In this document: positions 1 through 64,000 of the stretch, piece by piece
Numbering within the stretch: position 1 is the stretch's first letter
Layout: every line of letters begins with the position of its first letter
Origin: Tumebacillus sp. BK434
GTDB lineage: Bacteria; Bacillota; Bacilli; Tumebacillales; Tumebacillaceae
Assembly: GCF_004340785.1 (NCBI RefSeq)
Contig: NZ_SLXS01000003.1
Location: 157,689-221,688, forward strand
Length of the DNA: 64,000 nt
Reading direction: 5' to 3'
The notes under the pieces: model-generated
The model's database searches: none
The model's input: the letters and a program-made list of their open reading frames with translations, nothing else
Told to the model about the DNA's origin: nothing
Program-made: the position numbers and the translations under genes

Positions 1-723
1 GATCGAAAGCAGTTCTGACCACGATGCGTATTCTGTGAGCAGGCCGGCCCCGAGGAACAGGCCGGAGACGGCGGTGAGGATGGCGCGCTTGTTGCGCTCC
101 CAGTAGGAAGGCTGTGCGGTGTCGCCATTTGCTTGAACGGGGACGCCCGGGTCTTGCAGGGTCGTGTCGAGCACGGTGGCGCGGTAGCCGACATCGCTGA
201 CCGTTTTTTGGATCGCGTCGAGGGCAGCGGTGTGAACGACTGTCATTTTCGTCGTGTTGAAGCTGACCGCCACTTCGCGGACGCCGTCCAGCTTGTGCAT
301 CACGCGCTGCACCGTGCGCGCGCACTCCCCGCAGTCCATGCCGTCCACCCGAAACACAGAGCGCGCTTCGCCCGGCTGCAAATCGCCGGCAGAAGGCGCT
401 TCCAGCGGAGCATCGGCGAGCATCGTCACCTCTTCAAAGTCAGACCCATGCCCGCAGCAGGCATCCCCTTCTGCCGAGCAGCAGCTCGACGCAGTGTCCG
501 AGAGCATGATAAGTTCATCAGTTCCGTGCGCATGCCCATGTGAGCCAGCGTGATCATGAGGAACTGCATGGCTGTGTCCATTGGCATGGTCTTGACAGCA
601 TGCATGATCGTGCCCGCCTGCATGGTCATGTCCGCTTTCATGGCGGTGTCCATCTGCAGGATCATGGTCACCCGAGTCACCCGAAAAGCCCTTTTTATGA
701 TCTTCCCTGTGTTGGTCCGGCAT
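1..723 (-). CDS. cadA: Cd/Zn/Pb-type P1B ATPase, N-terminal part (runs off the window)
   Basis: The frame is open from the ATG at 723 to the window edge, giving the first 241 residues. The first ~70 residues are a His-rich tail with many HDH, GHSH and GHAH pieces, followed by two Cys pairs (SSCCSAEGDACCGHG, about residues 80-94). A heavy-metal-associated domain follows with the metal-binding motif GMDCGEC, then the first hydrophobic segment (AILTAVSGLFLGAGLL). The domain order is that of soft-metal exporting P-type ATPases of the inner membrane. GAGAGGAGG precedes the ATG. It lies 31 nt downstream of the CadC-type repressor gene, so the two are probably co-transcribed. The catalytic DKTG and CPC motifs lie outside the window, so the metal specificity is inferred. 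Confidence 0.88.
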   Translation of the reverse strand, partial: MPDQHREDHKKGFSGDSGDHDPADGHRHESGHDHAGGHDHACCQDHANGHSHAVPHDHAGSHGHAHGTDELIMLSDTASSCCSAEGDACCGHGSDFEEVTMLADAPLEAPSAGDLQPGEARSVFRVDGMDCGECARTVQRVMHKLDGVREVAVSFNTTKMTVVHTAALDAIQKTVSDVGYRATVLDTTLQDPGVPVQANGDTAQPSYWERNKRAILTAVSGLFLGAGLLTEYASWSELLSI

Positions 724-754
724 ATGTGTGCGGTCCTCCTCTCATTCGGTGCGG

Positions 755-1111
755 CTATCGATGGGAGACATGCTCGAGACCGGTTTTGAAGAGTGTCAGG
801 ATGTGGTGGTCGTCGATGCTGTAGTAGGCCACGCGGCCTTCTTTGCGGCGCTTGATGATGCGCAGATTGCGCAAGGTGCGCAGTTGGTGGGAGATCGCCG
901 ACTGGGTCATGCCGAGCACGGCGGCCAGGTCGCAGACGCACATCTCCGACTGGACCAGCGCATGGATGATCCGCACACGCGTCGTATCCCCCAGCGCCTG
1001 AAAGATCGTCGCCAGCTCCGACACCTGCTCCTCCGGCAGCTCCGCCGCCTTGACTTTGTCCACAGTATCCTCGTGGATCACATTGCAGCACGCTTCCGTC
1101 TTGGCTTCCAC
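755..1111 (-). CDS. cadC: ArsR/SmtB-family metal-responsive repressor, CadC type
   Basis: This 118-residue winged-helix repressor has a typical ArsR core (ELATIFQALGDTTRVRIIHAL, then the helix-turn-helix LGMTQSAISHQLRTLR). Cys58 and Cys60 (EMCVCDL) fall at the positions of the alpha-3N metal site of CadC, and Cys8/Cys9 can supply the N-terminal ligands. DDHH near residues 96-99 resembles the alpha-5 site of SmtB. I chose the GTG at 1111 because AAAGGAGG lies 9 nt upstream; an ATG/TTG start 16 codons earlier would place the operator inside the gene. It should sense Cd/Pb/Zn and release the promoter of this gene and the ATPase downstream. Confidence 0.92.
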   Translation of the reverse strand: MEAKTEACCNVIHEDTVDKVKAAELPEEQVSELATIFQALGDTTRVRIIHALVQSEMCVCDLAAVLGMTQSAISHQLRTLRNLRIIKRRKEGRVAYYSIDDHHILTLFKTGLEHVSHR

Positions 1112-1149
1112 GCGAGAATTCCTCCTTTGTCCAACCACTATATGACGAT

Positions 1150-1169
1150 ATATGAGCAAGTGTTCATGT
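1150..1169. promoter_or_regulatory. CadC/SmtB-type operator
   Basis: The imperfect inverted repeat ATATGAGCAAGTGTTCATGT matches the known ArsR/CadC operator pattern ATATGAACAAATATTCAKAT closely. It lies 39 nt upstream of the GTG start of the repressor gene, where a repressor would block the promoter. This supports autoregulation of the cadC-cadA operon. Confidence 0.75.
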
Positions 1170-1313
1170 ATTTGCCCTAAACATATCGCACCCTTCTCAA
1201 TCTGTCAATGATTTGCCTATTTTTACAAATCTCACTGCAAAATCAGCAGACGCGGAATGCTTGTCAAATGCACTTTTCGTAAAATGTCGTAAAAGCATAA
1301 AGGAGGTACTGCT

Positions 1314-1613
1314 ATGGCAATCACGTATAGTCACGCACGCGGCTATCTCGGCAAAACGGTTGTCGCTCAATGTCGCGACGGCCGTCACGTCGGTGTGGTG
1401 CGCAATGTCACACGCGACGGCATCTGGCTGCAGCGCACGGGTGGACAGGTCTCGGCCGAACCCGGCATGCTGAACGTCGAAACGGCCGACCGCGCTTCGC
1501 AAGTGGACGCCCAAGAGGTGTTCTGGCCGCTGCTGTTCCTGCCGTTCTTCACGCTGCTCGCCCTCGCCCCTTGGTATCGCTATGGCTATGGCTACCCCGG
1601 CTACTACTGGTAA
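1314..1613 (+). CDS. small protein with hydrophobic, Tyr/Gly-rich tail
   Basis: A 99-residue protein behind AAAGGAGG. The first 60 residues look like a small beta-rich fold (GKTVVAQCRDGRHVGVVRNVTRDGIWLQ); residues 66-85 form one hydrophobic segment (VFWPLLFLPFFTLLALAPW) and the end is YRYGYGYPGYYW. Similar small proteins with aromatic tails occur in Bacillales, and some are linked to spores, but I do not recognise a named family. It is a single gene, divergent from cadC and closed by a terminator. Confidence 0.72.
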   Translation: MAITYSHARGYLGKTVVAQCRDGRHVGVVRNVTRDGIWLQRTGGQVSAEPGMLNVETADRASQVDAQEVFWPLLFLPFFTLLALAPWYRYGYGYPGYYW

Positions 1614-1630
1614 TCCCGGTGCCTAGCAAC

Positions 1631-1665
1631 AAAGACCAACGCGCTCTGACGCGTTGGTCTTTTTC
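1631..1665. terminator. bidirectional rho-independent terminator
   Basis: A 13-bp stem (AAAGACCAACGCG and its complement) with a 6-nt loop, flanked by T on the right and A on the left. It separates the convergent small gene (1314) and the multicopper oxidase gene. Confidence 0.88.
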
Positions 1666-1671
1666 TAGGTT

Positions 1672-3279
1672 TTACTCCGACTTGTTCCCCGCCTTCGGGT
1701 CCGGCACAAAGGAAGGCTGGTAGCCCTCATACTTCACCGTGGTCATCATCCCCGCCGCCGCATGGTGCAGGTCGTGGCAGTGGAACATCCAGTTGCCGTC
1801 ATTGTCGGCGACAAACGCCACGACGTACGTCTCGCCCGGCTTCACGTTCAGCGTGTCTTTCAGCAGCGGATTACCTTCCAGCGGACGGCCGTCTTTTTGC
1901 AAGACCTGGAAGAAGTGCCCGTGCAGATGCATCGGGTGGTCGCTTGTGCCTTCGTTTGTCATCGTGACTTTCACCTGCTGCCCTTTTTTCACCTGCAAAG
2001 GCGGAATGTCCGGGTGGATGTTGCCGTTGATCGTGTAGACTTCCTGCGCCGCGCCGTCTTTCTGAATCACTTTGTTGTTGAGCAGCAGGGTCGTCTCCAC
2101 ATCGTAGTTGACGTTTATGTTGACCGGCGCTGCTTTGCCGTACGCTGTGATGTCGAGCGGCGACAGTTCCACGGCCGGCGCTGCATAGTCGTGGCTGTCG
2201 TTGCCATCCACCTCGACGTGCACGGCCATGTCGCCTTTCGCTTGCGAATCGTTGGCACAAAGGATGCCAAAATTCGCCCCGGCGGTCAGCTCCACATCAT
2301 AGCGCTCTCCCGGCGCGATGGCGAGCAGAGAACCGCTGACATCCGGGCTGCTCTGCAAGGCCTGCCCGTCGATGTGGGTGATCTTGAACGTCTGGTTGGT
2401 CAGGTTGAGCTGATGCGTCTGGTACCCGGCATTGATCAGCCGGAGCTTGATCTTCTCGCCCTTTTTCACCTGCAGCGGCTCGACTTCGCTGCCCGCCTTG
2501 CCGTTGACGGTGAAGATGCTGTACATCTGCTTCATCATCTTATCGTGGCTGATCACCGGGGTGGATGCGCCGCCGTTGTCGCCACTATGTGCGCTGTGAT
2601 CCGTTCCGGCATGACTCCCACTGCCTTGCTTGCCAGAATCGTCTCCTTTACTGCCCCCGCCGCCATGCCCGCCGTGATCGGTACCCGCACCACTCGCCGC
2701 GAACATCTCCGGCGACCACTCATCGAGCAGCAGCGTAAACTCGCGGTCGTACTTCACCTTCTGCTCTTTTGGCTCGACGACCAGCGCACCGTAGAGACCG
2801 CGGTCAACTTGGTTCGCGCTGTCCTGATGCGAGTGGTACCAGTAGGTCCCCGGCTCCGACGCTGTGAACTCATACGTGAACGACGCACCGGGCTGCACCG
2901 CGTTTTGCGTCACGCCGGGGATGCCGTCCATCGCGTTTGGCACCGGGTAGCCGTGCCAATGGATGCTCACCGGCTGCTGCAGCTTGTTTTTCAAGACGAC
3001 TTTCACCCGCTTCCCTTCCTGCACGCGGATCTCCGACCCCGGCACCGCCCCGTTAAACGTCCACGCTGTGATCTCCGCGCCCGCTTTCAACTCCCAGTTC
3101 GCTTCCCGCGCCTCGACCACATATTCTTGAAATGCGCCTTTCTCATCTTGCTTCTCCACGCCCTGCAGCACTTCGCTGCTCGGCTGCCCGTTCCACAACC
3201 CATAACCTCCATACGCCGCCGCAATGACAGCAAGCCCGCTGAACAGCGAGAGCATGACCGTTTTTCGCATTTTATTCAT
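1672..3279 (-). CDS. multicopper oxidase with His/Gly-rich insertion
   Basis: A 535-residue secreted or membrane-anchored oxidase. An N-terminal hydrophobic stretch (VMLSLFSGLAVIAAAYGGYGLW) acts as signal or anchor. The four copper-binding motifs are present in order: HWHG (~104), HSHQ (~150), HPMHLHGH (~445) and HCHDLHHAAAGMM (~497), the last carrying the type 1 Cys and an axial Met. Between cupredoxin domains 1 and 2 sits a ~45-residue insertion rich in His, Gly, Ser and Asp (DHGGHGGGG, GTDHSAHSGDNGG). Such oxidases act on Cu(I), Mn(II) or phenols outside the cell. Next to a metal ATPase, a role in metal tolerance is likely but inferred. The ATG has GGAGG 10 nt upstream. Confidence 0.93.
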   Translation of the reverse strand: MNKMRKTVMLSLFSGLAVIAAAYGGYGLWNGQPSSEVLQGVEKQDEKGAFQEYVVEAREANWELKAGAEITAWTFNGAVPGSEIRVQEGKRVKVVLKNKLQQPVSIHWHGYPVPNAMDGIPGVTQNAVQPGASFTYEFTASEPGTYWYHSHQDSANQVDRGLYGALVVEPKEQKVKYDREFTLLLDEWSPEMFAASGAGTDHGGHGGGGSKGDDSGKQGSGSHAGTDHSAHSGDNGGASTPVISHDKMMKQMYSIFTVNGKAGSEVEPLQVKKGEKIKLRLINAGYQTHQLNLTNQTFKITHIDGQALQSSPDVSGSLLAIAPGERYDVELTAGANFGILCANDSQAKGDMAVHVEVDGNDSHDYAAPAVELSPLDITAYGKAAPVNINVNYDVETTLLLNNKVIQKDGAAQEVYTINGNIHPDIPPLQVKKGQQVKVTMTNEGTSDHPMHLHGHFFQVLQKDGRPLEGNPLLKDTLNVKPGETYVVAFVADNDGNWMFHCHDLHHAAAGMMTTVKYEGYQPSFVPDPKAGNKSE

Positions 3280-3418
3280 CCTGAAGCCTCCATTTCCCGT
3301 GATCTTCTGCCTCTAGCATATCCGGCAATTGTGTTGAAATCGTGTACATTTCGGTCATGCAGCACGAAAAGATACCGTATACATAAAGCACTTCTCACGG
3401 TGAAGGGGGACACAACGT

Positions 3419-3577
3419 ATGGTCATTCCCAAGATCATCATCCAACTCTGCCTGATGCTCGTGATCGCCCGCTGCGGCTATGTCGGTTTCCAACTGATCA
3501 ATCACGCCAAGAAAAAATGGCTGGAGATCCTGTTCCACTTCGCCGTCGCCATCATCGCGCTCGACATTCTCTTATAA
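3419..3577 (+). CDS. 52-residue membrane protein
   Basis: ATG behind GGTGAAGGGGGA and closed by TAA at 3577. The product begins MVIPKIIIQLCLMLVIARCG and has two hydrophobic stretches (about residues 4-17 and 38-52) with a Lys-rich centre (HAKKKWLEI), so it is probably a two-helix membrane protein. Function unknown. It sits alone between the oxidase and the histidine kinase and ends just before a strong terminator, which supports it being a real transcription unit. Confidence 0.6.
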   Translation: MVIPKIIIQLCLMLVIARCGYVGFQLINHAKKKWLEILFHFAVAIIALDILL

Positions 3578-3585
3578 ACACAGAA

Positions 3586-3623
3586 AATGCCGAATCCAAC
3601 TGCGCGGATTCGGCATTATTTCC
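3586..3623. terminator. bidirectional terminator
   Basis: The 12-bp stem AATGCCGAATCC / GGATTCGGCATT separates the small membrane protein gene from the convergent histidine kinase gene. Confidence 0.85.
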
Positions 3624-3636
3624 CCGGAAATCTTCT

Positions 3637-5046
3637 TCATTCGACAGACGAACGACTCGAAGCCAAGGGCACAGTGAAGAAAAACGACGTGCCCTTGCCC
3701 GCTTCGCTCCCCACCCAGATCTGGCCGCCATGGCGGTCGATGATCCCTTTCACGATTGACAAACCCAAGCCCATCCCGCCATTCGCCCGGTTGCGGGATT
3801 TGTCGACCCGGTAAAAGCGGTCAAACACATGCGGCAGATCCCGGGCCGGAATGCCGATGCCCGTATCCTGTACCCGCACTCGCAGATCGTCCCCGTCCGC
3901 CTCATACTGCACCCGGACAAGCCCGCCCTGCGGCGTGTACTGGATGGCGTTGGTCAGCAGATTGAACAGCACCTGCTCCAGCCGGTCCGGATCACCGATC
4001 ACAAAAAGCGCTCCTTGCTGCCCCCGTTCGATCCGCAACTCAATCCCTTTTTCCTGGGCGGCCGGCACGAGCTTGGCATACGCCTCCCGGACCACTTTTT
4101 GAAAATCTGTGCGGATCAGCACCACCTTCATCCCTTCCCCTTGCGCTCCGGACAGGTCGGTCAACTCACTGACCAGCCGCTGCAGGCGCTGCGATTCGCG
4201 GACGATCAGGGCGAGGTATTTCTGGCGCTCCGCTTCGTCCTGCACCCAATTCTCCGCCAAGACCTGACTGTAGCCTTGGATATAGGACAGCGGCGTGCGC
4301 AGCTCATGCGTCACGTCGGCCAGAAATTCCTGCTGCTGCTCCTCATGATGCTGCAGACGGCTGGCCAACTCGTTGATCGACTGGGCCAGTTGCCCGACTT
4401 CATCCTCCCCGCTGGCCACCACCCGCGCTTCGTAGTTGCGGTTGGCGAGCGAGCGAGTGACGTCTTTCATCTTCAAGAGCGGCGCGACCATCTGCCCGGC
4501 CATCGTATAGAGCAGCCAGCCGGCCAGCACCAACGCACCCGCCGACAGCGTGGTGATCATCACGCGAAACTTGTCCACCGCCGCATGGACCGGCTCCATC
4601 GAAGCGAACAGCAGCAAGGCGCCGTGAATCTCTCCTGCCGTCCCATGAATCGGCCGGGCGGTGAAATAAAACAGCTCCTCTTGCCCGGACGGAGCCTGCC
4701 TGCTGTTGCCCACGGCGCCGCGCAGCACGTTTTGCACCATCTCCCGTCCGAGCAGGTCCTGCGTCGTCAAGGAGGACAGCGTGGAGATCACCACCTGCCC
4801 GTCTGCGTCGAGCAGCAGGTAGTCGCGAATCGACACTTCACTCAGCGACTGGATGATGCTTTGCAGATGGTGCTGCCGATCATCATCGGGCAGTTGGCTG
4901 AGCTTGTCGCTCTCCTCGTTCAGTTCATCGATCAAATGTTCCATATACAGGTCGCGCACCTGCTGATCGACCAGCAGCGTCAGCGGGATCAGCACGGCCA
5001 AAAAGATGGCGAACTGCATCAGCATCACTTTGTAGCGGATGTTCAT
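3637..5046 (-). CDS. sensor histidine kinase
   Basis: A 469-residue membrane kinase. TM1 is about residues 10-27, an extracytoplasmic sensor region runs ~28-165, TM2 is ~168-190, and a HAMP linker follows. The HisKA box is DVTHELRTPLSYIQGY (phospho-His in HELRTP), and the ATPase domain shows the N box (NLLTNAIQYTP), DTGIGIP and GLGLSIVKGI. Its ATG overlaps the stop of the response regulator by 4 nt (ATGA), so the two are translationally coupled. The periplasmic sensor resembles no family I recognise. Nearby cadCA and oxidase genes suggest a metal or envelope signal, but nothing proves it. Confidence 0.95.
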   Translation of the reverse strand: MNIRYKVMLMQFAIFLAVLIPLTLLVDQQVRDLYMEHLIDELNEESDKLSQLPDDDRQHHLQSIIQSLSEVSIRDYLLLDADGQVVISTLSSLTTQDLLGREMVQNVLRGAVGNSRQAPSGQEELFYFTARPIHGTAGEIHGALLLFASMEPVHAAVDKFRVMITTLSAGALVLAGWLLYTMAGQMVAPLLKMKDVTRSLANRNYEARVVASGEDEVGQLAQSINELASRLQHHEEQQQEFLADVTHELRTPLSYIQGYSQVLAENWVQDEAERQKYLALIVRESQRLQRLVSELTDLSGAQGEGMKVVLIRTDFQKVVREAYAKLVPAAQEKGIELRIERGQQGALFVIGDPDRLEQVLFNLLTNAIQYTPQGGLVRVQYEADGDDLRVRVQDTGIGIPARDLPHVFDRFYRVDKSRNRANGGMGLGLSIVKGIIDRHGGQIWVGSEAGKGTSFFFTVPLASSRSSVE

Positions 5047-5714
5047 GTGGCTGCACCTTCAAATTTGTAGCCGAAGCCCCACACCGTCGCGACCCAGTTG
5101 CCGTCGCCGCCCGCCTCGCGCAGCTTGAGGCGCACCTTTTTGATGTGCGTGTCGACCGCCCGCAGCTCGCCCGTGTAATCGTAGCCCCAGAGCCGGTCGA
5201 CCAACTGCTCGCGGGAAAACACCTGGCCGGGATGCAGCGCCAGGAATTCCAGCAGCTCATACTCTTTTGGCGTCAACTCCAGCAACTGCTCTTCCACCCG
5301 CACTTCTTTCGAGGTGCGGTCGAGCACGAGGCTGCCGCGGCGGAGCAGTTCTTTGCTCTCCTGGCGGCGCAACAGCGCCTGCACGCGGGCGATCAGCTCG
5401 CGCATGTCGAACGGCTTGAGCAGGTAGTCGCTCGCGCCGAGGTTCAGCCCTTTCACGCGGTCTTCCACCGCGCCGCGCGCCGACAAGATCAGCGTCGGCG
5501 TCTTGCCGCGCACTTCCTGCAGCACCTGCCAGCCGTCGACCTCCGGCATCATCAAGTCCAAGATCAGCACATCGACCGCTTCCCGCCGCAGCAGGTCGAT
5601 CACCCGCGCGCCGTTTTCCGCTGCCAGCACCTCATAGCCCTGACTCTTCAGCGCAATCGTCAGCAGCGTCCGCATGTCCGCTTCATCATCGGCGATCAAG
5701 ATTCGCTCCGCCAC
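5043..5714 (-). CDS. OmpR/PhoB-family response regulator
   Basis: A 223-residue two-domain regulator. The receiver domain has the acidic pocket IADDE (~9-11), the phosphorylation site Asp53 in ILDLMMP, and Lys in LLKPF (~102). The C-terminal winged helix has LTPKEYELLEFL and VDTHIKKVRLKL. The start is GTG at 5714 with AGGAGG 7 nt upstream. It is first in a two-gene operon with the kinase. The ribosome-binding site overlaps the T-tract of the terminator of the neighbouring operon. Confidence 0.96.
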   Translation of the reverse strand: MAERILIADDEADMRTLLTIALKSQGYEVLAAENGARVIDLLRREAVDVLILDLMMPEVDGWQVLQEVRGKTPTLILSARGAVEDRVKGLNLGASDYLLKPFDMRELIARVQALLRRQESKELLRRGSLVLDRTSKEVRVEEQLLELTPKEYELLEFLALHPGQVFSREQLVDRLWGYDYTGELRAVDTHIKKVRLKLREAGGDGNWVATVWGFGYKFEGAAT

Positions 5715-5725
5715 ACGTCTTCCTC

Positions 5726-5752
5726 CTAAAAAAGGCTGCCTCAGGCAGCCTT
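5726..5752 (-). terminator. terminator of the ccdA-thioredoxin-lgt-like operon
   Basis: Stem AAGGCTGCC / GGCAGCCTT with a three-base loop, followed on the minus strand by TTTTTT. The TGA stop codon of the Lgt-like gene (5741-5743) is itself the hairpin loop, an unusually tight packing of gene end and terminator. Confidence 0.85.
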
Positions 5753-6424
5753 CTCCGATTTATTCAAAAGACCAACCGCCGTCAGCAAGAGCCAGAGCCA
5801 CTGCACAGACGCCAAACCGAACTGCGTGTGGGGATGCACTTGCAAGAGCGACAGCAAGAGCAGCCCGCCGCCAAGCAGCCCCAGCGACAGATAACCGCTT
5901 CGGCGCAGGGCGAGGATGAGCAGCGCCAGCAGCGCCTGATACAGATTGAGCGGGTGATACGTGCTCTCGCCGAGCGTGACCGCCCAAGGAAGCGAAGTCT
6001 GCATGCCTGCTTCCGCGTAACACAAGGCATACACGACGAATCCGCAGACAAAAGCCTTGGCGACCGCCTCCCCTGCTGCCCACAGCGGAAACCGGTGCTT
6101 GCGCTGCCACCACACGCCGGCCAGCAGCGCAGCCGTCGCGCCGAGCCAGCCGCCGTATGGCACTTCGCCGTTCACCAGCGTCAGGATCGGATGCGCAAAC
6201 GACTCGGCCGGCGCATAGAGAAACGACAGCAGGCGCGGTGTGAACACCCACGCCGCCCCCATCCAGCACAAGGCGTCGGTCAGCTTGTCGCCGTCGCCGC
6301 CCCGCTTGGCGAACTCCCGCTTCCCCACATAAAGAAACACAACAAAAGCCAGCAGAATGCCGAGCGGGCCCGAATCATCGAGCGCGATCGGTCCGATGTG
6401 CCAGCCAACCGGCAAGATCGACAT
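5741..6424 (-). CDS. Lgt-fold membrane protein (diverged prolipoprotein diacylglyceryl transferase relative)
   Basis: A 227-residue polytopic membrane protein. Several landmarks of Lgt are recognisable: GPIALDDSGPLGILLAF near the N-terminus, VPYGGWLGA where Lgt has its HGG-G motif, and TYHPLNLYQALLALL where Lgt has the HP-LYE motif. The His of HGG is Tyr here and the usual catalytic Arg region is not clear, so a standard Lgt reaction is doubtful. It is the last gene after ccdA and a TlpA/ResA-type thioredoxin, 9 nt after the latter's stop, and ends inside a terminator. A role in envelope redox or lipoprotein chemistry is inferred from the context. Confidence 0.72.
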   Translation of the reverse strand: MSILPVGWHIGPIALDDSGPLGILLAFVVFLYVGKREFAKRGGDGDKLTDALCWMGAAWVFTPRLLSFLYAPAESFAHPILTLVNGEVPYGGWLGATAALLAGVWWQRKHRFPLWAAGEAVAKAFVCGFVVYALCYAEAGMQTSLPWAVTLGESTYHPLNLYQALLALLILALRRSGYLSLGLLGGGLLLLSLLQVHPHTQFGLASVQWLWLLLTAVGLLNKSEKAA

Positions 6425-6433
6425 CGGCCGCCC

Positions 6434-7012
6434 CTACTGCTTGGCGCCAGCGACGAGGCGCTGCAGCATACCGTCCATGACCACTTTGTTGATCTGGCCT
6501 TTGTGAATCTCGCTGATGATGCCGTTCTGGTCGACCGCGTAGGTCATCGGGATCGAGAACGTGCGGTAGTTCTGTGCCGTCTTCTCGTCGCTGTCCATCA
6601 GGCTCGGGAAAGTCACGCCCATCTCGCCCATGAACTTTTTCGCGTTCTCCAGATTGTCCTGCGAGGTCAGGTTCACGCCGTAAAAATGCACCTGGTCGCC
6701 GTACTTCTTGTGCATCTCCTCCAGGTCGGGCATCTCATTGCGGCACGGACCGCACCACGACGCCCAGAAGTTCAGCACGACAGGCTTGCCCTGCAGGTCG
6801 GCGAGCTTGACCGTCTTGCCGTCAAACGTCTGCAGTTCAAACGACGGCGCGCGGTGCCCGACGGCCGCCATCTCGGCGATGTCTTGCTGGCCGGCCTTGC
6901 CGCCTTGGTTCGCTTCGTCGACCGGGGTGCCGCCCATGTTGCTCAAGTATGCCGCTCCGGCGAGCACGCCGATCACGGCGACGCCAAGCAGCAGTTTCGA
7001 AGTGCGATTCAA
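6434..7012 (-). CDS. membrane-anchored TlpA/ResA-type thiol-disulfide oxidoreductase
   Basis: 192 residues starting at TTG 7012, with AAGGAGG 9 nt upstream; the open frame runs further but has no ribosome site. An N-terminal anchor ([17 protein letters not shown]) is followed by an AhpC/TSA-type thioredoxin fold with the active site [13 protein letters not shown] and the cis-Pro loop IPMTY. Its substrates are likely extracytoplasmic thiols such as apocytochrome c, with electrons delivered by the CcdA encoded just upstream (14 nt gap). ResA, StoA or a generic TlpA role cannot be separated from sequence alone. Confidence 0.93.
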
Positions 7013-7026
7013 TGGTCTCTGCCTCC

Positions 7027-7749
7027 TTAGAAGCCGGTGAAGCCGCCGAACAGCGGAATCAGCCAGGTGGTGATCTTGGTCAGCGAGTCGGTCAGCAGCA
7101 GCACGCCCATCAGGATCATGCCGATGCCGCCGATCTTCGAGATCGTGTTCGCATATTTCATCAGCCAGCGCACCGAGCCGAGCGTATAGGCCATGATCAA
7201 GAACGGAATGGCGAACCCGATCGAGTAGAACAGCATCAGGCTCATCCCGCTCACCGGGTTGGAAGCGGCGATCAGCAGCACGGAAGCGAGGATCGGCCCG
7301 ATGCACGGGGTCCAGCCCGCCGCAAAGGAAATGCCGACGATCACCGCGCCGAGGTAGCCGGCCGGCCGCCATTTCAGCTGCAACTGCTTCGTCGAAAGCA
7401 GGGCGCCAATCTTGAGGAACCCGGCCAAAAACAGACCCATGACGATGATCAGAATCCCGCCGATCTGGCGGATCAGATCCCCATAGTTGGAAAACAAAGC
7501 GCCGATCGTGCTCGCCGACATGCCGAGCACCACAAAGATCAGCGAAAAGCCCAGCACGAAAAACAGCGAATAGGTCAGCGCCCGGCGGCGCACGGCGCGC
7601 TGGTCACGGTGCTCGTACATCTCCTGATACGATACGCCTGTGATGTAAGTTAAGTAAGACGGATACAGCGGCAGACAGCACGGGGATACGAACGACAACA
7701 GCCCCGCGAAAAAGGCCACGATAAACGTCGGATTGGCCGCATCTAACAC
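7027..7749 (-). CDS. ccdA: CcdA-type thiol-disulfide electron transporter
   Basis: A 240-residue membrane protein of the DsbD/CcdA family. The two redox cysteines sit in [11 protein letters not shown] (~residue 24) and GWTPCIGP (~153), each starting a three-helix repeat. It passes reducing power from cytoplasmic thioredoxin across the membrane to the TlpA-like protein encoded next. The start is GTG at 7749, 8 nt behind AAAGGAGG; the longer frame starting at 7773 would put the Shine-Dalgarno sequence inside the gene. Confidence 0.95.
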
Positions 7750-7897
7750 TCGCGTCTCCTCCTTTATGTTCACCTTCTATCATACAACACCTGTCCCTGA
7801 GAACGCACGTCAGCCACCTTACAAAATCGACACTCTTGTGTCAGACCCGCATGTACGCTTTCCGCTTGTGGCAAGGTAAGGAGGAGGTGATCCCACC

Positions 7898-9151
7898 ATG
7901 GCAATCCTGCCAAAGCTCGGACGCGCCATCTATGTACTGCTGGGCGGCATTTTGTTCACCCATCTCGGGTCGTACATGCTGCTGCCGTTTTTCGCGATCA
8001 TCCTGTCCACCGAAAAAGGGCTGTCGCTCGGCGCGACAGGGCTCGTGCTCGGCGCCGGCTCGATCGCATTTTTGACCGGAAGTCTGCTCGGCGGCTTTCT
8101 GTCCGACCGCTTCGGGCGGCGGATGACGATGGTCAGCGGCCTGTTGATCCGCGGGGCCGGGCTGCTTGGCTTCATCTGGGGAGCGTCTTTTTCCTCGCTG
8201 TTTCTGACCAACCTCGTGGCCGGGGTCGGCGGCGGCATTTACGCGCCGGGCGCGAAAGCGGGCATCGCGGCGCTGGCCTCGCAAGGCACGAAGACGACCG
8301 CCTTCTCCTACCGCGGGGTGGCGGCGAACATCGGGGTAACGATGGGCCCGCTGCTCGGGACGTATCTGCACACGAAGAGCTCCACGCTGCTCTTTGGCGG
8401 CTCGGCGGTCGTCTATTTTGTCTTGGCCCTGTCACACCTGCTGCTCTTGGAGCGCGACTGCCGCGGGGAAGATTGCCCGAAAGTCGACCGCCAAGGCATC
8501 AAGCAGATCTTGACCGACCGGCCGTTCTTGTATTTTTCGGTGGTGACGATCTTTGTCTGGGCGCTGTTCACGCAGTTCGCCTTGTCGCTGCCTCTGCGCG
8601 CCGCCCAGATCGATAGCGCACGCAACATCGGCCTGCTCTTCACCGCGTCGGCGGTGCTGGTCATCTTGCTGCAGGGCACGGTGACGCGCTTTTTCACGAA
8701 ACACCTCCACCCGTTGGGGACGATGGCGATCGGCATCTTGTTGATCGGCACCGGGCTTGGCTCGGTGGCGCTGTCCACCTCGTTCTGGCATCTGGTCGCG
8801 AGCGCAGTCGTCGTCACATTCGGCCAGATGTTTGTGATGCCGACGTCTGACGCCATCGTCGCCGACCTGGCCAAGCCGGAGCAGATCGGGAGCTATTTTG
8901 GCGTGGCGGCGTTCGTCTTTGGCGCAGGGGAGGCGCTCGGCAACATCGCAGGCGGCCAACTGATGGAACTGGCGGTAGCGATCGATTATCTGGCCCTGCC
9001 CTGGCTGCTCTACGGTGCGGTCGGGCTGCTGCTCGGCGGGACGTATTACCTGCTCCGGTTGTGGCAGCCGCTGGCCCGGCCGCTCGCACCCGTGACGGAA
9101 GAGCGGACGGAACACAACACGGGCCGCTGGCGACCGAAACAAAAAACGTAG
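7898..9151 (+). CDS. MFS transporter (drug efflux type)
   Basis: A 417-residue permease with about 12 hydrophobic segments. The cytoplasmic loop 2-3 motif is GGFLSDRFGRRMTM, the family signature of drug:H+ antiporters, and GVAANIGVTMGPLLG matches the motif C region of exporters. AAGGAGGAGGTG precedes the ATG. It is monocistronic with a terminator 7 nt after its stop. The substrate is unknown. Confidence 0.92.
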   Translation: MAILPKLGRAIYVLLGGILFTHLGSYMLLPFFAIILSTEKGLSLGATGLVLGAGSIAFLTGSLLGGFLSDRFGRRMTMVSGLLIRGAGLLGFIWGASFSSLFLTNLVAGVGGGIYAPGAKAGIAALASQGTKTTAFSYRGVAANIGVTMGPLLGTYLHTKSSTLLFGGSAVVYFVLALSHLLLLERDCRGEDCPKVDRQGIKQILTDRPFLYFSVVTIFVWALFTQFALSLPLRAAQIDSARNIGLLFTASAVLVILLQGTVTRFFTKHLHPLGTMAIGILLIGTGLGSVALSTSFWHLVASAVVVTFGQMFVMPTSDAIVADLAKPEQIGSYFGVAAFVFGAGEALGNIAGGQLMELAVAIDYLALPWLLYGAVGLLLGGTYYLLRLWQPLARPLAPVTEERTEHNTGRWRPKQKT

Positions 9152-9157
9152 CATGCA

Positions 9158-9197
9158 CTGGCACAGTCGACGCAAACGAGACTGTGCCACTTTTTTC
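9158..9197 (+). terminator. terminator
   Basis: Stem TGGCACAGTC / GACTGTGCCA with an 11-nt loop, followed by a T-run. It ends the MFS gene at 7898. Confidence 0.85.
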
Positions 9198-9239
9198 AAA
9201 ACATGATATGCTGATGGTAAAGATAGAAAGGAGTGACTT

Positions 9240-10424
9240 ATGAAACCGAATCGTTTGCTTATTTTGTTCTTATCAATCAACATCATCAACTATGTCGACC
9301 GCCAGATCTTGTCCGGCGTGTTCCCGCTCTTGAAGGATCATTTTCTGCTGTCTGACGCAGCGCTCGGCCTGCTCGGTTCGGCGTTTATGATCACCTACTC
9401 CCTCACCTCGATCCCGTTTGGCAAATGGGCCGACCGCTGGCTGCCGCACAAGGTCGCGGCGATCGGCGTCGCCGTTTGGAGCTTGGCGACCGTGTCGTCG
9501 GCGCTGGCCTGGTCGTTTGCCTCCCTGTTCGTGTTCCGCGCGCTGGTCGGCATCGGCGAAGCGGCGTACGTCTCGACGGCCGGCACGATCCTGTCGAACG
9601 CCTACCCGGAGCGCAAGCGTTCGGCGATCCTCGGGCTGTTCAACCTCGGCATGCCGATCGGCGGCGCGCTGGGCGTGGTGCTCGGCGGCTGGCTGGGCGC
9701 AAAATTCGGCTGGCAGTGGGCGTTTTTCATCGTCGGGGTGCCAGGCTTGCTGCTCGCCTACCGGGCATGGAAACTGCCGCTGCGCAAGCAGGCGGTGACA
9801 GAGCAGCAGCCGAGGTTCGGCATGGATGACCTGATCCGTCTGTTTTCGAAAAACCGGCCGTTCCTGTACACCTGCCTCGGCTACGCAGGCATCTCCTTTG
9901 CTTTTGGCGCGATCGTGCTGTTCGTGCCGACGTTCTTCGAGCGCTCGTTCGGCTACTCGCTGGAAAAAGCGACGCTGCTCGCCGGCGGCCTGCAAGTCGG
10001 CGCGGGCCTGCTCGGAGCGCCGCTCGGCGGTTGGATCGCCGACCTCTGGCTGAAGCGCACGGGGCGAGGACGAGCCTACACGCTGGTCATCTCGATGCTG
10101 CTCTCCGCCGTCTTCTTGTGGGTCGGGCTGTTTATGGAAAGCTTCCTCGCGTTCTTCCTCTCCGCGTTCTTCATGCTCTGGCATGTCGGCGTGGCGACGG
10201 CGCTGGTGTTCGACGTGACCGACAAAGCGATCTGGAACACGGCCGCTGCGGCGGCGATGTTCGTGATGCACTTCCTCGGCGACATCCCAAGCCCGTATCT
10301 GGTCGGCCTGATCTCCGACCACACGTCGCTCCTGTTCGCCTTCTCGCTGCTGCCGATCCCGATGCTGCTCGCCTCGTTCTGCTTCTGGAAAGCGGGCACG
10401 TACCTGCAGCGGAGACCTGCCTGA
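9240..10424 (+). CDS. MFS transporter, spinster-like group
   Basis: A 394-residue permease starting at ATG with GAAAGGAG upstream. NYVDRQILSGVFPLL at the start is the hallmark of the spinster (Spns)/hexuronate-like MFS group, followed by SIPFGKWADRW and the R-rich motif YPERKRSAILGLFNLGMPIGGALG. The substrate is unknown; some eukaryotic spinsters move lysolipids or sphingoid bases. It is a single gene ended by a terminator that overlaps its stop codon. Confidence 0.9.
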   Translation: MKPNRLLILFLSINIINYVDRQILSGVFPLLKDHFLLSDAALGLLGSAFMITYSLTSIPFGKWADRWLPHKVAAIGVAVWSLATVSSALAWSFASLFVFRALVGIGEAAYVSTAGTILSNAYPERKRSAILGLFNLGMPIGGALGVVLGGWLGAKFGWQWAFFIVGVPGLLLAYRAWKLPLRKQAVTEQQPRFGMDDLIRLFSKNRPFLYTCLGYAGISFAFGAIVLFVPTFFERSFGYSLEKATLLAGGLQVGAGLLGAPLGGWIADLWLKRTGRGRAYTLVISMLLSAVFLWVGLFMESFLAFFLSAFFMLWHVGVATALVFDVTDKAIWNTAAAAAMFVMHFLGDIPSPYLVGLISDHTSLLFAFSLLPIPMLLASFCFWKAGTYLQRRPA

Positions 10425-10454
10425 AAAGCCAACTCCTCATGAGTTGGCTTTTTT
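10424..10454 (+). terminator. terminator
   Basis: Stem AAAAGCCAACTC / GAGTTGGCTTTT with a 5-nt loop and a T-run, starting at the last base of the transporter stop codon. Confidence 0.9.
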
Positions 10455-10531
10455 GTGCGATCTTGTAACTTTTGCTCCAATCATTTCGACTACTTGGCAG
10501 AAACGAAAACGAAAAGGAAGGAGGGGCTCGG

Positions 10532-11056
10532 TTGGAAGAAGAGATTCAGGAGATCTACCGACTGCATTTTGAAGATGTTTATCACTTTCTGCTCTATTTC
10601 ACAGGGGATGTCAACGATGCGGAAGATTTGACGCAAGAGGTGTTTTTGCGGCTGCTCAAGTCGCTGCAGACGTTCGACCACCGCTCGACGCTGAAAACGT
10701 GGATCTTGTCGGTCGCCAAGCATGTCGCCCTCGATCACTACCGCAAGAAACGGCTCACCTCGTGGTTCCCCGATCTGTTGCTGCACCGGCTGCAAGCACA
10801 AGACGGACTGCCGGAGGAACTGCTGTCCACGAAAGAGGAGCGCCGCGAGTTGATGCAGGCGATCACCCGGCTCAAGCCTGCCTACCGCTCGGTGATCATT
10901 TTGCGGGCGATCAAGGAACTGAGCATCAAAGAGACGGCCGAGATCCTCGGCTGCAAAGAATCGAAAGTCAAAGTCGATTACCACCGCGCGCTGAAGCTCC
11001 TGCAGCAAACTCTCAGCACGACGCCTGAAGGAGGGCTGCACTGTGTACCGGAATGA
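10532..11056 (+). CDS. ECF-type RNA polymerase sigma factor
   Basis: A 174-residue sigma-70 family protein. Region 2 is EIYRLHFEDVYHFLLYFTGDVNDAEDLTQEVFLRLLKSL, with the usual DAEDLTQEVF, and region 4 is LKPAYRSVIILRAIKELSIKETAEILGCKESKVKVDYHRALK. The TTG at 10532 is preferred because AAGGAGG lies 8 nt upstream; a longer frame from 10472 would overlap the preceding terminator region. The anti-sigma gene overlaps its end by 14 nt, so the pair is coupled. Confidence 0.93.
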   Translation: MEEEIQEIYRLHFEDVYHFLLYFTGDVNDAEDLTQEVFLRLLKSLQTFDHRSTLKTWILSVAKHVALDHYRKKRLTSWFPDLLLHRLQAQDGLPEELLSTKEERRELMQAITRLKPAYRSVIILRAIKELSIKETAEILGCKESKVKVDYHRALKLLQQTLSTTPEGGLHCVPE

Positions 11057-12206
11057 AGAAGAGCTTGTCCAAGAGCTGCAGCAACTCGCCCATGCCAAGC
11101 CCCGCGCCGAGTTCGCCCGCGCGTTGGAAGCTCGTTTGCGCAAGGAGGCACCGGCGCGGAAACGGCCTCGCTATCGTCTGATCGGCGGCGTCGCGGTCGC
11201 GATGCTGGCTCTCACGCTCACCGCCACAATGAGCAGCATGTTTGAAGTGCGCGGTACGCCGGCACCCGACGCCCACACCGGGCTGATCGCGTATACCGTC
11301 TCGCAAAATCAGCAGAATGTGCTTCATTTGGCCGACCCCCAGACCCTGCAAACGAAGAAGACGATCGACCTCGGCAAGATCGCCAGCACCAAAATTTTTG
11401 AAGCTCCCGACGGCCGGCTGTGGATTCCGCTGAACCGATTTGGGTCGCACACCGAAAGAACGGTTGTGGTGGTCGATCCAACGAACGGCAGCAAACAAAC
11501 GCTGTCCTTCGATCAAGCGCCTGACTCCGTCTTTTTCCAAGGGGATACCGCCTACATCGTCTCCTTGACCAAGCCGAGGACGATCTTAATCTATCAAGTG
11601 AAAAAAGATATGGAGCCGAAACTGGTGAAATCAGTCCCGATAAACGGCACCATCGTCGAACCTGCTTACTACAACGCACAGTTTCGATTTACCGTCCTAA
11701 ATTCGGAGATTCAAACGCTGATCGTTCCGCTGGCCGGCGAGCCGATCTATCTGTCGCTCGACGCCAAAGAGGTACCGATTCCACATGTGCTGACGACCGA
11801 TCAGAATGTGCTGATGCTCCTGCAAGACGGCACCCAATCCAAACTGGCCGAATACGCAATCCCGTCGATGGAGCGGCTCGGACTGATCGATCTGCATGCT
11901 GTCGACAAGCCCTTGGAGATCTCCCACTATGAACAGAAAGCATCGGTGCCCGATCAGCAAAAAATGGCGTTCATCGGCATCCCCAAAGGCCAGGACCGCA
12001 CGTACGTGATGATCTACGACACGGTCACCGGCGACCTCGTGCGCAGTTTCCCGACCCAACACTCTGCCACGAGCCTGAAATACGACAAAGACAGCAACCG
12101 CTGGTATGTGATGTCCAAAGACACGGTGGAAGTCTTTACGTTCGAAGGACAGCCTGTCGCGACATTGCAGACAGACGGACTCCTCTCCAACTTTGTGCTC
12201 AACTAA
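11043..12206 (+). CDS. membrane anti-sigma factor with extracellular beta-propeller-like domain
   Basis: 387 residues starting at GTG 11043, inside the end of the sigma gene, with GAAGGAGG upstream. The N-terminal ~40 residues (ELVQELQQLAHAKPRAEFARALEARLRKEA) are the short helical sigma-binding type seen in anti-sigma factors without a zinc motif. One TM helix follows (~45-63). The remaining ~310 residues repeat short beta motifs with names-and-values style (HLADPQTLQTKKTIDL, VVVDPTNGSKQTL, MIYDTVTGDLVRSF), consistent with a YncE-like propeller facing outside. This domain is the likely sensor. The anti-sigma role rests on genome context and topology. Confidence 0.8.
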   Translation: MYRNEEELVQELQQLAHAKPRAEFARALEARLRKEAPARKRPRYRLIGGVAVAMLALTLTATMSSMFEVRGTPAPDAHTGLIAYTVSQNQQNVLHLADPQTLQTKKTIDLGKIASTKIFEAPDGRLWIPLNRFGSHTERTVVVVDPTNGSKQTLSFDQAPDSVFFQGDTAYIVSLTKPRTILIYQVKKDMEPKLVKSVPINGTIVEPAYYNAQFRFTVLNSEIQTLIVPLAGEPIYLSLDAKEVPIPHVLTTDQNVLMLLQDGTQSKLAEYAIPSMERLGLIDLHAVDKPLEISHYEQKASVPDQQKMAFIGIPKGQDRTYVMIYDTVTGDLVRSFPTQHSATSLKYDKDSNRWYVMSKDTVEVFTFEGQPVATLQTDGLLSNFVLN

Positions 12207-12220
12207 ACTCAACTAAATAA

Positions 12221-12264
12221 AGCAGAAGACCACCGGCCGCAATGGGACGGGTGGTCTTCTGCTA
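12221..12264. terminator. bidirectional terminator
   Basis: Stem AGCAGAAGACCACC with its complement, separated by 15 nt. It lies between the anti-sigma gene and convergent plsY; the T-rich side is on the minus strand (plsY). Confidence 0.75.
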
Positions 12265-12969
12265 CATTTGCTTCCACACGATAAAGGCGAGGAAGATCAT
12301 GCCCATGGTGATCCAGTAGGAGAGTTTCACCCATTCCTGCTTCTCAAGAGACAGGCGCTCCAGCGTCACCTCATGCACAGGCTGGCCGATCTTGGGCTCG
12401 TTTTTCAGGTAGATGCGCTCCCAGTTCGGCAGGTGGCGGTAGAGAACGCCCGTCACCATCGCAAACAGGGCGATCTGCTCGGACAGCACCTGCGGAGTGA
12501 AGAGGAACACCAGCAAGGCGCCGACGATAACGAGGGTGGTTGCGATGACGATATAACGGATGAGCAAGAGCAATATCACATAGCTCACCACCACGATCAG
12601 CAAAGGCACCGGATGCAGGAACAGCAGCGCCCCGCCGGCCGTCGCCAGCGCTTTGCCGCCGCGAAACTTGGTGTACAGGGAAAACACGTGCCCGAGCACC
12701 GCCCCCGCTGCCGTCCAGAAAGCGAGCGTCTGATCGCCCGTCACCAGACCGGTCAGCATCGTCGGCACGAAGCCTTTCAGCAAGTCGAGCAGAAGCACCA
12801 CTCCGGCCGCACGCTTGCCAAACAGGGTCAACGTGTTGGTCGCGCCAGGATTGCCGCTGCCCTCTGTAAAGATGTTAGCGCCTTTGCGCTTACCCAGCAA
12901 AAATGCAAATGGCGTCGATCCCACAAGATAGCCAAACAAAAGAGCGATCACAACCGATACGATCATCAA
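12262..12969 (-). CDS. plsY: glycerol-3-phosphate acyltransferase PlsY
   Basis: A 235-residue multi-spanning membrane enzyme that transfers acyl groups from acyl-phosphate to glycerol-3-phosphate, the first step of phospholipid synthesis. The family motifs are present: GSTPFAFLLGKRKG, GSGNPGATNTLTLFGKRAG-like, the glycine-rich KFRGGKALATAGG loop, and a late NWERIYLKNEPK. The C-terminus is ~30 residues longer than typical PlsY and ends in an extra hydrophobic segment. It is monocistronic. The 195-nt stretch upstream (12970-13164) holds no gene I can support. Confidence 0.93.
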   Translation of the reverse strand: MMIVSVVIALLFGYLVGSTPFAFLLGKRKGANIFTEGSGNPGATNTLTLFGKRAAGVVLLLDLLKGFVPTMLTGLVTGDQTLAFWTAAGAVLGHVFSLYTKFRGGKALATAGGALLFLHPVPLLIVVVSYVILLLLIRYIVIATTLVIVGALLVFLFTPQVLSEQIALFAMVTGVLYRHLPNWERIYLKNEPKIGQPVHEVTLERLSLEKQEWVKLSYWITMGMIFLAFIVWKQM

Positions 12970-13164
12970 AGGTTATCACCTCAAAACAGACTATGTACAA
13001 GATTGCAAAAAATGAGCGGATGCAAAAGGATACGCGCACAGGCATACGCCCTTCCGCTCGAGCATGACCGTTGTCACCGATCGCGCCCTCGATTCGCCAG
13101 CGTTACGCCTGCAAATGCCCGATACGTTTTGAATCGCGTGGGCAAGCAGACGGGGACTGCGCGT

Positions 13165-13974
13165 TTACCGCAGCCCCATCTCCTGCATCACCTTGACCAC
13201 GCGGTCGGGATAGTCGCTGCAGATGCCGTCGACGCCCCATTCGAGCAGTCGGCGGATGTCCGCCTCCTCATTGATCGTCCAAACGTGGACTTTTACTCCG
13301 TGCTCATGCGCGATCCGCAGCATCTTCGGCGTCACCACGCGCACGCCGAAGCCTTGCTCCGGCACTTGAAAGGCATCGACCGGCGGTTTGTAAAACTTGT
13401 GCAGCCCGCTGCGCCAGTAACAGACGAACTCCACCATCTCCCGCGTGTTCGCCCCCGTCGCGATGCGCTTCGAGGCCAGCTTGCGAAACCGCTTCATCGT
13501 GCTCGTGTGAAACGACGCGATCAGCACGCGGTCCTCCGCTCTGCACTTCTTGATCGTTTCGACCAGCGCCAGTTCCATCGGCGGCGTGGTCTGCTTGATG
13601 TCCATGTTGATGCGCATTCCCGGAAACGCGGTCAGCACTTCTTCCAAGGTCGGGATGGTCACGCCTTTTCCCCGGTACGGAAACGTCTTGCCCCCGTCCG
13701 GCGTGAACTTGTACCCGAAATCGATCTCCTTCAGTTCGGCCAGCGTCTTTTGTTTGATGAACCCGCTGCCGTCGGTCAGCCGGTTCACCGTGTCGTCATG
13801 GCTGACCACCACATGCCCGTCCCGCGTCATGTGCACGTCCGTCTCAAACGCATCGGCGCCCATCTCCACGGCGAGGGCAAACGCCTCCAGCGTGTTCGAC
13901 GGCGCATAGGCGGATGCGCCTTGATGCGCGAGCACCATCGGCCGCGGCAGATCCAAATAAGGTTTGACCCCCAT
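13165..13974 (-). CDS. glycerophosphodiester phosphodiesterase
   Basis: A 269-residue GDPD-family TIM-barrel enzyme that cleaves glycerophosphodiesters to glycerol-3-phosphate plus alcohol. It shows HQGASAYAPSNTLEAF (variant of HRG..PENT), the metal ligands in FETDVHMTRDGHVVVSHDD, and MNMDIK-type and VWTINEEADIRRLLEWGVDGICSDYPD motifs. There is no signal peptide, so it is cytoplasmic. It is the last gene of a three-gene minus-strand run (DedA, DUF1802, GDPD) and follows the DUF1802 gene by 18 nt. Confidence 0.95.
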   Translation of the reverse strand: MGVKPYLDLPRPMVLAHQGASAYAPSNTLEAFALAVEMGADAFETDVHMTRDGHVVVSHDDTVNRLTDGSGFIKQKTLAELKEIDFGYKFTPDGGKTFPYRGKGVTIPTLEEVLTAFPGMRINMDIKQTTPPMELALVETIKKCRAEDRVLIASFHTSTMKRFRKLASKRIATGANTREMVEFVCYWRSGLHKFYKPPVDAFQVPEQGFGVRVVTPKMLRIAHEHGVKVHVWTINEEADIRRLLEWGVDGICSDYPDRVVKVMQEMGLR

Positions 13975-13992
13975 ATCTCTCCCCCAACTCTC

Positions 13993-14628
13993 CTACTTCT
14001 TGTGTTCGGTGATCCCCAGCGCGTCAAAGATCAGCTGGCGGCGCGCCGCAAACGCTGCTTCGGACAGCACCGGCTCGAGGTCGGTATCGACGATCGGCTG
14101 CTGCAGCGTGATCCACGACTTGCACCCGAGATACCCCTCCGCTACCGGGATCGTCTTCGGCACGGTCAGTTTGTAAGCCCGCACCGTCAGGATATGCAGC
14201 GGCTTGTCGTTTCTCCATTGCAAGCGTTCTGCGGCATAATCATGGGTCATGATGTGAAACGGATCCAGCCGTTTCAAGTCTTGTTCGGCCAGCACCGTGA
14301 TATCATCGACCACATGCGCCGCATGGGTGATCACCACCTCTTGGGGCGGCACGGTGACGCCTTGCATCGTCGCCTCCACCCGCGCCTGATACTGCGGTTT
14401 GATCAGTTGCGATCTCTGATGCTCATAGGTCGGGTAGAGATAAAACGAAGTCTCCTCCAGGCGGAACTCCCGCGTCTCCTCCGTGATCCCGCCTTTGCGG
14501 ATCAGCACCAGCTGCTCCCCTTTCGCGATCGCATCGATGCAGACCGCCCATTCCTTCAAGGCTACCTCTTTGATCGGCAAATGCGGGCTGTGCAGCTCCA
14601 GCGAAAACGAACGCAATCCGATACCCAT
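13993..14628 (-). CDS. DUF1802 family protein
   Basis: 211 residues. The N-terminus reads KEVALKEWAVCIDAIAKGEQLVLIRKGGI, the signature of DUF1802, followed by ETREFRLEETSFYLYPTYEHQ. The biochemical function of the family is unknown. Its stop and the GDPD start are 18 nt apart, and it starts 6 nt after the DedA stop, so all three genes are probably one operon. Confidence 0.88.
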   Translation of the reverse strand: MGIGLRSFSLELHSPHLPIKEVALKEWAVCIDAIAKGEQLVLIRKGGITEETREFRLEETSFYLYPTYEHQRSQLIKPQYQARVEATMQGVTVPPQEVVITHAAHVVDDITVLAEQDLKRLDPFHIMTHDYAAERLQWRNDKPLHILTVRAYKLTVPKTIPVAEGYLGCKSWITLQQPIVDTDLEPVLSEAAFAARRQLIFDALGITEHKK

Positions 14629-14634
14629 CGACCA

Positions 14635-15276
14635 TCACTCCTCCTGTTCCCTCGTCTTGTTTTCATCTGCTTTTCCCCGGCGGCGGGAGATCGTCCGCCA
14701 GACCAGCGGCGTCACAAACGAGACGACGACCACGGCCAGAATCCAGAAGCGATACGGATACAGCACCTTTTCCAGATGGTGCAGCTGGTTGCTGAACAGA
14801 TGACCGAGCAACAAGAACGTCACCGTCCAAAACAGCGCACCGAGGTAGGCGAACGGCGCGAAAATGCGAAATTTCATCTGGCCGAACCCGGCAGACAATG
14901 CGGTCAGATGACGCAGCCCCGGCACAAAATAGCCAAAAAACAGGGCAAGCCCCCCGTAGCGTTCCATATAGTGTTCCACACGAAGCAGTCTCTCTTCCGT
15001 CAAATGCAAAAAGCGTCCGAAGCGCGCCACCACTTCTTTGCCTAACAGCCGCCCCAGCAGAAACGACAGCGTGATCCCCACGACGCTCCCCAAAAACGCG
15101 GCCGCAAGCGCCCCGGCGAAATGCATGCGCCCCTGCGAAATCTGATATCCCGCAAACGTCAGCAGCGCCTCATCGGGCAGCGGCAGGCCGACGATGCCCA
15201 GCACCAGCAGACCGAACAACCCCCAGTACCCGTACTGGTCGAGCAAATTCATCATTCCATGATCGATCATCCTCAC
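14635..15276 (-). CDS. DedA-family membrane protein
   Basis: 213 residues with the family features: GIVGLPLPDEALLTFAGYQ near the N-terminus, FLLGRLLGKEV, and FFGYFVPGLRHLTALSAGFGQMKF (the G-x-R-x-P-like region, with the usual Arg). DedA proteins act in membrane lipid and proton homeostasis, and some flip undecaprenyl phosphate or phosphatidylethanolamine. The start is uncertain: GTG at 15276 has a weak ribosome site, and ATG at 15270 overlaps GGTGAGG. It is first in the DedA-DUF1802-GDPD operon. Confidence 0.9.
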   Translation of the reverse strand: MRMIDHGMMNLLDQYGYWGLFGLLVLGIVGLPLPDEALLTFAGYQISQGRMHFAGALAAAFLGSVVGITLSFLLGRLLGKEVVARFGRFLHLTEERLLRVEHYMERYGGLALFFGYFVPGLRHLTALSAGFGQMKFRIFAPFAYLGALFWTVTFLLLGHLFSNQLHHLEKVLYPYRFWILAVVVVSFVTPLVWRTISRRRGKADENKTREQEE

Positions 15277-15364
15277 CCCATCCCAAAAGAACTGCTTTTC
15301 AGCAGATGATTCTGTGTTATAGTGTTACTAAACTTTCGTGACTCGAAGGAGATGAGTCGGTCCT

Positions 15365-16603
15365 ATGAAACTATCGGAGAGTCTCCCTCGCTGGTCAACG
15401 CCGATCTGGGCGTTGCAACTGACCATTTTTTTCTCAAATCTAGGCTTCTTTATGATCGTACCACTGCTGGGCACACATTTCACGGATAATTTGGGATTGA
15501 CCGCCACGGTGGCCGGCACGATGCTCGGTGCCCGGATTCTGGCACAGCAAAGCTCGATGCTGTTCGGCGGGTATCTCGCCGACCGCTTCGGCTACCGCGA
15601 GATGATGCTGCTCGGATCGCTGCTGCGGGCGCTCGGCTTTGCGCTGTTCGGGCTGCTGACAAGCGTGCCGGGCATCCTGCTCGCCTCGCTGTTCGCAGGC
15701 GCGGGCGGCGCTCTGATCTTTCCGGCCAACCAAGCTGCGTTCGTCGCCCTCTCCGCGCCGGAAAAGCGCAAAGAGCTGTTCGACTGGCGCAACATCATCG
15801 GCAATGCCGGGATGACGCTGGGCCCGGTCGTCGGGGTGCTCTTGATCTCGTTCGAATTCCAGATCGTGAGCTATGTATCCGCACTGGTGTTTCTGATCTT
15901 AGGTCTGATCTCGTATATTCTGGTGCCGAAGCTCAAGCCGGAAGCGCAAGCCCGGCAGAGCCTCTTGAAAAATGTGCGCACGATCATGCACAACCGCACC
16001 TTCCTTTGGCTCCTGTTCTGGATGATGGGCCTGAACATGCTGTTCCAGCAGCTCTATATGACGATTCCTTATATCGCCAAAGCCAACGGGCAGAGCAGCC
16101 TCGTCTTCTGGCTGTTCACCCTCGTCTCGCTGCAAGTGATCTTCCTGCAGTTGCCGATTTCGAAGTGGCTGGCCAAGCGCAACTGGTCACAGCTGCAGAT
16201 CATCGCCTTTGGCGTGCTGATCAACGGGCTGGGCTTCGCCCCGCTGATGTTCGATGTCAGCCTCTGGTCGCTCGTCATCGTCACCACCGGCATCGCGCTC
16301 GGACAGTTGATCGTCAACCCGACGTTCCAAGTGTTCACGACGGAGATCGCCGAGAAAGCGCTCGTCGCGTCCTACTTCGGATTCTCCGGCCTGTCGCTGG
16401 CGATCGGCGGTTCGTTTGGCAACACGTTTGGCGGCTTCCTGCTCGATCTCGCCGCCAAGACCGGCCTGCCGTGGCTACCCTGGTTTACGCTGACCATGAT
16501 CGGCGTGGTCTGCGCGCTGGGCATTCGCCAGACGGCAACCCGCCAAACAAAAGTGCCGGTTCACTCAGGAATCAGCGTGTCGAACCAGACACCAGCCAAG
16601 TAG
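15365..16603 (+). CDS. MFS transporter (multidrug type)
   Basis: 412 residues, with AAGGAG upstream of the ATG. The signature GGYLADRFGYREMMLLGSLLRALGFALFG is between TM2 and TM3, and DWRNIIGNAGMTLGPVVG is the exporter motif in TM5. It resembles the MdtH/YfkF-like multidrug group. Substrate unknown. Its end overlaps the convergent 31-residue gene on the minus strand by 43 nt. Confidence 0.92.
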   Translation: MKLSESLPRWSTPIWALQLTIFFSNLGFFMIVPLLGTHFTDNLGLTATVAGTMLGARILAQQSSMLFGGYLADRFGYREMMLLGSLLRALGFALFGLLTSVPGILLASLFAGAGGALIFPANQAAFVALSAPEKRKELFDWRNIIGNAGMTLGPVVGVLLISFEFQIVSYVSALVFLILGLISYILVPKLKPEAQARQSLLKNVRTIMHNRTFLWLLFWMMGLNMLFQQLYMTIPYIAKANGQSSLVFWLFTLVSLQVIFLQLPISKWLAKRNWSQLQIIAFGVLINGLGFAPLMFDVSLWSLVIVTTGIALGQLIVNPTFQVFTTEIAEKALVASYFGFSGLSLAIGGSFGNTFGGFLLDLAAKTGLPWLPWFTLTMIGVVCALGIRQTATRQTKVPVHSGISVSNQTPAK

Positions 16604-16656
16604 ACCAACAGCACAGACACGACGGAGAGAACGATGACCCAGACAAACTGGCGCAT
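16561..16656 (-). CDS. 31-residue single-helix membrane protein
   Basis: ATG at 16656 with AAAGGAGG 7 nt upstream, closed by TGA. The product starts MRQFVWVIVLSVVSVLLVYL and ends VWFDTLIPE: one hydrophobic helix with a short positively charged N-terminus and an acidic end, as in many bacterial membrane microproteins. It overlaps the 3' end of the MFS transporter gene on the other strand. The very good Shine-Dalgarno sequence and the terminator-bounded setting support it; there is no homology evidence. Confidence 0.55.
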   Translation of the reverse strand: MRQFVWVIVLSVVSVLLVYLAGVWFDTLIPE

Positions 16657-16685
16657 TTCGGCTCCTCCTTTCGTAGTAGCAAGAG

Positions 16686-16717
16686 AAAAAGCATGCAGAG
16701 CTTCTGCATGCTTTTTT
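16686..16717. terminator. bidirectional terminator
   Basis: Stem AAAAAGCATGCAG / CTGCATGCTTTTT with A and T flanks. It lies downstream of the MFS gene and of the minus-strand hypothetical gene at 16732. Confidence 0.82.
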
Positions 16718-16731
16718 AGCGTTCCCACTTT

Positions 16732-17121
16732 TTAGTTTGCCACACTCTCCAGAGCCGGACCTGCGATCAGCTTGGACTCGACGCCGTTTTCGCCCCACTC
16801 TTTGATCAAGGTGTCGGCCGTCTCTTGCGCCAGCGGATACACTTGGATCACAGTCAGCATATCGATCATCGCCTTTTGCTCGTTTTTGCGAGCGCGGGAC
16901 AGCACATCGGCAATCAGATCCATCTCATCCGGCAACAGGCCGTTTTCAGCGGCGCGGATGTTGATCACCGTTTCGCCGAATGCGACTTGGTACACGTTGT
17001 CCTGCTCCGACGGCATCGGAAACTCGCGGCCTTTGAAGCGGTTGGACAACGTCATCTTTTGAACCGGATTGAGCTTGGTGCGCTTGAGCGCAGATTTGAA
17101 ATCGAACATTTCCACAGTCAT
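16732..17121 (-). CDS. hypothetical protein (129 residues)
   Basis: I do not recognise a family. The ATG at 17121 has TTGGAGG upstream. The protein is soluble, with helical segments (FKSALKRTKLNPVQKMTLSNRFKG; DEMDLIADVLSRARKNEQKAMIDMLTVIQVY) and a late ETADTLIKEWGENGVESKLIAG that could be a small alpha/beta unit. It is the gene immediately downstream of the GAF-PAS kinase (57 nt), so co-transcription is possible. Confidence 0.75.
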   Translation of the reverse strand: MTVEMFDFKSALKRTKLNPVQKMTLSNRFKGREFPMPSEQDNVYQVAFGETVINIRAAENGLLPDEMDLIADVLSRARKNEQKAMIDMLTVIQVYPLAQETADTLIKEWGENGVESKLIAGPALESVAN

Positions 17122-17178
17122 GAATATAGCCTCCAACAAAGCGTAGTAGAACCAGTATACCGAATATCTTGCAATTTT

Positions 17179-18786
17179 TTAAGAGACTGTTGGCTCAAAA
17201 GGGAGCCAGATCGAAACGATTGTGCCATGGTCGACGGCGCTTTCCACTTCCATGTCGCCGCCGTGCGCTTCGATGATCGATTTGGCGTTAGACAGCCCGA
17301 GCCCGGTGCCGCGGCTTTTCGTCGTGTAAAACGGCTCAAAGACGTCGGCGAGGCGATCTTCCGGAATCCCCTGCCCGGTGTCGGAGATGACGATCTGCAC
17401 GAACTCCGGCTCCGCTTCGTCGCGGCGCACCCGCACGTCGATCGTGCCGCCGCTTGGCGTGGCGTCGATCGCGTTGTTCAGCAGATTTAAAAACACTTGC
17501 TGCAGCTGGTCGCAGTCGGCAATGATCGGACCGATCTCTTCATAGTGTTCGACCAAATGCAGATTTCCTTGCAAAAAGGACGTTTGCATCAGATTGCAGG
17601 TGTCGCGCAGCGTCTCGACGATGTAGCAGGACCCAAAGGAAGGCGTTTGCGGCTTGGAGATATTTAAAAAGTGGTTGACAAGATCTTCAATTCTACGCAA
17701 CTCGGAGAGGATCATTTTCCCTTTTTTCTCCGATTTTTCGGAAAATTCTTCCTGTTTTAGCATGAGCTGCATCGCCAGCTTGATCACCGCCACCGGGTTG
17801 CGAATCTCGTGGGCGATCTGGGCGGCAAACTTGCCCATCGTGGACAGGCGTTCCCCCTGCTTGCTGCTCCGTTCGAGGCGGACGAACTTCGTCATGTCGC
17901 GGCCAACGAGCAGCAAGGTCGACGTGGCGTTCGTGTCATCTTCGATCCAGTGCGCGTCCCAGAAGATGTGATGGATGTCGCCTGTGGAGGATTTGACCTC
18001 TTCGACAAAGTCGGTCAGCTGCTTACGCCCCTGCAACGCGACGAGCGCGGCGCTTTTTTCGCAGAACATCTCCTGCAGGAGCTGCGGCGCATCGTCCTTT
18101 TGGACAAGCAGGCTTTTCGCGGCCTCGTTCAAGTGAATGATCGTGCCGTCCTCAGCGGTGACGAGGATCAGGTTGTTCGAAGTCTCGGCGATCTTCTCCT
18201 GCAGGAGCAGGGTGCGGTAGTGTTCCGACTTTAAGATCATCGCCTTGTCGATGGCATGGCCGATCGACAGGACGGTGCCGAGCATATACGGGCTGTGCTC
18301 TCGTTTATAGGCGGCGATGGCGAGCCCGCCGACGAGGTTGCCCTGCGGATCGTGCAGCGGCGTGGCGGCGCAGGACATGCCGTGAAGTTCCTGGTTGTAA
18401 TGCTGGTCTCCGACCATGTGCACCGGGCGGTCTTCCGCCAGCGCCGTGCCTAACGCATTGGCGCCGTACACGTTTTCATGCCAGCTCATCCCCGGGGTGG
18501 TGTGGTGCTGCAGCAGTTTGTCCGGCAGGCGTTCACCGCGCGTGGCGAGCAGATAGCCGTCCGCATCGCAGATCGCGACGATGCATTCGCTCTCCACGGT
18601 GCTGTACAGCTGATCAACGTAAGGGAGCGCGGACTCGAGCAGCAGCCGGTTGCTGTAGATGCGCGCCGACAGCTCCTGCGCCCCCAGCGGGGTGAGTTCA
18701 GGAAGCTTTTCCGGGTCTACCCCATATGCTCTCGACCGTTTCCATGCTTCGGCATAGACGTTCGATTGGTTGTATGCTCTCCTCAT
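17179..18786 (-). CDS. soluble histidine kinase with AcoR-like GAF and PAS domains
   Basis: A 535-residue kinase with no TM helices. Residues ~55-190 form a GAF domain of the AcoR type (WHENVYGANALGTALAEDRPVHMVGDQHY, then CAATPLHDPQGNLVGGLAI). A PAS domain covers ~205-315 (LVTAEDGTIIHLNEAAKSLL). HisKA has AAQIAHEIRNPVAVIKLAMQ (~345) and the ATPase has NLLNNAIDATPSGG, DTGQGIPEDRL and GTGLGLSNAKSII. The layout resembles NtrB/KinA-like cytoplasmic kinases; the ligand of the GAF domain is unknown. AGGAAGGAG precedes the ATG. No response regulator is adjacent, so it is an orphan and could feed the sporulation phosphorelay (inference). Confidence 0.93.
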   Translation of the reverse strand: MRRAYNQSNVYAEAWKRSRAYGVDPEKLPELTPLGAQELSARIYSNRLLLESALPYVDQLYSTVESECIVAICDADGYLLATRGERLPDKLLQHHTTPGMSWHENVYGANALGTALAEDRPVHMVGDQHYNQELHGMSCAATPLHDPQGNLVGGLAIAAYKREHSPYMLGTVLSIGHAIDKAMILKSEHYRTLLLQEKIAETSNNLILVTAEDGTIIHLNEAAKSLLVQKDDAPQLLQEMFCEKSAALVALQGRKQLTDFVEEVKSSTGDIHHIFWDAHWIEDDTNATSTLLLVGRDMTKFVRLERSSKQGERLSTMGKFAAQIAHEIRNPVAVIKLAMQLMLKQEEFSEKSEKKGKMILSELRRIEDLVNHFLNISKPQTPSFGSCYIVETLRDTCNLMQTSFLQGNLHLVEHYEEIGPIIADCDQLQQVFLNLLNNAIDATPSGGTIDVRVRRDEAEPEFVQIVISDTGQGIPEDRLADVFEPFYTTKSRGTGLGLSNAKSIIEAHGGDMEVESAVDHGTIVSIWLPFEPTVS

Positions 18787-18980
18787 GAATGACTCCTTCC
18801 TGGCCGCGTGACATCCTCACAGACGTTTCGTATTGCCTTATTATAGAGCAACGCACGAAAAGAATCCATGTCTTGAGCGGCAAGCAGAGCGGTGCAGCCC
18901 GGCCGGATCAAGACTGCAAAAAGGTTTTCCGCCCTTAGTGCCGAAGTTGTAAGGAGATGTACAGGTACTGGAGGAAGCGC

Positions 18981-20162
18981 ATGAAGTTAGAAAGACACCG
19001 ACCTGATTTTGTGCTGTTCGTTGTGGTCATTTTGTTGGCGTTGTTTGGTCTGATCTGCATTTACAGCGCCTCGCAGATGGTGGCGCTCGAAGAGACCGGC
19101 ATGCAAAGCACCGACAAGTATTTTTTCAAGCAGCTGCAATGGGTGCTGCTCGGGATGCTGGTGATGCTGTTTACGATGAATGTGCAGTTTCTCAGATGGT
19201 TTAAGCTGTCCAAGCTGATGCTGCTCGGTTCGTACATCTTGCTGGCGCTGGTCTTTATGCCCGGCATCGGCGTTCACGTCGAAGGGGCGAATCGCTGGGT
19301 CAACCTCGGGGTGCAGTTTCAGCCGTCCGACCTGGCGATGCTGGCGATCATCATCCACATCGCGGCACTCTTGTCCAAGAAGCAGGACCGCATCCAAGAT
19401 CCGAAAGCTTCGTATTGGCCGCCGATGATCCTGATCGGCATCGGCTTTTTGCTGATCATTCTCGAGCCGGACATGGACACCGCCGTCACGTTTGCGCTCT
19501 GTCCGTTTGTGATCATGTTTGCGGCGGGCATCCCGTGGAAATATGTGCGCAACACGATCATCGTCGGGCTGGTCGCGCTCGTGCCACTCGCCTTGATGAG
19601 CTACCGCGGCGACCGCGTCGCGACTTACCTCAACCCGTTTGCAGGGGGCGTCAACGATGGCAACCTGCAGATCGTGCAGTCCCTGTTCGCGATCGCGACG
19701 GGCGGCTGGACCGGGCGGGGTCTCGGGCACTCGATCGAAAAATTTTCCTACCTGCCGATGCCGCACACCGACTTTATCTTCGCGATCTTGTCGGAGGAGT
19801 GGGGCTTTATCGGCGGACTGGTACTGGTCGCCTTGTACGCCGTGCTGATCTGGCGCGGGATCTACATCGCGCTGCGCGTGCCGAACCGCTTCGCTTCGCT
19901 GGTCGCGATCGGCTTGACAACGCTGATCGGTTTCGCCGTGTTTTTGAACATCGGCTCCGTGTCGGGGCTCTTGCCTGTCATCGGCGTGCCGCTGCCGTTT
20001 ATCTCGTATGGCGGCACCTCGCTGCTGGTCAAAATGTTCTCGATGGGCATACTGCTGAACATTTCGCGGTATACTGCGCAGGTTCCGCTAAAAGAGGATG
20101 CGCCGCGAACGCGGGCCGACTCGAACGTCGCACCGCTTCGCCCGACGCGTTTTGATGCGTAA
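18981..20162 (+). CDS. FtsW/RodA/SpoVE-family SEDS protein
   Basis: A 393-residue polytopic membrane protein of the SEDS glycan polymerase family. It has the landmarks GANRWVNLGVQFQPSD, HTDFIFAILSEEWGFIG (with the catalytic-loop Asp) and GLLPVIGVPLPFISYGGTS. It polymerises peptidoglycan with a partner class B PBP, which is not in this window, so FtsW, RodA and SpoVE roles cannot be told apart. The ATG at 18981 (MKLERHRPD) has GGAGG 6 nt upstream. The 194 nt between it and the divergent kinase must hold both promoters. Confidence 0.93.
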   Translation: MKLERHRPDFVLFVVVILLALFGLICIYSASQMVALEETGMQSTDKYFFKQLQWVLLGMLVMLFTMNVQFLRWFKLSKLMLLGSYILLALVFMPGIGVHVEGANRWVNLGVQFQPSDLAMLAIIIHIAALLSKKQDRIQDPKASYWPPMILIGIGFLLIILEPDMDTAVTFALCPFVIMFAAGIPWKYVRNTIIVGLVALVPLALMSYRGDRVATYLNPFAGGVNDGNLQIVQSLFAIATGGWTGRGLGHSIEKFSYLPMPHTDFIFAILSEEWGFIGGLVLVALYAVLIWRGIYIALRVPNRFASLVAIGLTTLIGFAVFLNIGSVSGLLPVIGVPLPFISYGGTSLLVKMFSMGILLNISRYTAQVPLKEDAPRTRADSNVAPLRPTRFDA

Positions 20163-20177
20163 AGGAAGGTGTCAACC

Positions 20178-21131
20178 ATGCAAGTGTATGTACAGGATCT
20201 CGGTCACGATGTGTCGCTGATCGACCTGATGGAACAAGGGGAGCGCGGGCGCTCGGCGTGCTATGTAGTGCGCGGCGCGAAGCTCGCGATCATCGAGACG
20301 GGCTCTTCACTGTCCGCCCCGTACATTCTGGCCGGGCTGAAGGAGCTCGGCGTGGCGCCGGAGCAGGTGGAGTATGTGATCGTCACTCACATCCATCTCG
20401 ACCATTCCGGCGGCGTCGGCTACATCCTGCCCCATTTCCCCAATGCGACAGTTGTCGCGCACCCGCGCGCGGGCCGGCACCTGATCGACCCCTCCCGCCT
20501 GATCGAAGGCGCGAAGGCGGTCTACGGCGCCGATGAGTTGGCCCGCCTGTACGGAGAGATTCTGCCCGTTCCGGCCGAGCGGGTGCTGATCCGCGACGAA
20601 GGCGAGCAACTCGACCTCGGCAACGGGCACCTGCTCACCTTTTATGACACGCCGGGTCATGCGAAACACCACTTCTCGATCCACGACCCGGCCGCACGGG
20701 CGATCTTCTCCGGCGACACGGTGGGCGTGCGCTATGTGCAGGCGCTGACCGGGTGGGATTTCGAATGCATCTATCCCTCGACGTCCCCGACCGATTTTGA
20801 CCGCGAGGCGGTGATGAACTCGGTCGCCAAGCTGGAGCGATTGCCCGATGTTGACCGCATCTTCCACACCCACTTCGGCCCGACCGCCCCGGCGTCTGTC
20901 GCCTTCGCGCGCACCCGCCAGACGGTGGCCGACTTCGACCGCCTGTCCCGCGACCTGTTCCGACCGGGGCTGGACTACCAGATCCTCGCCGAAGCGATCC
21001 GCGACTACATCCGCGCCGACCTGGCGAAAGAAGGTCACATCGTGCAGGAGCTTGGCGGGATCGAGTTCGATATCGAGCTGAATGCGAAAGGTATGCTGTA
21101 TGTGTTGGAAAAGGAGCAGGCCGGTAAATAA
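20178..21131 (+). CDS. metallo-beta-lactamase-fold hydrolase
   Basis: 317 residues. The zinc motif is THIHLDHSGG (~70), with further ligands in DTPGHAKHHFS and FSGDTVGV, and a late HTHFGP. It resembles the MBL hydrolases that cleave esters, lactones or thioesters; the substrate is unknown. ATG at 20178 has AAGGAAGGTG 6 nt upstream; a GTG 9 nt earlier is also in frame. It begins 15 nt after the SEDS gene, so the two are likely one transcript. Confidence 0.9.
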   Translation: MQVYVQDLGHDVSLIDLMEQGERGRSACYVVRGAKLAIIETGSSLSAPYILAGLKELGVAPEQVEYVIVTHIHLDHSGGVGYILPHFPNATVVAHPRAGRHLIDPSRLIEGAKAVYGADELARLYGEILPVPAERVLIRDEGEQLDLGNGHLLTFYDTPGHAKHHFSIHDPAARAIFSGDTVGVRYVQALTGWDFECIYPSTSPTDFDREAVMNSVAKLERLPDVDRIFHTHFGPTAPASVAFARTRQTVADFDRLSRDLFRPGLDYQILAEAIRDYIRADLAKEGHIVQELGGIEFDIELNAKGMLYVLEKEQAGK

Positions 21132-21172
21132 CGGAACGTGATATTTTCTGGTCGAATGGAGCTCGAAACAAT

Positions 21173-21211
21173 AAAAAGAGAGTCGGCAGATCAACTGCCG
21201 ACTCTCTTTTT
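21173..21211. terminator. bidirectional terminator
   Basis: A 17-bp stem AAAAAGAGAGTCGGCAG with complement and 5-nt loop. It separates the MBL gene from convergent thpR; the end of thpR lies within the stem. Confidence 0.92.
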
Positions 21212-21760
21212 TGCGAATGGAAACGTATGTCGTACCGGATACTGCGGCCCTTCAGGGCCAGCTGACACCGACTCGTACAAGTGCAGCGCCGTCACGTCCC
21301 ACTCCGCCCCCTGCAGCAGGTCGGCCACGTCCGGCGGCTGCCAGTGCGGGTCGGTGGAGCGCAGGCGGCCGAGAGTGATGTGCGGGCGGAACTGGTCGTG
21401 GGCGAAACGGCCGGCGCCGAGCGTGTTCAAAGGCTCAGCCAGCACAGCGTACAGCGCCTGCAAAGGCGCCACGTCGCCGCTCACGCCGCACCAGACGACC
21501 TTGGCACGCGGGAACCAACCCGCGTGGTCAATGCGCAGCTGAAACGGCTGCTGCGCGGCCATGTGCGGCGTGACCAGCTCGATCACGCGCTGCACCTGCC
21601 CCGCGTCCAAGTCCCCGAGAAAATGTGTCGTGATGTGAAACTGCTCCGAGCGGTACCACTTCTTCACGTCGAGGAGCGGTTCCAGCCGCTCCTCCACCTT
21701 GATCAGCGTCCTCCCACACGGTTCCTGCGGCACTTCGAGGCCAAGAAAATACCGTCCCAT
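21191..21760 (-). CDS. thpR: RNA 2',3'-cyclic phosphodiesterase (ThpR/LigT family)
   Basis: A 189-residue 2H phosphoesterase. Both HxT motifs are present: FHITTHFLG (~44) and RPHITLGR (~130). The family opens 2',3'-cyclic phosphates on RNA ends to 2'-phosphates. It begins with MGRYFLGLEVP as usual. It is the last gene of the minus-strand group that starts with the CDP-alcohol phosphatidyltransferase at 25081, with 28 nt to the nucleotidyltransferase upstream. Confidence 0.93.
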   Translation of the reverse strand: MGRYFLGLEVPQEPCGRTLIKVEERLEPLLDVKKWYRSEQFHITTHFLGDLDAGQVQRVIELVTPHMAAQQPFQLRIDHAGWFPRAKVVWCGVSGDVAPLQALYAVLAEPLNTLGAGRFAHDQFRPHITLGRLRSTDPHWQPPDVADLLQGAEWDVTALHLYESVSAGPEGPQYPVRHTFPFAKKRVGS

Positions 21761-21788
21761 GCACGAGATCCTCCCTGTGGCGAGAGAT

Positions 21789-22511
21789 TTATCCGAAAAT
21801 CTGCTCCGCGCGCGCCAGATCGTTGTTATCGTCCACTTCCACCCAGCGCAAGTCGCCGACGTCGACGACTTTCAGCTTCCAGCCTTCGCGGATCAGCTCT
21901 TGGAAAGCACGTTCATAGTATTCGTTCTCCTCGCCCTGTTCAACCAGCTTCGCGAGATGGTCGACGACGCCTTGCGCGTCCGCCGCGTTGATCTTGCACA
22001 GGCCGATCGATTCGCCCAAGCCCCGCTCGACGGAGATCTCCTTGGACAACTCGGTGACATAGCCGCTCGCATCGAGCACGAATTTCATCGCTTCTTCATC
22101 CAGCTTCATCTGCATGTCGACCGCGAGATGCGAGTCGGCCGCACCGGCCACGCGGCTCAAGATGCCGTCTTCCAGCAGCAGGTCGCCATCGGTCAGCACA
22201 AAGCCGTCCAGCAGGAAGTCTTTCGCGCAGAGGAGCGTGTAGCCGTTGTTCGTCACATCGTAACGCTCATTTTGCACGAGGCGCACCGGCAGCTCGTTCG
22301 TCTGCTGCCATTCGTTGACTGCAGCTTCGATCTGCGGATGACGATAGCCGGTGATCAGCACGACCTCCTGGAAGGCGTTTGTTGCCACCGCTTGCTTCAA
22401 GAAACGGTCGAGGATCGTCTGCCCGCCGACTTCGACGAGGCATTTCGGGCGATCATCGGTCAGCGGGCGCAAACGCGACCCGACACCTGCTACAAGAATT
22501 ACCAATCTCAT
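21789..22511 (-). CDS. sugar-phosphate/alcohol-phosphate nucleotidyltransferase
   Basis: A 240-residue nucleotidyltransferase. The signature is VILVAGVGSRLRPLTDDRPKCLVEVGG, with the catalytic Asp in LTDGDLLLEDG (~103) and a later Glu/Asp in EVDDNNDL. This group (LicC-like) makes CDP-choline or similar CDP-alcohols, or NDP-sugars. It directly follows the nucleotidyltransferase-aminotransferase fusion and a CDP-alcohol phosphatidyltransferase in the same operon, which favours a CDP-activated head group. Substrate inferred only. Confidence 0.88.
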   Translation of the reverse strand: MRLVILVAGVGSRLRPLTDDRPKCLVEVGGQTILDRFLKQAVATNAFQEVVLITGYRHPQIEAAVNEWQQTNELPVRLVQNERYDVTNNGYTLLCAKDFLLDGFVLTDGDLLLEDGILSRVAGAADSHLAVDMQMKLDEEAMKFVLDASGYVTELSKEISVERGLGESIGLCKINAADAQGVVDHLAKLVEQGEENEYYERAFQELIREGWKLKVVDVGDLRWVEVDDNNDLARAEQIFG

Positions 22512-22523
22512 CTTCTACACTCC

Positions 22524-24353
22524 TTATTGAGTTACAGAGGCTGTGGTTGCCGTCATTTTAAAGCCGCGCTCCATCATGTCGAGGAACGACAGCACATGCT
22601 CTTCGCGGACATGGCCGATGTTGGCGATCTGGAACGCCTTGCCAAGGAACGGGCCTTTGCCGCGGTAGATGACATAGTTGTGTTGCTTCACCCAATCGTG
22701 GAACGCTTCCACGTCGATGTCTTCCGGGTAGTAGACGGTGGTCAAAACGCGGGACATCTCCGCTTCGTCGATCACGAAGGACAGGCTTAGCTTCTTCAGG
22801 CGGTTGCGCACGAGGCTGGCCAGATAGCCGTAGTGTTTCATCCGCGCCGCCACCGTATCCTGCAGCAGTTCATCGAGCGCCACTTCTAGCGCATAAAACA
22901 AGGAGACGGCCGGCGTGTTCGGCGTCTGGTAGGAGAGCGCTTCGAACTCGTAATGCTTGTACAGGTCGAGGTAGCGCGTGCGCGCCTTCTGCCCTTTCAG
23001 CGCCTGGAAGGCCGACTTTTTACCGCAGACGAACGCCAGACCCGGCAGCGAGGCCAGCGCTTTGTTCGCCGATGCGGTGCAGAACGTGATGTTCGCCGCT
23101 TCTACAGACAGAGCTTCTGCGCCGATCGAGGAGACCGCGTCGACGAGGAAGTCGACATTGTGCTTCTTCATCAGCGCGCCGATCTCGTTGATCGGGTTGA
23201 GCATCCCGCAGGAAGTCTCGTGGTGCACGACCATCAGCGCGTCATAAGCGCCGGTTGCGACCAGCTCCTCGACTTTTGCGAGGTCGATCTTGTTCGCCCA
23301 GCCAAACTCCAGCGACGTGTAATCGAGCTCATGGCAGCGTGCCAGGTCGATCAGGCGGTTGCCGAACTCGCCGTTGGAGAGGATGAGCAGCTTCTTGCCC
23401 GGACCGTAGGAAGAGAGCAGCGCTTCGTTCGCCGAGGTGCCGGAGCCGGTGATGATCACGTTGGTGTAGTCTTTGCCGGTCACGCCGTACGCTTGGTTCA
23501 GCTTGGCGCGGCAACGGGTGAGGATCTCGATAAACTCCGTCTCGCGGTGGCCGATGTCTGCGTGCAAGAGCGCCGATTTTACTTTTTTCGAGACCATGAC
23601 CGGACCTGGGCAGAGCAGCACCTGCTCGGAGATCAGCGGGGTGACCGCATCACGCTTCTCCGTGAACAGGCGCACCGCCTGCAGATAGTCGGTGACAAAA
23701 TCGATCTCGATCCACGAGCCTTCGACCAGCGTTTCCAGCGCAAACGGGAACTCCGCAGCGATCTCGTTCAGCGCCACTTCGTAGTACACATCCTGCGACA
23801 CCTTGGTCAAGGCAGCAAAAAACGCTGCGCTGGCATCTGCAGACACGCGCGCGAGGCCGGCAAATTCGCCGAGCGCGTGCTCGTCATCGATCGTCTTACT
23901 CAGGAAGACCGCATCGCCTTGGCGGGAGACTTTCATCTCCTCCGGCGAAGAGATCGACTTCTCCTGATAGAGCAGGACGTTGCCGTCGAGCGCCGCCATT
24001 TTTTCAAACACATAGCCGTCTGCCACCACATCGCCGTCGAGCAGGTAGAACGATTCGCCGCTGACGAATTCCGCAGCGAGCAGGGCGGAGTACGCGGTCG
24101 AAGTGGCCTTGAACGCCGGGTTCTCGATCAGGTGGACGGCGCAGGGCGGGTTGGACGCCGCCAGATGTTCGCGGATCGCTTCCCCTTCATAGCCGATGAC
24201 AACATAAACATCCTCCACACCGTGCTCCGCCAGTTGGCGGATCTGCCGGGAGAGGATGGTTTCCGAACCGATGGGCAACAGCGCTTTCGGCAACGTTTGA
24301 GTAATCGGAGCCAGACGTTCCCCGGCTCCTGCAGCTAAGATGACAGCTTTCAT
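22524..24353 (-). CDS. bifunctional nucleotidyltransferase - class V aminotransferase (PntC/PhnW-like fusion)
   Basis: A 609-residue fusion. Residues 1-230 form a nucleotidyltransferase (VILAAGAGERLAPITQTLPKALLPIG; YLLDGDVV). Residues ~245-600 form a class V PLP aminotransferase closest in motifs to 2-aminoethylphosphonate:pyruvate transaminase: LCPGPVMVSKKVKSALLHADIGHRE, GSGTSANEALLSS and the Lys motif TASANKALASLPGLAFV (~430). Fusions of this type make CDP-aminoethylphosphonate for phosphonolipids in Treponema. The CDP-alcohol phosphatidyltransferase upstream fits that pathway, but no PEP mutase or phosphonopyruvate decarboxylase gene is in the window. The ATG at 24353 has GAGGG 8 nt upstream; a TTG at 24368 overlaps the previous stop. 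Confidence 0.88.
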   Translation of the reverse strand: MKAVILAAGAGERLAPITQTLPKALLPIGSETILSRQIRQLAEHGVEDVYVVIGYEGEAIREHLAASNPPCAVHLIENPAFKATSTAYSALLAAEFVSGESFYLLDGDVVADGYVFEKMAALDGNVLLYQEKSISSPEEMKVSRQGDAVFLSKTIDDEHALGEFAGLARVSADASAAFFAALTKVSQDVYYEVALNEIAAEFPFALETLVEGSWIEIDFVTDYLQAVRLFTEKRDAVTPLISEQVLLCPGPVMVSKKVKSALLHADIGHRETEFIEILTRCRAKLNQAYGVTGKDYTNVIITGSGTSANEALLSSYGPGKKLLILSNGEFGNRLIDLARCHELDYTSLEFGWANKIDLAKVEELVATGAYDALMVVHHETSCGMLNPINEIGALMKKHNVDFLVDAVSSIGAEALSVEAANITFCTASANKALASLPGLAFVCGKKSAFQALKGQKARTRYLDLYKHYEFEALSYQTPNTPAVSLFYALEVALDELLQDTVAARMKHYGYLASLVRNRLKKLSLSFVIDEAEMSRVLTTVYYPEDIDVEAFHDWVKQHNYVIYRGKGPFLGKAFQIANIGHVREEHVLSFLDMMERGFKMTATTASVTQ

Positions 24354-24364
24354 GCCAGAATCCC

Positions 24365-25081
24365 TCAATTCGTTCTAAAATAGCGAAGCCAAGCTTTCAG
24401 CGGTTTGTAGACTGCGAACAGCAAGCCGAGCAGCGTGACGCCGATCAGCGTTCCTTTCGCTCCGGCGAGCACGGCGAACAGGCAGACAACAGCATACTGC
24501 TCGTCGATCGAGAAGTCGATGACGAACTTCTTGCGCCCTGCTGTCGGACGGCCCAGCTGCGGCTTGGCCGGAGCTTCGGCAGCAGCCGCTTCCTGCGCCG
24601 CTTTCGAAGCCGGGATCGCGCGGTTCATCTGGCCGTAATATTCGAGCAGGAAGAGCACGAACAACGCGCCCATCGCCCAGTAAAACACGGTCACATCTTC
24701 GGTCAGCCGATACGCGCCGACAGCGAGCGTCGACACGTACAGAAACTCCTTGATCCGGTCGCACATCTGGTCCAGCCAGCCGCCAAACGGGCTCATCTTG
24801 CCCGTGAAGCGCGCGAGCTGGCCGTCACACCAGTCCAGCACGTACGACACATACAAAATCACAGCGCCGATGATCAGAGACGTGCGGTCCCCGACAAGAA
24901 ACAGACTGCATGCCGCAAGCCCCAGTACCAGCGAAATCAACGTCATCGCATTCGGGTGCAGCCCCATGCGCGCCGCGAGTTCCGTAATCGGCGTCGACAG
25001 CCACGTATAGCAGCGGCCGAGATAGTAGTTGCTATACTTCGTGACCGACTCGATCTGCCGGTAACGTTCCGTAAGATTCAT
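24365..25081 (-). CDS. CDP-alcohol phosphatidyltransferase
   Basis: A 238-residue integral membrane enzyme with the complete family motif D-x2-D-G-x2-A-R-x8-G-x3-D-x3-D (DWCDGQLAR ... GGWLDQMCDR, ~85-110). It transfers a phosphoalcohol from a CDP-alcohol to a lipid acceptor, or the reverse. It carries a cytoplasmic insertion rich in Ala and Pro (AAQEAAAAEAPAKPQ, ~155-175). It is first in the operon with the NTP-transferase/aminotransferase fusion, so it probably attaches that pathway's amino-alcohol head group to lipid. Confidence 0.93.
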   Translation of the reverse strand: MNLTERYRQIESVTKYSNYYLGRCYTWLSTPITELAARMGLHPNAMTLISLVLGLAACSLFLVGDRTSLIIGAVILYVSYVLDWCDGQLARFTGKMSPFGGWLDQMCDRIKEFLYVSTLAVGAYRLTEDVTVFYWAMGALFVLFLLEYYGQMNRAIPASKAAQEAAAAEAPAKPQLGRPTAGRKKFVIDFSIDEQYAVVCLFAVLAGAKGTLIGVTLLGLLFAVYKPLKAWLRYFRTN

Positions 25082-25200
25082 CTCTTATTCCTCCATCAAC
25101 TCTTTACAAAATCTATGTCGAAAGATACTAGATCATAGATACCCGTCTACAAGAATACACCCAAACCAGACCCCAGCACAATAAGCAGTCATAAAAAAAC

Positions 25201-25236
25201 AAAACAGGAGCTCCCGCCCAGCGGAACTCCTGTTTT
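25201..25236 (-). terminator. terminator of the fRMsr gene
   Basis: Stem AAAACAGGAG with its complement around a loop that pairs further, followed on the minus strand by a T-rich run. It lies 20 nt after the fRMsr stop. Confidence 0.75.
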
Positions 25237-25255
25237 CAAAGGCATGATGACTCGC

Positions 25256-25735
25256 TTACAGGTGGCGTACAAGTGCCTCTACGAACTGTTCCAGATACTT
25301 TTGATCCAGTTCGTCGAAGCGGTTCTGAATCGGGCTGTCGATGTCGAGCACGCCAAGCAGTTCGCCGTTGACGAGAATCGGCACCACAATCTCCGATTGG
25401 GACGCCGCATCGCAGGCGATATGACCCGGGAACTCGTGCACGTATGCCACGAGTACCGTTTCGCGGCGTTCAGCAGCCGTCCCGCATACTCCTTTGCCGA
25501 TCGGAATACGCACGCAGGCGGGAAGACCTTGGAACGGCCCGAGCACCAATTCCCCATCTTTCATCAAGTAGAACCCCACCCAGTTGATCGTTTCTAAAAA
25601 TTGATTCAGCAGGGCGGATGCATTGGCGAGATTGGCGATCAGGTCGTTTTCACCATCGAATAGAGCTTCTGCTTGGCGAATCACGACTTCATAATTTTCT
25701 TCACGAGTACCGGTATAGCTGCTGGCAGAGAACAA
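25256..25735 (-). CDS. free methionine-(R)-sulfoxide reductase (GAF type)
   Basis: A 159-residue single GAF-domain protein of the fRMsr family. The motif GLPACVRIPIGKGVCGTAAERRETVLVAYVHEFPGHIACDAASQSEIVVPI contains the three conserved cysteines (in PACVR, GVCGTA and IACDA) used in catalysis and resolving disulfide. It reduces free Met-R-sulfoxide using thioredoxin. The gene is monocistronic between two terminator-like regions. Confidence 0.93.
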   Translation of the reverse strand: MFSASSYTGTREENYEVVIRQAEALFDGENDLIANLANASALLNQFLETINWVGFYLMKDGELVLGPFQGLPACVRIPIGKGVCGTAAERRETVLVAYVHEFPGHIACDAASQSEIVVPILVNGELLGVLDIDSPIQNRFDELDQKYLEQFVEALVRHL

Positions 25736-25935
25736 GACTTTCCCTCATTTCCTCATCGTTTGCCTACAGTATACGACATAGACCCCGCGAACGGGAGGCT
25801 CTTAAATTCGTTTCTCGATTTCCCATTTGATTCAAGGCACTTCCCAGAATCGGCAATTGTACCATTTCCGATGGAATTATGTTATTATTTCGGGGGATTC
25901 TATTGGATAAAACAACCTAAAGGAGTTTCTGTGAT

Positions 25936-26697
25936 ATGCTTACTCGGCATTCTCGAACTGAACTAGTCATCGGCCCTGAGGGCGTTGAAAAGCTGCAAGG
26001 CAGCACCGTCGTCGTGCTCGGCATGGGCGGCGTCGGATCGTTCACTGTGGAAGCGCTGGCCCGCGCCGGCGTCGGACGCCTCGTGCTCGTCGACAAAGAC
26101 GATGTGGACATCACCAACATCAACCGCCAGATTCCGGCGCTGACCTCGACGGTCGGCCAGGAAAAAGTCGACGTGATGATGCAGCGCGTGCATGAGATCT
26201 CGCCCGACATCGAAGTGATTCCGCTTCGCATGTTCTATTTAGAAGAAAGCAAAGATGAGATCTTCAAATACAACCCCGACTTCGTCGTTGATGCGATCGA
26301 CACGATCTCGGCAAAAATCCTGCTGATCGTCGAGTGCCACAAGCGCGGCATTCCGATCGTTGCCTCGATGGGCGCCGCGAACAAAGTCGACCCGACGATG
26401 TTCCGCGTGATGGACATCTCCAAGACCAAAGTCGACCCGATCGCCAAGATCATCCGCCGCAAGCTGAAAGACCACGGCATCTACAAAGGCGTCAAAGTCG
26501 TCTGCTCGCTCGAACAGCCGGCCAAGCCGCGCGTCGATGTCACCGAAGCGATCGTCCCCGAACACGTCAAAGAAGGCGAAGCGCCGCGCAAAGCGAAGAA
26601 CCCGCCCGCGTCGATCTCCTTCGTCCCGTCGGTGGCCGGCCTGATTCTGGCCTCGGTCGTCGTGCGCGACCTGGTCGGCATCAAATACAAGATGTAA
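25936..26697 (+). CDS. tcdA: tRNA threonylcarbamoyladenosine dehydratase TcdA
   Basis: 253 residues of the E1/MoeB-like superfamily. The ATP-binding motif is VVVLGMGGVGSFTVEALARAGVG, followed by DKDDVDITNINRQIPA and DAIDTISAK. It lacks the C-terminal rhodanese domain of MoeB, and SKTKVDPIAKIIRRKLKDHGI is typical of TcdA (CsdL). It dehydrates t6A37 in tRNA to cyclic t6A. AAAGGAG is 10 nt upstream of the ATG. Confidence 0.94.
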   Translation: MLTRHSRTELVIGPEGVEKLQGSTVVVLGMGGVGSFTVEALARAGVGRLVLVDKDDVDITNINRQIPALTSTVGQEKVDVMMQRVHEISPDIEVIPLRMFYLEESKDEIFKYNPDFVVDAIDTISAKILLIVECHKRGIPIVASMGAANKVDPTMFRVMDISKTKVDPIAKIIRRKLKDHGIYKGVKVVCSLEQPAKPRVDVTEAIVPEHVKEGEAPRKAKNPPASISFVPSVAGLILASVVVRDLVGIKYKM

Positions 26698-26702
26698 AAC
26701 AG

Positions 26703-26732
26703 AAAGGGAGTGGCTCATCGCCACTCCCTTTT
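26703..26732. terminator. bidirectional terminator
   Basis: Stem AAAGGGAGTGGC / GCCACTCCCTTT with a 5-nt loop, between tcdA and the convergent small membrane protein gene. Confidence 0.88.
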
Positions 26733-26733
26733 A

Positions 26734-27024
26734 TCATTCTGCCGCCATTTCTCCAACCACACTGCGCTTCTTCGCCGCCGTGTACATGGTCCACACGGTC
26801 AACGCAGAGAAGATCAGATTCTGCCAGACGTTCAGCTCCGTCTGGTAAAACAAGTGTGACGTCAGGTCGGACACGACCAGCGAAAGGAACAGGACACCGC
26901 CCCAAAAGTAAACGGAGACGCGGGAATCATCGCTTTTTTTGTAAAAGGCAAAACGAACCATAATCATAAGGGCAAAAAAGATGTAAGCACTGAAGGTCAC
27001 CCACTGAAACACTTCCAACGACAC
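26734..27024 (-). CDS. small membrane protein, three predicted helices
   Basis: About 96 residues with hydrophobic segments at ~8-25, 42-57 and 68-84. I do not recognise a family. The GTG at 27024 is favoured because GAAAGGTG lies ~9 nt upstream; another GTG at 27036 would sit on top of that site. The start remains uncertain by four codons. It is a single gene. Confidence 0.65.
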   Translation of the reverse strand: MSLEVFQWVTFSAYIFFALMIMVRFAFYKKSDDSRVSVYFWGGVLFLSLVVSDLTSHLFYQTELNVWQNLIFSALTVWTMYTAAKKRSVVGEMAAE

Positions 27025-27150
27025 TTGAATCAACACCTTTCTCTGCTCTTCTATCTTTGCATCTGTCTCTCTATGAGTATTAGACGCGGCGCGTCCAAAA
27101 AAGTTACATTGGAAATTGTGACTAAATCATTATAAATATTCGCAATCCGG

Positions 27151-27182
27151 AAAAAAATAAGCCCGTCAAACGACGGACTTTT
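27151..27182 (-). terminator. terminator of the recombinase gene
   Basis: Minus-strand stem AAGTCCGTC / GACGGGCTT (one G-T pair) with a 4-nt loop, followed by ATTTTTTT. It lies 28 nt after the recombinase stop. Confidence 0.8.
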
Positions 27183-27209
27183 GCGTTACATTTTGATGAC
27201 ATCTATCAG

Positions 27210-28079
27210 TTACAGATCCAATGCGCTAATGAATTTCTGATATTCGTTCGACCGCACGCCGCCTGCCGGCACCAGCACGTCGAGCGAGTTGGTGTTTTTC
27301 AGGCCGAGAATCTGCGCCACATGCCCGATGTCGATCCCCTGTTCGATCATGTGGGCAGCCAAAGAGCGGCGCAGCGACTGCAAGGCGATATGTCCTTCGA
27401 TCTTGGCGTCTTTGGCCGTCTCGACAAACAAAACCTGCAGTTTCGCCTGCCGGATCGGGCCTTTTTCGTCGACAAAGACGTTCGGCAGTTTGCTCTTGCT
27501 GGCGCGGATGTATTTTTTCAACAAATCCTTCAGCTTGCGGGAGAAAAAGACCAGCCGGTCGCGCTCCCCAGCCTTGTTTTTGACGACCAAAAACAGGTCA
27601 TCCCAGTTGATGTCGTCCTGCTGCAAGCGGGCGAGTTCGTCCGGACGCAGCCCGGTCTCGTACATCGTCGTGAAGATCGCCCGGCGCTTGATGTCGCCGC
27701 AGGCGATGATAAAGCGCTTCATCTCGTCGATCGTCAACGGACGCGGCAAAGAGAAGATGTACGCTTTGCTCTCCGAGATCGTCTCATCCATATCGCCGGA
27801 CTGTCCTTGGTTTTCGAGGAACTTGTAAAAAGATTTGATCGCCTTGAACTTGCGGTGAATCAGTTTCTCCGACTTGCCGCCGTCCCGCAGTTCGCTGCCG
27901 AAATCATTGGCGTCATCTTCGGTCAGCTCCCCGAATGCTTTTTCGCGTTTGGCCATGAAATCGGCAAACTGTCCCAGATCGAGCAATACCCCTTGCACCG
28001 TTCCTGGCGACTTTTTCTTCTCTTCCAGGTAATTTCCGAACGCCTGGATCTGTGCTTCGTGTTCAGCAGTACCTGCCAT
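27210..28079 (-). CDS. tyrosine recombinase-like protein lacking the catalytic tyrosine
   Basis: 289 residues starting at ATG 28079 behind GTGGAGGGG. The N-terminal SAM-like/core-binding domain (~1-110) and the catalytic fold (~115-285) are recognisable. Of the catalytic residues, Arg145 (ETGLRPDELARL), the beta-hairpin Lys (~169) and Arg237 remain. The His of HxxR is Gln (QSLRR), the second His/Trp is Leu (LGLKN) and the TT-x-Y nucleophile region reads NSLDVLVPAGG with no Tyr. It therefore probably cannot cut DNA, and may bind DNA only. It stands alone, not next to attachment sites or phage genes. A catalytically altered XerC/D relative is the simplest view. Confidence 0.85.
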   Translation of the reverse strand: MAGTAEHEAQIQAFGNYLEEKKKSPGTVQGVLLDLGQFADFMAKREKAFGELTEDDANDFGSELRDGGKSEKLIHRKFKAIKSFYKFLENQGQSGDMDETISESKAYIFSLPRPLTIDEMKRFIIACGDIKRRAIFTTMYETGLRPDELARLQQDDINWDDLFLVVKNKAGERDRLVFFSRKLKDLLKKYIRASKSKLPNVFVDEKGPIRQAKLQVLFVETAKDAKIEGHIALQSLRRSLAAHMIEQGIDIGHVAQILGLKNTNSLDVLVPAGGVRSNEYQKFISALDL

Positions 28080-28316
28080 CGGTTCCCCTCCACTTTCAAT
28101 CTTACCTTCGTTATTGTGAACCAAACTCGCCAGAGAATGCAATCCTCTTGCCGTACTGTTAAGTATAAGAATCAAAACCGCGGGTCAGAACCGCAAGTTT
28201 CAGACACACTACAGATACTGCCGATTTTCCAGTGACGAACCGGCCTGCTTTTTGTTATAGTGGTTGTTGAATCTATTTTTAGGCACCTATTTTAGACTGA
28301 GGAGACGAAGACCACG

Positions 28317-28736
28317 ATGACGAAACAACCTTATCACAACCGGGAAGTGTCTGTGACTAAGATCTTTACGTTCGACTCGGCTCATCGTTTGGATGACTAT
28401 ATCGGCAAGTGCGCAAACTTGCACGGCCACACTTATAAATTGGAAGTCACCATCAAAGGCCGCACCGACCACCGCGGCATCGTCGTCGACTTTGGAGACA
28501 TCAAAAAGATCGTCAACGAGCAGATCATCGGCGTGTACGATCACCGTTTCCTGAACGACCTGATGGCGTTCAACACGACGGCTGAAAACATGGTCTTCCA
28601 CTTTTTCGAGATCATCGACACCTACTTGCGCAAAATCGCCGACGACACCCCCTGCCGCCTGCTGCGCGTCCGTTTGTGGGAAACGCCGACCGCCTATGCG
28701 GAACTGACCCGGGAGGATTACGATGCGGCTGAATGA
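28317..28736 (+). CDS. queD: 6-carboxy-5,6,7,8-tetrahydropterin synthase QueD
   Basis: 139 residues. Zinc-binding histidines are in DSAHRL and LHGHTY, the catalytic Cys is in GKCANLHGH and a late WETPTAYAEL supplies the pterin-binding Glu. It converts dihydroneopterin triphosphate to CPH4 in queuosine/preQ0 synthesis. It is first in the queD-queE-queC operon, with a 14-nt overlap to queE. I looked for a preQ1 riboswitch in the leader and found no match. Confidence 0.96.
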   Translation: MTKQPYHNREVSVTKIFTFDSAHRLDDYIGKCANLHGHTYKLEVTIKGRTDHRGIVVDFGDIKKIVNEQIIGVYDHRFLNDLMAFNTTAENMVFHFFEIIDTYLRKIADDTPCRLLRVRLWETPTAYAELTREDYDAAE

Positions 28737-29379
28737 ACTGTTCCTCTCCATTCAAGGTGAAACGTCGTCGGCCGGCCTGCCGACGATCTTTGTGCGCTTT
28801 ACCGGCTGCAACCTGCGCTGCACGTACTGCGACACGAAATATTCCTACTACGAAGGCGACACGATCACTCCGGACGAAGTGATGGACAAGATCCGCGCCT
28901 TGAAGTGCAAACGCGTCTGTCTGACCGGCGGCGAACCGCTGATCCAGCCCCGCGCGGAGATGCAAGACCTGCTGGACAAGCTGGCCGAAGAAGGGTATGA
29001 AGTCTCGATTGAGACGGACGGTTCGATCGACGTCTCCAAATTCAAGCTGCATCCGAAGCAGCGCTTTATCGTGGACATGAAAGTGCCTTCCTCCGGGATG
29101 AGTGCGAAGATGCACCTGCCGAACCTGCAGCACATCGTAGCCGAGCGCGACGAAGTGAAATTTGTCGTTGGCAGCCGCGCAGACTATGAGTGGTGCACGC
29201 AGCTGATCCGCGAGCAGGGGATTCATCCGAAAGACGGCTATCAGTTGATCTTCTCCCCGGTGTTCCGCGAGATCGAGCTGGAGGATCTCGTCAACTGGAT
29301 TCTGGAAGACGAGCTCGATGCGCGCTTCCAAGTGCAGCTGCACAAGATCGTCTGGGACCCAGACAAGCGAGGAGTGTAA
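28723..29379 (+). CDS. queE: 7-carboxy-7-deazaguanine synthase QueE
   Basis: A 218-residue radical SAM enzyme. The N-terminus is LNELFLSIQGETSSAGLPTIFVRFTGCNLRCTYCDTKYSY, with the CxxxCxxC cluster in CNLRCTYC. It makes CDG from CPH4. GGGAGG lies upstream of the ATG, inside the end of queD, so the genes are coupled. Confidence 0.96.
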   Translation: MRLNELFLSIQGETSSAGLPTIFVRFTGCNLRCTYCDTKYSYYEGDTITPDEVMDKIRALKCKRVCLTGGEPLIQPRAEMQDLLDKLAEEGYEVSIETDGSIDVSKFKLHPKQRFIVDMKVPSSGMSAKMHLPNLQHIVAERDEVKFVVGSRADYEWCTQLIREQGIHPKDGYQLIFSPVFREIELEDLVNWILEDELDARFQVQLHKIVWDPDKRGV

Positions 29380-29383
29380 TCTG

Positions 29384-30082
29384 ATGAGTAAAAAAGCGGT
29401 CATCATCCTCTCCGGCGGCCTCGACTCCACCACCTGCATGGCGGCGGCAAAGGACGCTGGGTATGAGCTGTACCCGCTGTCGTTCCATTATGGGCAGAAG
29501 GCAGCGATTGAGCTGGAGTCGGCGAAGAAAGTTGCCGAGTATTACGGTGTGTCAGATCGCCATTTTATCGCCGATTTGAAAGGCCTGATCCGCGGGTCGG
29601 CGCTGACCGATGCGGATAAAGAGATTCCGAAGCACCGCACGGGCGAGGAGACGGACATCCCGGTGACGTACGTGCCGGCGCGAAACATCATCTTCCTGTC
29701 GATCGCCCTGTCGTACTCGGAAGCGATCGGTGCCGAGGCGATGTACATCGGCGTCAACGCGCTCGACTACTCCGGCTACCCGGACTGCCGCGCCGATTTT
29801 ATCGCGGCGTTCCAAGACGTGATCAACAAAGGCACCGCGGCTGGCGTGTCGGGGCATCCGATCCAGATCGAGACCCCGCTGCAAATGCTGTCCAAGGCGG
29901 GTATCGTGCAGCTCGGGACCGAACTGGGTGCGCCGCTGCACCTGAGCCACTCCTGCTATTTCGGCACCGACCCGTCCTGCGGCGAATGCGAATCCTGCAC
30001 GCTGCGGATTCGCGGGTTTAAGGAAGCGGGCGTGAAAGACCCGATTCCTTATGCGGTGGAGATCGATTGGGAAGCGAAATAG
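29384..30082 (+). CDS. queC: 7-cyano-7-deazaguanine synthase QueC
   Basis: A 232-residue ATP-dependent enzyme that converts CDG to preQ0. The PP-loop is ILSGGLDSTTCMAA at the N-terminus, and the zinc site is CYFGTDPSCGECESC near the end. The ATG at 29384 has GCGAGGAG upstream; the in-frame extension back to 29318 lies inside queE. QueF, needed to reach preQ1, is not in the window. Confidence 0.96.
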   Translation: MSKKAVIILSGGLDSTTCMAAAKDAGYELYPLSFHYGQKAAIELESAKKVAEYYGVSDRHFIADLKGLIRGSALTDADKEIPKHRTGEETDIPVTYVPARNIIFLSIALSYSEAIGAEAMYIGVNALDYSGYPDCRADFIAAFQDVINKGTAAGVSGHPIQIETPLQMLSKAGIVQLGTELGAPLHLSHSCYFGTDPSCGECESCTLRIRGFKEAGVKDPIPYAVEIDWEAK

Positions 30083-30084
30083 GA

Positions 30085-30114
30085 AGAACCCCCATCTGGA
30101 GAGATGGGGGTTCT
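30085..30114 (+). terminator. hairpin after queC, probable terminator
   Basis: A perfect 13-bp stem (AGAACCCCCATCT and complement) with a GGAG loop begins 2 nt after the queC stop. No clear T-run follows, so termination is likely but not certain. Confidence 0.6.
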
Positions 30115-30115
30115 G

Positions 30116-30357
30116 TGCGTCCTAATGCCTACTAGCCAGCGCCTTGAAGTTACGGCTAAGCGAAAATATCCGCTGCCATCCCATCCTGGGCACAAAGTCA
30201 GCACATTGACGACGCACAAATTGAAGAGACGTAGGCGTCCTTACCCGGCTCGACTTGACGGTCGTATGCTCCATATAGACCGAGTACAAGCACACCTAGT
30301 TTTAAAGCCAGTTGGGGTCTGCGACAGACTTCAGCCTATGGGGAACAGGGCTTTCTA
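30116..30357. other. unassigned intergenic stretch, possible mobile-element or RNA relic
   Basis: About 240 nt between queC and the RiPP-locus transporter. It has an open frame of 87 codons on the plus strand starting inside the hairpin, without a ribosome site. It also shows several short complementary segments, for example GGGGTCTGCGACAGACTTC. It marks the left edge of the AT-richer RiPP locus. I cannot assign a gene. Confidence 0.3.
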
Positions 30358-31626
30358 CTATCCTTGAAGACTCGAGGAGTGCGTGGTGTTTGTTTTCGAA
30401 TATTGGTATACCGCAATCATTTGGACAATCGCGGTAACGGCCAGTCCCACCGACGCAATCCAATACGCACCATGAAGGCCGAAGAGATGAAGAAACCCCC
30501 CTGAAATGACAGTTCCAAGAGGAAGGATCCCACCGACTACTGTTGTCAACATGCCGATAACACGCCCGTGCAGTTTGCTCGGAACGATTTTTTGCAAAAT
30601 AGTAAAAAAGAAATTGCCGGCTACTGCACTTCCAAGTCCCATAACAAACAAAAGCAGCATGTTGACATAGAGATTTGTTATCGCCGGGTAGAGCACAATG
30701 ACGATTTGAAGTCCTGAGAAAAGCACAAATCCTTGTTCAAGCGAAATCTTTTTGCTCACCCAACTCGACAGTATGTAACCTGCTACTGCACCGGCACCGA
30801 TCGATAATTCGAGCAAGCTGTATCCTCTGGCTCCTGCATGCAAAACAACATCAGACCAAGCGGCCGCAAGAATCATATACGGGATATACAGCACATTCTC
30901 TAAAATGAAGATGGGAATGAGCAAACGCAGAATTTTTAATTCCCAAGTGAATCGAAATCCTTGTACCAAGCTGTTCCACCAGCTCAACTGTTCATTCGTT
31001 GACCCATCATGCGGATCGGTCGAAGCGGAGGAATCATCGGCAGCTCTATTTCTCAAGATGGCAAACAGCGTCAATAAAGACAGCAAAATGAGAAAACTGT
31101 AGAATCCGAAAATTACAGATACCGGAACAAAACTAAGCAATACGGCGCAAGTGGATGCGGCGATGACACCGGCAAACCGTCTCACGCCCTGAATGAGCCC
31201 ATTCCCTGAAGCCCAATCAGACTCGGGCAAGATCTCAGGCACTAACGCTTGTGAAGCAGGTGAGGAAAGATTCCCAATTACGTTCATCAACAGATAGAGA
31301 CTCGCAATCACCCAAAAATTACCACCCTTTACCCCTACATAAATCGCAAGGATCAACACTAAGAGAAAGCGGATCGACTCAAAACGTATCATCACTTTCA
31401 AACGGTCTCCACGATCCGCGATCACACCGCCAAAAACGCTGATCAGTTGGGGAATCGACATCATGAGCCCTAACCAGAGCAAATACTGTGGATCATTGGT
31501 GCTGTCTTGTACAAACCAATACAAAGCAAATGCAAATAAGTTCATTCCGATTGCGGTTCCCGACTGACCAAGAAATAGAAAACGGAAATTGCGATGAAGC
31601 AGTGCACTTTTAATAACAATCACCAC
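30358..31626 (-). CDS. MFS exporter of the RiPP locus
   Basis: A 422-residue permease of the MFS_3/EntS-like group: FRFLFLGQSGTAIGMNLFAFALYWF, then FGGVIADRGDRLKVMIRFESIRFLLV and LSSPASQALVPEIL. Such transporters often export siderophores, macrolides or peptides. It is last after the precursor, radical SAM and LanB genes and has its own promoter. Base composition is clearly AT-richer than the genes on either side, like the whole locus. The start is uncertain: GTG at 31626 or 31623, both with a weak Shine-Dalgarno. Export of, or immunity to, the RiPP is inferred. Confidence 0.88.
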   Translation of the reverse strand: MVIVIKSALLHRNFRFLFLGQSGTAIGMNLFAFALYWFVQDSTNDPQYLLWLGLMMSIPQLISVFGGVIADRGDRLKVMIRFESIRFLLVLILAIYVGVKGGNFWVIASLYLLMNVIGNLSSPASQALVPEILPESDWASGNGLIQGVRRFAGVIAASTCAVLLSFVPVSVIFGFYSFLILLSLLTLFAILRNRAADDSSASTDPHDGSTNEQLSWWNSLVQGFRFTWELKILRLLIPIFILENVLYIPYMILAAAWSDVVLHAGARGYSLLELSIGAGAVAGYILSSWVSKKISLEQGFVLFSGLQIVIVLYPAITNLYVNMLLLFVMGLGSAVAGNFFFTILQKIVPSKLHGRVIGMLTTVVGGILPLGTVISGGFLHLFGLHGAYWIASVGLAVTAIVQMIAVYQYSKTNTTHSSSLQG

Positions 31627-31684
31627 CGTTCAAAAGGTTATTTTCATGTGTTTCATATTTTTAACACCGTAACCAGATACTCGC

Positions 31685-31714
31685 ATTATACTCATTCTAC
31701 ATCCAGTTTTTCAA
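31685..31714 (-). promoter_or_regulatory. promoter for the RiPP-locus MFS exporter
   Basis: Minus-strand TTGAAA, 18-nt spacer, TATAAT, placed between the end of lanB and the exporter start. It suggests that the exporter is also expressed independently of the biosynthetic genes. Confidence 0.65.
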
Positions 31715-31717
31715 CAT

Positions 31718-34700
31718 TTATCCCTGGCGTAAGGTTAGTTCTCGCAAAACTCTAAGCGCAAGAGCCAACAATTGCGCTTCTTTATCCCCACCGCCAATGA
31801 GCCTATTGATATGCAAATGCAGAAACGTCTCCGCCACGCGCTCAAGAAATGTTTCATTTCCTAGCCGAACAATGACCTTCCGATAATCAAAAATCTTGTT
31901 TCGGCGCTCCTCCATGATCCTCGCGATTTCCCCATGAATCCAATCTTCTTTCTCTTCTGCAAGCCGTATCAGTTGACTTCTTTTTTTGGCATATCCTTCG
32001 CGAGACGGTTTCATGGTAACAATCGATTCTAACCAACTCAATTGATCATTCCTGTCCGGAAAGAAGCACGTCATCATGTCCAAAACGGAGAAGACTCCCA
32101 AAGTCTCAAGATCAGCAGATTTACTATTCTTTGAAGAGAAGTCATGCAGAAAAACAGCAAGTCGGCTATCAGCTGCAAAGATTTTTTCAGCAGATTCAAC
32201 CGCCTCGAGTCCCCCGAAACGTTCAATTTCGCGTTCATAGGTGTCATACGACAGACGAAGCAATATCCCCTTTTGTTGCAGCGTGGATGCCCACTGAGCA
32301 AGGAGGGGGATGAGTTGATGGACCAGCAGTGAAGACTGACCATGGAATCGGAGACGAAGATGAGGTTCGGGTTCATCGAAACGAATGTAGTAAAACTCTT
32401 CGAACAATGCTTTGCTGAGGGCTTGTTCGCAAAATGCTTTTAGGTGTTTCCTCAGAAATTCATTCTGCTGACGATGCGGAATATAGAGCTTTGCGTAAAG
32501 CCACTCACTGCCTGTGAAAAAGGTTCTGTCTTTGATCTCACAGTCCGGCAGATATGTGCCCCACCTCAACTCCCTTGCTTCGGTCACGGCAGCAGCATCT
32601 GCTTTTTTTAGAAATGGAAAAACAAATTCGGTTGCATGACGCCCAACAGGCCCCTGACACCAAGACCCTTGCGGATCATAACAACATTCGGTCAAGGTGA
32701 GATACTGATGTTCTGTAAGTTTGTTGAACGCGTTCTGCAAAAGAGCGAAGTGGAGCTCATTATCCAAATCAAGCATCATCCGCTGATCTTCCTCAACAAG
32801 ATAGAGATAACGAGGTACCTTCCATTCCTCTCTCCAAGTTTGAAGATTCGAGAACTTTGACAGCCTCCATTGGGCCGGGGCGATCACGATCCTTTTGTAT
32901 CGGAGGCGTGGCAGGAATGGCGCCTGTTTCATATTCCCCCAATTCATGGGTTCCCACTGTTTAGATCGTTCGGTTGCTAGTTCCAACAGAAATCGATACA
33001 CATTTGGCACACCCACCAGATTCAACATGTGGTTGGTAACAGGAATTACTTCCCGATTGAGTGATCTTGATTTCAGGTAGAAAAATTCACCTGTACAACC
33101 GACCAGCAAATCTTCTAATGAAATCACGCGTTGATCCTGGTCCGAATGAAAGACACCTAACAGGATCTGGAAATCCCTTGAAGCCTGTGTAATGGTTAAG
33201 TTGGCATCGCGGTCTGTACATGGGAGAAAGATTACCTCGGCAAATATTGCTTCTGGCCGATGTGACTGTTCGGCCTGATGAATTTGCAGAAACTGTTCTT
33301 GCAAATTCAATTGTTCCGTCAGACTGAATCGCCCGAAACTTTTCCCCGCACCAAAAGAGCCGCTGTTTTCATTCAGCCATATCAAATAATCTCCACTGTT
33401 CAACGCTTCGACAGACTGCGCTTCAACAGAAGCATACAATTCCATGGAAAGCGGTGAGTGTGCAAACTTTGGCGGTACAGATTCAAGATTCGCTAATGTA
33501 TCGTCAGTGAGTTCGACTTCCAACTGCCGTTTTGCCACAGCCTGCATCGCCAAAGTCGTTACATACGTCTCCCGCATCCGGGATTGAGTTGCTGGCTTGG
33601 GATCGTATTCGCGATGGCCGGCAGGAAATTTGTAGAGTGCAGGAGAACCTAACCCCACCTCATCGTCCAGCAATTCTAGCAATGGCACTTCACGATCTCG
33701 ACCATATCGCTCCAAAAAATCATTTCGAAACCCTTGGAGATGCGGATTGCCAACCTGTCGGCAGGACAATCTCCAGATGATCTCGGCCGCGGCCTCCAGT
33801 TCTTTTTTGATCGATCCCGGCAGAGCGACCTCACATCCGTTTAACATGACATCCACTTGCAAAGGATGCTTCACATCTGCGAGGTCTTTCATCGATTTGC
33901 TTAGTTCCAAATATGTTGCTGTTCCTGTTCCCATTGGAATGTGATGATAGCTGGCAAGATCTCTGGAGACTGCCGCAAGCTTTTCCGTAATCTCGTCAAT
34001 CCCTTCGAGCGATACCAAAAGGTCCATCAAACGTGTGAACGGATGCTTGTTCGACAGTGAAGAACGCAATTCTGAGATCAAATATTCACGTTGAAGAAGA
34101 TCCTCTAGAAATCTGCGGACTTCCTTAAGATTGGCTTGTGTAAAACGGGCAGCTATTCGTTCCGTTAATGTTTCAAACGCGATCGGCTCTCCAGCTTCTT
34201 GTAGCGCAAATTCAACAGTTTGAGAACGATGCAGAGAACTTCTCATCAATGCGTGATGTTGCTCAGCTCTGCCGTACCTGTTCACATAGGGGAGTCTGAT
34301 CTTATTCCCCGCTAGATAGACGGCCGGGTTTGTTTGCACTCGTAATTGACGAATCAGTTCCGGCCGCGATTCAAGTTCCCTGATCAATCTCAATGTCCAT
34401 TCCATATCCGGCCTGGCATGCTTCTGATAAGAATCGAGCTGGGAGAACTGGAAAGCAGCCTGTTCCCTGTATCCGCCAACAGCGACCCCGGCAAACAGCC
34501 CATAGGGAGTGGGGCGTGTCGTCATCCTGATCAGATATCGAAGCAGGCTGTTTTCAATCTGGCTTCTTTTTCGGGGCTTGATTTCTTGTGATAGGCAGGA
34601 TAGAGAGTCATATAGTGAAGGACTTGCTGCGGCCAGCGCCTCGAGAACCGGTTTCTCTTCGAATGCACGATAAAGGTCCGCTGCCTTAACCGTATTCTCC

Positions 34701-34789
34701 CATACTTCTACTGGGAAAACGTTTGCCCGCACCAAATAAAAATCAGCAAGTCCGTATCGTCCGGCATTCCCCCAAGAAGTCTCGTTCAT
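31718..34789 (-). CDS. class I lantibiotic dehydratase (LanB), full length
   Basis: A 1023-residue enzyme with both parts of LanB. The N-terminal glutamyl-tRNA-dependent glutamylation domain (~1-740) shows RYLIRMTTRPTPYGLFAGVAVGGY. The C-terminal elimination (SpaB_C/thiopeptide-type) domain (~755-1015) shows EFYYIRFDEPEPHLRLRFHG and FLHLHINRLIGG. It should dehydrate Ser/Thr of the precursor to Dha/Dhb. GGAGG 11 nt upstream lies in the end of the radical SAM gene, whose stop is 6 nt away. No LanC cyclase or LanP protease gene follows. The gene is AT-rich relative to its surroundings, consistent with horizontal transfer. Confidence 0.95.
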   Translation of the reverse strand: MNETSWGNAGRYGLADFYLVRANVFPVEVWENTVKAADLYRAFEEKPVLEALAAASPSLYDSLSCLSQEIKPRKRSQIENSLLRYLIRMTTRPTPYGLFAGVAVGGYREQAAFQFSQLDSYQKHARPDMEWTLRLIRELESRPELIRQLRVQTNPAVYLAGNKIRLPYVNRYGRAEQHHALMRSSLHRSQTVEFALQEAGEPIAFETLTERIAARFTQANLKEVRRFLEDLLQREYLISELRSSLSNKHPFTRLMDLLVSLEGIDEITEKLAAVSRDLASYHHIPMGTGTATYLELSKSMKDLADVKHPLQVDVMLNGCEVALPGSIKKELEAAAEIIWRLSCRQVGNPHLQGFRNDFLERYGRDREVPLLELLDDEVGLGSPALYKFPAGHREYDPKPATQSRMRETYVTTLAMQAVAKRQLEVELTDDTLANLESVPPKFAHSPLSMELYASVEAQSVEALNSGDYLIWLNENSGSFGAGKSFGRFSLTEQLNLQEQFLQIHQAEQSHRPEAIFAEVIFLPCTDRDANLTITQASRDFQILLGVFHSDQDQRVISLEDLLVGCTGEFFYLKSRSLNREVIPVTNHMLNLVGVPNVYRFLLELATERSKQWEPMNWGNMKQAPFLPRLRYKRIVIAPAQWRLSKFSNLQTWREEWKVPRYLYLVEEDQRMMLDLDNELHFALLQNAFNKLTEHQYLTLTECCYDPQGSWCQGPVGRHATEFVFPFLKKADAAAVTEARELRWGTYLPDCEIKDRTFFTGSEWLYAKLYIPHRQQNEFLRKHLKAFCEQALSKALFEEFYYIRFDEPEPHLRLRFHGQSSLLVHQLIPLLAQWASTLQQKGILLRLSYDTYEREIERFGGLEAVESAEKIFAADSRLAVFLHDFSSKNSKSADLETLGVFSVLDMMTCFFPDRNDQLSWLESIVTMKPSREGYAKKRSQLIRLAEEKEDWIHGEIARIMEERRNKIFDYRKVIVRLGNETFLERVAETFLHLHINRLIGGGDKEAQLLALALRVLRELTLRQG

Positions 34790-34795
34790 ATGACG

Positions 34796-36160
34796 TTACG
34801 CCTCCGTTTTATGAAAAGTGGCTTGACGGTATCGCAAGCTCACATAATCTTCGAGTTTGCTTTTCAGCGGAGGACAGGGCCGAGCGCTTTCCTGTTCAAT
34901 CCGCACCAGTGGGCAGTATGCGCCATGGCAGATCGGGTGCAATTTGCACGATTGACACACTTTGTCGGAAAGTCCGTCCACCGACACCCACTGACTAAAC
35001 TTCATCTGATCAAGCTCCAACACACCGTCTGCATGCAGTTGCCCGACTTGATTGACCGGATTATTAAAAGCGACTGTACACTTGTAGATCATACCGTCAG
35101 AACCGATGACTAGAGAATTCGGTTTCGCTGCGTAACAGACGTTGTGATTTAGCAATGCATCCGAATACTTCTCTGAGTGAAGTCCCTGTTCGAGCCCGTA
35201 CCATGTTTCTTCCAATGCGATCAGGTTTGCATCTTTTGCTGTGCAAACAGGCAGGACTTCATCATTTTTACCGCCCCATTTCCCAACCGCATGCAAGTCA
35301 AATGTAAAGCGTGCGTCTGTTCCAAACGTCGTGACCAATTCATCCAGAAACACTCTGATATTCGGGGCATTTTCACTGGTAAAATTCATACGAATTTTGA
35401 TTTGTACGTCCAAATCAGAATCTCGGATGGAGATCAGGTTCGTCATGATTTGTTGATACGTGCCTTGCCCTCCCATTAAAATCCTGGTCTGGTCATGATA
35501 TTCTTCCGTACCGTCCACTGTAATTTGATACTTTGATACTCCCAGTTCAAACAATCTGCGAGCGCGATCGACCGTCAGCAAATATCCGTTTGTCGTCATG
35601 GTACCTAGAAAAGCTACACCGTTTGCAGTACAAATGTCATACAGTTTTTGGGATACATTCTCCACGACATCATACGCAACCAACGGCTCTCCCCCAAACC
35701 AACCTACCGTTAGAAAATCCCACTTCTCGATATTTCGTTGCACCCACTGAACCAAACTGCTTTGCAACTCTTCAGACATTTTCCCTTTCAAAAATTCCTC
35801 GTAGCAGTAAACACAGCGAAAGTTGCACTGCTCCGTAGGCATGATGATCAGTTGCTGTGAGGTTCCTTTATTGAACAACTCCTGATACTCGTGGCGGGTA
35901 TAGGCCAGCTCATTCAGATAACTCGGAACCAGAAATCCCAAATCAAATAATTTGGCGTGAGTATCCTGCAACGGGACGGCTGATTCGTAGTGATTTTGCA
36001 AGGCTGTAAAAGAAGCCGGTGACGTGATCATCTTGCCCGATGCGGTATTGTAGAGTAGGAACTTCCCTTTCGTATAATCATTCGGTTGGATTTCCACGTT
36101 ATACATCGACCACTTCACCTGATCCAAAATTGTCGTGCTTACTGCTTGGTTTTTGAGCAT
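34796..36160 (-). CDS. SPASM-domain radical SAM peptide maturase
   Basis: A 454-residue enzyme starting at ATG 36160 (MLKNQAV) behind AGAAGGGGTG; the longer open frame reads back through the precursor region and is not used. Residues 1-100 look like the N-terminal peptide-binding region of such maturases. The radical SAM cluster motif is EQCNFRCVYCYEEF (~115), with GEPLVAY-type GGE motif (WFGGEPLV). The C-terminal SPASM region has KCTVAFNN, VCQSCKLHPICHGAYCPL and a final CPP, enough Cys for auxiliary clusters. Enzymes of this type form thioethers or carbon-carbon crosslinks on RiPP precursors. It is between the precursor gene and lanB. Confidence 0.93.
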   Translation of the reverse strand: MLKNQAVSTTILDQVKWSMYNVEIQPNDYTKGKFLLYNTASGKMITSPASFTALQNHYESAVPLQDTHAKLFDLGFLVPSYLNELAYTRHEYQELFNKGTSQQLIIMPTEQCNFRCVYCYEEFLKGKMSEELQSSLVQWVQRNIEKWDFLTVGWFGGEPLVAYDVVENVSQKLYDICTANGVAFLGTMTTNGYLLTVDRARRLFELGVSKYQITVDGTEEYHDQTRILMGGQGTYQQIMTNLISIRDSDLDVQIKIRMNFTSENAPNIRVFLDELVTTFGTDARFTFDLHAVGKWGGKNDEVLPVCTAKDANLIALEETWYGLEQGLHSEKYSDALLNHNVCYAAKPNSLVIGSDGMIYKCTVAFNNPVNQVGQLHADGVLELDQMKFSQWVSVDGLSDKVCQSCKLHPICHGAYCPLVRIEQESARPCPPLKSKLEDYVSLRYRQATFHKTEA

Positions 36161-36196
36161 AGGTGCACCCCTTCTAATAGTCTTGTAAAGAGGAGA

Positions 36197-36225
36197 GGGG
36201 CCGGAAGTTACACTTCCAAGCCCCC
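36197..36225 (-). terminator. hairpin between precursor and maturase genes
   Basis: Stem with GGAAGT / ACTTCC at the loop and GGGGC / GCCCC at the base, located in the 79-nt gap after the precursor stop. Such attenuators let the short precursor gene be transcribed more than the enzyme genes. No strong T-run follows, so it would be a partial terminator or an mRNA stabiliser. Confidence 0.55.
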
Positions 36226-36239
36226 AAAAATTCATAGAA

Positions 36240-36341
36240 TCAACCGCACCCGCAGTTATTGATCGTGTTGGTTTTGTTTCGATCAGCCGGGATCTCGTTG
36301 ATCTCTTCGACTTCTTCAAATACAACGAATTGCGCCTCCAT
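36240..36341 (-). CDS. RiPP precursor peptide (33 residues) ending NCGCG
   Basis: ATG at 36341 with GAAGGAGGGAG upstream. The leader part MEAQFVVFEEVEEINEIPAD is acidic, and the last 12 residues are NKTNTINNCGCG. Thr24 and Thr26 could be dehydrated by the LanB, and Cys30 and Cys32 could form (methyl)lanthionine, sactionine or other thioether bonds with them or with neighbours. It is the first gene of the operon, directly before the SPASM maturase and LanB, which is the normal place for a RiPP precursor. Its size and the two-Cys tail differ from known lantibiotics. The core boundary is inferred. Confidence 0.85.
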   Translation of the reverse strand: MEAQFVVFEEVEEINEIPADRNKTNTINNCGCG

Positions 36342-36396
36342 TCGTCTCCCTCCTTCTCGTTAGTTTGAAGCAGTTATTGCGATCTGCTGATGCAAG

Positions 36397-36424
36397 TATA
36401 TATCCGATTATTTTTATAAATCAA
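36397..36424 (-). promoter_or_regulatory. promoter of the RiPP operon
   Basis: Minus-strand TTGATT, 16-nt spacer, TATATA, 56 nt upstream of the precursor start, in a very AT-rich stretch. It is the only plausible sigma-A-type promoter ahead of the precursor gene. Confidence 0.5.
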
Positions 36425-36509
36425 TGAAAAATTTCCATTTTTATAATAGAAAGCTATTAATACCCAAATATACCCCTCCTTATCAAGGACGGGGTGTTAT
36501 CGAGAACTT

Positions 36510-36952
36510 TTATTTCACTCCAACGCACTCTTTCGCAAACTCCAACGTAAGCTCGATGATCACGTGCATCTTCTCGTCGTCCGCCAGAATGTCAAAAACA
36601 TACGAGCCGCCTGAGCCGCCCCAGAAGACGCATTGGGCGAAGTCTTTGGCGTCTTTCAGCTTGGCCGTGGATGAAGAGGACGGTGGGACGCAGTTCAATT
36701 TCGCCTTCGTAGTAGATCGGCAAGTTGTACAGGCAGATTTTTTTCTCCTACTTGTCGACGGCCGCTTCTTCGCCGCTGCATCCGGCGAGTGCGCCCAGCC
36801 TCGGCCCCAGCACAAAACCGAAGTTTACCGACCAACTGTAAACTCATCGCCCGCACGATCGTCGTGATGATCGTCCCAAACAGCAGCGTGTAGCGAATCG
36901 GGTGAAATCCGCCAAAATAGCCATTCTTCAAACGTTCCAACATCAGATGCAC
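36510..36952 (-). pseudogene. decayed gene with MFS-transporter remnants
   Basis: On the minus strand from 36952 the first ~36 codons read like the N-terminus of a multidrug MFS protein (MERLKNGYFGGFHPIRYTLL, with RAMSL after). Beyond that, the recognisable text jumps between frames: an exporter motif (VNFGFVLGPRLGALAG), an internal TAG, then KICLYNLPIYYEGEIELRP and, in a third frame, DAKDFAQCVFWGGSGGSYVF to a stop at 36510. No single frame covers the region. The first part is a truncated transporter; the origin of the C-terminal part is unknown. It marks the right boundary of the RiPP locus. Confidence 0.6.
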
Positions 36953-37024
36953 ACATACAACGAATTAATTGAAATTTTTACTAGTTTTGATTCTACCAGT
37001 AGCAATGACATTTTCAACAACAAC

Positions 37025-37059
37025 ATAAAAACGGACTCGGGCACCCGCCCGAATCCGTT
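37025..37059 (-). terminator. terminator of the unit-1 MFS gene
   Basis: Minus-strand stem AAACGGATTCGGGC with its complement (one mismatch) and a GGGT loop, followed by TTTTTA, 27 nt after the MFS stop. Confidence 0.85.
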
Positions 37060-37085
37060 TCCCGCCGCCATTTCTTACCTTCCCC

Positions 37086-38348
37086 TTACACCGCCTGCGT
37101 CTCTTCTGCCAACCGGTTGCTTTCCAACTTCCCTTTCAGCCACAGCATCAGCCCGGCGGCCGACACCACGCAGATCGCGGCCAGCATCCAGCCGCCGATC
37201 GCGCTGGGAATGAAGCCGCCGATCGCCGAGAACAGCGGGAGCGAGATCCCGTAGGCCAAACGCGACATCGACAGCCAGGTCGCGACGACGCGGCCGCGCA
37301 GCTCCGGCTTGGAGTAGGTCATCAGCGAGGTCTCGGTGATCACGTTGACCTTCGACTGGAAAATGTTCGCGAGCAGCATCACCGCGAAGAACAGATACCA
37401 GTTGTGGATGATAAACATACAGCCAAGACCGATCCCGTAGAGCATGTTCGACGGGAAGTAGATCTTGAAATACGAGCTGTCATCAAACTTGCGTTTCTTA
37501 AAGTACTGTTTGAGCAGGAAGGCCCCGATTACATACGCCACCGCCGTCACCGAATAGCCGATCCCGACGCCGGCATCGCCCGCTTTCAACTCATTGAGCA
37601 CATACAGCGGGAAGAGGATGTAGATGAAGCCGAGGCAAAAATCGCGGAAGAACTGCAGCCAGAAAACGCCGACCAGCTGCGGGCATTTTTTCACAAAATC
37701 GATGCCTTCTTTCACCTGCTTCAGGTACGGCGGGCGCACCACCGCTGGCTTAGCGAGCGGCTGATACTTGATCAGCGCAATGAAAACCGCCGACACCACA
37801 TAGGAGAACGCATCGAAATACAGGATGTTCACCGCTCCGATCCACTGTGCCAAAAACCCGCCCAAAGCGCTCGCCAGCACCATCGTGGTCGAGTTGAGCA
37901 GCGCGAACGACGAAGTCGCCGCGATCAGGTTCTGCTCTTTGAGAATCTCCGGGATCATCGACGTTCTCGCCGGCTGAAACGCTGCCGACGCAAACGCGCC
38001 AAACGCGATGCAGACGTAGATCACCCAGATGTTTTCGATCATCACCCCGGCGATGATCCCAAGCGTCGAGAACACGCGCAGGATGTCAATCCAGATCATC
38101 AGGTGCTTCTTGTTCCAGCGGTCGACGAACGGACCCATGACGATGCCGCCGAACAGCACCGGCAGGACGCTGGCGATAAACAGGCCGCCGATCGAAGCCG
38201 CATGGGGCACGATCGCATAGATGACGGAGATCAGCGCGATCGTTTTAAACCAGTCGCCAAACAGCGAAATCATCTGTCCGAAATAAAGCATGGTAAAATT
38301 GCGGTTTTTAAACGGAGACGGCAATTTCTCCGCAGTCGCAGTGGACAT
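37086..38348 (-). CDS. MFS exporter of Trp-peptide unit 1
   Basis: A 420-residue MFS_3/EntS-like permease: FKNRNFTMLYFGQMISLFGDWFKTIALISV, MGPFVDRWNKKHLMIWIDILR, AAFQPARTSMIPEIL and GRVVATWLSMSRLAYGISLPLFS. It is a close paralogue of the unit-3 MFS at 42046 (same motif at nearly every loop). It follows the unit-1 HemN-like gene by ~90 nt, with a hairpin in between. AAAGGGGGG precedes the ATG. The repeated pairing with peptide and radical SAM genes suggests it exports the modified peptide. Confidence 0.9.
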   Translation of the reverse strand: MSTATAEKLPSPFKNRNFTMLYFGQMISLFGDWFKTIALISVIYAIVPHAASIGGLFIASVLPVLFGGIVMGPFVDRWNKKHLMIWIDILRVFSTLGIIAGVMIENIWVIYVCIAFGAFASAAFQPARTSMIPEILKEQNLIAATSSFALLNSTTMVLASALGGFLAQWIGAVNILYFDAFSYVVSAVFIALIKYQPLAKPAVVRPPYLKQVKEGIDFVKKCPQLVGVFWLQFFRDFCLGFIYILFPLYVLNELKAGDAGVGIGYSVTAVAYVIGAFLLKQYFKKRKFDDSSYFKIYFPSNMLYGIGLGCMFIIHNWYLFFAVMLLANIFQSKVNVITETSLMTYSKPELRGRVVATWLSMSRLAYGISLPLFSAIGGFIPSAIGGWMLAAICVVSAAGLMLWLKGKLESNRLAEETQAV

Positions 38349-38397
38349 GTCCAGCCCCCCTTTTCCCCAAGCCTGACGGGATCAGCAACAAGCAAAG

Positions 38398-38431
38398 ACC
38401 AGCATGAAGCATCGGGCATCTTCATGCTGGT
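38398..38431 (-). terminator. hairpin between HemN-like gene and MFS gene (unit 1)
   Basis: An 11-bp perfect stem ACCAGCATGAA / TTCATGCTGGT with a 12-nt loop, followed by CTTTGCTTG, so it is probably a leaky terminator. A hairpin is found at the same place in unit 3. Confidence 0.6.
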
Positions 38432-38437
38432 AAACGC

Positions 38438-39799
38438 TTATTGGATGATCGCAAGCTCGGTGTTTTCGTAGAAGTCTTTGTCCTTTTGCATCACGTCGAC
38501 ATAGGCGTCGTACGTTTTCTTCTGCGCTTCCGGCAGCAGGTCGATCATGACGTGCATGTACCAGATCTTGCCGAGCTCGGTCAGCTTCAGCAAACCGTCT
38601 TCGCGCACGACCAGCCCCATTTTTTCGTGCTTCTCGATCTTCTCCCAGTACTCGGACGGCAGGTCGTGCTGACGCAGGTACTCGAGGCTGACTTTCATAT
38701 GTTTCGGGAAGTAGATCAGGCCTTTTTCTTTCGCCTGGTATTCTTTCGCGCGCATGACCGGCAAGGTGCCGTTTTCAACGGCGCGGATGTACTCGTCGGT
38801 CTTCACGCTGTTCATGTGCGACATGCCGCTCAGGTAGGAAGCGGCCGCCTGGCCGCAGCCGATGTATTCGTCTTCGTAGCGGCCGTAGATCGTCGCGCCG
38901 AATTTGAAGTCTTTGTACGCCGCATCGCCTTTGGCAAAGGTGTAGATGTGCGTCTGCTCATAGCCGTGGTTGAGCAGGTAGGAGTTGACGAATTGATGCT
39001 GGAGCACTTTGTCGTCCGCTTTCGGCGGCTCCGGCACTTTGCCGTCTTTGATCATGTTCAGGAAGCCTTTCGAGGTCACAAGGTACTCTAGCGGATAAAC
39101 GTCAACGGTGGTGGTGGACAGCTGACGCACGTTTTCGAGGTCCTCGTGCAGTTGCTCGATCGTCTGGCCCGGCAGTTGATACAGCAGGTCCATGTTGTAC
39201 GCTTTGAAGTACTTGTCGGCGAGGTCGCGGGTGCGCTTGATCTCGTCGAGCGATGCGGTCAGGTTGAACAGTTTGCGGTAGTACGGGTTAAACGTCTGCA
39301 CACCGAAGGAGATCCGGTTGACACCGTTCGCCGCCATCGCTTTCAGTTTGTCTTCCGTAGCGCTCTTCGCTTCGACCTCGAAGCTCCACTCGATGTCGTC
39401 CTTGAGCGTAAAGTTCTCCTGGATCGTCGTGCAGAGATCTTCGATCATCTTCGGGGACAAGACGGAAGGCGTACCGCCGCCGACATAGACTGCATCAAGC
39501 TTCAGCTGCTTGACGTACGGCGTGCTGGCGATGGCTTTCAACTCTTTCAGCAGCGCATCCACGTAAGGCTGCAGTTTGTCTTGGTAGTTCGTGGAGCGGA
39601 TGAACGGACAGAACGTGCAAATCGTGTCACAGAACGGAATGTGGACATAGAGCGATTTCGTTCCGGGCAGCGGCGTGCGCGCCGAGTTCAAAAATTGACG
39701 AACGGTCTCCACCGGTTCCGGCCCTTCTTGAATGAACGGGTAGAGATAGTTCCACATGTTAGGCAGCTTTTTGTAGGGCAATGCGTTATGCTGCGACAT
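38438..39799 (-). CDS. HemN-like radical SAM protein of Trp-peptide unit 1
   Basis: A 453-residue radical SAM protein with a HemN/HemW-type arrangement: YVHIPFCDTICTFCPFIRS (cluster CxxxCxxC, ~60), VYVGGGTPSVLSP, GVNRISFGVQTFNPYYRKLFN, and YNMDLLYQLPGQT. The C-terminal ~90 residues form a HemN_C-like winged helix (YWEKIEKHEKMGLVVREDGLLKLTELG). It is closer to HutW/ChuW and class C radical SAM methylases than to heme-synthesis HemN. It is paralogous to the unit-2 protein at 40296. Three tiny Trp-peptide ORFs lie directly upstream, so they are likely substrates. RBS AAGGGGG is 10 nt before the ATG. Confidence 0.88.
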   Translation of the reverse strand: MSQHNALPYKKLPNMWNYLYPFIQEGPEPVETVRQFLNSARTPLPGTKSLYVHIPFCDTICTFCPFIRSTNYQDKLQPYVDALLKELKAIASTPYVKQLKLDAVYVGGGTPSVLSPKMIEDLCTTIQENFTLKDDIEWSFEVEAKSATEDKLKAMAANGVNRISFGVQTFNPYYRKLFNLTASLDEIKRTRDLADKYFKAYNMDLLYQLPGQTIEQLHEDLENVRQLSTTTVDVYPLEYLVTSKGFLNMIKDGKVPEPPKADDKVLQHQFVNSYLLNHGYEQTHIYTFAKGDAAYKDFKFGATIYGRYEDEYIGCGQAAASYLSGMSHMNSVKTDEYIRAVENGTLPVMRAKEYQAKEKGLIYFPKHMKVSLEYLRQHDLPSEYWEKIEKHEKMGLVVREDGLLKLTELGKIWYMHVMIDLLPEAQKKTYDAYVDVMQKDKDFYENTELAIIQ

Positions 39800-39885
39800 C
39801 TTTGTAAGTACCCCCTTTTCGTGATCAGGGGCTGACAGGGGTCGCCCCCTGTCAGCCGGTATGTGAACTGCCGGGCCCTGCTATG

Positions 39886-39915
39886 TTAAGCAGCTACGAT
39901 GATCCACTCGCGCAT
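39886..39915 (-). CDS. 9-residue Trp peptide MREWIIVAA (unit 1)
   Basis: ATG with GGAGAGGGGGAG 5 nt upstream, closed by TAA after nine codons: MREWIIVAA. The ending WIIVAA is identical to the ending of the 26-residue unit-2 peptide. It is the last of three tiny ORFs before the HemN-like gene (87 nt from its start). Too short for homology proof; the shared motif plus the ribosome site are the support. A regulatory leader peptide remains possible. Confidence 0.65.
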   Translation of the reverse strand: MREWIIVAA

Positions 39916-39978
39916 GGTTGCTCCCCCTCTCCGTCCTTACGGTTCGACGCAGCAAAACGGGATTTGCAGGAAGCCGGA

Positions 39979-40038
39979 TTACGCTTCCACCACAACGACA
40001 GAAATCCACTCCGCTACCGGAAGCCATTTTTGCATCAT
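39979..40038 (-). CDS. 19-residue Trp peptide with two Trp motifs (unit 1)
   Basis: MMQKWLPVAEWISVVVVEA, starting at 40038 or the next Met, with AGAAGGGGG 4-5 nt upstream. It contains two Trp segments (KWLPVAE and WISVVVVEA) spaced like the repeats of the unit-2 peptide. It lies between the 10- and 9-residue ORFs. Proposed substrate of the HemN-like enzyme. Confidence 0.6.
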   Translation of the reverse strand: MMQKWLPVAEWISVVVVEA

Positions 40039-40090
40039 CGGCACCCCCTTCTGGAATCATTTTCGACGCTTTGATGAAACACAGAAGGAA

Positions 40091-40123
40091 CTACTCAGCC
40101 GCGACGACGATCCATTGTTTCAT
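40091..40123 (-). CDS. 10-residue Trp peptide MKQWIVVAAE (unit 1)
   Basis: ATG with GAGGAGGT 7 nt upstream, ending TAG after ten codons: MKQWIVVAAE. The motif W-I-V-V-A-A repeats that of the other peptides. It is the first ORF after the unit-1 promoter (27 nt from the -10 box), so it is well placed for strong expression. Confidence 0.65.
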   Translation of the reverse strand: MKQWIVVAAE

Positions 40124-40149
40124 TCCGCGCACCTCCTCGTTTCGCTTAC

Positions 40150-40177
40150 GTTATATCTCTATTTAAGGGTAAAGCAA
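40150..40177 (-). promoter_or_regulatory. promoter of Trp-peptide unit 1
   Basis: Minus-strand TTGCTT, 16-nt spacer, TATAAC, just upstream of the first peptide ORF and downstream of the unit-2 terminator. Confidence 0.5.
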
Positions 40178-40252
40178 ATTATTACACGCGTTTTCAATGA
40201 TTAACTGAAAATTATTTTGTTTTGTCCACCTAAATGCTTGATGTAAATAAAC

Positions 40253-40282
40253 ATTAAAAAACCGGACTGCACGCAGTCCGGT
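40253..40282 (-). terminator. terminator of Trp-peptide unit 2
   Basis: Minus-strand stem ACCGGACTGC / GCAGTCCGGT followed by TTTTT. It directly follows the unit-2 HemN-like gene, which therefore has no MFS gene of its own. Confidence 0.88.
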
Positions 40283-40295
40283 GGCTTTCTTCTTA

Positions 40296-41660
40296 TTAAG
40301 CAAAGACGATCAGCTCGTCGTCGAACGTAAATTCTGCCCGTTCGTTCAGCGTGGCGGAGATCGTATCGTGCAGGTGTTTCGTGCGCTCCGGCAGCATTTC
40401 GATCATCATGTTCATGTACCACGGCTGGCCTTCGCGGGTCAGCTTGAGCAGATTGCCGTCGCGGACGATCAGGCCTTTTGCTTCAAACTCATCGAGCTTC
40501 TCGTAGTAGCGGGCATCGAGCGCCAAGCGGTCGATGTCGTCGATGTCGATCGACATCCGCTTCGGGAAGTAGATCAGTCCTTTTTCGATCGCGTGGTACT
40601 CATTGACGATATCCGCGCCGAAGCCCGTCTCTTCGACCGCTCGGATGTAAGGTTCCACCTGATCGAAGTTGCGGTAGACGAGGCCGGCCTGATACGAGAA
40701 CGCCGAGAGCCCGGCACCGATGCACTCATCTTCGTAGTGGCCATACAAGGTCTCGCCAAAGACGAAACGCTTGTGCTCCGCATTCTGGCGGATAAACGTA
40801 TAGATGAACTCCTGGCCGTAGCCGTGCTCGATGAGGAAGTTCGTCACCACTTCCTGCTGGGCGACTTTCTCATAGGCGTTCGGCGGTTTCGGCAGGCGTT
40901 CTTTTTTGATCGACTGCAGGAAGCCTTTGGAGGTGATCGTGTAATCGAGCGGGTAGGCGTCGATCGAGGTCGTGTTCAGATCGACCGCATGCTGCAGGTC
41001 TTCCAGAATCTCATCGATCGACTGGCCCGGCAACTGGTACAGCAGGTCCATGTTAAACCCTTTGAAGTACTTCCCGGCCAGTTCGCGGGTGCGCTTGATC
41101 TCGTCGTGCGAGGCGGTCAGGTTAAACATCTTGCGGTATTTCGGATTGAAGGTCTGCACACCGAACGACATCCGGTTGACGCCGATCTCATGCATCGCTT
41201 TCAGTTTGTCTTCGGTCGCGCTTTTCGCCTCGACTTCGAACGTCCACTCGTAGCCTTCTTTCAGCTTGAAGTTGCTGTGGATCGTCTCGCCGATCTGGTG
41301 AATCTGCTCCGGCGAAAGCACGGAAGGCGTGCCGCCGCCGACAAAGATCGCATCGAGCGCAACGCCTTGCATGCGCGGGGTGCCGGCGATCGACTTCAGC
41401 TCTTTGACCAGCGCGTCGACGTACGGCTGAAGCTTGTCCTGATAGTTGGTGGAGCGGACAAACGGGCAGAACGTGCAGATCGTGTCACAGAACGGCACGT
41501 GCATGTACAGCGTCTTCTTGCCACGGTTCGGCGCCGGCTGCTGCAAAAACTGGCGCACATGTTCGACCGACAGCTCGCCGCGCGAAAGATACGGATACAG
41601 GTAGACCCACATCTTCGGCAGGCTGGAAAAAGGCAATTCTTTCGATCCGGAATGGGACAT
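40296..41660 (-). CDS. HemN-like radical SAM protein of Trp-peptide unit 2
   Basis: A 454-residue paralogue of the unit-1 enzyme. It shows the same YMHVPFCDTICTFCPFVRS cluster motif, FVGGGTPSVLSPEQ, GVNRMSFGVQTFNP and FNMDLLYQLPGQS, plus a HemN_C-type end (RYYEKLDEFEAKGLIVRDGNLLKLTREGQPWYM). ATG at 41660 is preferred, with AGAGGAGG 10 nt upstream; the open frame extends 16 codons further without a ribosome site. The 26-residue triple-repeat peptide gene lies 150 nt upstream in the same transcript. Reaction unknown; a C-methylation or crosslink of the Trp repeats is a hypothesis. Confidence 0.88.
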   Translation of the reverse strand: MSHSGSKELPFSSLPKMWVYLYPYLSRGELSVEHVRQFLQQPAPNRGKKTLYMHVPFCDTICTFCPFVRSTNYQDKLQPYVDALVKELKSIAGTPRMQGVALDAIFVGGGTPSVLSPEQIHQIGETIHSNFKLKEGYEWTFEVEAKSATEDKLKAMHEIGVNRMSFGVQTFNPKYRKMFNLTASHDEIKRTRELAGKYFKGFNMDLLYQLPGQSIDEILEDLQHAVDLNTTSIDAYPLDYTITSKGFLQSIKKERLPKPPNAYEKVAQQEVVTNFLIEHGYGQEFIYTFIRQNAEHKRFVFGETLYGHYEDECIGAGLSAFSYQAGLVYRNFDQVEPYIRAVEETGFGADIVNEYHAIEKGLIYFPKRMSIDIDDIDRLALDARYYEKLDEFEAKGLIVRDGNLLKLTREGQPWYMNMMIEMLPERTKHLHDTISATLNERAEFTFDDELIVFA

Positions 41661-41810
41661 GTGGATAACGCCTCCTCTTTTTGAACTTTCTGAAAGTTGT
41701 GTGTTCATGCGTCATGTATGTGATAACTCAATGAGTTCGAACGCCGTTAAGGAAAGACGGAGCGAGAACCGCGGTTCCCCCTCCGTCGACGAGAGATTCG
41801 ATCCCCGCCA

Positions 41811-41891
41811 TTACGCCGCTACGATGATCCAGTTGCGCTCTTGCACAACGATCCAGTTGCGTTCAACCGCAATGATCCAGTTCTTTTCCAT
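41811..41891 (-). CDS. 26-residue peptide with three tandem Trp repeats (unit 2)
   Basis: ATG with GGGAGGTG 7 nt upstream, ending TAA. After MEK the peptide consists of three units: NWIIAVER, NWIVVQER and NWIIVAA. The DNA repeats with a 24-nt period (AACTGGATC each time). A tandem-repeat substrate peptide with one Trp per repeat is what multi-core RiPP precursors look like. It sits under a near-consensus promoter and before the HemN-like gene. Products of nearly the same sequence are encoded in unit 1. Confidence 0.8.
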   Translation of the reverse strand: MEKNWIIAVERNWIVVQERNWIIVAA

Positions 41892-41936
41892 GACTTACAC
41901 CTCCCGTCGTTGATTAATTATTTAATGCTTGAAGTA

Positions 41937-41965
41937 ATTATATTTCTTAGAAACTATCTTTTCAA
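41937..41965 (-). promoter_or_regulatory. near-consensus promoter of Trp-peptide unit 2
   Basis: Minus-strand TTGAAA, exactly 17 nt, TATAAT, located 46 nt upstream of the 26-residue peptide start. It is one of the best sigma-A-type promoters in the window. Confidence 0.78.
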
Positions 41966-41977
41966 TAGTTAGTTTCT
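41949..41977. promoter_or_regulatory. candidate operator over the unit-2 promoter
   Basis: Perfect 8-bp inverted repeat AGAAACTA / TAGTTTCT with a 13-nt centre, straddling the -35 box. Inside it AACTAT / ATAGTT gives a second partial symmetry. It would suit a dimeric regulator, but none is encoded beside it. Confidence 0.5.
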
Positions 41978-42011
41978 ATTTTAATTTTTATCAACAAAGT
42001 TCGACAAAGCA

Positions 42012-42047
42012 AGAAAAGAAAAGAACCCTGATCGAATCAGGGTTCTT
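42012..42047 (-). terminator. terminator of Trp-peptide unit 3
   Basis: Minus-strand stem AAGAACCCTGAT / ATCAGGGTTCTT with a TCG loop, followed by TTCTTTTC. It closes the unit-3 MFS gene. Confidence 0.85.
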
Positions 42048-43311
42048 ACGCTTGCAATGTCGTTTTTTCTTTCATCTGGCTGGTGAGCCTTGCTTTCAGC
42101 CACGGATAGACGCACAAGGCTGAAATCACGCAGACGGCAGTCAAGAGGTAGCCGCCGACAGCGATCGGGATGTAGCCGCCGATCACCGAAAACAGCGGGA
42201 GCGAGATCGCATAGGCCAGGCGCGACGCAGTCAGCCACGAGGCGACGACGCGGCCGCGATTGTCCGCCCGCGAGTAAGTCATCAGCGAGGTTTCGGCGAT
42301 GATGTTGACGCCTTGCGAGAAAATGTAGGTCACGACCAGCGCGACGAGGAACCAGTACCAGCCCGTCATCGAAAACATGACGCCGAGCCCCACGCCGTAG
42401 ATGATGTGGCAGGGCAGGAAAATTTTGAAAAAGGCGCTTTCCTCAAACGGCTTGCTTTTGAAATACCACCTGATCAGCCACGCCCCGATCAGATAGGCCA
42501 CCGCGGTCATCGAATAGCCGATGCCCATGCCGGTATTGCCCGTCTGCACCACTTCGAGGATGAAGACGGCGAACAGGATGTAGACATAGCCGAGCACAAA
42601 GTCACGGGCAGCGGTGATCCAAAAGACGGCGACCAGCTGCGGCGTGGCTCTGACATAGTCATAGCCTTCCTTCACCTGCTGCCAGTACGGCAGGCGCTGC
42701 TTGACCTCTTTTTGCAGCGGCTGGTAGCGCATCAGCCAGATGCAGAAGGCGGCGAACAGATAGGAGAACGCATCGAACAGCATGATCGGGTACGGTCCGA
42801 CCCAATCGGCGACAAAACCGCCCAAAGCGCTGGCGACGACCATCGTCACCGAGTTCAAGATCGCGAACGACGACGTCGCTTTGACGATCTGGTTCTCTTG
42901 CACGATCTCCGGAATCACCGCCGTGCGCGCCGGCTGGAAGGCGGCAGAAATGATGCTGGAGATCACCATCAGGCCGTAGATCACCCAGATGTCCGCCAGA
43001 TAGACGCCCCAGACGATCCCAAGGGTCAGCACGAAGCGCAGCAGGTTGGTCCAGATCATGATCTTCTTTTTGTTCCAGCGGTCGACCAGCGGGCCGACGA
43101 AGATGCTGCCAAACAGCGAAGGCAGAATCGTGGCGATAAACATGCCGCCGACCGTCGAGGCGGAGGGATGCAGATCGTAGAGCACGACGATCATCACCAC
43201 GCCGCGGAACCAGTCGCCAAACAGCGAGACGAGCTGGCCGAGGTAGAGCATCGTATAATTGCGATTGCGGAACAGGGAAGGCTCTTTGGCTACCGCTTTG
43301 GGACTGCTCAT
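42046..43311 (-). CDS. MFS exporter of Trp-peptide unit 3
   Basis: A 421-residue MFS_3/EntS-like permease, paralogue of the unit-1 exporter: FRNRNYTMLYLGQLVSLFGDWFRGVVMIV, VGPLVDRWNKKKIMIW, AAFQPARTAVIPEI, GRVVASWLTASRLAYAISLPLFS. ATG at 43311 with AAAGGAGG 9 nt upstream; the open frame extends 13 codons further. It follows the fused peptide/HemN_C ORF by 68 nt with a hairpin between. Confidence 0.9.
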   Translation of the reverse strand: MSSPKAVAKEPSLFRNRNYTMLYLGQLVSLFGDWFRGVVMIVVLYDLHPSASTVGGMFIATILPSLFGSIFVGPLVDRWNKKKIMIWTNLLRFVLTLGIVWGVYLADIWVIYGLMVISSIISAAFQPARTAVIPEIVQENQIVKATSSFAILNSVTMVVASALGGFVADWVGPYPIMLFDAFSYLFAAFCIWLMRYQPLQKEVKQRLPYWQQVKEGYDYVRATPQLVAVFWITAARDFVLGYVYILFAVFILEVVQTGNTGMGIGYSMTAVAYLIGAWLIRWYFKSKPFEESAFFKIFLPCHIIYGVGLGVMFSMTGWYWFLVALVVTYIFSQGVNIIAETSLMTYSRADNRGRVVASWLTASRLAYAISLPLFSVIGGYIPIAVGGYLLTAVCVISALCVYPWLKARLTSQMKEKTTLQA

Positions 43312-43335
43312 GAGAATTCCTCCTTTATCAGGTAC

Positions 43336-43372
43336 GCGAAAAGCCAGCACACAGGGGGTTCCCGCGTGCTGG
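43336..43372 (-). terminator. hairpin between HemN_C fragment and MFS gene (unit 3)
   Basis: Minus-strand stem CCAGCACGCGGG / CCTGTGTGCTGG (one G-T pair), followed by CTTTTCG. The position and the CCAGCA motif match the unit-1 hairpin, as expected for duplicated units. Confidence 0.6.
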
Positions 43373-43379
43373 ATGCCGC

Positions 43380-43721
43380 TTATGAAAGCATGATCAATTC
43401 GTCGTCAAACGTGAAACCGGTGCGCTCGTCCAGCTTCTCCGTGCCGAGGTCATGCAAGGCGCGTATCCGCTCCGGAAGCATCTCGATCATCATGTTCATG
43501 TACCACGGCTGGCCTTCGCGGATCAGCTTGACCTTGCCGTCTTTCCGCTTGATCAGGCCTTTCGCTTCGAACTCGACGAGCTTCTCGTAGTAGCGCACGT
43601 CGAGCTCTTGGCGGTCGATGTCGGCGATGTCCATCTCCAGCCGTCTGGCGAATGCAGCGGGACTCGTGTCCCCCGATCCGCCCACTTCCCGCGGCTCGAT
43701 AACCCAGGAGTTGCGTTCCAT
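43380..43721 (-). CDS. Trp-peptide start fused to a HemN_C domain (truncated radical SAM gene, unit 3)
   Basis: A 113-residue ORF with GGAGACGGGAG upstream of the ATG. It begins MERNSWVIEPRE, resembling the Trp peptides (ERN-W-I pattern), then a Gly/Ser linker, and from about residue 27 matches the C-terminus of the unit-2 HemN-like protein almost residue for residue (DRQELDVRYYEKLVEFEAKGL; EGQPWYMNMMIEMLPER; FTFDDELI). The cluster-binding catalytic domain is missing. The simplest origin is a deletion that joined a peptide gene to the end of the following radical SAM gene. The intact frame, ribosome site and promoter mean it may still be made, perhaps as a binding or regulatory protein. Confidence 0.75.
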   Translation of the reverse strand: MERNSWVIEPREVGGSGDTSPAAFARRLEMDIADIDRQELDVRYYEKLVEFEAKGLIKRKDGKVKLIREGQPWYMNMMIEMLPERIRALHDLGTEKLDERTGFTFDDELIMLS

Positions 43722-43765
43722 TACTCCCGTCTCCTGATATTAAATATTTTAGTAGTAATAGTGTT

Positions 43766-43794
43766 AGTATAGTCTGTATACTCCAAATAGGCAA
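43766..43794 (-). promoter_or_regulatory. promoter of Trp-peptide unit 3
   Basis: Minus-strand TTGCCT, 17-nt spacer, TATACT, 45 nt upstream of the fused ORF. Confidence 0.6.
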
Positions 43795-43805
43795 CCATAT
43801 TTTCC

Positions 43806-43845
43806 CATAAAATAAGCGGCCTTGAATTTGCATTCAAGGCCGCTT
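43806..43845 (-). terminator. terminator of the M16 peptidase operon
   Basis: A 14-bp minus-strand stem AAGCGGCCTTGAAT / ATTCAAGGCCGCTT with a short loop, followed by ATTTTATGG. It separates the peptidase genes from Trp-peptide unit 3. Confidence 0.9.
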
Positions 43846-43862
43846 CGATGTTGCATGATCTT

Positions 43863-45146
43863 TTATTTGGGCAAGACGATGGAAACGGTGAGCATCTCCG
43901 GCACGAGATGTTCACGCAGCCGCTGATTGACCTGCTCCAGCGTCAAGTTCTCCATCACGTCGATGATGTCAAAGAAATCGGCGTTGCGGAACGTGTAGGT
44001 CGTGAAATGACGGGCGATGGCGCGCGCCGAATCGAGCGTCGAGACCATCTGGCCGATCATCTTGTTGCGGGCGCGGTTGAAGTCGGCTTCGGAGATGCCG
44101 TTTTGCAGCGCCTCGGCGAACGCTGCTTCGACCACCTGCAGCACGCGGTCCGGGTCCTTGGAGTTGCCGCCAAACAACGAATGGGCAAAACGCGGGGTCG
44201 CGTCGTACGACCAGCCAAAGCGCTTGTCGACGATGCCTTCCTCGTACATTTTGTTGAACAGAGCCGAGCTTTTGCCGATCAGCGCTTCGAGGCCGATCGA
44301 TGTGGCGTACTCGTTGATGATCATGTCCTTGCCGGTCGGGCGGCTCATGTCCTTATAGCCGAATTGCAGCTTCGGCATCGAGATCAGCATGCGCTCTTCG
44401 TGGCGGGCCCGGCGCACCGGGGTCGGTTCATCCGGGAAGATGCGCTCGATCTCCGGCTGGCGCTGGAACTTCTTGCCGGCCTGGTTCTCACGGATCAGGG
44501 CATGCACGTGCGCCGGGTCGCAGTCGCCGACCACGACGACCGACATGTTGCTCGGATGATAGAAGGTGTTGTAGCACTTGTACAGCGTATCTTTGTCGAT
44601 CTGCTGAATCGTCTCCACGGTGCCTGCGATGTCGATCGCGATCGGATGCACCTGATACATGCCTTCGATCAGGTTGAAGTAGACGCGCCAGTTCGGGTCG
44701 TCATCGTACATGCGGATCTCCTGCTCGATGATCCCTTTTTCTTTTTCGACGTTTTCGTCGGTAAAAAACGGCTCCTGCACGTAGTTGAGCAGCGTGGTCA
44801 GGTTCTCATCCAGGAAGTCGGTCGACGAGAACAGGTAGGCGGTGGTGTCAAACGACGTGAACGCGTTCGACATCGCTCCGTAACGGGCAAACGTCTTGAA
44901 CACGTCTTCCCCATTCTCCTGCTCGAACATCTTGTGCTCGAGGAAATGCGCGATGCCGTCCGGCACGATCGTCGGCTCCGACTCGCCGGGCACGACAAAC
45001 TCGCGGTCGATCGAGCCGTATTTGGTGGAGAACATCGCGTACGTCTGCTTGAATCCTTCCCGTGGAATCACGTATACGTCGAGTCCGTTGTCAAGTTGAT
45101 CGTGAAACGCGGATAATTTCAGCTGCTCATTGCGAATTTCACGCAC
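43863..45146 (-). CDS. ymfH: M16-family zinc peptidase, active subunit (YmfH/AlbF-like)
   Basis: A 427-residue protein with the inverted zinc motif GIAHFLEHKMFE (HxxEH, ~75) and the distal Glu in EKGIIEQEIRMYDDDPNW. It is therefore the catalytic partner of the preceding M16 protein. Length equals that of YmfH of Bacillus subtilis. GTG at 45146 has GAGGAGGGG 7 nt upstream and overlaps the end of the partner gene by 8 nt. In Bacillus this pair is linked to EF-P modification; related pairs (AlbE/F, PqqF/G) trim RiPP peptides. Here it lies directly upstream of the Trp-peptide units, separated by a terminator. Confidence 0.9.
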   Translation of the reverse strand: MREIRNEQLKLSAFHDQLDNGLDVYVIPREGFKQTYAMFSTKYGSIDREFVVPGESEPTIVPDGIAHFLEHKMFEQENGEDVFKTFARYGAMSNAFTSFDTTAYLFSSTDFLDENLTTLLNYVQEPFFTDENVEKEKGIIEQEIRMYDDDPNWRVYFNLIEGMYQVHPIAIDIAGTVETIQQIDKDTLYKCYNTFYHPSNMSVVVVGDCDPAHVHALIRENQAGKKFQRQPEIERIFPDEPTPVRRARHEERMLISMPKLQFGYKDMSRPTGKDMIINEYATSIGLEALIGKSSALFNKMYEEGIVDKRFGWSYDATPRFAHSLFGGNSKDPDRVLQVVEAAFAEALQNGISEADFNRARNKMIGQMVSTLDSARAIARHFTTYTFRNADFFDIIDVMENLTLEQVNQRLREHLVPEMLTVSIVLPK

Positions 45147-46422
45147 CGTGGTTCCCCTCCTCATTGCGAAGCGTATAGATCGTGTCAAACTGCAGGCCTT
45201 GGGCGACGCGGACGACATCTTCGACCGTCACGCTTTGGAACGCATCGATCATTTCTTCGCGCGTGCGGATGCGGCCGGCGAGCAGACCGTTCAGATGGAA
45301 ATCGGCGATCGAAGTCGGATTGTCCATCGCCGTCTTGTACGCGTTGACAAGTCCGGCCTTGGTGAACTCCATCTCCTCTTCGCTGATCTCGCCGTTTTTG
45401 AGCACGTCAAACTGCTCGCGGATGATCTCCAGCGCCTGGTCGATCTTGTCGAATTCCACGCCGGAGAACACGCTGATGATCCCTTTGTGACCGTCGAGAC
45501 GGGACATGCAATAATAAGCCAGCGAGTGCTTCTCGCGGACGTTGACGAACAGTTTGGAATGCGGGAATGCGCCGAGCACGCCGTTGCAGACCTGCATCGC
45601 CGCATAGTCATCAGACGCCCAGGCCACGTTCGACCAGACGCCGACGTTCAGTTTGCCTTGGTTGACGTCCATGTGGTCGACGACCTCTTTGACGGAGCTG
45701 GTCTCGTGCCGGATCTGCACCGGTGCGAATTCACCCTGCGGCTCGCGCTCCATGTTGAAGACGCGGAAGATCTCCGCCGCCACCGCATCGGTGTCCACGT
45801 CGCCGACGACGTAGATGTTGATCGGCGCCGTCTTCAGGAGACGCTGGTAGACGTCATAAAGCGACTGCGGATTGATCTCGTCGATCTTGTTTTCGAAGCC
45901 GAGGCGCGGGATGGCGTAGGGCTCGCCTTTCGTCATCTCTTCGTTGCAGCGCTCGAGCGAGTAGTTCATCTTGTCGTCGATCACCGCCGCGATGCGCTTC
46001 TTGTGCTGCTCTTTCTCCGCTTCCACATATTCGGGCAGAAACGCGCCGTCCTGCAAGAGCGGGCGGAGCATCACATCGGAGAGGATGCCGAGCGCCTTTT
46101 GGAACAGGCCTTCGCCTTGTTTGAGGAACTTCTCATTGGGCACGTTCATCGAGAAATCGACGACCTGACGCTCCCCTTTTTTGTCGACCGTCGCCGACAT
46201 CGAGGCGCCGTACAGCTCGTCGAGCGCAAGTTGCAGCTGCTCCGGGGTCGGGTATTGCTCCGAGCCGCGGTTCATCAGATAGGGAAGCAAGGCCAATGGC
46301 GTCGCCGTGTCTTCGCGCAGCTCCTGCGTAAAGGTGGCGACGATCGTGTTCATCCGGAACTTATCGGTGGGCAATACGTGAACGTAGATGCCGCGTTCCT
46401 CACGGGTTTGAAACTGATTCAT
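45139..46422 (-). CDS. ymfF: M16-family peptidase-like protein, non-catalytic subunit (YmfF/AlbE-like)
   Basis: 427 residues with the M16 fold (LPYLMNRGSEQYPTPEQLQLALDELYGASMSATVDKKG) but no HxxEH motif, so it should be the inactive half of a heterodimer with the next gene product. INIYVVGDVDTDAV and AFPHSKLFVNVREKHSLAYYCMSRLD are typical of the second M16 half (R/Y pair). ATG at 46422 (MNQFQT) fits the family start; GAAAGGA is 11 nt upstream. Confidence 0.88.
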   Translation of the reverse strand: MNQFQTREERGIYVHVLPTDKFRMNTIVATFTQELREDTATPLALLPYLMNRGSEQYPTPEQLQLALDELYGASMSATVDKKGERQVVDFSMNVPNEKFLKQGEGLFQKALGILSDVMLRPLLQDGAFLPEYVEAEKEQHKKRIAAVIDDKMNYSLERCNEEMTKGEPYAIPRLGFENKIDEINPQSLYDVYQRLLKTAPINIYVVGDVDTDAVAAEIFRVFNMEREPQGEFAPVQIRHETSSVKEVVDHMDVNQGKLNVGVWSNVAWASDDYAAMQVCNGVLGAFPHSKLFVNVREKHSLAYYCMSRLDGHKGIISVFSGVEFDKIDQALEIIREQFDVLKNGEISEEEMEFTKAGLVNAYKTAMDNPTSIADFHLNGLLAGRIRTREEMIDAFQSVTVEDVVRVAQGLQFDTIYTLRNEEGNHGA

Positions 46423-46527
46423 CGGTCTATTCATCCTTTCGTATTCCGAGCCTTTGGGCATACTATATTTGCTAGTATGTTCTTATAGTACTCGGAAAAG
46501 TATTCCAAAGCAAAAGTTCCCGGAATG

Positions 46528-46575
46528 CAAAAATCCCCTGCACAGACGTTCTCTCAAAGGGGTGCAAGGGGGATC
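46528..46575 (-). terminator. probable terminator of the small zinc-finger gene
   Basis: Minus-strand stem ATCCCC...TTGCA / TGCA..GGGGAT with a 20-nt loop, followed by TTTTTGC, 20 nt after the gene at 46595. Confidence 0.55.
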
Positions 46576-46594
46576 TTATGTAAGCGGATGCGCT

Positions 46595-46828
46595 CTAGGA
46601 GCGCCGGACCATGTTCCGCGCCGCCGCCTGTGCTACATCGAAATCTACTTTTGAGATGATGGTGGACTCTTTAATCCAGTTTTGTACTTCCCGACTCATC
46701 GTGGGGGTCACGTATTTCGGGGCCCCGAAGTTGTCAATCAGTTCCTTCTTTGTCATGCCGTGAGCTCTTACACAATGGTTATTGGTTAAGATCTCCATCA
46801 ATTCTCCACACGCAGGACACTGAAACAT
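46595..46828 (-). CDS. small zinc-finger-like protein (77 residues)
   Basis: Starts MFQCPACGELMEILTNNHCV; the two Cys of CPAC and the His/Cys of NNHCVRAHGMTKKELIDNFG form a plausible zinc site. The latter resembles the C2H2-like motif of MucR-type proteins (H..xxHGMT..E). AGGAGGTT lies 6 nt before the ATG at 46828. A TATAAT box on the minus strand at 46951-46956 may be its promoter. The 239-nt stretch upstream holds no other gene. Possibly a DNA-binding regulator; function unknown. Confidence 0.7.
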   Translation of the reverse strand: MFQCPACGELMEILTNNHCVRAHGMTKKELIDNFGAPKYVTPTMSREVQNWIKESTIISKVDFDVAQAAARNMVRRS

Positions 46829-47026
46829 AGACACAACCTCCTAGTTCGAGCACGCACAGAAACGATCCGGCGAGGCACTCGTAGTCAGGGTTCGGTCACA
46901 CGATGACCGGACAAGCAGTCAGTCATTTGTCAGAAAAGATTTTCTATTTTATTATACTTTCCAGTCTACACCGCTTGACCATCTTTCTCATGGGACTAAA
47001 GTCTTATTTTACAGTTTTTCCTATGT

Positions 47027-47060
47027 AAAAAGCACCTTGCCCAATCGAGCAAAGTGCTTA
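47027..47060 (-). terminator. terminator of the 98-residue membrane protein gene
   Basis: Minus-strand stem AAGCACTTTGC / GCAAGGTGCTT (one G-T pair) followed by TTTTTAC, 8 nt after the gene's stop. Confidence 0.85.
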
Positions 47061-47067
47061 TGGCCAT

Positions 47068-47364
47068 TTACAATTTGCTCTTGATGCCCAGCAAGAGCTT
47101 CCAGATCACGCCGATCCCAGTCAGATAGAACAGCACGAGCAAGATCCAGCCACCCGTGGGATCGATGTCCGTTTTGTTCAGGCTCGCGAGAATCAAGAGC
47201 GGAAAGACATAGGTCATGACGCCGCCGAGGAAGTCGGACAGTTGACCAAGGGAGCAAGAATTGCTCTTCATGCTCTTGTAGACGCCCATCAACAGGTCGA
47301 GCGTCATCAGCCCGAGCACCGCCCACATGGTGTACATCATCCAGCCGGTCAGTACGAAAGACAT
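47068..47364 (-). CDS. 98-residue membrane protein, holin-like topology
   Basis: Four hydrophobic segments (~8-28, 45-62, 70-90) and a small charged loop KSMKSNSC. The sequence WMMYTMWAVLGLMTLDLLMGVYKSMKSN resembles small holin-like or DUF proteins of Bacillales, but I cannot name a family. AAGGGGTG precedes the ATG. It is monocistronic. Confidence 0.7.
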   Translation of the reverse strand: MSFVLTGWMMYTMWAVLGLMTLDLLMGVYKSMKSNSCSLGQLSDFLGGVMTYVFPLLILASLNKTDIDPTGGWILLVLFYLTGIGVIWKLLLGIKSKL

Positions 47365-47457
47365 TTGGATTCACCCCTTCACTACAGGTTCAATCATCCT
47401 TGTACTTACAGCGTATGAACCGGGTGTGAGCAGAGCGCTGGGCTTGTGCGGATTTAT

Positions 47458-47483
47458 GAAAAAAGCCCCTCGCGAGAGGGGCT
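47458..47483 (-). terminator. terminator
   Basis: Stem AGCCCCTC / GAGGGGCT followed on the minus strand by TTTTTTC, 8 nt after the 81-residue gene that follows ndh. Confidence 0.85.
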
Positions 47484-47490
47484 GAATCGA

Positions 47491-47736
47491 TTATACTCGT
47501 TTGAACTTGGCGAGGATTTCCGCGCGTTCTTCTTCCGTGCCGCTGAAGTTCGCCGGAGAGAAGCGCTGTTCCGCCCAGCGTTGCATCTCTTGGCGGGAGG
47601 TAAAGTCGTAGGTCAGTTCACCTTCGACCGAAGAGATCTCGGAGACCACATAACGGCGTCCGTGCTGGTGGATGTTCATCTGGTTCCAGTTGTCATCTTT
47701 ATAGACGTTCAATTTCTTGCCGCCTTGTTGGCTCAT
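47491..47736 (-). CDS. hypothetical protein (81 residues)
   Basis: A soluble protein beginning MSQQGGKKLNVYKDDNWNQM, with short beta-strand-like pieces (RRYVVSEISSVEGELTYDFTS) and a final helix (EEERAEILAKFKRV). No family recognised. GGAGG is 11 nt upstream of the ATG. It follows ndh by 21 nt and shares its terminator, so it belongs to the ndh operon. Confidence 0.78.
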   Translation of the reverse strand: MSQQGGKKLNVYKDDNWNQMNIHQHGRRYVVSEISSVEGELTYDFTSRQEMQRWAEQRFSPANFSGTEEERAEILAKFKRV

Positions 47737-47757
47737 TGCAGGGACCGCCTCCGTAAA

Positions 47758-48927
47758 CTAGGACTTGAGCAGGGCGCCGATCTTCGCCAGGTAGCGGTAC
47801 TTGGACGCGTCTTTCACGCGATACGCAAGCCACCCCTTCGCTTTCATCTTGCTGCCGAGCGAGCCGATCGCTTCTTTGCGGCCGAGGGACGCCACTGCAC
47901 CGAGCAGCACCGGATCGAACTTTTCTTTCTTGATGTGCTTCATCGAGGAGTAGATGTTCACCGCAGCGTTTTCCCCCATCTGGGTGGAGATCTGCGCAGT
48001 CGGCGGGTACGGACGGCCGTTCGGCGCCAGCACGAAGCAGGAGTCACCGATGATCCACGTATCTTCGTTGCCGACAGCACGCAGGTACTCGTCCACTTTC
48101 GCACGGCCGCGCGGCTCGGTTTCGAAGCCCGCTTCCGCCACGACCGGAACGCCGCGCACGCCGCCCGTCCAGATCATCGTCTCGGTCGGGATGGTGTCGC
48201 CCGACTTGAGGTGCACCACGCCCGGCTCGACTTGGACGACCGGAGTGCCAATGATGAACTGCACGCCGCGCCCTTCCAAGGACTTCTTGGCGATCGAGAC
48301 CAGCTCTTCATCAAAGCCCGGCAGGATCATCGGCGCTGCCTCGACGTTGATCAGCTTGATCTTGTCTTTCGGCACGTTGTGCTTCGCCGCCAGCACCGGC
48401 AGCATGTCGGCCAGTTCACCAACCAGCTCGATGCCGGTGAAGCCTGCACCGCCGACGACGAACGTCAGCTTGCTGTCTTTTTTGTCCTGATTGTATGTTT
48501 TCAAGCAGTTCTCGATGTGTTCGCGAATGCGGTTCGCCTGGTTGACAGACTTCAAGGTGAAGCTGTACTCTTTCAGGCCCGGAATGCCGAAGTACTCTGT
48601 CTCGGAACCCAGTGCAACGACCAGGTAATCGTAGGACAGCTTGCTGTTCTCCAGCGTGACTTCTTTCGCCTCTTTGTCGATCGACACGACCATGTCCTTG
48701 ACGAACTTGATCTTCTTCCCGCCAAGGATCGAGTTGATCGAAAGCGTGACATCTTTTTCTGCTTTGGCGCCGACTGCCGGTTCGTGCAGCTGGGTCACCA
48801 ATTGATGATATTCATGTTTATTGACAAGGATAATCTCTACTTCTTGTGCCGTCGTCAACTTGTTCAGTTCAAGTGCACAGACGAGACCAGCGTAGCCGGC
48901 TCCTAGAATTACGACTTTTTTCGCCAT
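47758..48927 (-). CDS. ndh: type II NADH dehydrogenase (NDH-2)
   Basis: A 389-residue flavoprotein with two Rossmann motifs: KKVVILGAGYAGLVCALEL (FAD) and LTFVVGGAGFTGIELVGELAD (NADH). The quinone-site motif ISTQMGENAAVNIYS and the GDSCFVL flavin motif are present. It oxidises NADH with menaquinone at the membrane without pumping protons. The promoter and a Rex-like site directly upstream suggest control by the NADH/NAD+ ratio, as for ndh genes in Bacillus. Confidence 0.95.
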   Translation of the reverse strand: MAKKVVILGAGYAGLVCALELNKLTTAQEVEIILVNKHEYHQLVTQLHEPAVGAKAEKDVTLSINSILGGKKIKFVKDMVVSIDKEAKEVTLENSKLSYDYLVVALGSETEYFGIPGLKEYSFTLKSVNQANRIREHIENCLKTYNQDKKDSKLTFVVGGAGFTGIELVGELADMLPVLAAKHNVPKDKIKLINVEAAPMILPGFDEELVSIAKKSLEGRGVQFIIGTPVVQVEPGVVHLKSGDTIPTETMIWTGGVRGVPVVAEAGFETEPRGRAKVDEYLRAVGNEDTWIIGDSCFVLAPNGRPYPPTAQISTQMGENAAVNIYSSMKHIKKEKFDPVLLGAVASLGRKEAIGSLGSKMKAKGWLAYRVKDASKYRYLAKIGALLKS

Positions 48928-48942
48928 GATTCCCCACCCTAA

Positions 48943-48960
48943 TTGTGTCGAATTTCACAT
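48943..48960. promoter_or_regulatory. Rex-type redox operator upstream of ndh
   Basis: TTGTGTCGAATTTCACAT matches the Rex consensus TTGTG(A)-N-(T)CACAA except for its last base. It lies just downstream of the -10 box, so bound Rex would block transcription until NADH rises. Confidence 0.7.
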
Positions 48961-48971
48961 ACTTGATTCTC

Positions 48972-48999
48972 ATTCTAGCAAATCTGTGACATTCGTCAA
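48972..48999 (-). promoter_or_regulatory. promoter of ndh
   Basis: Minus-strand TTGACG, 16-nt spacer, TAGAAT; the start point would fall near 48965, next to the Rex site. The rest of the 313-nt gap to tenA shows no gene, only the tenA-side terminator. Confidence 0.7.
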
Positions 49000-49191
49000 T
49001 GAAATTTGTTACTTTTTTATGAATTTCATTGTCTGACAATTGCAAAAGCTTCTGGATATGTGGTATCATATAGCGGGTTTGCCACGTGCGACGCGCATCG
49101 TGTCGAGACTTGTCGAACCACTGACTCTACAGCAGGTTGCAGCAGGTTGTATCAAAATTGTTCCCGCTTTTGACATCGCTCACACTGGAAA

Positions 49192-49226
49192 AATAAAGCG
49201 TCCCTGCCGCGGCGGGGACGCTTTTT
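49192..49226 (-). terminator. terminator of tenA
   Basis: Minus-strand stem AAAGCGTCCCCGCC with a G-C rich complement, followed by ATTTTT, 15 nt after the TenA stop. Confidence 0.88.
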
Positions 49227-49240
49227 GGTTCTATCAGGTC

Positions 49241-49912
49241 TTAGACCGGCCACTCTTCCATCCGGTACGCCATCTCCCAGAACATCCATTCATAGCGGCT
49301 GCCGGTCAGATACAGCTCGGTCAGGCGGCGGCGCTCTGCGTCTGAAAAATCGACGGCGATGTCGTCGAGCCAGCCGCGCAGCCAGTCGGACAGCGACTTG
49401 AACTCATCGGACGCGTACATCGCGATCCATTCGGTATAGAGCGATCCGCTCTCCAGTCCGCCCTGTTCCTTCAGGCGCACGGCGATCTCGTGATAGCCCC
49501 ATTGGCAGGGCAGGATCGCGGTGACCATCTCGGCGATCGTGCCCGTTTGCACGGTATGCAGCAGATGGCGCGAATAGGCGTGAGTGGTCGGTGCGATGCG
49601 CGCCGTCTCCAGATCGCGCGGCGTCAGGCCGAATTTGGCGGCGTACTGGCGGTGCAGGTCCATCTCCACATGGAGCGTGGCGTGCAGCAGTTCCGCAAAT
49701 TTGCCCATCGTCTGCAGATCTTCGCTTTTCGACGCCGCGAGCGCAAACAGCCGGCTAAATTCGATCAGGTACAGGTAATCCTGCACCATGTAATAGGCGA
49801 AACGCTCGCTCTCAAGCGTTCCGTCCCCCATTCCGACGACAAACGGGTGCGCATGGATCTGCTCCCAGATCCCCGCCCCCGTCGCGCGGAGCTGTTCGGA
49901 AAACGTGTTCAT
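49241..49912 (-). CDS. tenA: TenA-family thiaminase II
   Basis: A 223-residue all-helical protein: HPFVVGMGDGTLESERFAYYMVQDYLYLIEFSRLFA contains the substrate-binding Asp/Tyr, AILPCQWGYHEIA carries the catalytic Cys, and RYEWMFWEMAY supplies the late Glu. It hydrolyses aminopyrimidines in thiamine salvage. ATG at 49912 has AGAGGAGAGG upstream; the longer frame overlaps the CYTH gene region and lacks a ribosome site. No TPP riboswitch was seen. Confidence 0.93.
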   Translation of the reverse strand: MNTFSEQLRATGAGIWEQIHAHPFVVGMGDGTLESERFAYYMVQDYLYLIEFSRLFALAASKSEDLQTMGKFAELLHATLHVEMDLHRQYAAKFGLTPRDLETARIAPTTHAYSRHLLHTVQTGTIAEMVTAILPCQWGYHEIAVRLKEQGGLESGSLYTEWIAMYASDEFKSLSDWLRGWLDDIAVDFSDAERRRLTELYLTGSRYEWMFWEMAYRMEEWPV

Positions 49913-49973
49913 AAAATCCTCTCCTCTGCCCGCAAGTGTGGGCTGCTCTAGTCTGCACAAGGATGTTACGAAC

Positions 49974-50573
49974 TTAATTTTGCACGAGATGCAGCGCGTA
50001 GGCAAGCTTGGAAACGGCGCTTTGCTCCACCTGGCTGCTATGCTTAGCACGAAACGCGGCGGTCAGCTCCAGCAGGCGCGCTTCGTCTCCCGATACGAGC
50101 TCGAACTCGATCTCGTACAGCGGGTAGTCGCGCCCGTTGCCGGTGATCACAACGTCGTCGAAGCACACTTCGATCTGCACCGTCGGCTCCTCGATCAGGT
50201 ACACATAGCGCTTGGTCGTCATCGCCACATGTGGCACGATGTCTTCATAGCGACAGCCGATCTCGGCGAGCAGATTCTGCAGAATGAGGCTGTCTTGCGG
50301 CAAGGAATCCAGCGTGCCTTCGTACGCCTCCTCGATCTCCTCGCGCTTGTGCGACTCTTTCGTGTCGCGCTTGATGTTGACGATCGAGCGCCCTTTGACC
50401 AGGCGCAGACGCAGACCGATCTTGCGGCGGTCGAGCTCGCCGTCGCGAGTGTTGAAATACTGGTTGGTCTGCTCCTCGATGTGGTCGAGCTTGTATGTAC
50501 CCTCAAAATCTTCCCGGATCTTCTGCCAGGAATCTGCGTCGGTGCGAAATTTGACTTCCGTTTCGATTGCCAT
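49974..50573 (-). CDS. CYTH-domain protein (class IV adenylate cyclase/thiamine triphosphatase superfamily)
   Basis: 199 residues opening with MAIETEVKFR, the ExExK motif that binds triphosphate through two metal ions. Further strands carry paired charged residues (IGLRLRLVKGRSIVNIKRD, VQIEVCFDDV, YEIEFELVSGDE). Length suits class IV cyclase-like CYTH proteins (CyaB group). Activity could be cyclase or inorganic tripolyphosphatase; sequence does not decide. Confidence 0.92.
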   Translation of the reverse strand: MAIETEVKFRTDADSWQKIREDFEGTYKLDHIEEQTNQYFNTRDGELDRRKIGLRLRLVKGRSIVNIKRDTKESHKREEIEEAYEGTLDSLPQDSLILQNLLAEIGCRYEDIVPHVAMTTKRYVYLIEEPTVQIEVCFDDVVITGNGRDYPLYEIEFELVSGDEARLLELTAAFRAKHSSQVEQSAVSKLAYALHLVQN

Positions 50574-50629
50574 GTTGGGGCTCCTCTCGTCTGGCCTTTC
50601 TTCCTTCTCGTAGCCTTATAGTAGCATAG

Positions 50630-50660
50630 AAAAGCCAGTCGGGCAGTGCCCGGCTGGCTT
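50630..50660 (-). terminator. terminator of the LysM-CAP gene
   Basis: Minus-strand stem AAGCCAGCCGGGC / GCCCGACTGGCTT (one G-T pair) with a three-base loop, followed by TTTC. Confidence 0.85.
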
Positions 50661-50679
50661 AGGTCATCGATCCGGTAGC

Positions 50680-51315
50680 CTAACGCTTGATGAACTGCTG
50701 CGTCCAGTACACTTTGTACGAACCGCCAAACGCCACGCCGCAGCCGATCTCCGCGTATTCGGCCTTGAGGATGTTTTCGCGGTGGCCCGGGCTCTTCATC
50801 CACGAAGCGACGACCGCTTCCGGCGTCTGCTGTCCGGCGGCGATGTTCTCACCCGCCGTGGAATAGGTGATGCCGAAGCTTTTCATCATCGTAAACGGCG
50901 AACCGTAGGACGGTGAGTTGTGCGAAAAATAGTTGCGGTTGCGCATGTCTTCCGATTTCACGCGGGCGCAGCGCTGCAGCTCCCAGTTCATTTTCAAGGG
51001 GCGCAGGCCGAGTTTGGCGCGCTCGGCGTTGGTCAGTTGCACGACGCGGTTCTGGAACTGCACGACTTTCGGGTCGAGTTGCGGGATGATCAGCTTCTGG
51101 CCCGGATAGATCAGACTCGGATTCTTCAGATTGTTGGCGCCGACGATGTCCGACACCCCGATCTGATATTTCACCGCGATCTTCCAGACGCTGTCGCCCG
51201 GCTGCACGGTGTAGGAAACGGCCGCTTCCGCTTCCGCTGTCTGGGTGAAGGACGGCAGGACGATCGTCGAAGCCAGCATCAGAGCAGCCACTGTGGTCTT
51301 GATCCATTTTTTCAC
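50680..51315 (-). CDS. secreted LysM-CAP domain protein (SafA/YkwD-like)
   Basis: 211 residues starting at GTG 51315 (VKKWIKTTVAALMLASTIVL), behind GAAGGAGGAG; a longer frame has no support. A signal peptide ends near AEAEA. A LysM domain (~32-76: YTVQPGDSVWKIAVKYQIGVSDIVG ... LIYPGQKLIIP) binds peptidoglycan. The CAP/SCP domain (~88-210) has the typical HNSP and GENIAAG and HRENIL motifs. Proteins of this build are spore-coat or cell-wall associated in Bacillales (YkwD). Confidence 0.93.
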   Translation of the reverse strand: MKKWIKTTVAALMLASTIVLPSFTQTAEAEAAVSYTVQPGDSVWKIAVKYQIGVSDIVGANNLKNPSLIYPGQKLIIPQLDPKVVQFQNRVVQLTNAERAKLGLRPLKMNWELQRCARVKSEDMRNRNYFSHNSPSYGSPFTMMKSFGITYSTAGENIAAGQQTPEAVVASWMKSPGHRENILKAEYAEIGCGVAFGGSYKVYWTQQFIKR

Positions 51316-51430
51316 GTTCTCGACTCCTCCTTCTCCTGTAACTTGCACAGGTAGTGTGCGCAGAGGAAGGCTCATTGCGCCACGTAAACTCTGGTACAAT
51401 AGGAGGAGAGGACCAGAAGGGGGCCTTTTA

Positions 51431-52324
51431 GTGATCAACACGCATTTGCAAGTGTTTGCGATGGTCGCGGAGAAGAAGAGCTTCTCCCGGGCGGCCGAAG
51501 CGCTGCGCCTGACCCAGCCGGCGATCTCGCAGCAGATTCATACATTGGAAGAGTATTATGGCACCAAACTGTTTGAACGCACCAGCAAGCGGGTCGAGCT
51601 GACCGCCGCCGGCGAAACCCTGCTTCCCTATGCCAAGCAGATTCTCGACCTCTCCGCGAAAAGCAAAGGGGCGCTCGATGACCTGATGGGGCGGGTGACC
51701 GGGAAGCTGACGATCGGCGCGACCTTTACGATCGGAGAATACATCCTGCCGCAAGTGCTCGCCGAATACACGCAGCGCTTTCCGGAAGTTGAACTCAACA
51801 TGCTGATCCACAACACGGAAGAGATCGGCGAGATGATGCTCGATTACAGCATCGATGCCGGGGTGGTCGAAGGACGGCTGCAGCATCGCCATCTGACCTT
51901 GACCCCTTTTCTGGATGACGAAGTGGTGCTGTTTGCGCCGCCTTCCCATCCGCTGGCCCGTTCTGCAGCTGTGCGCGCCGAACAGTTGGAAGAGCACGCG
52001 TTCATCCTGCGCGAAGCAGGTTCCGGCACGCGGGCGACCGCAGAAGATTATTTGCAAAAAATCGGGGTCGAGCCCCGCAAAGTGATCTCGATCGGCAGCA
52101 CGCAAGGCATCAAAGAAGCGGTCGAAGCGGGGATGGGTCTGGCCATCCTCTCCCAATGGTGCGTCCGCCGCGAGCTGCAGACGGGCAGCCTGAAGCGCCT
52201 GACCGTGGACGCCTTTCGCTACTCCCGTCCGCTGTCTGTGCTGGAGCGGGCCGGCCGGTTTCAGTCGCGGGCGGCTTCTGAATTTGTCAGCCTGGTGCAG
52301 CACTATGCATATCCGAAAGCCTAG
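51431..52324 (+). CDS. LysR-family transcriptional regulator
   Basis: 297 residues: winged [43 protein letters not shown], then a linker helix and a periplasmic-binding-like effector domain (~90-290: [32 protein letters not shown]). It resembles CysL/YwfK. GTG at 51431 has AGAAGGGG 8 nt upstream. It is divergent from the LysM-CAP gene and may regulate it, itself or a distant target. Confidence 0.92.
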
Positions 52325-52365
52325 CGGAACACCCTAAGCGGAAACGATGGCTGGAGGTGAGCGGG

Positions 52366-52533
52366 ATGCTTGCCAACATCGGCGTGCCGGGCATGATCTT
52401 GATCCTCGTGCTCGCCCTGATCGTGTTTGGTCCGAGCAAACTGCCAGAGGCAGGGCGCGCGCTCGGCAAAGGGCTGCGCGAGTTTAAAGAAGGAATGCGG
52501 GATGTTGTGAAGGAGCAGGAAGACGACAGGTAA
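52366..52533 (+). CDS. tatA: twin-arginine translocase subunit TatA/E
   Basis: A 55-residue protein with the TatA hallmark: short N-terminus, one TM helix ([21 protein letters not shown], ending at the [10 protein letters not shown] hinge), then the amphipathic helix [13 protein letters not shown] and an acidic tail. GGAGGTG is 9 nt before the ATG. No tatC is adjacent. It follows the LysR gene by 41 nt. Confidence 0.9.
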
Positions 52534-52537
52534 GACG

Positions 52538-52570
52538 AAACCACTGTCCGATCGCGGGCGGTGGTTTTTT
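52538..52570 (+). terminator. terminator after tatA
   Basis: Stem AAACCACTGTCC / GGGCGGTGGTTT (with a G-T pair) followed by T-run, 4 nt after the TatA stop. Confidence 0.82.
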
Positions 52571-52661
52571 GCTGGACCTGCTTCTGTGATGTGTCGAGTA
52601 AGTCCTTTCCCCGCCGGGTACGCTACAAGGGAACTCTACGCCTGAGGGGAGGTCCGGCCAG

Positions 52662-52856
52662 ATGGATCAACGCGAACTGCAGCTCAACATCGAGACTTAT
52701 GTCCTGCAGCAACTGCAAGCAGGAAACAGCATCGAGTCGGTGGTCGATGTCGCCAACCAGCTCGACGTGCCGGTGACGATGGTCGACCGCGCGATGCGCA
52801 ACCTGACCGCGCAAGGCTATCCCGGTCTGCCGTACAGCAACGCGACCGAATACTAA
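52662..52856 (+). CDS. small HTH-like protein (64 residues)
   Basis: AGGGGAGGT precedes the ATG. The product is a helical protein (ELQLNIETYVLQQLQAGNSIESVVDVANQLDVPVTMVDRAMRNLTAQG), with spacing like a helix-turn-helix (ANQLDVPVTMVDRAM). No family name. Monocistronic with a perfect terminator. Possibly a small DNA-binding regulator. Confidence 0.75.
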   Translation: MDQRELQLNIETYVLQQLQAGNSIESVVDVANQLDVPVTMVDRAMRNLTAQGYPGLPYSNATEY

Positions 52857-52861
52857 GCGAA

Positions 52862-52897
52862 AGAGGTCGTGTCCCAGGAGACACGACCTCTTTTTAT
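52862..52897. terminator. bidirectional terminator
   Basis: Perfect 11-bp stem GAGGTCGTGTC / GACACGACCTC, T-run on the right. Convergent genes on both sides. Confidence 0.9.
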
Positions 52898-53712
52898 TTC
52901 CAAATGTCGGTGATGTGGTCGGCTGCCGCATGCGCCGTCTCATCAAGATCGCCTTTGACCGCTTGTCCGGCATAGCGTTGAAATTTCTTCACATGGTCGG
53001 CGCTGTTCGTAATATGCACCGTCCCGATGTTCTTATCCATCGCACGGATCTTCGCGGCGATCCGCTCCTGAATCGGCTGCGGGATGTCGCCTTCCGTTTT
53101 GACATCGATCCGCTCGTTGGCTTCACGGGGCGCTTTGACCATTTTGGCTTTGACTTTCCGGTCTTCGTTCAGCGCGACAAACGCATGGCCCTTCTCATCG
53201 ACCAGCACGATCGCTTCGACGACGCCTTCCAGCTTGGACACTTCGGCCGACATGTTGCCGCTGTGGCGCAGTTGCACCGCTTTGGCCGGCTTCTCGGCCT
53301 CCGCCTCGCCTTTGACCTTCGCCCGCTCTGCCTCCTTCTTCACGCCGGGCCGGAGCCCTTCCAGACGATCTTTGGCGCCAGGGAGGACATAGAGCAGCCC
53401 TTGGCCCTTTAAGCGCTCTTTACGCTGACCCAGGCTCTCCGACTCGCCCGCTTTCTTCTCACCCTCTTTTTTCTCCTTGGCGATCTGCGGGTCTTCCTTC
53501 TTCTTGCCGGCCGTTTTGGCGCCTCCACCACCGCCTTCTCCACCGCCGCCGCCGGCATCGGCCGCCTGCTCCTTGTTCGGCTTCTTGGCCGTGCCGCCGT
53601 TCTCCTGAATCTTTTGCCGCTCATACGGTGTCCGCAAGATCCCGCAGGCGGTCGTTGCGGTGGACGCGAGCGCCATCGCCAGCGTCAATGCCACCCATTT
53701 GCTCGCACGCAT
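52894..53712 (-). CDS. YhcN/YlaJ-family sporulation lipoprotein
   Basis: 272 residues starting at ATG 53712 behind AGAGGTG. A lipoprotein signal ends at STATTAC, with the lipid-carrying Cys ~24. A low-complexity linker follows (Gly-, Glu- and Lys-rich, about residues 45-110). The C-terminal domain has KLEGVVEAIVLVDEKGHAFVALN and IAAKIRAMDKNIGTVHITNSADHVKKFQRYA, typical of the family. Members are found in forespore or spore membranes. Confidence 0.88.
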   Translation of the reverse strand: MRASKWVALTLAMALASTATTACGILRTPYERQKIQENGGTAKKPNKEQAADAGGGGGEGGGGGAKTAGKKKEDPQIAKEKKEGEKKAGESESLGQRKERLKGQGLLYVLPGAKDRLEGLRPGVKKEAERAKVKGEAEAEKPAKAVQLRHSGNMSAEVSKLEGVVEAIVLVDEKGHAFVALNEDRKVKAKMVKAPREANERIDVKTEGDIPQPIQERIAAKIRAMDKNIGTVHITNSADHVKKFQRYAGQAVKGDLDETAHAAADHITDIWK

Positions 53713-53726
53713 CGTAACACCTCTTT

Positions 53727-55121
53727 CTAGTTGTCGTTCAACACCGAGTGATGGCGGGAATAGAGAAAATACACGATCAGCCCGATCGAAAGCCAGATCA
53801 CAAATGCGATCCACGTCAGCGCTTTCAACTGTGTCATCAAGGTCAGGCAAAAGAGGATCGACAACATCGGCACGACCGGAACGCCCGGCACTTTAAACAC
53901 GCGCGGCAGGTCCGGCTGCGTTTGGCGCAAGACGAGGATCGCCACCGAGACGAGCGTAAAGGCGGCCAGCGTCCCGATGTTGGTCAACTCCGCCAACTGC
54001 CCGAGCGGCACGAACCCGCCGACCAGCGACGAAACGATGCCGACCATCCACGTCGACCCGAGCGGCGTCTGAAACTTCGGATGGACGGTGGAAAACATCC
54101 GCGGGAGCAGCCCGTCGCGCGACATCGCGAAAAAGATCCGCGTCTGCCCGTACGTCATCACGATCAGCACGGTGGTCATGCCGAGGATCGCCCCCAAGTC
54201 GATAAAGCCGGCCACCCAGTTCTGTCCCGCCACTTGCAGAGCCAGCGACACCGGATGCGCGATCCCTTCAAAGCGCGGATACTCCACGATCCCGGTCATC
54301 ACCGCCGAGACGACCACATAGAACAGGGTGCAGACCACAAGAGAGTAGATGATGCCGCGCGGCAGGTCGCGCCTCGGGTCGCGCGCCTCTTCCGCTGCCG
54401 ACGCCACCGCGTCAAAGCCGATGTAAGCGAAAAACACCAGCGCCGATGCCTCGAGCACCCCTTTGAATCCGAAAGGCAGAAACGGCGTCCAGTTCGCCGG
54501 TTTCACATAGCCGACCCCGACGACGATAAACAAGAGCACCACCGCCACCTTGATCAAGACCATGATGTTGTTCACCCGCGTCGACTCTTTGATGCCTACC
54601 GACAGCAACGTGGTGACAAGCAGGATGATCACAAAGGCGGGCAGGTTGAAATAGGTGGTGACGCCTTTCACCGCGCCCGGCGCTGCGCTCAGCACCGTCG
54701 GCAAATGCAGACCGAAGCCTGCCGCCAGCGACTGCGCATAGCCGGACCAGCCTGCCGAGACGGCCGAAGTGGCCAACGCGTACTCCAAGATCAGATCCCA
54801 GCCGATCAGCCAGGCGATAAACTCGCCGAGCGTGGCATAGCTGTAGGTGTAGACCGACCCGGACACCGGGACCAGCGACGCGAATTCGGCGTAGCAGAGC
54901 GCCGCAAACGCACAGACGATGCCGGAGATGATAAACGACAAGATCAGACCGGGACCGGCGGTCAGCGCCCCTTCCCCGGTCAGCACGAAGATGCCCGTCC
55001 CGATGATCGCTCCGACCCCCAGCATCGTCAGGTCCCACGTGCCCAGCGTTTTTTTCAGCGTTTTGCCCTCTTGAGAGGTGCGGATCAGTTCTTGGATGCT
55101 TTTCGTTCGAAACAACGACAT
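53727..55121 (-). CDS. APC-superfamily amino acid permease (CAT-like)
   Basis: 464 residues with ~12-14 TM helices. The hallmark GVGAIIGTGIFVLTGEGALTAGPGLILSFIISG is at the N-terminus, and FFAYIGFDAVASAAEEARDPRRDLPRGI in the middle. It resembles cationic amino acid transporters (YfnA/YhdG). ATG at 55121 with AAGGGAG upstream. It lies downstream of the stressosome operon and before the YhcN lipoprotein (14 nt to its start), so the permease and lipoprotein may share a transcript. Confidence 0.92.
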   Translation of the reverse strand: MSLFRTKSIQELIRTSQEGKTLKKTLGTWDLTMLGVGAIIGTGIFVLTGEGALTAGPGLILSFIISGIVCAFAALCYAEFASLVPVSGSVYTYSYATLGEFIAWLIGWDLILEYALATSAVSAGWSGYAQSLAAGFGLHLPTVLSAAPGAVKGVTTYFNLPAFVIILLVTTLLSVGIKESTRVNNIMVLIKVAVVLLFIVVGVGYVKPANWTPFLPFGFKGVLEASALVFFAYIGFDAVASAAEEARDPRRDLPRGIIYSLVVCTLFYVVVSAVMTGIVEYPRFEGIAHPVSLALQVAGQNWVAGFIDLGAILGMTTVLIVMTYGQTRIFFAMSRDGLLPRMFSTVHPKFQTPLGSTWMVGIVSSLVGGFVPLGQLAELTNIGTLAAFTLVSVAILVLRQTQPDLPRVFKVPGVPVVPMLSILFCLTLMTQLKALTWIAFVIWLSIGLIVYFLYSRHHSVLNDN

Positions 55122-55148
55122 GGCTGTATCTCCCTTAGGCTGCACGGA

Positions 55149-55186
55149 ATAAAAAAACGGCGGTTTCCGAAATGGAATCCACCGTT
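55149..55186 (-). terminator. terminator of the stressosome operon
   Basis: Minus-strand stem AACGGTGGATTCC / GGAAACCGCCGTT followed by TTTTTTA, overlapping the end of rsbX. Confidence 0.85.
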
Positions 55187-55829
55187 AGGTTTTGTTGCTG
55201 TCCGCTTTCTCATTCAGTTGGTTTGCCGTGCAGACCTGTTCCAGCACCTGCGGGTCGCTGCGCCCCAGCCGCACGACCAGCGCCAACGCGTCGTCCTGTC
55301 CTGTGGAGAACAGTTCGATCACGTCAAGTGCTGTCCGCTCCGGCGGGCGATGCCAGATCTCCAGGTGCGCGCGCAGATTGCCCTGCACCCCGTCGGTGTG
55401 CAGCAGCAGCCGGTCACCTTCCAGATAGGGAAAGGAGAACTGCAGCGGCGCAATTTCACGATACCCGAGAATGCCGCTGACCATCCGCTTCGATGAGATC
55501 GCTCCGATGCGGGCGTTAATGTGCCAAAAAGCGATGTTGCCGATCCCGCTGTAGGTGACGATCTTGGCGGCCCGGTCGAGCAAAAGCGCCGCCACCGCCG
55601 CGCCGCGCGTCTGGCGCATCTGCTTGTGACTCCACAACAGCAGGTCGGGCAAAGGCATTAGCGGCGCTGCTTGAATCAGACTGCACAAAGTATCCACCGC
55701 TTCAAAGGCGCGCAGCCCATGACCCAGCCCGTCGGCGACGACGATCAGCGTCTTGCCGCCGTAGTCGCGCACCATATACCCGTCTCCGCTGTTCGGCTCG
55801 AGTGGGGAGATCGCTACTCCGATTCTGAT
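55185..55829 (-). CDS. rsbX: RsbX-like PP2C-family serine phosphatase, apparent ATC start
   Basis: About 214 residues of the short PP2C/SpoIIE phosphatase group: NSGDGYMVRDYGGKTLIVVADGLGHGLRAFEAVD (metal-binding Asp in GDGY and ADGLGHG), QTRGAAVAALLLD, YSGIGNIAFW and LLLHTDGVQGN. RsbX dephosphorylates stressosome proteins RsbR/RsbS. A good Shine-Dalgarno (AGAGAGGAG) is 9 nt before the ATC at 55829, and no ATG, GTG or TTG is in frame near it. The nearest canonical start, GTG at 55898, lies 53 nt inside rsbT and adds residues of no RsbX likeness. Confidence 0.82.
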   Translation of the reverse strand: MRIGVAISPLEPNSGDGYMVRDYGGKTLIVVADGLGHGLRAFEAVDTLCSLIQAAPLMPLPDLLLWSHKQMRQTRGAAVAALLLDRAAKIVTYSGIGNIAFWHINARIGAISSKRMVSGILGYREIAPLQFSFPYLEGDRLLLHTDGVQGNLRAHLEIWHRPPERTALDVIELFSTGQDDALALVVRLGRSDPQVLEQVCTANQLNEKADSNKT

Positions 55830-55845
55830 CGTCGCCCACTCCTCT

Positions 55846-56256
55846 CTAATAGCTGCGGTTGTGCAACCATTTACGAATGGTGATCCGCGTGCCCGCACCC
55901 GGTGCGGTATCGATTCGAAACTCGTCCATCAAACGCTTGGTCCCAGGCAGCCCCATGCCCAGACCGTTCGACGTGGAGAATCCGTCCAGCAGCGCAAGGT
56001 TGAGATCTGCAATCCCAGGCCCTTTATCGGCCGCCAACACCTCGATTCCCACATCCCCGTGTTCGCCATGCATCGCCGTCACTTCCACGACGCCAGAGCC
56101 CGCATACAGGATGATGTTCCGTGCGAGCTCCGATATGCTGATCGCGATTCGCGTCTGATCCACCACTGAGAACCCCAACTGCCGCGCGATTTCACGGCCT
56201 CTCTGGCGGGCGACAATCGCATCCGTTTCGCTGAGAATCTGTATTGTGTCCTGCAT
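55846..56256 (-). CDS. rsbT: RsbT-type serine kinase / anti-sigma regulatory protein
   Basis: 136 residues of the GHKL kinase fold: ISISELARNIILYAGSGVV (N box), VLAADKGPGIADL and NGLGMGLPGTKRLMDEF (G2 box). In the stressosome RsbT phosphorylates RsbS and RsbR and then leaves to activate RsbU or another PP2C. It begins 4 nt after the RsbS stop. Confidence 0.93.
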   Translation of the reverse strand: MQDTIQILSETDAIVARQRGREIARQLGFSVVDQTRIAISISELARNIILYAGSGVVEVTAMHGEHGDVGIEVLAADKGPGIADLNLALLDGFSTSNGLGMGLPGTKRLMDEFRIDTAPGAGTRITIRKWLHNRSY

Positions 56257-56259
56257 CTG

Positions 56260-56619
56260 CTACGCTCCCGTGTTCGGATTTCTGAGCCATTCGAATCCTT
56301 TTTCGACCGTTAGTGCCGTATATACACCTTGGAACTTCAAGCCGAGTTCGATCATCGTGATGGCGACTTGCGGACTCATCCCCGTAATGGCGGTGCGGGA
56401 GCCCATCAGCTTTGCCATCTCTGCGATCTCGTTGAGGATTCTGCCCATAAAACTGTCGATGAGATCGACGACCGAGATGTCGATGAGCAGACCCTGGCAT
56501 TCTGTTTCCTTGATCTTCACGAGTATGTTGTGCTTGATGGCGATCGCTTCATCATCGGTGATGCCATTGCCGAGCGTGACGATGAGTACATCGTTCATTT
56601 TCAAGATCGGTACCTGCAT
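56260..56619 (-). CDS. rsbS: RsbS-type STAS protein
   Basis: 119 residues, one STAS domain. The phosphorylatable Ser lies in DLIDSFMGRIL, the exact RsbS context. It forms the stressosome core with RsbR and holds RsbT. The gene shares one base with the rsbR stop. Confidence 0.94.
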   Translation of the reverse strand: MQVPILKMNDVLIVTLGNGITDDEAIAIKHNILVKIKETECQGLLIDISVVDLIDSFMGRILNEIAEMAKLMGSRTAITGMSPQVAITMIELGLKFQGVYTALTVEKGFEWLRNPNTGA

Positions 56620-57479
56620 CAGATAACACTCTCTTCCACTTGAAGTCTGTCCGGTTCACGCGTCTTCAAAATGTGAGCGAGACCTGCCTGCAGCGTTGCT
56701 TTGGTGACGATGTCGCCAAGCGATACGCCAAGCATGACCAGCGTCTGCGCCACCTCCGGACGAATCCCGGTCAGGATGCACTCCGCACCGACCAGACGTC
56801 CCGCTTCGACCGTTTTGATCAGGCGCTCGGCGACACCGGTGTCGACGATCGGCACGCCCGTGATGTCGATGATCACATGCGGGCACTTGGTGCACACGAT
56901 CTCTTCGAGCAGGTTCTCCATGATACCTTTCGCGCGCTGAGTGTCGATCGTCCCGATCAGCGGCAGGGCGAGGACGCCTTCCCAGACCTGGATCACCGGC
57001 GCAGACAGCTCCTGGATCGCCAGCGCCTGGGCTTTGATCACCTGTTCGCGGCGGTTGATATATTCTTCATAGTAAAAATGCGACATTTTGCTAAACATGC
57101 GGTCCAGTTGGCCGATCACGGCGTAGATCACGCTGAGTTCCGCGCCTTGCATCGCCTGCAGCCGGTGGAAGATCACTTCTTTGAGCGTCAAAGCGTATGG
57201 CATGAAGGATTTCGGGCTCGACCCGGCCTGCGTGCCGAGCAGCGACAGTTCCTGCAGCAAACGGTTAGCACCTTCCCGCTCATCCACGCGGTTGTTATCG
57301 GACTGCTCATCAAGCAATTTGATCAGACTGCCGAGAAAGCGTTCACTTTGCTGTGTCAGATATTCTCTGCCAAACCGATCCAGCATGTCCGAGCCTTGTT
57401 CGGCCAGCAGATGCATCCATTCTTCTAAGACTCCTTGTTGATCCGCTATGAGTATGCGGAGAGTTTCGATCGAGCGCAT
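56619..57479 (-). CDS. rsbR: RsbR-type stressosome sensor protein
   Basis: 286 residues: a helical N-terminal sensor region (~1-155, LAEQGSDMLDRFGREYLTQQSERF ... GQLDRMFSKMSHFYYEEYINRREQ) linked to a C-terminal STAS domain (~160-275) with DITGVPIVDTGVAERLIKTV, which includes the two Thr phospho-sites of RsbR. ATG at 57479 (MRSIETLR) has ACGGAGG 6 nt upstream. First gene of rsbR-rsbS-rsbT-rsbX. The downstream genes of the classical sigma-B switch (rsbU, rsbV, rsbW, sigB) are absent. Confidence 0.93.
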   Translation of the reverse strand: MRSIETLRILIADQQGVLEEWMHLLAEQGSDMLDRFGREYLTQQSERFLGSLIKLLDEQSDNNRVDEREGANRLLQELSLLGTQAGSSPKSFMPYALTLKEVIFHRLQAMQGAELSVIYAVIGQLDRMFSKMSHFYYEEYINRREQVIKAQALAIQELSAPVIQVWEGVLALPLIGTIDTQRAKGIMENLLEEIVCTKCPHVIIDITGVPIVDTGVAERLIKTVEAGRLVGAECILTGIRPEVAQTLVMLGVSLGDIVTKATLQAGLAHILKTREPDRLQVEESVI

Positions 57480-57510
57480 CTCCATCCTCCGTTTCCAATC
57501 CAACCCTCTT

Positions 57511-57543
57511 GAAATAAAAAGCTCCGTTACACACGGAGCTTTC
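57511..57543 (-). terminator. terminator of the pgi/pmi gene
   Basis: Minus-strand stem AAAGCTCCGT / ACGGAGCTTT followed by TTATTTC, 35 nt after the isomerase stop and just before rsbR. Confidence 0.85.
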
Positions 57544-57577
57544 ATTTTTAAAGCGTAAACTACGATCTATCACTTCG

Positions 57578-58654
57578 TCAAGGTACGTCTGTTAATCGTT
57601 GCTTGAGAAGTTCGATTTTTTCGACAGGTGTCGGATCGAGGCCGTACAGCACCGCCAGATAGGAGGACGCATAATCGCCGACATAGAGCAGCGAAAACAT
57701 CTGCGCCAGGTCGCTTTCGCCCAGCGCCTTCAGTTCGGTCTGCCCGCAGGCAGCGTCGGCCAGCACTTCGCCGCCGGTAATCTCGATCCGCTTCTGGACG
57801 CGCGAATGATGACGGCTGCAGGTCAGCGTGATGATCTCCAGCTTTTCGATCAGTTCCTGCGGCACATCAAAGCCGACGATCTCATTGTGATTGAGCTCCG
57901 GATAGCAGTGCGCAAACGCAGGGGTCTGCGCATTCTCATTGAGCTGCGTCTTCCATCTGTATGCGATCGCTTCGGTCAATCCGGCCGCGCCGTGGATCAG
58001 CGGTATCTTGCCGTAGAGCTTGCGGGCGATCTGCTTGGCGAGGTTCTGCTCGGTCTGCGCTTGCGGCGCCAGCAGTTTGCGCATCTCGCGGAGCAGGCGC
58101 AGGGTCTCCTCGATCTCCGCCGTCGCGTTCGGCAACAGACCGGCCTGCTGCAGCAAGATCAGCTGCGGGATGAACAGGTAGCCGGCCGCCGCCCGCGGCT
58201 GCAAGCCCCCCGGCACGGTGATCACAGGATGGCCGTCCCGCCAAGCCTGCTTTTTCAAATGTCCCCCTGCGGTGATGGCGACGATCTGCGCCCCGCGCGC
58301 TTTGGCGTCCGCGTAGGCGGACAGCGTCTCTTCCGTGTTGCCCGAATAGGAGACGGCGATGACCAGCGTGTCTTTTCCCACATAGGAAGGCAAGGTATAG
58401 CTGCGATTGACGAGAATCGGCACCGGGCACTTGTCGCCGGCATAGGTGCGCAGCATATCGCCGCCGACCGCCGAGCCGCCGAGTCCCGTGATGACGATCG
58501 TCTGCACGAGAGACGCATCAAATATAGCACCCGTGTGTTTCATCAGGCGCACCGCTTCCTCCAGCTGTTCCGGCAGCCCGTAGAGTGCTCCGAACATCTC
58601 GGACGGGTCGTGTGCGGCCAGCAGCGTATCATCATCCAGGTCGAAAGGTTCCAC
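57578..58654 (-). CDS. bifunctional phosphoglucose/phosphomannose isomerase
   Basis: 358 residues with the SIS sugar-isomerase fold: VITGLGGSAVGGDMLRTYAG and VIAVSYSGNTEETLSAYADAKARGAQIVAI are the phosphate-binding loops, and LNENAQTPAFAHCYPELNHNEIVGF supplies the catalytic Glu/His. This matches the archaeal/Bacillales pgi/pmi bifunctional type rather than normal Pgi. GTG at 58654 with AAAGGGGG upstream. Single gene. Confidence 0.93.
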   Translation of the reverse strand: MEPFDLDDDTLLAAHDPSEMFGALYGLPEQLEEAVRLMKHTGAIFDASLVQTIVITGLGGSAVGGDMLRTYAGDKCPVPILVNRSYTLPSYVGKDTLVIAVSYSGNTEETLSAYADAKARGAQIVAITAGGHLKKQAWRDGHPVITVPGGLQPRAAAGYLFIPQLILLQQAGLLPNATAEIEETLRLLREMRKLLAPQAQTEQNLAKQIARKLYGKIPLIHGAAGLTEAIAYRWKTQLNENAQTPAFAHCYPELNHNEIVGFDVPQELIEKLEIITLTCSRHHSRVQKRIEITGGEVLADAACGQTELKALGESDLAQMFSLLYVGDYASSYLAVLYGLDPTPVEKIELLKQRLTDVP

Positions 58655-58728
58655 AGTCGCTTCCCCCTTTACGGCGTTTCTCCAGCTCCCTTACCTAAAC
58701 AGTAGTCCTGCGGTCCGTCGATTATGAC

Positions 58729-58762
58729 AGAAAACCCCCTTTGGGAATCATCCCAAAGGGGG
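58729..58762 (-). terminator. terminator of the second CDP-alcohol phosphatidyltransferase gene
   Basis: Perfect 12-bp stem CCCCCTTTGGGA / TCCCAAAGGGGG with a 4-nt loop, then TTTTC on the minus strand. Confidence 0.82.
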
Positions 58763-58774
58763 CAGCCATACAGG

Positions 58775-59542
58775 TTAACGCCAGCCGGCGCGCTTCCAAT
58801 AGCGGTATACGTCGAACAGCAGATGCCAGAGCACGGTGATGACCAGCGTCAGCAGCAGCCCGAAGATCGGCAGCTGCACGATCGGCATCAGGCAGAAGAT
58901 GATCGCCTGGCTCTCGATGACCGAAAACGGCGTGACGATCGTGAATTTGCGGTACAGGCGGGCTTGGAACGGCGTCATCGACATCCCGTTGATCACGATC
59001 GGCTCCGGAGCGGCGCTGCTGTCTGCCGCTGTGGTGTCCGCTTTGGCGGCGGCGCTGTTTTCGATCGTCTCTTTGATCAGCAGGTCGCCTTTGGAGAAGG
59101 CGCGGGTATAGATGTAGAGACCGGCCAGCACCCAGGATGCGGTGAGCATCCAGCCGTCGAGCTCCCCGACGCGCTGCTGGCCGTAGACGAGGGCGAGCAC
59201 GAGCAGGGCGAGTTTCAGCTCATCCAAAATATGATCGAGCCAAAAGCCGAAATTGGAAGACTGCTTCGTCTTGCGGGCCACATAGCCGTCGCAGCAGTCC
59301 AAAATGTAGGACAGTTGATAGAGCAGGCCGCCGAGCACCAGCATCCACGGCGTGCCGAGCGCAAAACACCACACGGCAAACAGGGCGATGACAAAAGAGA
59401 TCACGGTGATCTGATTCGGCGTGATCTTCGTTTTGCAAAACGCTTCGGAGATCGGCACCGACAGAGGCAATGTCGCATACGCATCCCACGGGGACGGATA
59501 GCGCACATACGGGTTGTCGCGCAGTTTGAACAAAGGAAGCAT
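58775..59542 (-). CDS. CDP-alcohol phosphatidyltransferase (second)
   Basis: About 255 residues with the full catalytic motif D-x2-D-G-x2-A-R-x8-G-x3-D-x3-D (DCCDGYVARKTKQSSNFGFWLDHILDE). It has a charged cytoplasmic insertion (IKETIENSAAAKADTTAADSS) as in the copy at 24365. The start is uncertain: ATG at 59542 or TTG at 59533 (AGAGAAAGG upstream suits the TTG); the frame upstream to 59626 lacks a ribosome site. No partner nucleotidyltransferase is next to it. Head group unknown. Confidence 0.9.
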   Translation of the reverse strand: MLPLFKLRDNPYVRYPSPWDAYATLPLSVPISEAFCKTKITPNQITVISFVIALFAVWCFALGTPWMLVLGGLLYQLSYILDCCDGYVARKTKQSSNFGFWLDHILDELKLALLVLALVYGQQRVGELDGWMLTASWVLAGLYIYTRAFSKGDLLIKETIENSAAAKADTTAADSSAAPEPIVINGMSMTPFQARLYRKFTIVTPFSVIESQAIIFCLMPIVQLPIFGLLLTLVITVLWHLLFDVYRYWKRAGWR

Positions 59543-59698
59543 CCTTTCTCTAAAACAAATCTGGTCTCGAAGACACATCTGGAAAAGCGAATCCGGAAAG
59601 CAAATTCTAACCTCTAACTTACCCATATCCCGGGTGTTTGTAAAGATCGTGCCCTTCTATGGTAGACTACCTGTATTGGCTGGAAAGGACTGATCGTT

Positions 59699-60163
59699 AT
59701 CGCTACTCTGTTTCATGACCTTGCGGAAATCTTCCGCGGGCAGGTCGGCGCGCCGTTCGTGCTCGATTACAGCGAAGAGAGCCTGAAGGACGCCGACCGC
59801 CTGCTCTCCCTGATCACCGAGCCTGGCCAGACGCCTGAGGAGACGCTGGTGCTGTCGGTCGGCGCCTATCTGGGCGAGACGACGCTGCAGCTGCTCGGCG
59901 GCGAATGGCGCCTCGATGAGGAGGTGCTGACCGACTCGTCTGTGCTGATCGGCGGCTGTGAGCTGTGGCCGTTCCGCCGCGTGCGCCAGCGCATCTACTA
60001 CGGTACCGCCAACCCGCTGTACGCGTGGTTCGAAATGGCGCGCGCCGGTGCGCAGCAGGAAGTAAAAAAGCTCCTGCACGGGCAGGAGCAGGCGACGCTG
60101 ATCCGCCCGACCGGGCAAGATCCACTGGTGATCAAGATCACAAAATCTCCTCGCAATCGGTGA
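59699..60163 (+). CDS. hypothetical protein (154 residues), apparent ATC start
   Basis: A soluble acidic protein, no family recognised: LDYSEESLKDADRLLSLITEPGQTPEETLVLSVGAYLGETTLQLLGGEWRL, then EMARAGAQQEVKKLLHGQEQ. Reading starts best at ATC 59699, 9 nt behind AAAGGA, giving IATLFHDLAEIFRGQVGAPFV before the first canonical start (GTG 59759), which has no ribosome site. An in-frame TAG lies just upstream of the ATC and no ATG, GTG or TTG falls between. The end overlaps the convergent HD-GYP gene by 26 nt. Confidence 0.7.
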   Translation: MATLFHDLAEIFRGQVGAPFVLDYSEESLKDADRLLSLITEPGQTPEETLVLSVGAYLGETTLQLLGGEWRLDEEVLTDSSVLIGGCELWPFRRVRQRIYYGTANPLYAWFEMARAGAQQEVKKLLHGQEQATLIRPTGQDPLVIKITKSPRNR

Positions 60164-61226
60164 TCATCAAGGTCAGATCCTGCGAGAGATCCACTTCGTG
60201 CGGATGCTGCAGGTCACGGCCTTCAGCATCTTTCAGCACGCGCAGGATCGGCCGGTGCGGGTACTTGGTGTTGATGTCGACGACCACCGCCGTCTCGCCC
60301 GAGTTGAGCGTCACCGTCAGCCCCAGCGGGTACAGCGCCACGTTGTCGCGGAACTTGCGGATCAGGTCGCCGTCGAACTGACCGGTCGAAGCAAACAGAA
60401 TCTCCAGCGCTTCGTGCGGCAGGTACGCTTTGCGATAGACGCGGTTGGATGTCAAGGCGTCGTACACATCGGCGATGCCGACGATCTGTCCGTAGAGATG
60501 GATCCCATCGCCTTGCAAGGAACGCGGATAGCCGGAGCCGTCCAGCCGCTCATGGTGCTGCAGGGCGCAGTGTGCAGAGATCAGCGGGATGTCGTCATGC
60601 TCTTTCAAAATCTCATAGCCCCAAAAGGCATGCTGCTTCATCAGCGCGTACTCTTCGTCGGTCAGCTTGCCCGGCTTCATCAGGATCTCCATCGGCACCA
60701 TCGTCTTGCCGATGTCGTGCAGCAACGCCCCGATGCCGAGGTCGATCAGCGCATCGCGCTTCAGCCCGAGCGCCATGCCAAGCGCCGCCGAGTAGATGCC
60801 GACGTTGACCGAGTGGCTGTACAGGTAGTTGTCGGTCGTATAGATGCCGGTCAATTGCAGCATGACCTGCTTTTTCGATTGCAGATCATACAAGATGTCT
60901 TCAAAGACGCCGCGAAACTCCCGCCCCAGGCGCGGGTTGGCGATCGAGCGCATCCATTTGCGCGACTCGATCATCTGCGAGAAGGTCTCGTACACCACTT
61001 TCACCGCGCGGCTGCGCGTCGGTTCGGAGATCGCGTCCTCGATGATCAGATCGCTCGTTCTGGGATCGTCTATGTAAACCTGTGTCACGTTCAGGTCGAG
61101 CAGCCGTTGAATCATACTCTGGCTCAGCTCTTTCCCTGCTGCTAAAAGCACGCTGCCGTTGCTGCTGTAGATTGGTTTGGCCAGCTTCGCTCCCGGCTGT
61201 AACGCGTCGGTCGAAGTCATATGCAT
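60138..61226 (-). CDS. HD-GYP domain cyclic-di-GMP phosphodiesterase
   Basis: 362 residues with an N-terminal ~130-residue region of the DUF3391-like kind (LQPGAKLAKPIYSSNGSVLLAAGKELSQSMIQRLLDLNVTQVYI) and an HD-GYP domain (~150-330): SHSVNVGIYS, ALLHDIGKTMVP (HD), HHERLDGSGYPRSLQGDGI (GYP motif) and IVGIADVYDALTSNRVYRKA. It hydrolyses c-di-GMP. The ATG at 61226 has AAGGGGTG upstream; another at 61220 is in frame. Confidence 0.94.
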   Translation of the reverse strand: MHMTSTDALQPGAKLAKPIYSSNGSVLLAAGKELSQSMIQRLLDLNVTQVYIDDPRTSDLIIEDAISEPTRSRAVKVVYETFSQMIESRKWMRSIANPRLGREFRGVFEDILYDLQSKKQVMLQLTGIYTTDNYLYSHSVNVGIYSAALGMALGLKRDALIDLGIGALLHDIGKTMVPMEILMKPGKLTDEEYALMKQHAFWGYEILKEHDDIPLISAHCALQHHERLDGSGYPRSLQGDGIHLYGQIVGIADVYDALTSNRVYRKAYLPHEALEILFASTGQFDGDLIRKFRDNVALYPLGLTVTLNSGETAVVVDINTKYPHRPILRVLKDAEGRDLQHPHEVDLSQDLTLMITDCEEIL

Positions 61227-61387
61227 GGCGATATCACCCCTTAGTACATCTGAGGATATTCGACAAGTTTCGCGTTTTACCTGCTTTCCTTCCGAATCGC
61301 AAAAATTCAATATGTAAATGCTATCAATTGATGTAGGAAAATTGTATACTTAAAAAAAGCATAATTCCCAGGGAGGGTTCATTCCAC

Positions 61388-62575
61388 ATGTACATACAGG
61401 AAGTCTTTGAGTTGCATGCACATACACCGACGCTGGTCGATTTAGAAGATCTCGCAGCCCGCGAAGACGCCCATCTGGAACTGCACGGCACCAAGCCGAT
61501 GCGCTTCTCGATCTACGTGTCCCCGGAGCGTTTGGAGCACGTCTCGGCACTGTTTATCGAACAAGGCTGCAAGCGTATCCATTCCACCGAGCTCAAAATG
61601 GAACCGGCGCCGAAAGACGGCGTGGTGCCGGACGATTTTCATGCCACTTCCAATAAACCGACCTTTATCTTCCGCGACGGCAACTGGATTCCGGTCACCC
61701 GTTTGCGCATGGACGGCGTGATCACGTTTGACGAAAACAACACACCGTTTTGCAACCTGATGCGCGACGTCATCGCAGGCGAAGACATCGTCGTCGGCCA
61801 CGGCGGCATCCGCATCGCCTTCCTCGACCTGCCGACGAAAAATGAAGAGGAGTTCGGCTTCATGCAAGGGGACGTTTCTTCGGAGCGCCAGAATCCGGTG
61901 ATCATCCGCAAGATCGCCCGCGATATGAAAGCGATCCGCGACCGCGGCGGCCGCATCGTCTTCGTGGCAGGCCCCGGCGTGATTCACACCGGCGGCATGG
62001 CTCCGTTCTGCGGCCTGATCGAAAAAGGCTATGTACAGGCAGTCCTGTCGGGCAACGCGCTGGCGACGCATGACATCGAAAACGCGCTGTACTCGACCTC
62101 GCTTGGCATCAGCACGAAGACGGCCGACGTCGTCTCCGGCGGCCACCGCCACCACTTGTCGGCGATCAACCGCATGCGCTTCCACGGCTCGATCGAAAAC
62201 GCCGTGCGGGCGGGCGAGCTGCGCTCCGGCATCATGTACACGCTGGTCCAGCACAACGTGCCGTTCTCTCTGGCCGGCTCGATCCGCGATGACGGACCGC
62301 TGCCGGACACCGAGATGGACCTGTGCAAGGCACAGGCGCGCTACTCCGAGCTGGTGCAAGGCACCGATATGGTGATCATCATCTCGACGATGCTCCATGC
62401 GATCGGCACGGCGAACATGATTCCGGCGACCTGCAAGACGATCTGCGTCGACATCAACCCGGCGGTCGTCTCTAAGCTTGCCGACCGCGGTTCCACGCAG
62501 ACGATCGGGATCGTCACCGACGCCGGCCTGTTCGTCGAACAGCTCAACCGCGAACTCGATCTGTTTGAAGTCTAA
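61388..62575 (+). CDS. TIGR00300 / LOR-SDH-type protein
   Basis: 395 residues of the family found as the C-terminal half of LOR/SDH (lysine-ketoglutarate reductase/saccharopine dehydrogenase-like) and of ArgZ/AgrE, and as the archaeal-type ornithine cyclodeaminase. It has GRIVFVAGPGVIHTGGMAPFCGLIEKGYVQAVLSGNALATHDIE and a late ATCKTICVDINPAVVSKLADRGSTQTIGIVTDAG dinucleotide-binding end. Role: probably ornithine to proline (inference). Starts with GGGAGGG upstream of ATG. Monocistronic. Confidence 0.88.
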   Translation: MYIQEVFELHAHTPTLVDLEDLAAREDAHLELHGTKPMRFSIYVSPERLEHVSALFIEQGCKRIHSTELKMEPAPKDGVVPDDFHATSNKPTFIFRDGNWIPVTRLRMDGVITFDENNTPFCNLMRDVIAGEDIVVGHGGIRIAFLDLPTKNEEEFGFMQGDVSSERQNPVIIRKIARDMKAIRDRGGRIVFVAGPGVIHTGGMAPFCGLIEKGYVQAVLSGNALATHDIENALYSTSLGISTKTADVVSGGHRHHLSAINRMRFHGSIENAVRAGELRSGIMYTLVQHNVPFSLAGSIRDDGPLPDTEMDLCKAQARYSELVQGTDMVIIISTMLHAIGTANMIPATCKTICVDINPAVVSKLADRGSTQTIGIVTDAGLFVEQLNRELDLFEV

Positions 62576-62591
62576 GAATCGCTGCCAACCG

Positions 62592-62622
62592 ACCCGGCAT
62601 TAGATGCCGGGTTTTCTTTTTT
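62592..62622 (+). terminator. terminator
   Basis: Stem ACCCGGCAT / ATGCCGGGT with a three-base loop and TTTCTTTTTT tail. Confidence 0.9.
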
Positions 62623-62666
62623 ACGTTATACTAACGGAAGAGAGATGCAGATAGGAGGAACTATTC

Positions 62667-63278
62667 TTGTTGTCACTGCTTGGACGATTGATGTTCCGCT
62701 CACAGGAGTCAATCCAACTGCTGTTGCAAAAGCCCAATGCGAATCTGACAAGCCGCCTGGCCAACGTCGTCATTGTGCTGCTGATGATCAACATGGCGTT
62801 TTACTTCGCCATCGACCCCTTTTTCGAATCGCAATTTGGCAATTACAAATGGATTTTCGTGCTGCTGTTGCCGCCGGTGCAATTTATCGTGCAGCGCTTT
62901 TTGTTTGTGCTGACCTCGCGTCTTGGCCTGTTGATGTTTGCGTCCGACCGTCTGCCGGTCGACAAGATCGAACGCCAGTCGAAATGGAACCTGTTGAAAA
63001 AATACTATCCGTACACCTTTTATCCGACCGCCGTGCTAAGCGTGCTCGCCGCACCGCTGAGCGCCTCCTTTTTCCTGATCTTCCTCGTCTTCCTGGGGCT
63101 GATCTACATGTACCTGCTGCGCGTACAGCTGCTCAAAGAAGTGTTTGGCGTCTCCGGCGCGGTCGCCTTCTGGGGTCCGCTGCTCGTCGAACTGCTGATC
63201 TCCTTTGTGATCACCATGATCGTGTTTCTGCTCACCTTCATCGCGATCTCTGTGTTCAACATCCCGCTGGCTCCTTAA
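62667..63278 (+). CDS. Yip1-like multi-spanning membrane protein
   Basis: 203 residues starting at TTG 62667, with AGGAGG 8 nt upstream. Five hydrophobic segments; charged middle LTSRLGLLMFASDRLPVDKIERQSKWNLLKK. Length and layout resemble Yip1/DUF1282-like membrane proteins, but I see no decisive motif. Monocistronic. Confidence 0.78.
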   Translation: MLSLLGRLMFRSQESIQLLLQKPNANLTSRLANVVIVLLMINMAFYFAIDPFFESQFGNYKWIFVLLLPPVQFIVQRFLFVLTSRLGLLMFASDRLPVDKIERQSKWNLLKKYYPYTFYPTAVLSVLAAPLSASFFLIFLVFLGLIYMYLLRVQLLKEVFGVSGAVAFWGPLLVELLISFVITMIVFLLTFIAISVFNIPLAP

Positions 63279-63293
63279 TTGATTCGAAAGACA

Positions 63294-63332
63294 GCAAAAA
63301 GCGACTCTCCTTGCGAAGGGTCGCTTTTTTGT
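63294..63332. terminator. bidirectional terminator
   Basis: Stem AAAAAGCGAC / GTCGCTTTTT, with CCTT/GAAGG pairing further in, and T-run on the right. Convergent genes on both sides. Confidence 0.88.
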
Positions 63333-63337
63333 GTGTC

Positions 63338-64000
63338 TTACATGTTGCGGCGGTATTGTCCGCCCACTTCGTACAGAGCTTGGGTGATCTGGCCGAGGGA
63401 GCAGGTCTTGACCGTCTCCATCAGCTCGGCGAAGATGTTGCCACCGTTCATCGCCGTCGCTTTCAGCGACTTCAATGCTGCGGCCGACTCCGCTGCGTTT
63501 TCCGTCTGGAAGGCGCGCAGGTTGGCGATCTGCAGCTCTTTTTCTTCTTTCGTCGCGCGGGCCAGTTCGATCTCCGGCGCTTCATAGTCGTCGCCTTGGG
63601 TCTTCGGGTTGAGGTAGGTGTTCACTCCGATGATCGGCAGGGAGCCGTCATGTTTCTTGTGCTCATAGTACATCGATTCCTCTTGGATCTTGCCGCGCTG
63701 GTACTGCGTCTCCATCGCGCCGAGCACGCCGCCGCGGTCGGAGATGCGCTGGAACTCCTGAAGTACCGCTTCTTCGACAAGGTCGGTCAGCTCTTCGACG
63801 ATGAACGCGCCTTGCACCGGGTTTTCGTTCTTCAAGAGGCCAAACTCTTTGGTCAGGATCATCTGGATCGCCATCGCGCGGCGCACCGATTCTTCGGTCG
63901 GCGTGGTGATCGCTTCGTCGTAGGCGTTGGTGTGCAGGGAATTGCAGTTGTCCTGCAGCGCCAGCAGCGCTTGCAGCGTGGTGCGGATGTCGTTGAAGTC
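63338..64000 (-). CDS. icmF: fused isobutyryl-CoA mutase IcmF, C-terminal part (runs off the window)
   Basis: The frame is open from the edge (64000) to the TAA-side end near 63338, giving the last ~220 residues. It reads [56 protein letters not shown] and ends [20 protein letters not shown], which is the end of IcmF rather than of plain methylmalonyl-CoA mutase. IcmF is a coenzyme-B12 mutase with a fused G-protein chaperone; its B12 and G domains should lie outside the window. Confidence 0.9.

What the first reader, a model, noticed from the sequence alone, without database searches (positions are those of the whole stretch)
30358..36341. Hybrid RiPP locus: SPASM radical SAM plus full-length LanB on a 33-residue NCGCG precursor
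The precursor core NKTNTINNCGCG offers only Thr24/Thr26 for dehydration and Cys30/Cys32 as thiols. Combining a complete LanB with a SPASM maturase but no LanC is unusual, and predicts a very small product with thioether or crosslinked Cys. The AT-rich composition against GC-rich surroundings suggests horizontal acquisition.
Basis: partly seen in the sequence, partly recalled or inferred. Interest (0 to 1): 0.85.

Follow-up and report, generated by a model that had tools for sequence, protein, structure and literature searches.

The report
Hybrid radical-SAM and LanB peptide operon
A bacterium carries a horizontally acquired four-gene operon that appears to make a tiny modified peptide using two peptide-tailoring enzymes seldom found together: a radical enzyme that probably stitches cysteine to asparagine, and a complete lantibiotic-type dehydratase that can turn threonines into reactive residues.

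Summary
On the minus strand lie a 33-aa precursor (36341-36240), a radical SAM/SPASM maturase (36160-34796), an intact full-length LanB (34789-31718) and an MFS exporter (31626-30358). They form a GC-poor island (46%, flanks about 57-58%) between queC and another MFS gene, an interval that differs entirely in two congeners. The precursor is real. The closest rSAM relative (Halobacillus, 60% identical) has the peptide ...FAEFEEVVELN...TNNCNC next to it, against the window's FVVFEEVEEIN...INNCGCG. Short peptides ending N-C-x(1,2)-C recur beside related rSAMs, including streptococcal ones whose N20xxC23 peptide fits NxxcA, a peptide known to carry an Asn-Cys beta-thioether. The rSAM therefore most likely makes an Asn29-Cys32 thioether. 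The LanB keeps its checked catalytic residues; its relatives are ordinary class I lanthipeptide dehydratases. It is absent from the other rSAM clusters examined, except for unrelated split LanBs on two Deinococcus plasmids. The nearest rSAM relatives carry a LanD-like flavoprotein instead. The LanB probably dehydrates Thr24/Thr26, leaving Dhb or closing a ring onto Cys30. The operon has no LanC, but the genome has two. Best filed as a new variant: a ranthipeptide-type maturase plus a class I LanB. No product chemistry was tested.

The parts
36240..36341 (-). Precursor peptide, 33 aa: MEAQFVVFEEVEEINEIPADRNKTNTINNCGCG; leader-like acidic FVVFEEVEEIN, C-terminal core NKTNTINNCGCG
   Evidence: RBS-bearing ORF; homologous peptide beside the Halobacillus rSAM; N29, C30, C32 invariant among 11 aligned NCxC peptides
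36195..36226 (-). Hairpin between the precursor and rSAM genes; could act as attenuator or mRNA end, a common layout in peptide operons
   Evidence: Predicted fold, z -1.66, modest
34796..36160 (-). Radical SAM/SPASM RiPP maturase, 454 aa, RRE-like N-terminus (about residues 14-80), CxxxCxxC 112-119, SPASM cysteines 342, 361, 402, 405, 411, 416, 429
   Evidence: Pfam PF04055; NCBIfam TIGR04463 219 bits, below its 525 cut-off; cysteine conservation in 38 relatives; AlphaFold model pLDDT 72, best PDB match the thioether-forming maturase CteB 5WHY/5WGG; reciprocal best hit of the streptococcal NxxC-type maturase
31718..34789 (-). Full-length LanB (glutamylation + elimination domains), 1023 aa
   Evidence: Pfam; aligns to NisB with the counterparts of R14, Y80, R83, R87, T89, D121, R784, R786, R826 and H961 kept
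30358..31626 (-). MFS transporter (MFS_3/MFS_1), presumed exporter or immunity pump; possible own promoter at 31714-31685
   Evidence: Pfam; promoter-like site TTGAAA-18-TATAAT, 11/12; MFS proteins also lie in the Halobacillus and MAG clusters
36395..36424 (-). Promoter-like site upstream of the precursor (TTGATT-18-TATACT)
   Evidence: Consensus match only; number found not above shuffles
30113..37026 (.). Strain-specific GC-poor island between queC and an MFS gene
   Evidence: GC/GC3; the interval holds about 7.5 kb of other genes in congener G402 and about 32 kb including probable type III CRISPR-Cas genes in G403

Best explanation
This is a horizontally acquired RiPP operon of the NxxC/ranthipeptide type with an added class I lanthipeptide dehydratase. 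Steps: (1) the 33-aa precursor is made from the promoter-proximal gene; (2) its acidic leader (FVVFEEVEEI) is bound by the RRE-like domain of the rSAM enzyme; (3) the SPASM rSAM forms a beta-thioether between Cys32 and Asn29 (N-x-x-C, loss of 2 Da); (4) LanB uses glutamyl-tRNA to dehydrate Thr24 and/or Thr26 to Dhb (loss of 18 Da each); (5) Cys30, which has Ile rather than Asn at -3, stays free, is bridged by the rSAM, or adds to Dhb26 to close a methyllanthionine ring (unaided or by a LanC from elsewhere in the genome), giving two overlapping small rings; (6) an unidentified protease removes the leader and the MFS protein exports the product. Shown by sequence: the genes, their order, conservation of precursor and motif, intact active sites, island. 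Inferred: steps 2-6. Likelihoods: both enzymes act on this precursor about 0.7; Cys-to-Asn thioether by the rSAM about 0.6; Dhb formation at Thr24/26 about 0.65; a methyllanthionine ring onto Cys30 about 0.3.
For: Precursor: RBS and position; homologous peptide beside the 60%-identical Halobacillus rSAM, pairwise E 1e-4; N-C-x(1,2)-C tails enriched beside related rSAMs, 16 of 131 RBS-bearing short ORFs within 1.5 kb on the same strand, against 4 of 802 farther away (3 of those belong to one such cluster) and 2 of 743 in control loci, one of which is the window's own; N at -3 of the last Cys in all CxC-tailed peptides listed. rSAM chemistry: the streptococcal relative's peptide ...ATNYGCNSPC... 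has N20xxC23, fitting the Asn20-Cys23 link reported for NxxcA; its maturase's best hit in this genome is the window rSAM; seven SPASM cysteines; best structural match is CteB. LanB: complete, catalytic residues kept, coupled to the rSAM gene. Acquisition.
Against: No other locus seen here pairs this LanB type with this rSAM, so LanB action on this precursor rests on operon position and the two core threonines. The closest rSAM relatives work without LanB; the Halobacillus genome has none. The leader lacks the FDLD-type box of LanB substrates in the same bacterial family. The rSAM scores far below every NCBIfam equivalog cut-off, and a related rSAM clade sits beside a recurrent Cys-free peptide, so chemistry within the wider group is not uniform. 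Identity of L108 with the published NxxcB was inferred from the peptide, not checked by sequence. The SPASM part of the model is low-confidence.
Confidence: 0.55

Rival explanations
1. A plain NxxC-type ranthipeptide: the rSAM product is the final compound and LanB is a recent passenger that acts on nothing here or on another peptide of the cell.
For: Closest relatives (Halobacillus, MAG) have precursor + rSAM + MFS and no LanB; LanB was found beside this rSAM nowhere else in the Bacillota loci checked; the cell has other LanB/LanC genes.
Against: LanB is intact in all checked catalytic residues, its RBS overlaps the rSAM stop, and its codon composition matches the rest of the island. Both Thr lie in the core, with none in the leader.
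Confidence: 0.2
2. A lanthipeptide-like product in which rSAM and LanB cooperate: LanB makes Dhb24/Dhb26, both cysteines end in thioethers to Dhb, and the rSAM does another job (epimerisation, C-C crosslink, or action on Asn25/28/29).
For: LanB relatives are genuine class I lanthipeptide enzymes with LanC next door; two LanC proteins exist in this genome, one an orphan; T26-C30 and T24-C30/T26-C32 spacings allow rings.
Against: The rSAM's NCxC substrate class exists without LanB, which points to direct use of Cys and Asn by the rSAM. No LanC in the operon.
Confidence: 0.15
3. LanB provides glutamylation for another purpose (a transient tag or aminoacyl addition, as in PEARLs) rather than dehydration.
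For: LanB-like proteins are known that use aminoacyl-tRNA differently (PMC11002830).
Against: PEARLs are short LanBs lacking the elimination domain; this one has the full lyase domain with the R786/R826/H961 counterparts.
Confidence: 0.05

Closest known systems
NxxC RaS-RiPPs (NxxcA/NxxcB, Streptococcus; ranthipeptides with Asn C-beta thioether)
   Same: Related SPASM rSAM (reciprocal best hit, 37% over the core), very short precursor, N-x-x-C motif at the C-terminus.
   Different: The window adds a full-length LanB and an MFS exporter; its tail is NCGCG; no NxxC peptide with a dehydratase was found.
Class I lanthipeptides (NisB-type LanB)
   Same: Complete two-domain LanB with conserved catalytic residues; closest LanBs lie in class I lanthipeptide clusters.
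   Different: No LanC in the operon, no FNLD/FDLD-like leader box, and an rSAM instead.
rSAM + LanD-like NCxC clusters (Halobacillus L004, Bacillota MAG L005)
   Same: Same rSAM clade (100% SH-aLRT), homologous precursor, MFS.
   Different: They carry a LanD-like flavoprotein (and a B12-rSAM in Halobacillus) where the window has LanB.
rSAM + LanB clusters: Deinococcus plasmids (L031/L032) and the Mucilaginibacter lappiensis cluster of PMC9062424
   Same: Co-clustering of rSAM and a LanB-like dehydratase; the Deinococcus rSAM is 36% identical to the window's.
   Different: Deinococcus has split LanB, luciferase-like monooxygenase, M16 peptidases and longer precursors ending ...NIYKCGASAL / ...IDIYCRS; Mucilaginibacter has two rSAMs and six different precursors.

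Membership tests
NxxC-type ranthipeptide (NxxcA/NxxcB) | SPASM radical SAM maturase related to NxxcB | tested here: inconclusive
   Reciprocal best hit with the maturase of a Streptococcus-like genome (L108) whose peptide fits NxxcA (N20xxC23); the published NxxcB sequence itself was not at hand.
NxxC-type ranthipeptide (NxxcA/NxxcB) | N-x-x-C motif in the precursor core | tested here: met
   N29-C30-G31-C32; N at -3 of the last Cys in all CxC-tailed relatives. Cys30 does not fit (Ile27 at -3).
NxxC-type ranthipeptide (NxxcA/NxxcB) | Cys S to Asn C-beta thioether in the product | not testable with these tools
   Needs expression, MS/MS and NMR.
Class I lanthipeptide | LanB with glutamylation and elimination domains | tested here: met
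   Both Pfam domains complete; NisB catalytic residues kept.
Class I lanthipeptide | LanC cyclase encoded with LanB | tested here: not met
   None in the operon. Whole-genome search: LanC at G000:C4 (own lanthipeptide cluster), orphan LanC at C2:753747, and a match inside a large ORF at C2:717209.
Class I lanthipeptide | (Methyl)lanthionine in the product | not testable with these tools
   Needs MS/GC-MS.
TIGR04463 'rSAM_vs_C_rich' maturases | Score above the curated cut-off (525 bits) | tested here: not met
   219 bits: best-scoring model but well below cut-off.
PEARL (short LanB) | Lacks the elimination domain | tested here: not met
   Elimination domain present, 247 of 255 positions.

The most novel reading that the evidence does not exclude
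A hybrid 'lanthi-ranthipeptide': one 10-12 residue core carrying an rSAM-made Asn29-Cys32 beta-thioether interlocked with a LanB-derived methyllanthionine (Thr26-Cys30), laid out like nisin's overlapping D/E rings but made by two unrelated chemistries and without a dedicated LanC.
Probability: 0.2. Interest if true: 0.75.

Novelty: new variant of a known kind. Interest (0 to 1): 0.5.

Why it matters
The rSAM/NCxC-peptide core occurs with interchangeable tailoring enzymes: LanB here, LanD-like flavoprotein with or without B12-rSAM in relatives, split LanB plus flavin monooxygenase in Deinococcus. If the LanB acts on the 12-residue core, one very short peptide takes both polar (tRNA-dependent dehydration) and radical (thioether) chemistry. 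That would give a compact system for asking how two RRE-type enzymes share one leader and in what order they act, and a source of small multicyclic peptides. The mass shifts make it directly testable.

Tried and rejected
Rejected: rSAM start at TTG 36325 (it overlaps the precursor; the RBS-preceded ATG 36160 fits). Rejected: PEARL-type short LanB (full lyase domain). Rejected: CGCG as the conserved motif (N-C-x(1,2)-C is). Led nowhere: viral contigs hold no relative; PDB sequence search for the rSAM gives only the general SPASM group; NCBIfam/Pfam have no model for any of the short peptides; no paper in the library names TIGR04463 or NCNC-tailed peptides; OhkG/FlmE literature not found; the Halobacillus family (44 genomes) gave no second close rSAM copy. 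The LanB searches score only a few candidates per genome (one search missed the C4 LanB later found), so LanB tallies are lower bounds; LanB adjacency was tested by tblastn with the window LanB, which misses distant LanBs such as the Deinococcus one.

Full report
What is there. On the minus strand, a 33-codon ORF with a strong ribosome site (36341-36240) is followed by a radical SAM/SPASM gene (ATG 36160 to 34796), a full-length lanB whose ribosome site overlaps the rSAM stop codon (34789-31718) and an MFS gene (31626-30358). No other RBS-bearing short ORF lies in the intergenic space of the island. The composition claim holds: 46.4% GC against 58.3% and 56.8% on either side, GC3 about 0.5 against about 0.8 in neighbouring genes. 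Flanking genes are conserved in two congeners, but the interval between them is different in each: about 7.5 kb of other genes in G402, about 32 kb with probable type III CRISPR-Cas genes in G403. The operon is therefore a strain-specific, probably horizontally acquired island.

The precursor is conserved. The nearest rSAM (Halobacillus, 60% identical) has, 33 bases downstream, MANTPLLENETEGIDFAEFEEVVELNRDYSLASAADTNNCNC. It aligns with the window peptide over leader and tail (FEEV.E.N ... NNC.C; E 1e-4 for the single comparison). A Bacillota MAG (46%) has ...TNNSNCLCR. Other related rSAMs, including a second copy in the same genome (NTNCNC, twice), one in Streptomyces (NGNNCNC) and streptococcal ones (NYNCDCK, NNCNICTTP), sit beside short peptides with the same kind of tail. 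Near the rSAM and on its strand, 16 of 131 short RBS-bearing ORFs have it, against 4 of 802 elsewhere in the same loci and 2 of 743 in control loci. In an 11-peptide alignment N29, C30 and C32 are invariant.

What the rSAM probably does. It has the CxxxCxxC motif and seven SPASM cysteines, conserved in the 38-member set apart from truncated or misaligned members. In the model (pLDDT 72, only 7 sequences; SPASM region weak) the N-terminal ~70 residues form a winged-helix-like, RRE-type unit; the best solved relatives are the thioether-forming maturase CteB and anSME. The streptococcal peptide in L108 has N20-Y-G-C23. The literature reports an Asn20-Cys23 C-beta thioether for NxxcA of S. orisratti (PMC8326336; PMC13361665). 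The L108 maturase finds the window rSAM as its best hit in this genome. The window tail N29-C30-G31-C32 fits N-x-x-C; Cys30 does not, because Ile27 is at -3. In every CxC-tailed relative listed the last Cys has Asn at -3. I therefore infer an Asn29-Cys32 beta-thioether. This is inference by homology: the wider rSAM group also contains a clade with a Cys-free peptide beside the gene, so chemistry is not uniform.

What the LanB probably does. It is 1023 aa, with both domains complete. NisB residues whose change impairs or blocks dehydration (R14, Y80, R83, R87, R786, R826, H961; PMC4341554, PMC4979651) have identical counterparts at R21, Y85, R88, R92, R814, R857 and H991 (R14/R21 matched by motif, outside the printed alignment). 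Its relatives are class I lanthipeptide dehydratases, mostly with LanC next door and, in the same bacterial family, FDLDVQV-type leaders; it forms its own long branch among them. The precursor offers Thr24 and Thr26 only. I infer Dhb formation. A ring from Dhb26 to Cys30 (four residues apart) would overlap the Asn29-Cys32 ring. That is attractive but speculative, since no LanC is in the operon. The genome does encode LanC: one in a separate class I cluster and one orphan.

LanB is the accessory. Among rSAM-bearing loci from the Bacillota searched (checked) none has a window-like LanB nearby, and the Halobacillus genome has none at all. In the two nearest clusters a LanD-like flavoprotein with PHI and PASANT motifs stands in its place. 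Two Deinococcus plasmids pair a related rSAM with a distant, split LanB, a luciferase-like monooxygenase and M16 peptidases. A Mucilaginibacter cluster with two rSAMs and a LanB is on record (PMC9062424), and rSAM+LanC regions are reported in Bacteroidales (PMC10352776). So rSAM/LanB pairing is rare and seems to have arisen more than once; it is not without precedent.

Verdict. New variant of a known kind; no chemistry shown.

Noticed in passing
L004:3952-9478 (Halobacillus) and L005:3322-6877 (Bacillota MAG): rSAM + NCxC precursor + LanD-like flavoprotein with PASANT motif and MFS, no LanB; Halobacillus also has a B12-rSAM and its peptide ends in a free C-terminal Cys, suggesting oxidative decarboxylation of an rSAM-made thioether peptide.
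   Followed up: partly
L094-L103 (rSAM clade of Bacillaceae/Paenibacillaceae-type genomes), e.g. L095:8729-8815, L103:8899-8982: A recurrent short Cys-free peptide ending ...SKSVPGNLK lies directly downstream of related SPASM rSAMs; not matched to any described RiPP here.
   Followed up: no
L013 (G000:C5:32000-50000), 8228-9756: Second rSAM of the same group in the host genome with two tandem precursors MKLVKKA[MI]KRREAVANTNCNC.
   Followed up: partly
L031 and L032 (Deinococcus plasmids): rSAM + split LanB + luciferase-like monooxygenase + M16 peptidase + MFS with two short precursors each; looks like an undescribed RiPP system.
   Followed up: partly
L121/L122 (congener G403, queC-MFS interval): The same chromosomal interval holds Cas/Csm-like ORFs and repeat arrays in a congener, so it looks like an insertion hot spot.
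   Followed up: no
G000:C4 (L124:8954-15280), G000:C2:590789 (L060), G000:C2:753747 (L123): The host also has a class I lanthipeptide cluster beside NRPS-like genes, an orphan LanB and an orphan LanC.
   Followed up: partly
window 36424-36952: Broken coding remnants upstream of the precursor, partly similar to repeated sequence in congener G403 (80% over 102 bp).
   Followed up: no

Follow-up and report, generated by a model that had tools for sequence, protein, structure and literature searches.

Within the window, the 64-kb stretch of DNA from Tumebacillus sp. BK434 that was analysed as a whole, we located four unannotated ORFs with Shine–Dalgarno (SD) sites that adjoin a pair of paralogous HemN-like radical-SAM genes and a pair of MFS exporter genes, likewise paralogues (table 1). 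The spacing of the SD-like sequence to the start is normal for all four ORFs, and just one further ORF in the whole window passes the same combination of Trp motif and SD site. The initial annotation had divided the region into three units with the layout peptide ORF(s), HemN-like radical-SAM gene, hairpin, and MFS gene, with Trp peptides of 9, 10, 19, and 26 residues and a truncated radical-SAM gene in unit 3, and we recovered all these elements, the truncated gene as an ORF that runs from MERNSWVIEPRE into a radical-SAM C-terminus. The paralogy that it claimed for the enzymes and exporters also holds: the two radical-SAM genes are 55% identical (gene 1 and its orthologues in G001 and G002, 92–95%), and each MFS protein of the window is approximately 55% identical to the G001 orthologue of the other. 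The unit 3 remnant was not found at the same place in G001 or G002.

Table 1. Features of the peptide, enzyme, and exporter locus (positions in the window)
Feature	Position	Strand	Evidence
MFS exporter gene 1	37086..38348	-	TIGR00900/EntS-like
Hairpin between enzyme 1 and MFS 1	38386..38443	-	24-nt arms, 79% complementary
HemN-like radical-SAM gene 1	38438..39799	-	Pfam Radical_SAM 5.8e-19; best NCBIfam TIGR04107, below cut-off
RNA hairpin separating enzyme 1 from the last small peptide	39830..39857	-	12-bp perfect stem, z -4.9
9-aa peptide ORF MREWIIVAA	39886..39915	-	SD GAGAGGGGGAG (AGAGGGGGAG); G001 and G002 orthologues
19-aa peptide ORF MMQKWLPVAEWISVVVVEA	39979..40038	-	Two Trp units; SD AAGGGGGTG (AAGGGGG); G001 orthologue
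10-aa peptide ORF MKQWIVVAAE	40091..40123	-	SD GAGGAGGTG (GAGGAGG); G001 orthologue
HemN-like radical-SAM gene 2	40296..41708	-	Paralogue of gene 1; AlphaFold model
26-aa peptide ORF MEKNWIIAVERNWIVVQERNWIIVAA	41811..41891	-	Three NWI units; SD GGGAGGTG (GGGAGG); orthologues; third-position substitutions
Sigma-70-like promoter TTGAAA-17-TATAAT	41937..41965	-	5' of 26-aa peptide; 11/12 consensus matches
MFS exporter gene 2	42046..43350	-	Paralogue of MFS 1
Hairpin between unit 3 and MFS 2	43344-43372		
Unit 3 remnant ORF	43380..43721	-	Peptide-like start fused to C-terminal ~90 residues of radical-SAM paralogue
Promoter-like match ahead of unit 3	43794-43766		9/12 consensus matches

The units end in rho-independent-like terminators, and the sequence of the hairpin that precedes enzyme 1 is kept in G001 and G002; Rfam and tRNA scans found nothing. 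The proposal that each unit has its own promoter stands in part, with promoter-like matches before the 26-aa peptide and unit 3, but none scored ahead of the 10-aa peptide and the total for the region does not exceed shuffle expectation (4 vs. 3.3). PADLOC returned nothing beyond a marginal radical-SAM-domain match, and no relative was found among viral contigs. The adjacent LanB/SPASM cluster (30358–36341) was a candidate member of the system, but we discounted it since the orthologous loci of G001 and G002 lack it as a neighbour.

The collected peptides (30 peptides with 52 Trp units) share the consensus [E/N/K]-W-[I/L/V]-x-V and lack Cys and Tyr; the residue after Trp is I, L, V, or F in all 52 units, and V, I, or L occupies position +3 in 48. 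When scored with this motif, which was derived from the same peptides, 12 regions from seven related genomes contain 26 motif ORFs; the average over 500 dinucleotide shuffles was 0.46 (maximum 3), and the antisense strand of these regions contains none. The 26-aa peptide has a 35-aa orthologue in G001 and a 15-aa one in G002, the 10-aa peptide corresponds to MKQWIIIAAE with a GTG start in G001, the 19-aa peptide to MMQKWLPVVEWISVVVVE in G001, and the 9-aa peptide to MREWIVVAA in G001 and MREWIIVAA in G002. Comparison of G000 with G001 revealed 13 synonymous and 5 nonsynonymous codons, and 15 of the 20 changes fall on the third codon position. Subfamily I peptides (9–35 aa), defined below, have no leader and are core-like almost from their first residues, and we identified neither a RiPP recognition element nor a protease or immunity gene.

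Close homologues of the enzyme (subfamily I) were sampled at an identity of at least 44% in 11 genomes or plasmids from at least three families, and such peptides are present at all 14 loci examined, nearly all of which also have an MFS gene beside the enzyme. The possibility raised initially that HemN-like/MFS pairs elsewhere would lack the peptides is, therefore, not what these loci display, and the Trp motif is kept beyond this genome and genus. Four of the loci, with enzyme identities of 44–46%, lie outside the host's family. Just 5' of the enzyme and followed by the MFS gene are an unannotated peptide MKKEWVALKNEWVAL on plasmid pBkBDGP4A of Cytobacillus kochii, MSNEWISVKNEWIAV in two copies in G746, MRQSTEWFTV in G622, and MRQVNEWVAL in G586. 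Across loci, the number of peptides ranges from 1 to about 8 (tandem ORFs number about 8 in G002 and 4 in G005) and that of repeats from 1 to 4, with multi-core repeats within the peptides of G003, G004, and G006. Placement also varies: the anticipated position upstream of the HemN-like gene was found, directly 5' of it, in the genus of the host and in Bacilli of other families, but not in the sister genus (G003–G006), where the peptide ORFs lie 3' of the MFS gene or on the opposite strand in convergent orientation. A search for upstream peptides retrieved all 11 loci that have them (10 from subfamily I plus Alicyclobacillus) vs. 2 of 76 HemN-like control loci, the controls being mostly generic HemN-like proteins among the matches listed from the genome-contig search (best 31%) and not a census. 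The nearest controls among the matches listed (Trinickia, Actinocrispum, Streptomyces, and Pseudomonas; L030–L034) have no Trp peptides. Judged by eye, neighbours of the L030–L034 genes resemble AdoMet decarboxylase (SpeD) genes. A multi-core peptide also gave weak matches at other places in G000, G001, and G003 (E 0.29 to 5.9), which lacked support.

In an enzyme tree used just for grouping, in which the mis-framed G722 row is disregarded, the close homologues group apart from a distant branch (subfamily II). Peptides of this branch, which include MENQPIIWKNVEPIIWKNAAEPIIWNNEVAPIIW and MERNILIIW, have a C-terminal Trp and contain either PIIW repeats or approximately 50 residues ending in SEW; the latter adjoin B12-radical-SAM genes and carry a leader-like stretch.

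Judged from its sequence, the enzyme resembles both HemN and the class C methylase NocN: profile searches matched HemN (1olt, 8e-50) and NocN (9p2u, 1e-27), and HemN 1olt is also the top Foldseek match of the AlphaFold model of enzyme 2 (TM 0.71). The three Cys of the CxxxCxxC cluster motif, CDT(I/L)CTFC, are invariant. So are, in an alignment of 13 enzymes, the positions aligned to NocN Tyr34, Arg153, and Asp196, which contact SAM in NocN (PMC12871812). Ser225 of NocN aligns with an invariant Asp. The closest curated family is ChuW/HutW (TIGR04107), with scores of 219.7 and 202.8 bits that fall short of the cut-off of 400. Phe310, Gln311, and Ile329 of HemN, which matter in that enzyme, are not kept, and the substrate side of the site therefore differs.

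We consider it probable that these genes constitute a leaderless RiPP family in which the HemN-like enzyme modifies Trp mini-peptides and the MFS protein exports the product. An encoded candidate precursor next to a putative modifying enzyme, an arrangement that characterises RiPPs, occurs in 14 of 14 subfamily I loci, and the shuffle and codon tests point the same way. Most RiPP precursors, though not all, carry a leader, and the lack of one here does not decide the matter. The tiny ORFs would be translated into 9–35-residue peptides of one to four motif units, and the class C HemN-like radical-SAM enzyme would work on them in the absence of a leader. By analogy with NosN/NocN, a methylene radical from a second SAM would attack an sp2 indole carbon of Trp, and the outcome could be a methyl group or else a methylene bridge trapped by a nearby Glu or Asp carboxylate. 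The MFS protein would then export the peptide after processing, whole or as a fragment, and duplicated peptide genes together with repeated cores would yield several products instead of one. These would likely act as secreted antimicrobials or signals, which is the weakest step of this scheme. The HemN residues that are not kept, and the failure to recognise a leader, a RiPP recognition element, or a protease or immunity gene, count against it.

Alternatively, the small ORFs could be regulatory leader peptides that govern the enzyme gene through Trp attenuation or translational coupling. They contain Trp and, both in the host genus and in Bacilli of other families, lie directly 5' of the enzyme, and a strong hairpin stands between the last peptide ORF and enzyme 1. 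However, the sister genus does not keep this position, the ORFs reach about 8 copies and have repeats within them, and there is no Rfam match; because of ORF position and multiplicity we rejected attenuation, and this explanation is very unlikely. It is also improbable, though less so, that the peptides are secreted unmodified as signals or toxins in the manner of short hydrophobic pheromones, while the enzyme acts on a different substrate such as a tetrapyrrole. The peptides are indeed hydrophobic, and ChuW/HutW, the best curated family despite only half the cut-off score, is a haem-degrading radical-SAM methyltransferase, but no haem genes were seen nearby, no Rgg/RRNPP-type regulator was recognised beside the peptides, and peptide and enzyme occur together in every close homologue, even on a plasmid.

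MFS exporters usually transport small molecules, and the peptides might accordingly serve as scaffolds on which Trp is modified within a repeated core before proteolysis frees a small Trp-derived metabolite for export, as for PQQ and 3-thiaglutamate. The repetition of near-identical cores inside a single peptide, and the presence of MIKEWLTVVEA in two identical copies, suggest the dose of one unit rather than diversity, and the approximately 50-aa subfamily II peptides have a single C-terminal Trp. Nevertheless, conservation is strong in the residues flanking Trp (I/L/V at +1 and V at +3), which this route would discard, and no protease gene is consistently linked; we regard this possibility as unlikely.

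The leaderless RiPP family that we favour shares features with several known systems. ChuW/HutW proteins, which act in anaerobic haem degradation, are similar by score, but far below the cut-off, and the present loci have Trp peptides and no haem genes nearby. In streptide, triceptides, and other Trp-modifying RiPPs a radical-SAM enzyme likewise acts on a peptide Trp; however, those enzymes contain SPASM domains and their precursors bear leaders, whereas here the enzyme is HemN-like and the precursors are leaderless. Microcin C combines a tiny leaderless precursor, the heptapeptide MccA, with an MFS exporter, MccC, but is adenylated by MccB rather than modified by a radical-SAM enzyme. Biarylitides also derive from minimal precursor genes, which have 5 codons and are missed by annotation (PMC13417212), but are cross-linked by a P450 without a radical-SAM enzyme. 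The thiopeptide class C methylases NosN/NocN and TbtI have in common with the present enzymes the HemN-like fold, the NocN profile match with its retained SAM-contact positions, and RiPP substrates. NocN attaches a methylene to an indole, closing it onto the carboxylate of a Glu (PMC12871812); the substrate of NosN/NocN is indolic acid on a large thiopeptide, in contrast to the leaderless 9–35-aa peptides with an encoded Trp and the dedicated MFS gene described here.

A literature search limited to open-licence papers yielded no description of such a system. That a mini-gene family accompanies a HemN-like enzyme and an exporter in several Bacilli suggests a class of small peptides, made on the ribosome and tailored by an enzyme, that has so far gone undescribed. 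We lean slightly towards a new RiPP class with leaderless precursors of approximately 10 residues per Trp unit, encoded as tandem mini-genes or internal repeats, whose Trp would be modified (or joined in a Trp-CH2-O-Glu bridge) by a dedicated class C branch before MFS export, and with a deeper branch acting on C-terminal-Trp precursors. The class C radical-SAM methylases characterised so far are few (PMC12871812), and a branch with encoded leaderless 9–35-residue substrates would let synthetic peptides test class C chemistry directly, with the naturally occurring variants (1 to 4 units, 1 to about 8 genes, and varied flanks) as a ready substrate panel. The precursor genes are too short for the usual gene callers and are unannotated in the single annotated record checked, and the class would therefore have been missed; the enzyme plus the Trp motif provides a handle for searching for it.

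The two complete HemN-like radical-SAM enzymes encoded at 37086–43721 of the window (minus strand) share 55% identity, and both are preceded by tiny ORFs with good Shine–Dalgarno sequences: MEKNWIIAVERNWIVVQERNWIIVAA lies 5' of enzyme 2, and MKQWIVVAAE, MMQKWLPVAEWISVVVVEA, and MREWIIVAA lie 5' of enzyme 1. A fixed criterion (7–45 codons, a Shine–Dalgarno sequence, and [DEKNQRS]W[IL]x[VIA]) gave five matches over the 64-kb window, four of which are these ORFs. Between enzyme 1 and the last small ORF is a perfect 12-bp hairpin, a layout that would suit production of precursor in excess of enzyme. Unit 3 appears to be the decayed remnant of a third enzyme unit particular to this genome; G001 and G002, both of the host genus, lack a counterpart between YfmH and MFS2.

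Features of the window and mini-ORFs at enzyme loci outside the host's family
Feature	Location	Coordinates	Strand	Remark
MFS gene 1	window	37086–38348	-	
HemN-like radical-SAM gene 1	window	38438–39799	-	complete
HemN-like radical-SAM gene 2	window	40296–41708	-	complete
MFS gene 2	window	42046–43350	-	
Remnant ORF, unit 3	window	43380–43721	-	N-terminal MERNSWVIEPRE, then C-terminus of third radical-SAM paralog
MFS gene	separate RiPP-like cluster	30358–31626	-	
Lantibiotic-type dehydratase	separate RiPP-like cluster	31718–34789	-	thiopeptide-type C domain
SPASM-type radical-SAM gene	separate RiPP-like cluster	34796–36325	-	nearest TIGR04463
33-aa peptide ORF	separate RiPP-like cluster	36240–36341	-	MEAQFVVFEEVEEINEIPADRNKTNTINNCGCG
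Mini-ORF	G746			MSNEWISVKNEWIAV, two copies
Mini-ORF	G622			MRQSTEWFTV
Mini-ORF	G586			MRQVNEWVAL
Mini-ORF	C. kochii pBkBDGP4A			MKKEWVALKNEWVAL

All seven genomes examined from the host's family carry enzyme homologs, the seven examined from elsewhere in its order carry none, and Trp peptides occur at 10 of 10 orthologous or paralogous enzyme loci of the family. G001 encodes MEKNSWIINVEKNSWIINERNWIVVQERNWIIVAV, MKQWIIIAAE (start GTG), MMQKWLPVVEWISVVVVE, and MREWIVVAA, and G002 encodes MSWIIHERNWIIIEN plus an amplified tandem series consisting of MIKEWLTVVEA (twice), MIKEWLSVGTSDVEF, MIKEWIPVVEL, MKNWLPIGDTKGF, an ORF starting MREWLSIV, MREWILVGVTIE, and MREWIIVAA. The sister genus retains the enzyme–MFS pair, with ~60–63% identity to enzyme 1; its peptides are encoded on the same strand 3' of the MFS gene in G005 (MREWIVVVEN, MREWIIVVEN, MREWIVIVEN, and MRKDWLVVV) and as convergent, opposite-strand multi-unit peptides in G003 (MNKWIAVEWIAVEPQWISVEPLWLPVVPVEA), G004 (MTREWIAVEPQWIAVELSWISVNEPTWLPVTEL), and G006 (MSKWISVEPLWIAVEPLWIPIDADTV). 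Because the peptide ORFs change place in this genus, a role for them as cis-acting leader peptides is strongly disfavored.

Class-wide and plasmid searches recovered four more enzymes (44–46% identity), in genomes G746, G622, and G586 and on Cytobacillus kochii plasmid pBkBDGP4A. At all four loci one or two Trp mini-ORFs lie directly 5' of the enzyme gene and an MFS gene directly 3'; the C. kochii mini-ORF is unannotated in the plasmid gene table consulted, which is incomplete. Since 39 and 23 genomes from two of the families concerned gave no other close relative, the locus is sporadic outside the host's family.

Twelve regions of the seven related genomes yielded 26 motif ORFs, against a mean of 0.46 and a maximum of 3 in 500 dinucleotide shuffles, a figure that overstates significance because the motif was derived from the same peptides; the antisense strand of these regions has none. 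Less exposed to this weakness are the loci outside the family and the codon pattern: between the peptide ORFs of the window's genome and G001, the third codon position takes 15 of 20 substitutions, and of 18 altered codons 13 keep the same amino acid while the remainder exchange I/V/A. An upstream scan matched 11/11 loci with upstream peptides versus 2/76 other HemN-like loci. Among 30 peptides with 52 Trp units, I, L, V, or F occupies position +1 in all 52, the +3 residue is V/I/L in 48, and 50 have an acidic residue nearby; Cys and Tyr are absent from all 30 peptides.

Enzymes of a deeper branch (33–36% identity) were found in G003, G005 (two), G006, and G722, with nearby Trp peptides that carry a C-terminal Trp. 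G005 encodes MENQPIIWKNVEPIIWKNAAEPIIWNNEVAPIIW and MERNILIIW, and at the other four loci the peptides are ~50 aa and end in LLSEW or VVSEW. At the loci studied in most detail, the SEW peptides are clustered with a pair of B12-binding radical-SAM genes and with genes for an SBP_bac_5 protein and an MFS protein. Loci L027 (7814–7966), L028, L029, and L144 (3962–4126), whose gene content was verified chiefly for L027 and L028, combine such a peptide with B12-binding and HemN-like radical-SAM, SBP_bac_5, and MFS genes and probably represent another RiPP family. On Alicyclobacillus sp. TC plasmid p1 (L148, 5824–9115), mini-ORF MRDIVWDIVW lies 5' of a 29%-identical HemN-like enzyme, and a gene for a 133-aa hypothetical protein separates enzyme from MFS. 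The deeper branch and Alicyclobacillus extend the theme of HemN-like radical-SAM enzyme, Trp peptide, and MFS protein; that they form one single system is less certain. HemN-like radical-SAM, cytochrome P450, and MFS genes also occur together on Klebsiella pneumoniae plasmid NZ_CP040995.1 (L149, 6001–11003) and, with speD, on Glaesserella parasuis pD74 (L150, 1336–4834). Neighbors that appear SpeD-like by eye accompany related enzymes from Pseudomonas, Trinickia, Actinocrispum, and Streptomyces (L030–L034), and no Trp mini-ORF was seen at any of these loci, L149 and L150 included.

The enzymes match Radical_SAM in Pfam, and their top NCBIfam model, ChuW/HutW, scores about half its cut-off. The family profile matched the structure of HemN (1olt) at 8e-50 and that of NocN, a class C methylase (9p2u), at 1e-27, and the AlphaFold model (pLDDT 80, pTM 0.83) predicts a fold nearest to HemN (TM 0.71). 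As reported for NocN (PMC12871812), the second SAM has Tyr34 stacked on it and is contacted by Arg153, Asp196, and Ser225, and a Glu carboxylate captures the methylene formed on the indole. Positions aligned with Tyr34, Arg153, and Asp196 are invariant in the enzyme family, and that of Ser225 is an invariant Asp. Because E recurs beside W in the peptides, a NosN-like Trp-CH2-O-Glu bridge is a specific, testable idea, on a par with plain methylation or a direct cross-link as far as the evidence goes. The data show the conservation, motif, amplification, and internal repeats of the mini-ORFs, how they are linked to enzyme and exporter genes, and the predicted fold and SAM-site residues of the enzyme. 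On the most likely reading the mini-ORFs would be translated, the peptide Trp modified leaderless through one-carbon transfer, and the product exported by the MFS protein, perhaps as a secreted antimicrobial or signal.

Microcin C likewise has a tiny precursor. Known Trp-modifying radical-SAM RiPPs use SPASM enzymes and precursors with leaders, whereas here a HemN-like enzyme accompanies leaderless peptides. The combination of tiny Trp peptides, HemN-like radical-SAM enzyme, and MFS protein was not found described in the literature searched, which was largely open-access. Tiny precursors are also known from biarylitides (PMC13417212), and thiopeptides are already known as substrates of HemN-like enzymes (PMC12871812). 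The window additionally contains a separate RiPP-like cluster on the minus strand (30358–36341).

Follow-up and report, generated by a model that had tools for sequence, protein, structure and literature searches.

Two radical-SAM genes in the window (the whole 64,000-nucleotide stretch of the Tumebacillus sp. BK434 genome analyzed here, G000:C3:157689-221688) are accompanied by micro-ORFs of 9 to 26 codons, each containing at least one Trp-Ile-x-Val-type core. We put at about 0.77 the probability that these micro-ORFs are the mini-precursors of a RiPP-like family, the enzyme recognizing the core directly and most likely modifying its Trp, with subsequent trimming and export by an MFS protein. 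Since the trio of tiny genes, radical-SAM enzyme, and exporter recurs in all 11 bacteria examined that have this enzyme, the peptides very probably serve as starting material for an undescribed modified-peptide family. This reading draws on the anatomy and conservation of the ORFs, their coding-type evolution, their constant linkage to enzyme and MFS genes, and the conservation in the enzymes of the residues that contact a second SAM molecule.

On the minus strand, the elements are arranged in the order remnant, MFS gene, three-core ORF, rSAM2, three micro-ORFs, stem-loop, rSAM1, and MFS gene (table 1). A preliminary description of this DNA had reported three micro-ORFs at 39886-40123, each with its own purine-rich ribosome site, in front of one radical-SAM gene. 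The micro-ORFs and their ribosome sites are all present, with the sizes reported. However, the window contains two full-length radical-SAM genes, whose products are 56% identical, and the second has its own three-core micro-ORF, which had been overlooked. In the degenerate third cassette, for which profile and Pfam searches gave no family hit, a deletion has joined a micro-ORF-like start, MERNSWVIEPRE, to the C-terminal portion of an rSAM2-like enzyme. Radical-SAM and MFS proteins are the only enzymes and transporters of the window's cassette; there is no P450, no dedicated peptidase was found there by profile and Pfam searches, and no RiPP recognition domain (PqqD/RRE) was hit by Pfam on the two enzymes. 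Phage and plasmid origins of the window copy were both rejected, as phage records gave only distant HemN-type hits and plasmids no DNA match. A distinct RiPP-like cluster is located apart from the micro-ORF cassettes, at 31718-36341 on the minus strand. In addition to a small ORF, it encodes a SPASM-type radical-SAM protein resembling TIGR04463, with a score below the cutoff, and a LanB-type dehydratase with a thiopeptide-type C-terminal domain; judged by sequence, 30358-31626 apparently encodes an MFS protein.

Table 1. Features of the micro-ORF cassettes and of the separate RiPP-like cluster (positions in the window)
Feature	Position	Strand	Characteristics
Small ORF of separate RiPP-like cluster	36240-36341	minus	MEAQFVVFEEVEEINEIPADRNKTNTINNCGCG
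MFS exporter of cassette 1 (predicted)	37086-38348	minus	MFS_1/MFS_3
rSAM1	38438-39799	minus	HemN/HutW-like radical-SAM protein, 453 aa, CDTICTFC motif
Stem-loop	39830-39857	minus	GGCTGACAGGGG-GCGA-CCCCTGTCAGCC, without U-tract, between micro-ORF 3 and rSAM1 start
Micro-ORF 3	39886-39915	minus	MREWIIVAA, 9 aa + stop, single core; SD-like gagaggggg
Micro-ORF 2	39979-40038	minus	MMQKWLPVAEWISVVVVEA, two cores, KWLPV and EWISV; SD-like gaagggggtg
Micro-ORF 1	40091-40123	minus	MKQWIVVAAE, 10 aa + stop, single core; SD-like gaggaggtg
rSAM2	40296-41660	minus	Full-length radical-SAM gene; start 41660, or 41708 with upstream ATG
Multi-core micro-precursor ORF (putative)	41811-41891	minus	MEKNWIIAVERNWIVVQERNWIIVAA, 26-mer, three tandem NWI(I/V) cores; 5' of rSAM2
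Second MFS exporter (predicted)	42046-43350	minus	MFS_1/MFS_3
Degenerate third cassette	43380-43721	minus	Residual match to rSAM1 residues 364-449

As the preliminary description had held, the shared motif is not expected by chance. Among 20,000 dinucleotide shuffles of the 401-nt leader, 2.0% contained one or more SD-preceded short ORFs carrying W[ILVFM]x[VLI], 0.025% contained two, and none contained three. Over nine relative loci (292 kb, both strands summed), 32 ORFs of at most 45 aa combine an SD with this motif, and 26 of them fall inside the radical-SAM/MFS cassettes according to a manual reading of the list. These shuffles and background counts led us to reject a chance origin of the micro-ORFs. 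To avoid circularity, we also listed, for both strands of the cassette gaps at 11 loci and without any sequence filter, all SD-preceded ORFs of 7-45 codons. This listing comprises 50 ORFs, 33 of which contain Trp; all but one of the 33 are of the core type, the sole exception being MWTVYWWSFSTQPHLYP. In the gaps of the window's cassettes, the four ORFs of this kind found on either strand are all of the core type.

Tumebacillus avium AR23208, the nearest public genome found, was used for comparison. It harbors the same three micro-ORFs and a four-core ortholog of MEKNWIIAVERNWIVVQERNWIIVAA. Micro-ORF 2 of the window differs from its T. avium counterpart by eight synonymous and one nonsynonymous codon changes and by a shifted stop (P ~5e-5 for at least 8 synonymous changes out of 9 under a simple independent-substitution model); by this pattern, it is evolving as a coding sequence. 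The ortholog of micro-ORF 1 in T. avium, MKQWIIIAAE, has a GTG start, and the counterparts of micro-ORF 3 are MREWIVVAA in T. avium and MREWIIVAA in G005. Micro-ORFs 1 and 3 together show three internal changes relative to T. avium, all between Ile and Val, and the pooled test of synonymous changes gives P ~0.0015. Every Trp is retained between the two genomes, and interior replacements are confined to Ile, Val, and Ala. Comparative genomics, proposed in the preliminary description as a check, also finds the Trp codons and the W-x-x-V core retained in relatives.

Using a profile built from rSAM1 and rSAM2, we identified the enzyme clade in the seven genomes of the window's family (G000-G006), in three other Bacilli (G363, G204, and G240), and on a Cytobacillus kochii plasmid. 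The profile detected no further clade members in 398 evenly drawn Bacillota genomes and none beyond those already known in the orders of G363 and G204; as this wider sampling of Bacillota added no members, the clade seems to be rare. Core-type micro-ORFs flank the enzyme in all 11 genomes or records in which the clade was found (14 enzyme genes), so that a conserved-core peptide is encoded beside a candidate modifying enzyme in each, as is the case for RiPPs. Around the enzyme and MFS genes, each has between one and about nine ORFs of 9-35 codons that follow an SD and carry a W-(I/L/V/F)-x-(V/I/L) core; some have single-core ORFs in tandem, some multi-core ORFs, and some both kinds. G005 carries about nine tandem ORFs, including MIKEWLTVVEA twice, MIKEWIPVVEL, and MREWIIVAA, the first two being located in 118-nt units that are 87% identical. 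In the same genome (L039, minus-strand coordinates 8510-8617), the ORF MREWLSIVNVRLLRRSFMKGGGNMREWILVGVTIE resembles two adjacent micro-ORFs joined by read-through and looks like an intermediate towards multi-core precursors. G003 encodes MREWIVVVEN, MREWIIVVEN, MREWIVIVEN, and MRKDWLVVV, all 3' of the MFS gene on the same strand. In G001, G002, and G004, multi-core ORFs such as MSKWISVEPLWIAVEPLWLPVVPVAE lie beyond the MFS gene on the opposite strand. The more distant records encode MSNEWISVKNEWIAV twice (G363), MRQVNEWVAL (G204), MRQSTEWFTV (G240), and MKKEWVALKNEWVAL (C. kochii plasmid). A DinB-superfamily protein, possibly part of the cassette, is encoded 3' of the MFS gene in G363 (L036 8987-9439) and C. 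kochii (L047 7631-8113), and a DUF4760 protein occupies this place in G004.

The 32 core ORFs contain 56 cores. Position +1 is Ile, Leu, Val, Phe, or Met in all 56 and Ile or Leu in 51, position +3 is Val, Ile, or Leu in 51, and position -1 is Glu in 27. As these counts are anchored on Trp, its presence there is no independent evidence; that evidence comes from the unfiltered listing and from the retention of Trp between genomes. In these peptides of 9-35 aa, the first Trp is preceded by one to seven residues, and no leader is common to them. RiPPs without a leader exist, and the missing leader does not exclude this assignment. The suggestion that the micro-ORFs might be direct, leaderless RiPP-like substrates is strongly supported by comparative genomics: Trp and the core persist in relatives, the core shifts between single-core and multi-core ORFs, and it is always next to this enzyme clade. 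As such substrates, they had been placed among the shortest RiPP-like precursors; they are not the shortest known, since those of biarylitides have five residues (PMC13417212, PMC12951456).

The best family match of the two enzymes is TIGR04107 (ChuW/HutW), with 219.7 and 202.8 bits against a curated cutoff of 400. Pfam detects Radical_SAM alone in rSAM1 and Radical_SAM plus HemN_C in rSAM2. Among solved structures, HemN and the class C methylase NocN are the best relatives, and an AlphaFold model of rSAM1 of moderate confidence (mean pLDDT 69.9) has its best fold match in HemN 1olt. In a tree with some long branches and uncertain deeper joins, the 14 micro-ORF-associated enzymes form a single clade (support 96/96) apart from HutW. 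A role as a HutW heme-degrading enzyme was rejected, as the scores reach about half the cutoff, the clade is separate, and the neighbors are micro-ORFs and MFS genes instead of heme genes. The CX3CX2C motif is conserved throughout the clade. Y51, R162, and D204 are invariant and correspond to Tyr34, Arg153, and Asp196 of NocN, the Tyr stacking on SAM II and its Arg and Asp ligands, as mapped via alignment to NocN from the residues described in PMC12871812. The Arg contacting the SAM I carboxylate (R171 in NocN) is replaced by Leu in all clade members and is Arg in the HutW and HemW rows; because of this replacement, the chemistry may differ from that of NocN and HemN.

The sister clade of these enzymes has members located beside P450, speD/speF, or cobalamin-type genes; among them, Trp mini-ORFs were seen only in G003 and Alicyclobacillus. 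In G003 (L057, G003:C20:312000-330000), MENQPIIWKNVEPIIWKNAAEPIIWNNEVAPIIW, with four PIIW repeats, is encoded on the minus strand at 9117-9221, directly 3' of a sister-clade radical-SAM gene, and MERNILIIW at 9386-9415 on the same strand, just past this gene. Both represent a second, Trp-terminal core type. On plasmid p1 of Alicyclobacillus sp. TC (NZ_CP044435.1; L048 3824-3856), the unannotated 10-residue MRDIVWDIVW, with two DIVW repeats, precedes a sister-clade radical-SAM gene and an MFS gene. No CDS is annotated over the C. kochii micro-ORFs either. The sister-clade genes on plasmids of Klebsiella pneumoniae (L049) and Glaesserella parasuis (L050) are beside cytochrome P450 and MFS genes, with speD also near in G. 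parasuis, and the one on a Xenorhabdus plasmid (L055) is beside speF; no Trp mini-ORF was seen at these three loci. The G003 and Alicyclobacillus mini-ORFs suggest that Trp mini-peptides without a leader may be more widespread in the enzyme group. On the Rhizobium leguminosarum plasmid pRL23b4 (L056 2423-6225), a coproporphyrinogen-oxidase-like radical-SAM gene adjoins genes for an FAD oxidoreductase and trpS, possibly a Trp-related pathway.

In the mechanism that we propose, the micro-ORFs would be translated into peptides made of one to four copies of [E/N/K/L/Q]-W-[I/L/V/F]-x-[V/I/L] without a leader, and the adjoining HemN/HutW-like enzyme would bind the core directly, most likely acting on Trp. 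From two SAM molecules, the enzyme would generate a SAM-derived methylene radical, and addition of this radical to the indole would result in C-methylation or a different one-carbon transfer. The carbons attacked by class C enzymes are sp2 carbons, an indole included, and NosN and NocN are active on a substrate mimic without a leader (PMC12871812). As Trp is the fixed aromatic residue, this indole chemistry makes Trp C-methylation or a related one-carbon reaction our first guess; conservation and enzyme class both point to Trp as the target. Host peptidases would trim the product, and the MFS protein of the cassette would export it, a role we propose because MFS genes are linked to the enzyme clade. 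Copy number could increase by tandem duplication of micro-ORFs or by the joining of cores within one ORF.

The modification could instead concern Ile or Val. We regard it as possible, if rather doubtful, that the ORFs are substrates whose Ile/Val residues the enzyme crosslinks, epimerizes, dehydrogenates, or converts to a cyclopropane, or in which it links W to V over the conserved W-x-x-V spacing, instead of making a one-carbon change on the indole. The strong preference for aliphatic residues at +1 and +3 and the altered SAM I Arg are consistent with such chemistry, and TvgB converts Val to cyclopropylglycine in a repeat precursor (PMC9062424). However, TvgB belongs to a different, multi-cluster radical-SAM group (PMC9062424), whereas the enzymes described here match only Radical_SAM/HemN_C in Pfam, and characterized class C enzymes typically put a one-carbon unit on sp2 carbons (PMC12871812).

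That the peptides are unmodified secreted signals similar to SHP pheromones, or leaderless antimicrobial peptides, the enzyme acting elsewhere, is improbable. They are short and hydrophobic, with Ile/Val-rich C-termini, and encoded beside an exporter, but no pheromone receptor gene recurs beside the cassettes in the neighborhoods of the relatives, the multi-core ORFs lack a signal sequence, and the enzyme is the one constant partner besides the MFS protein.

In all ten loci where micro-ORFs precede the enzyme gene, a strong stem-loop separates the last of them from it (folding z from -1.5 to -4.6; -3.0 for the rSAM1 spacer of the window). Its sequence is unrelated between distant loci, which fits a role as a stoichiometry element providing more precursor than enzyme, and we consider this role likely. 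The same arrangement, with ORFs 5' of the enzyme gene and a stem-loop between them (window, G005, G006, G363, G204, G240, and C. kochii), would also suit the Trp-rich regulatory leader envisaged in the preliminary description, in which ribosome stalling at Trp or WIIV controls the radical-SAM gene. We consider such a leader very unlikely: attenuation requires a 5' position on the same strand and is excluded in G001-G004, whose ORFs lie downstream of the MFS gene, in three of these genomes on the opposite strand, and we therefore reject it as a general explanation; a single Trp codon is present in 18 of the 32 ORFs, the Trp codons of multi-core ORFs are about 6-8 apart, and most stem-loops lack a clear U-tract. 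A T-box or riboswitch was rejected, as Rfam gave no leader or T-box at E<=1, save one irrelevant weak hit.

The proposed mini-precursors and their HemN-like enzyme share features with several known systems: minimal precursors are known from biarylitides, repeat precursors from TVG, and class C tailoring of RiPPs from NosN/NocN. Like NosN and NocN, whose target is an indole in the context of a peptide, the enzymes have the HemN fold, the CX3CX2C motif, and the SAM II Tyr, Arg, and Asp. However, NosN and NocN tailor a thiopeptide with a 37-residue leader, whereas here the precursor is leaderless, the cassette offers no candidate maturase other than the HemN-like enzyme, and Leu takes the place of the SAM I Arg. 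As in biarylitides and other minimal-precursor P450 RiPPs, the genes are below gene-caller size, the 18-bp gene of the biarylitide 5-mer being too short for gene callers (PMC13417212). Biarylitides rely on P450 crosslinking of aromatic residues, in contrast to the radical-SAM enzyme, hydrophobic W-x-x-V core, tandem arrays, and multi-core ORFs observed here. The TVG system (TvgA/TvgB, poly-cyclopropylglycine) likewise combines a repeat-core precursor with a radical-SAM enzyme and is thought to give several small products (PMC9062424), but it has TVGG repeats in one precursor, an enzyme of another radical-SAM group, and an additional oxidase and peptidase/transporters. In the open-access literature searched, we found no description of leaderless tandem micro-genes with a HemN/HutW-like protein as sole candidate maturase. 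We slightly favor the view that these cassettes represent a RiPP class of their own. Its primary maturase would be a HemN/HutW-like enzyme of class C type, acting without leader or recognition domain on free 9-35-residue peptides from tandem micro-genes, single- and multi-core forms being interchangeable, and yielding a tiny Trp-derived metabolite exported by an MFS protein.

Genes so short are skipped by standard annotation, and the micro-ORF family therefore escapes ordinary genome mining. Should the peptides be substrates, the HemN family would include a leader-free peptide maturase whose substrates, of about 10 residues, are cheap to synthesize, and a group of proteins now named after heme enzymes would have a function that can be tested. 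The tandem arrays and fused ORFs also illustrate how separate micro-genes may give rise to multi-core precursors.
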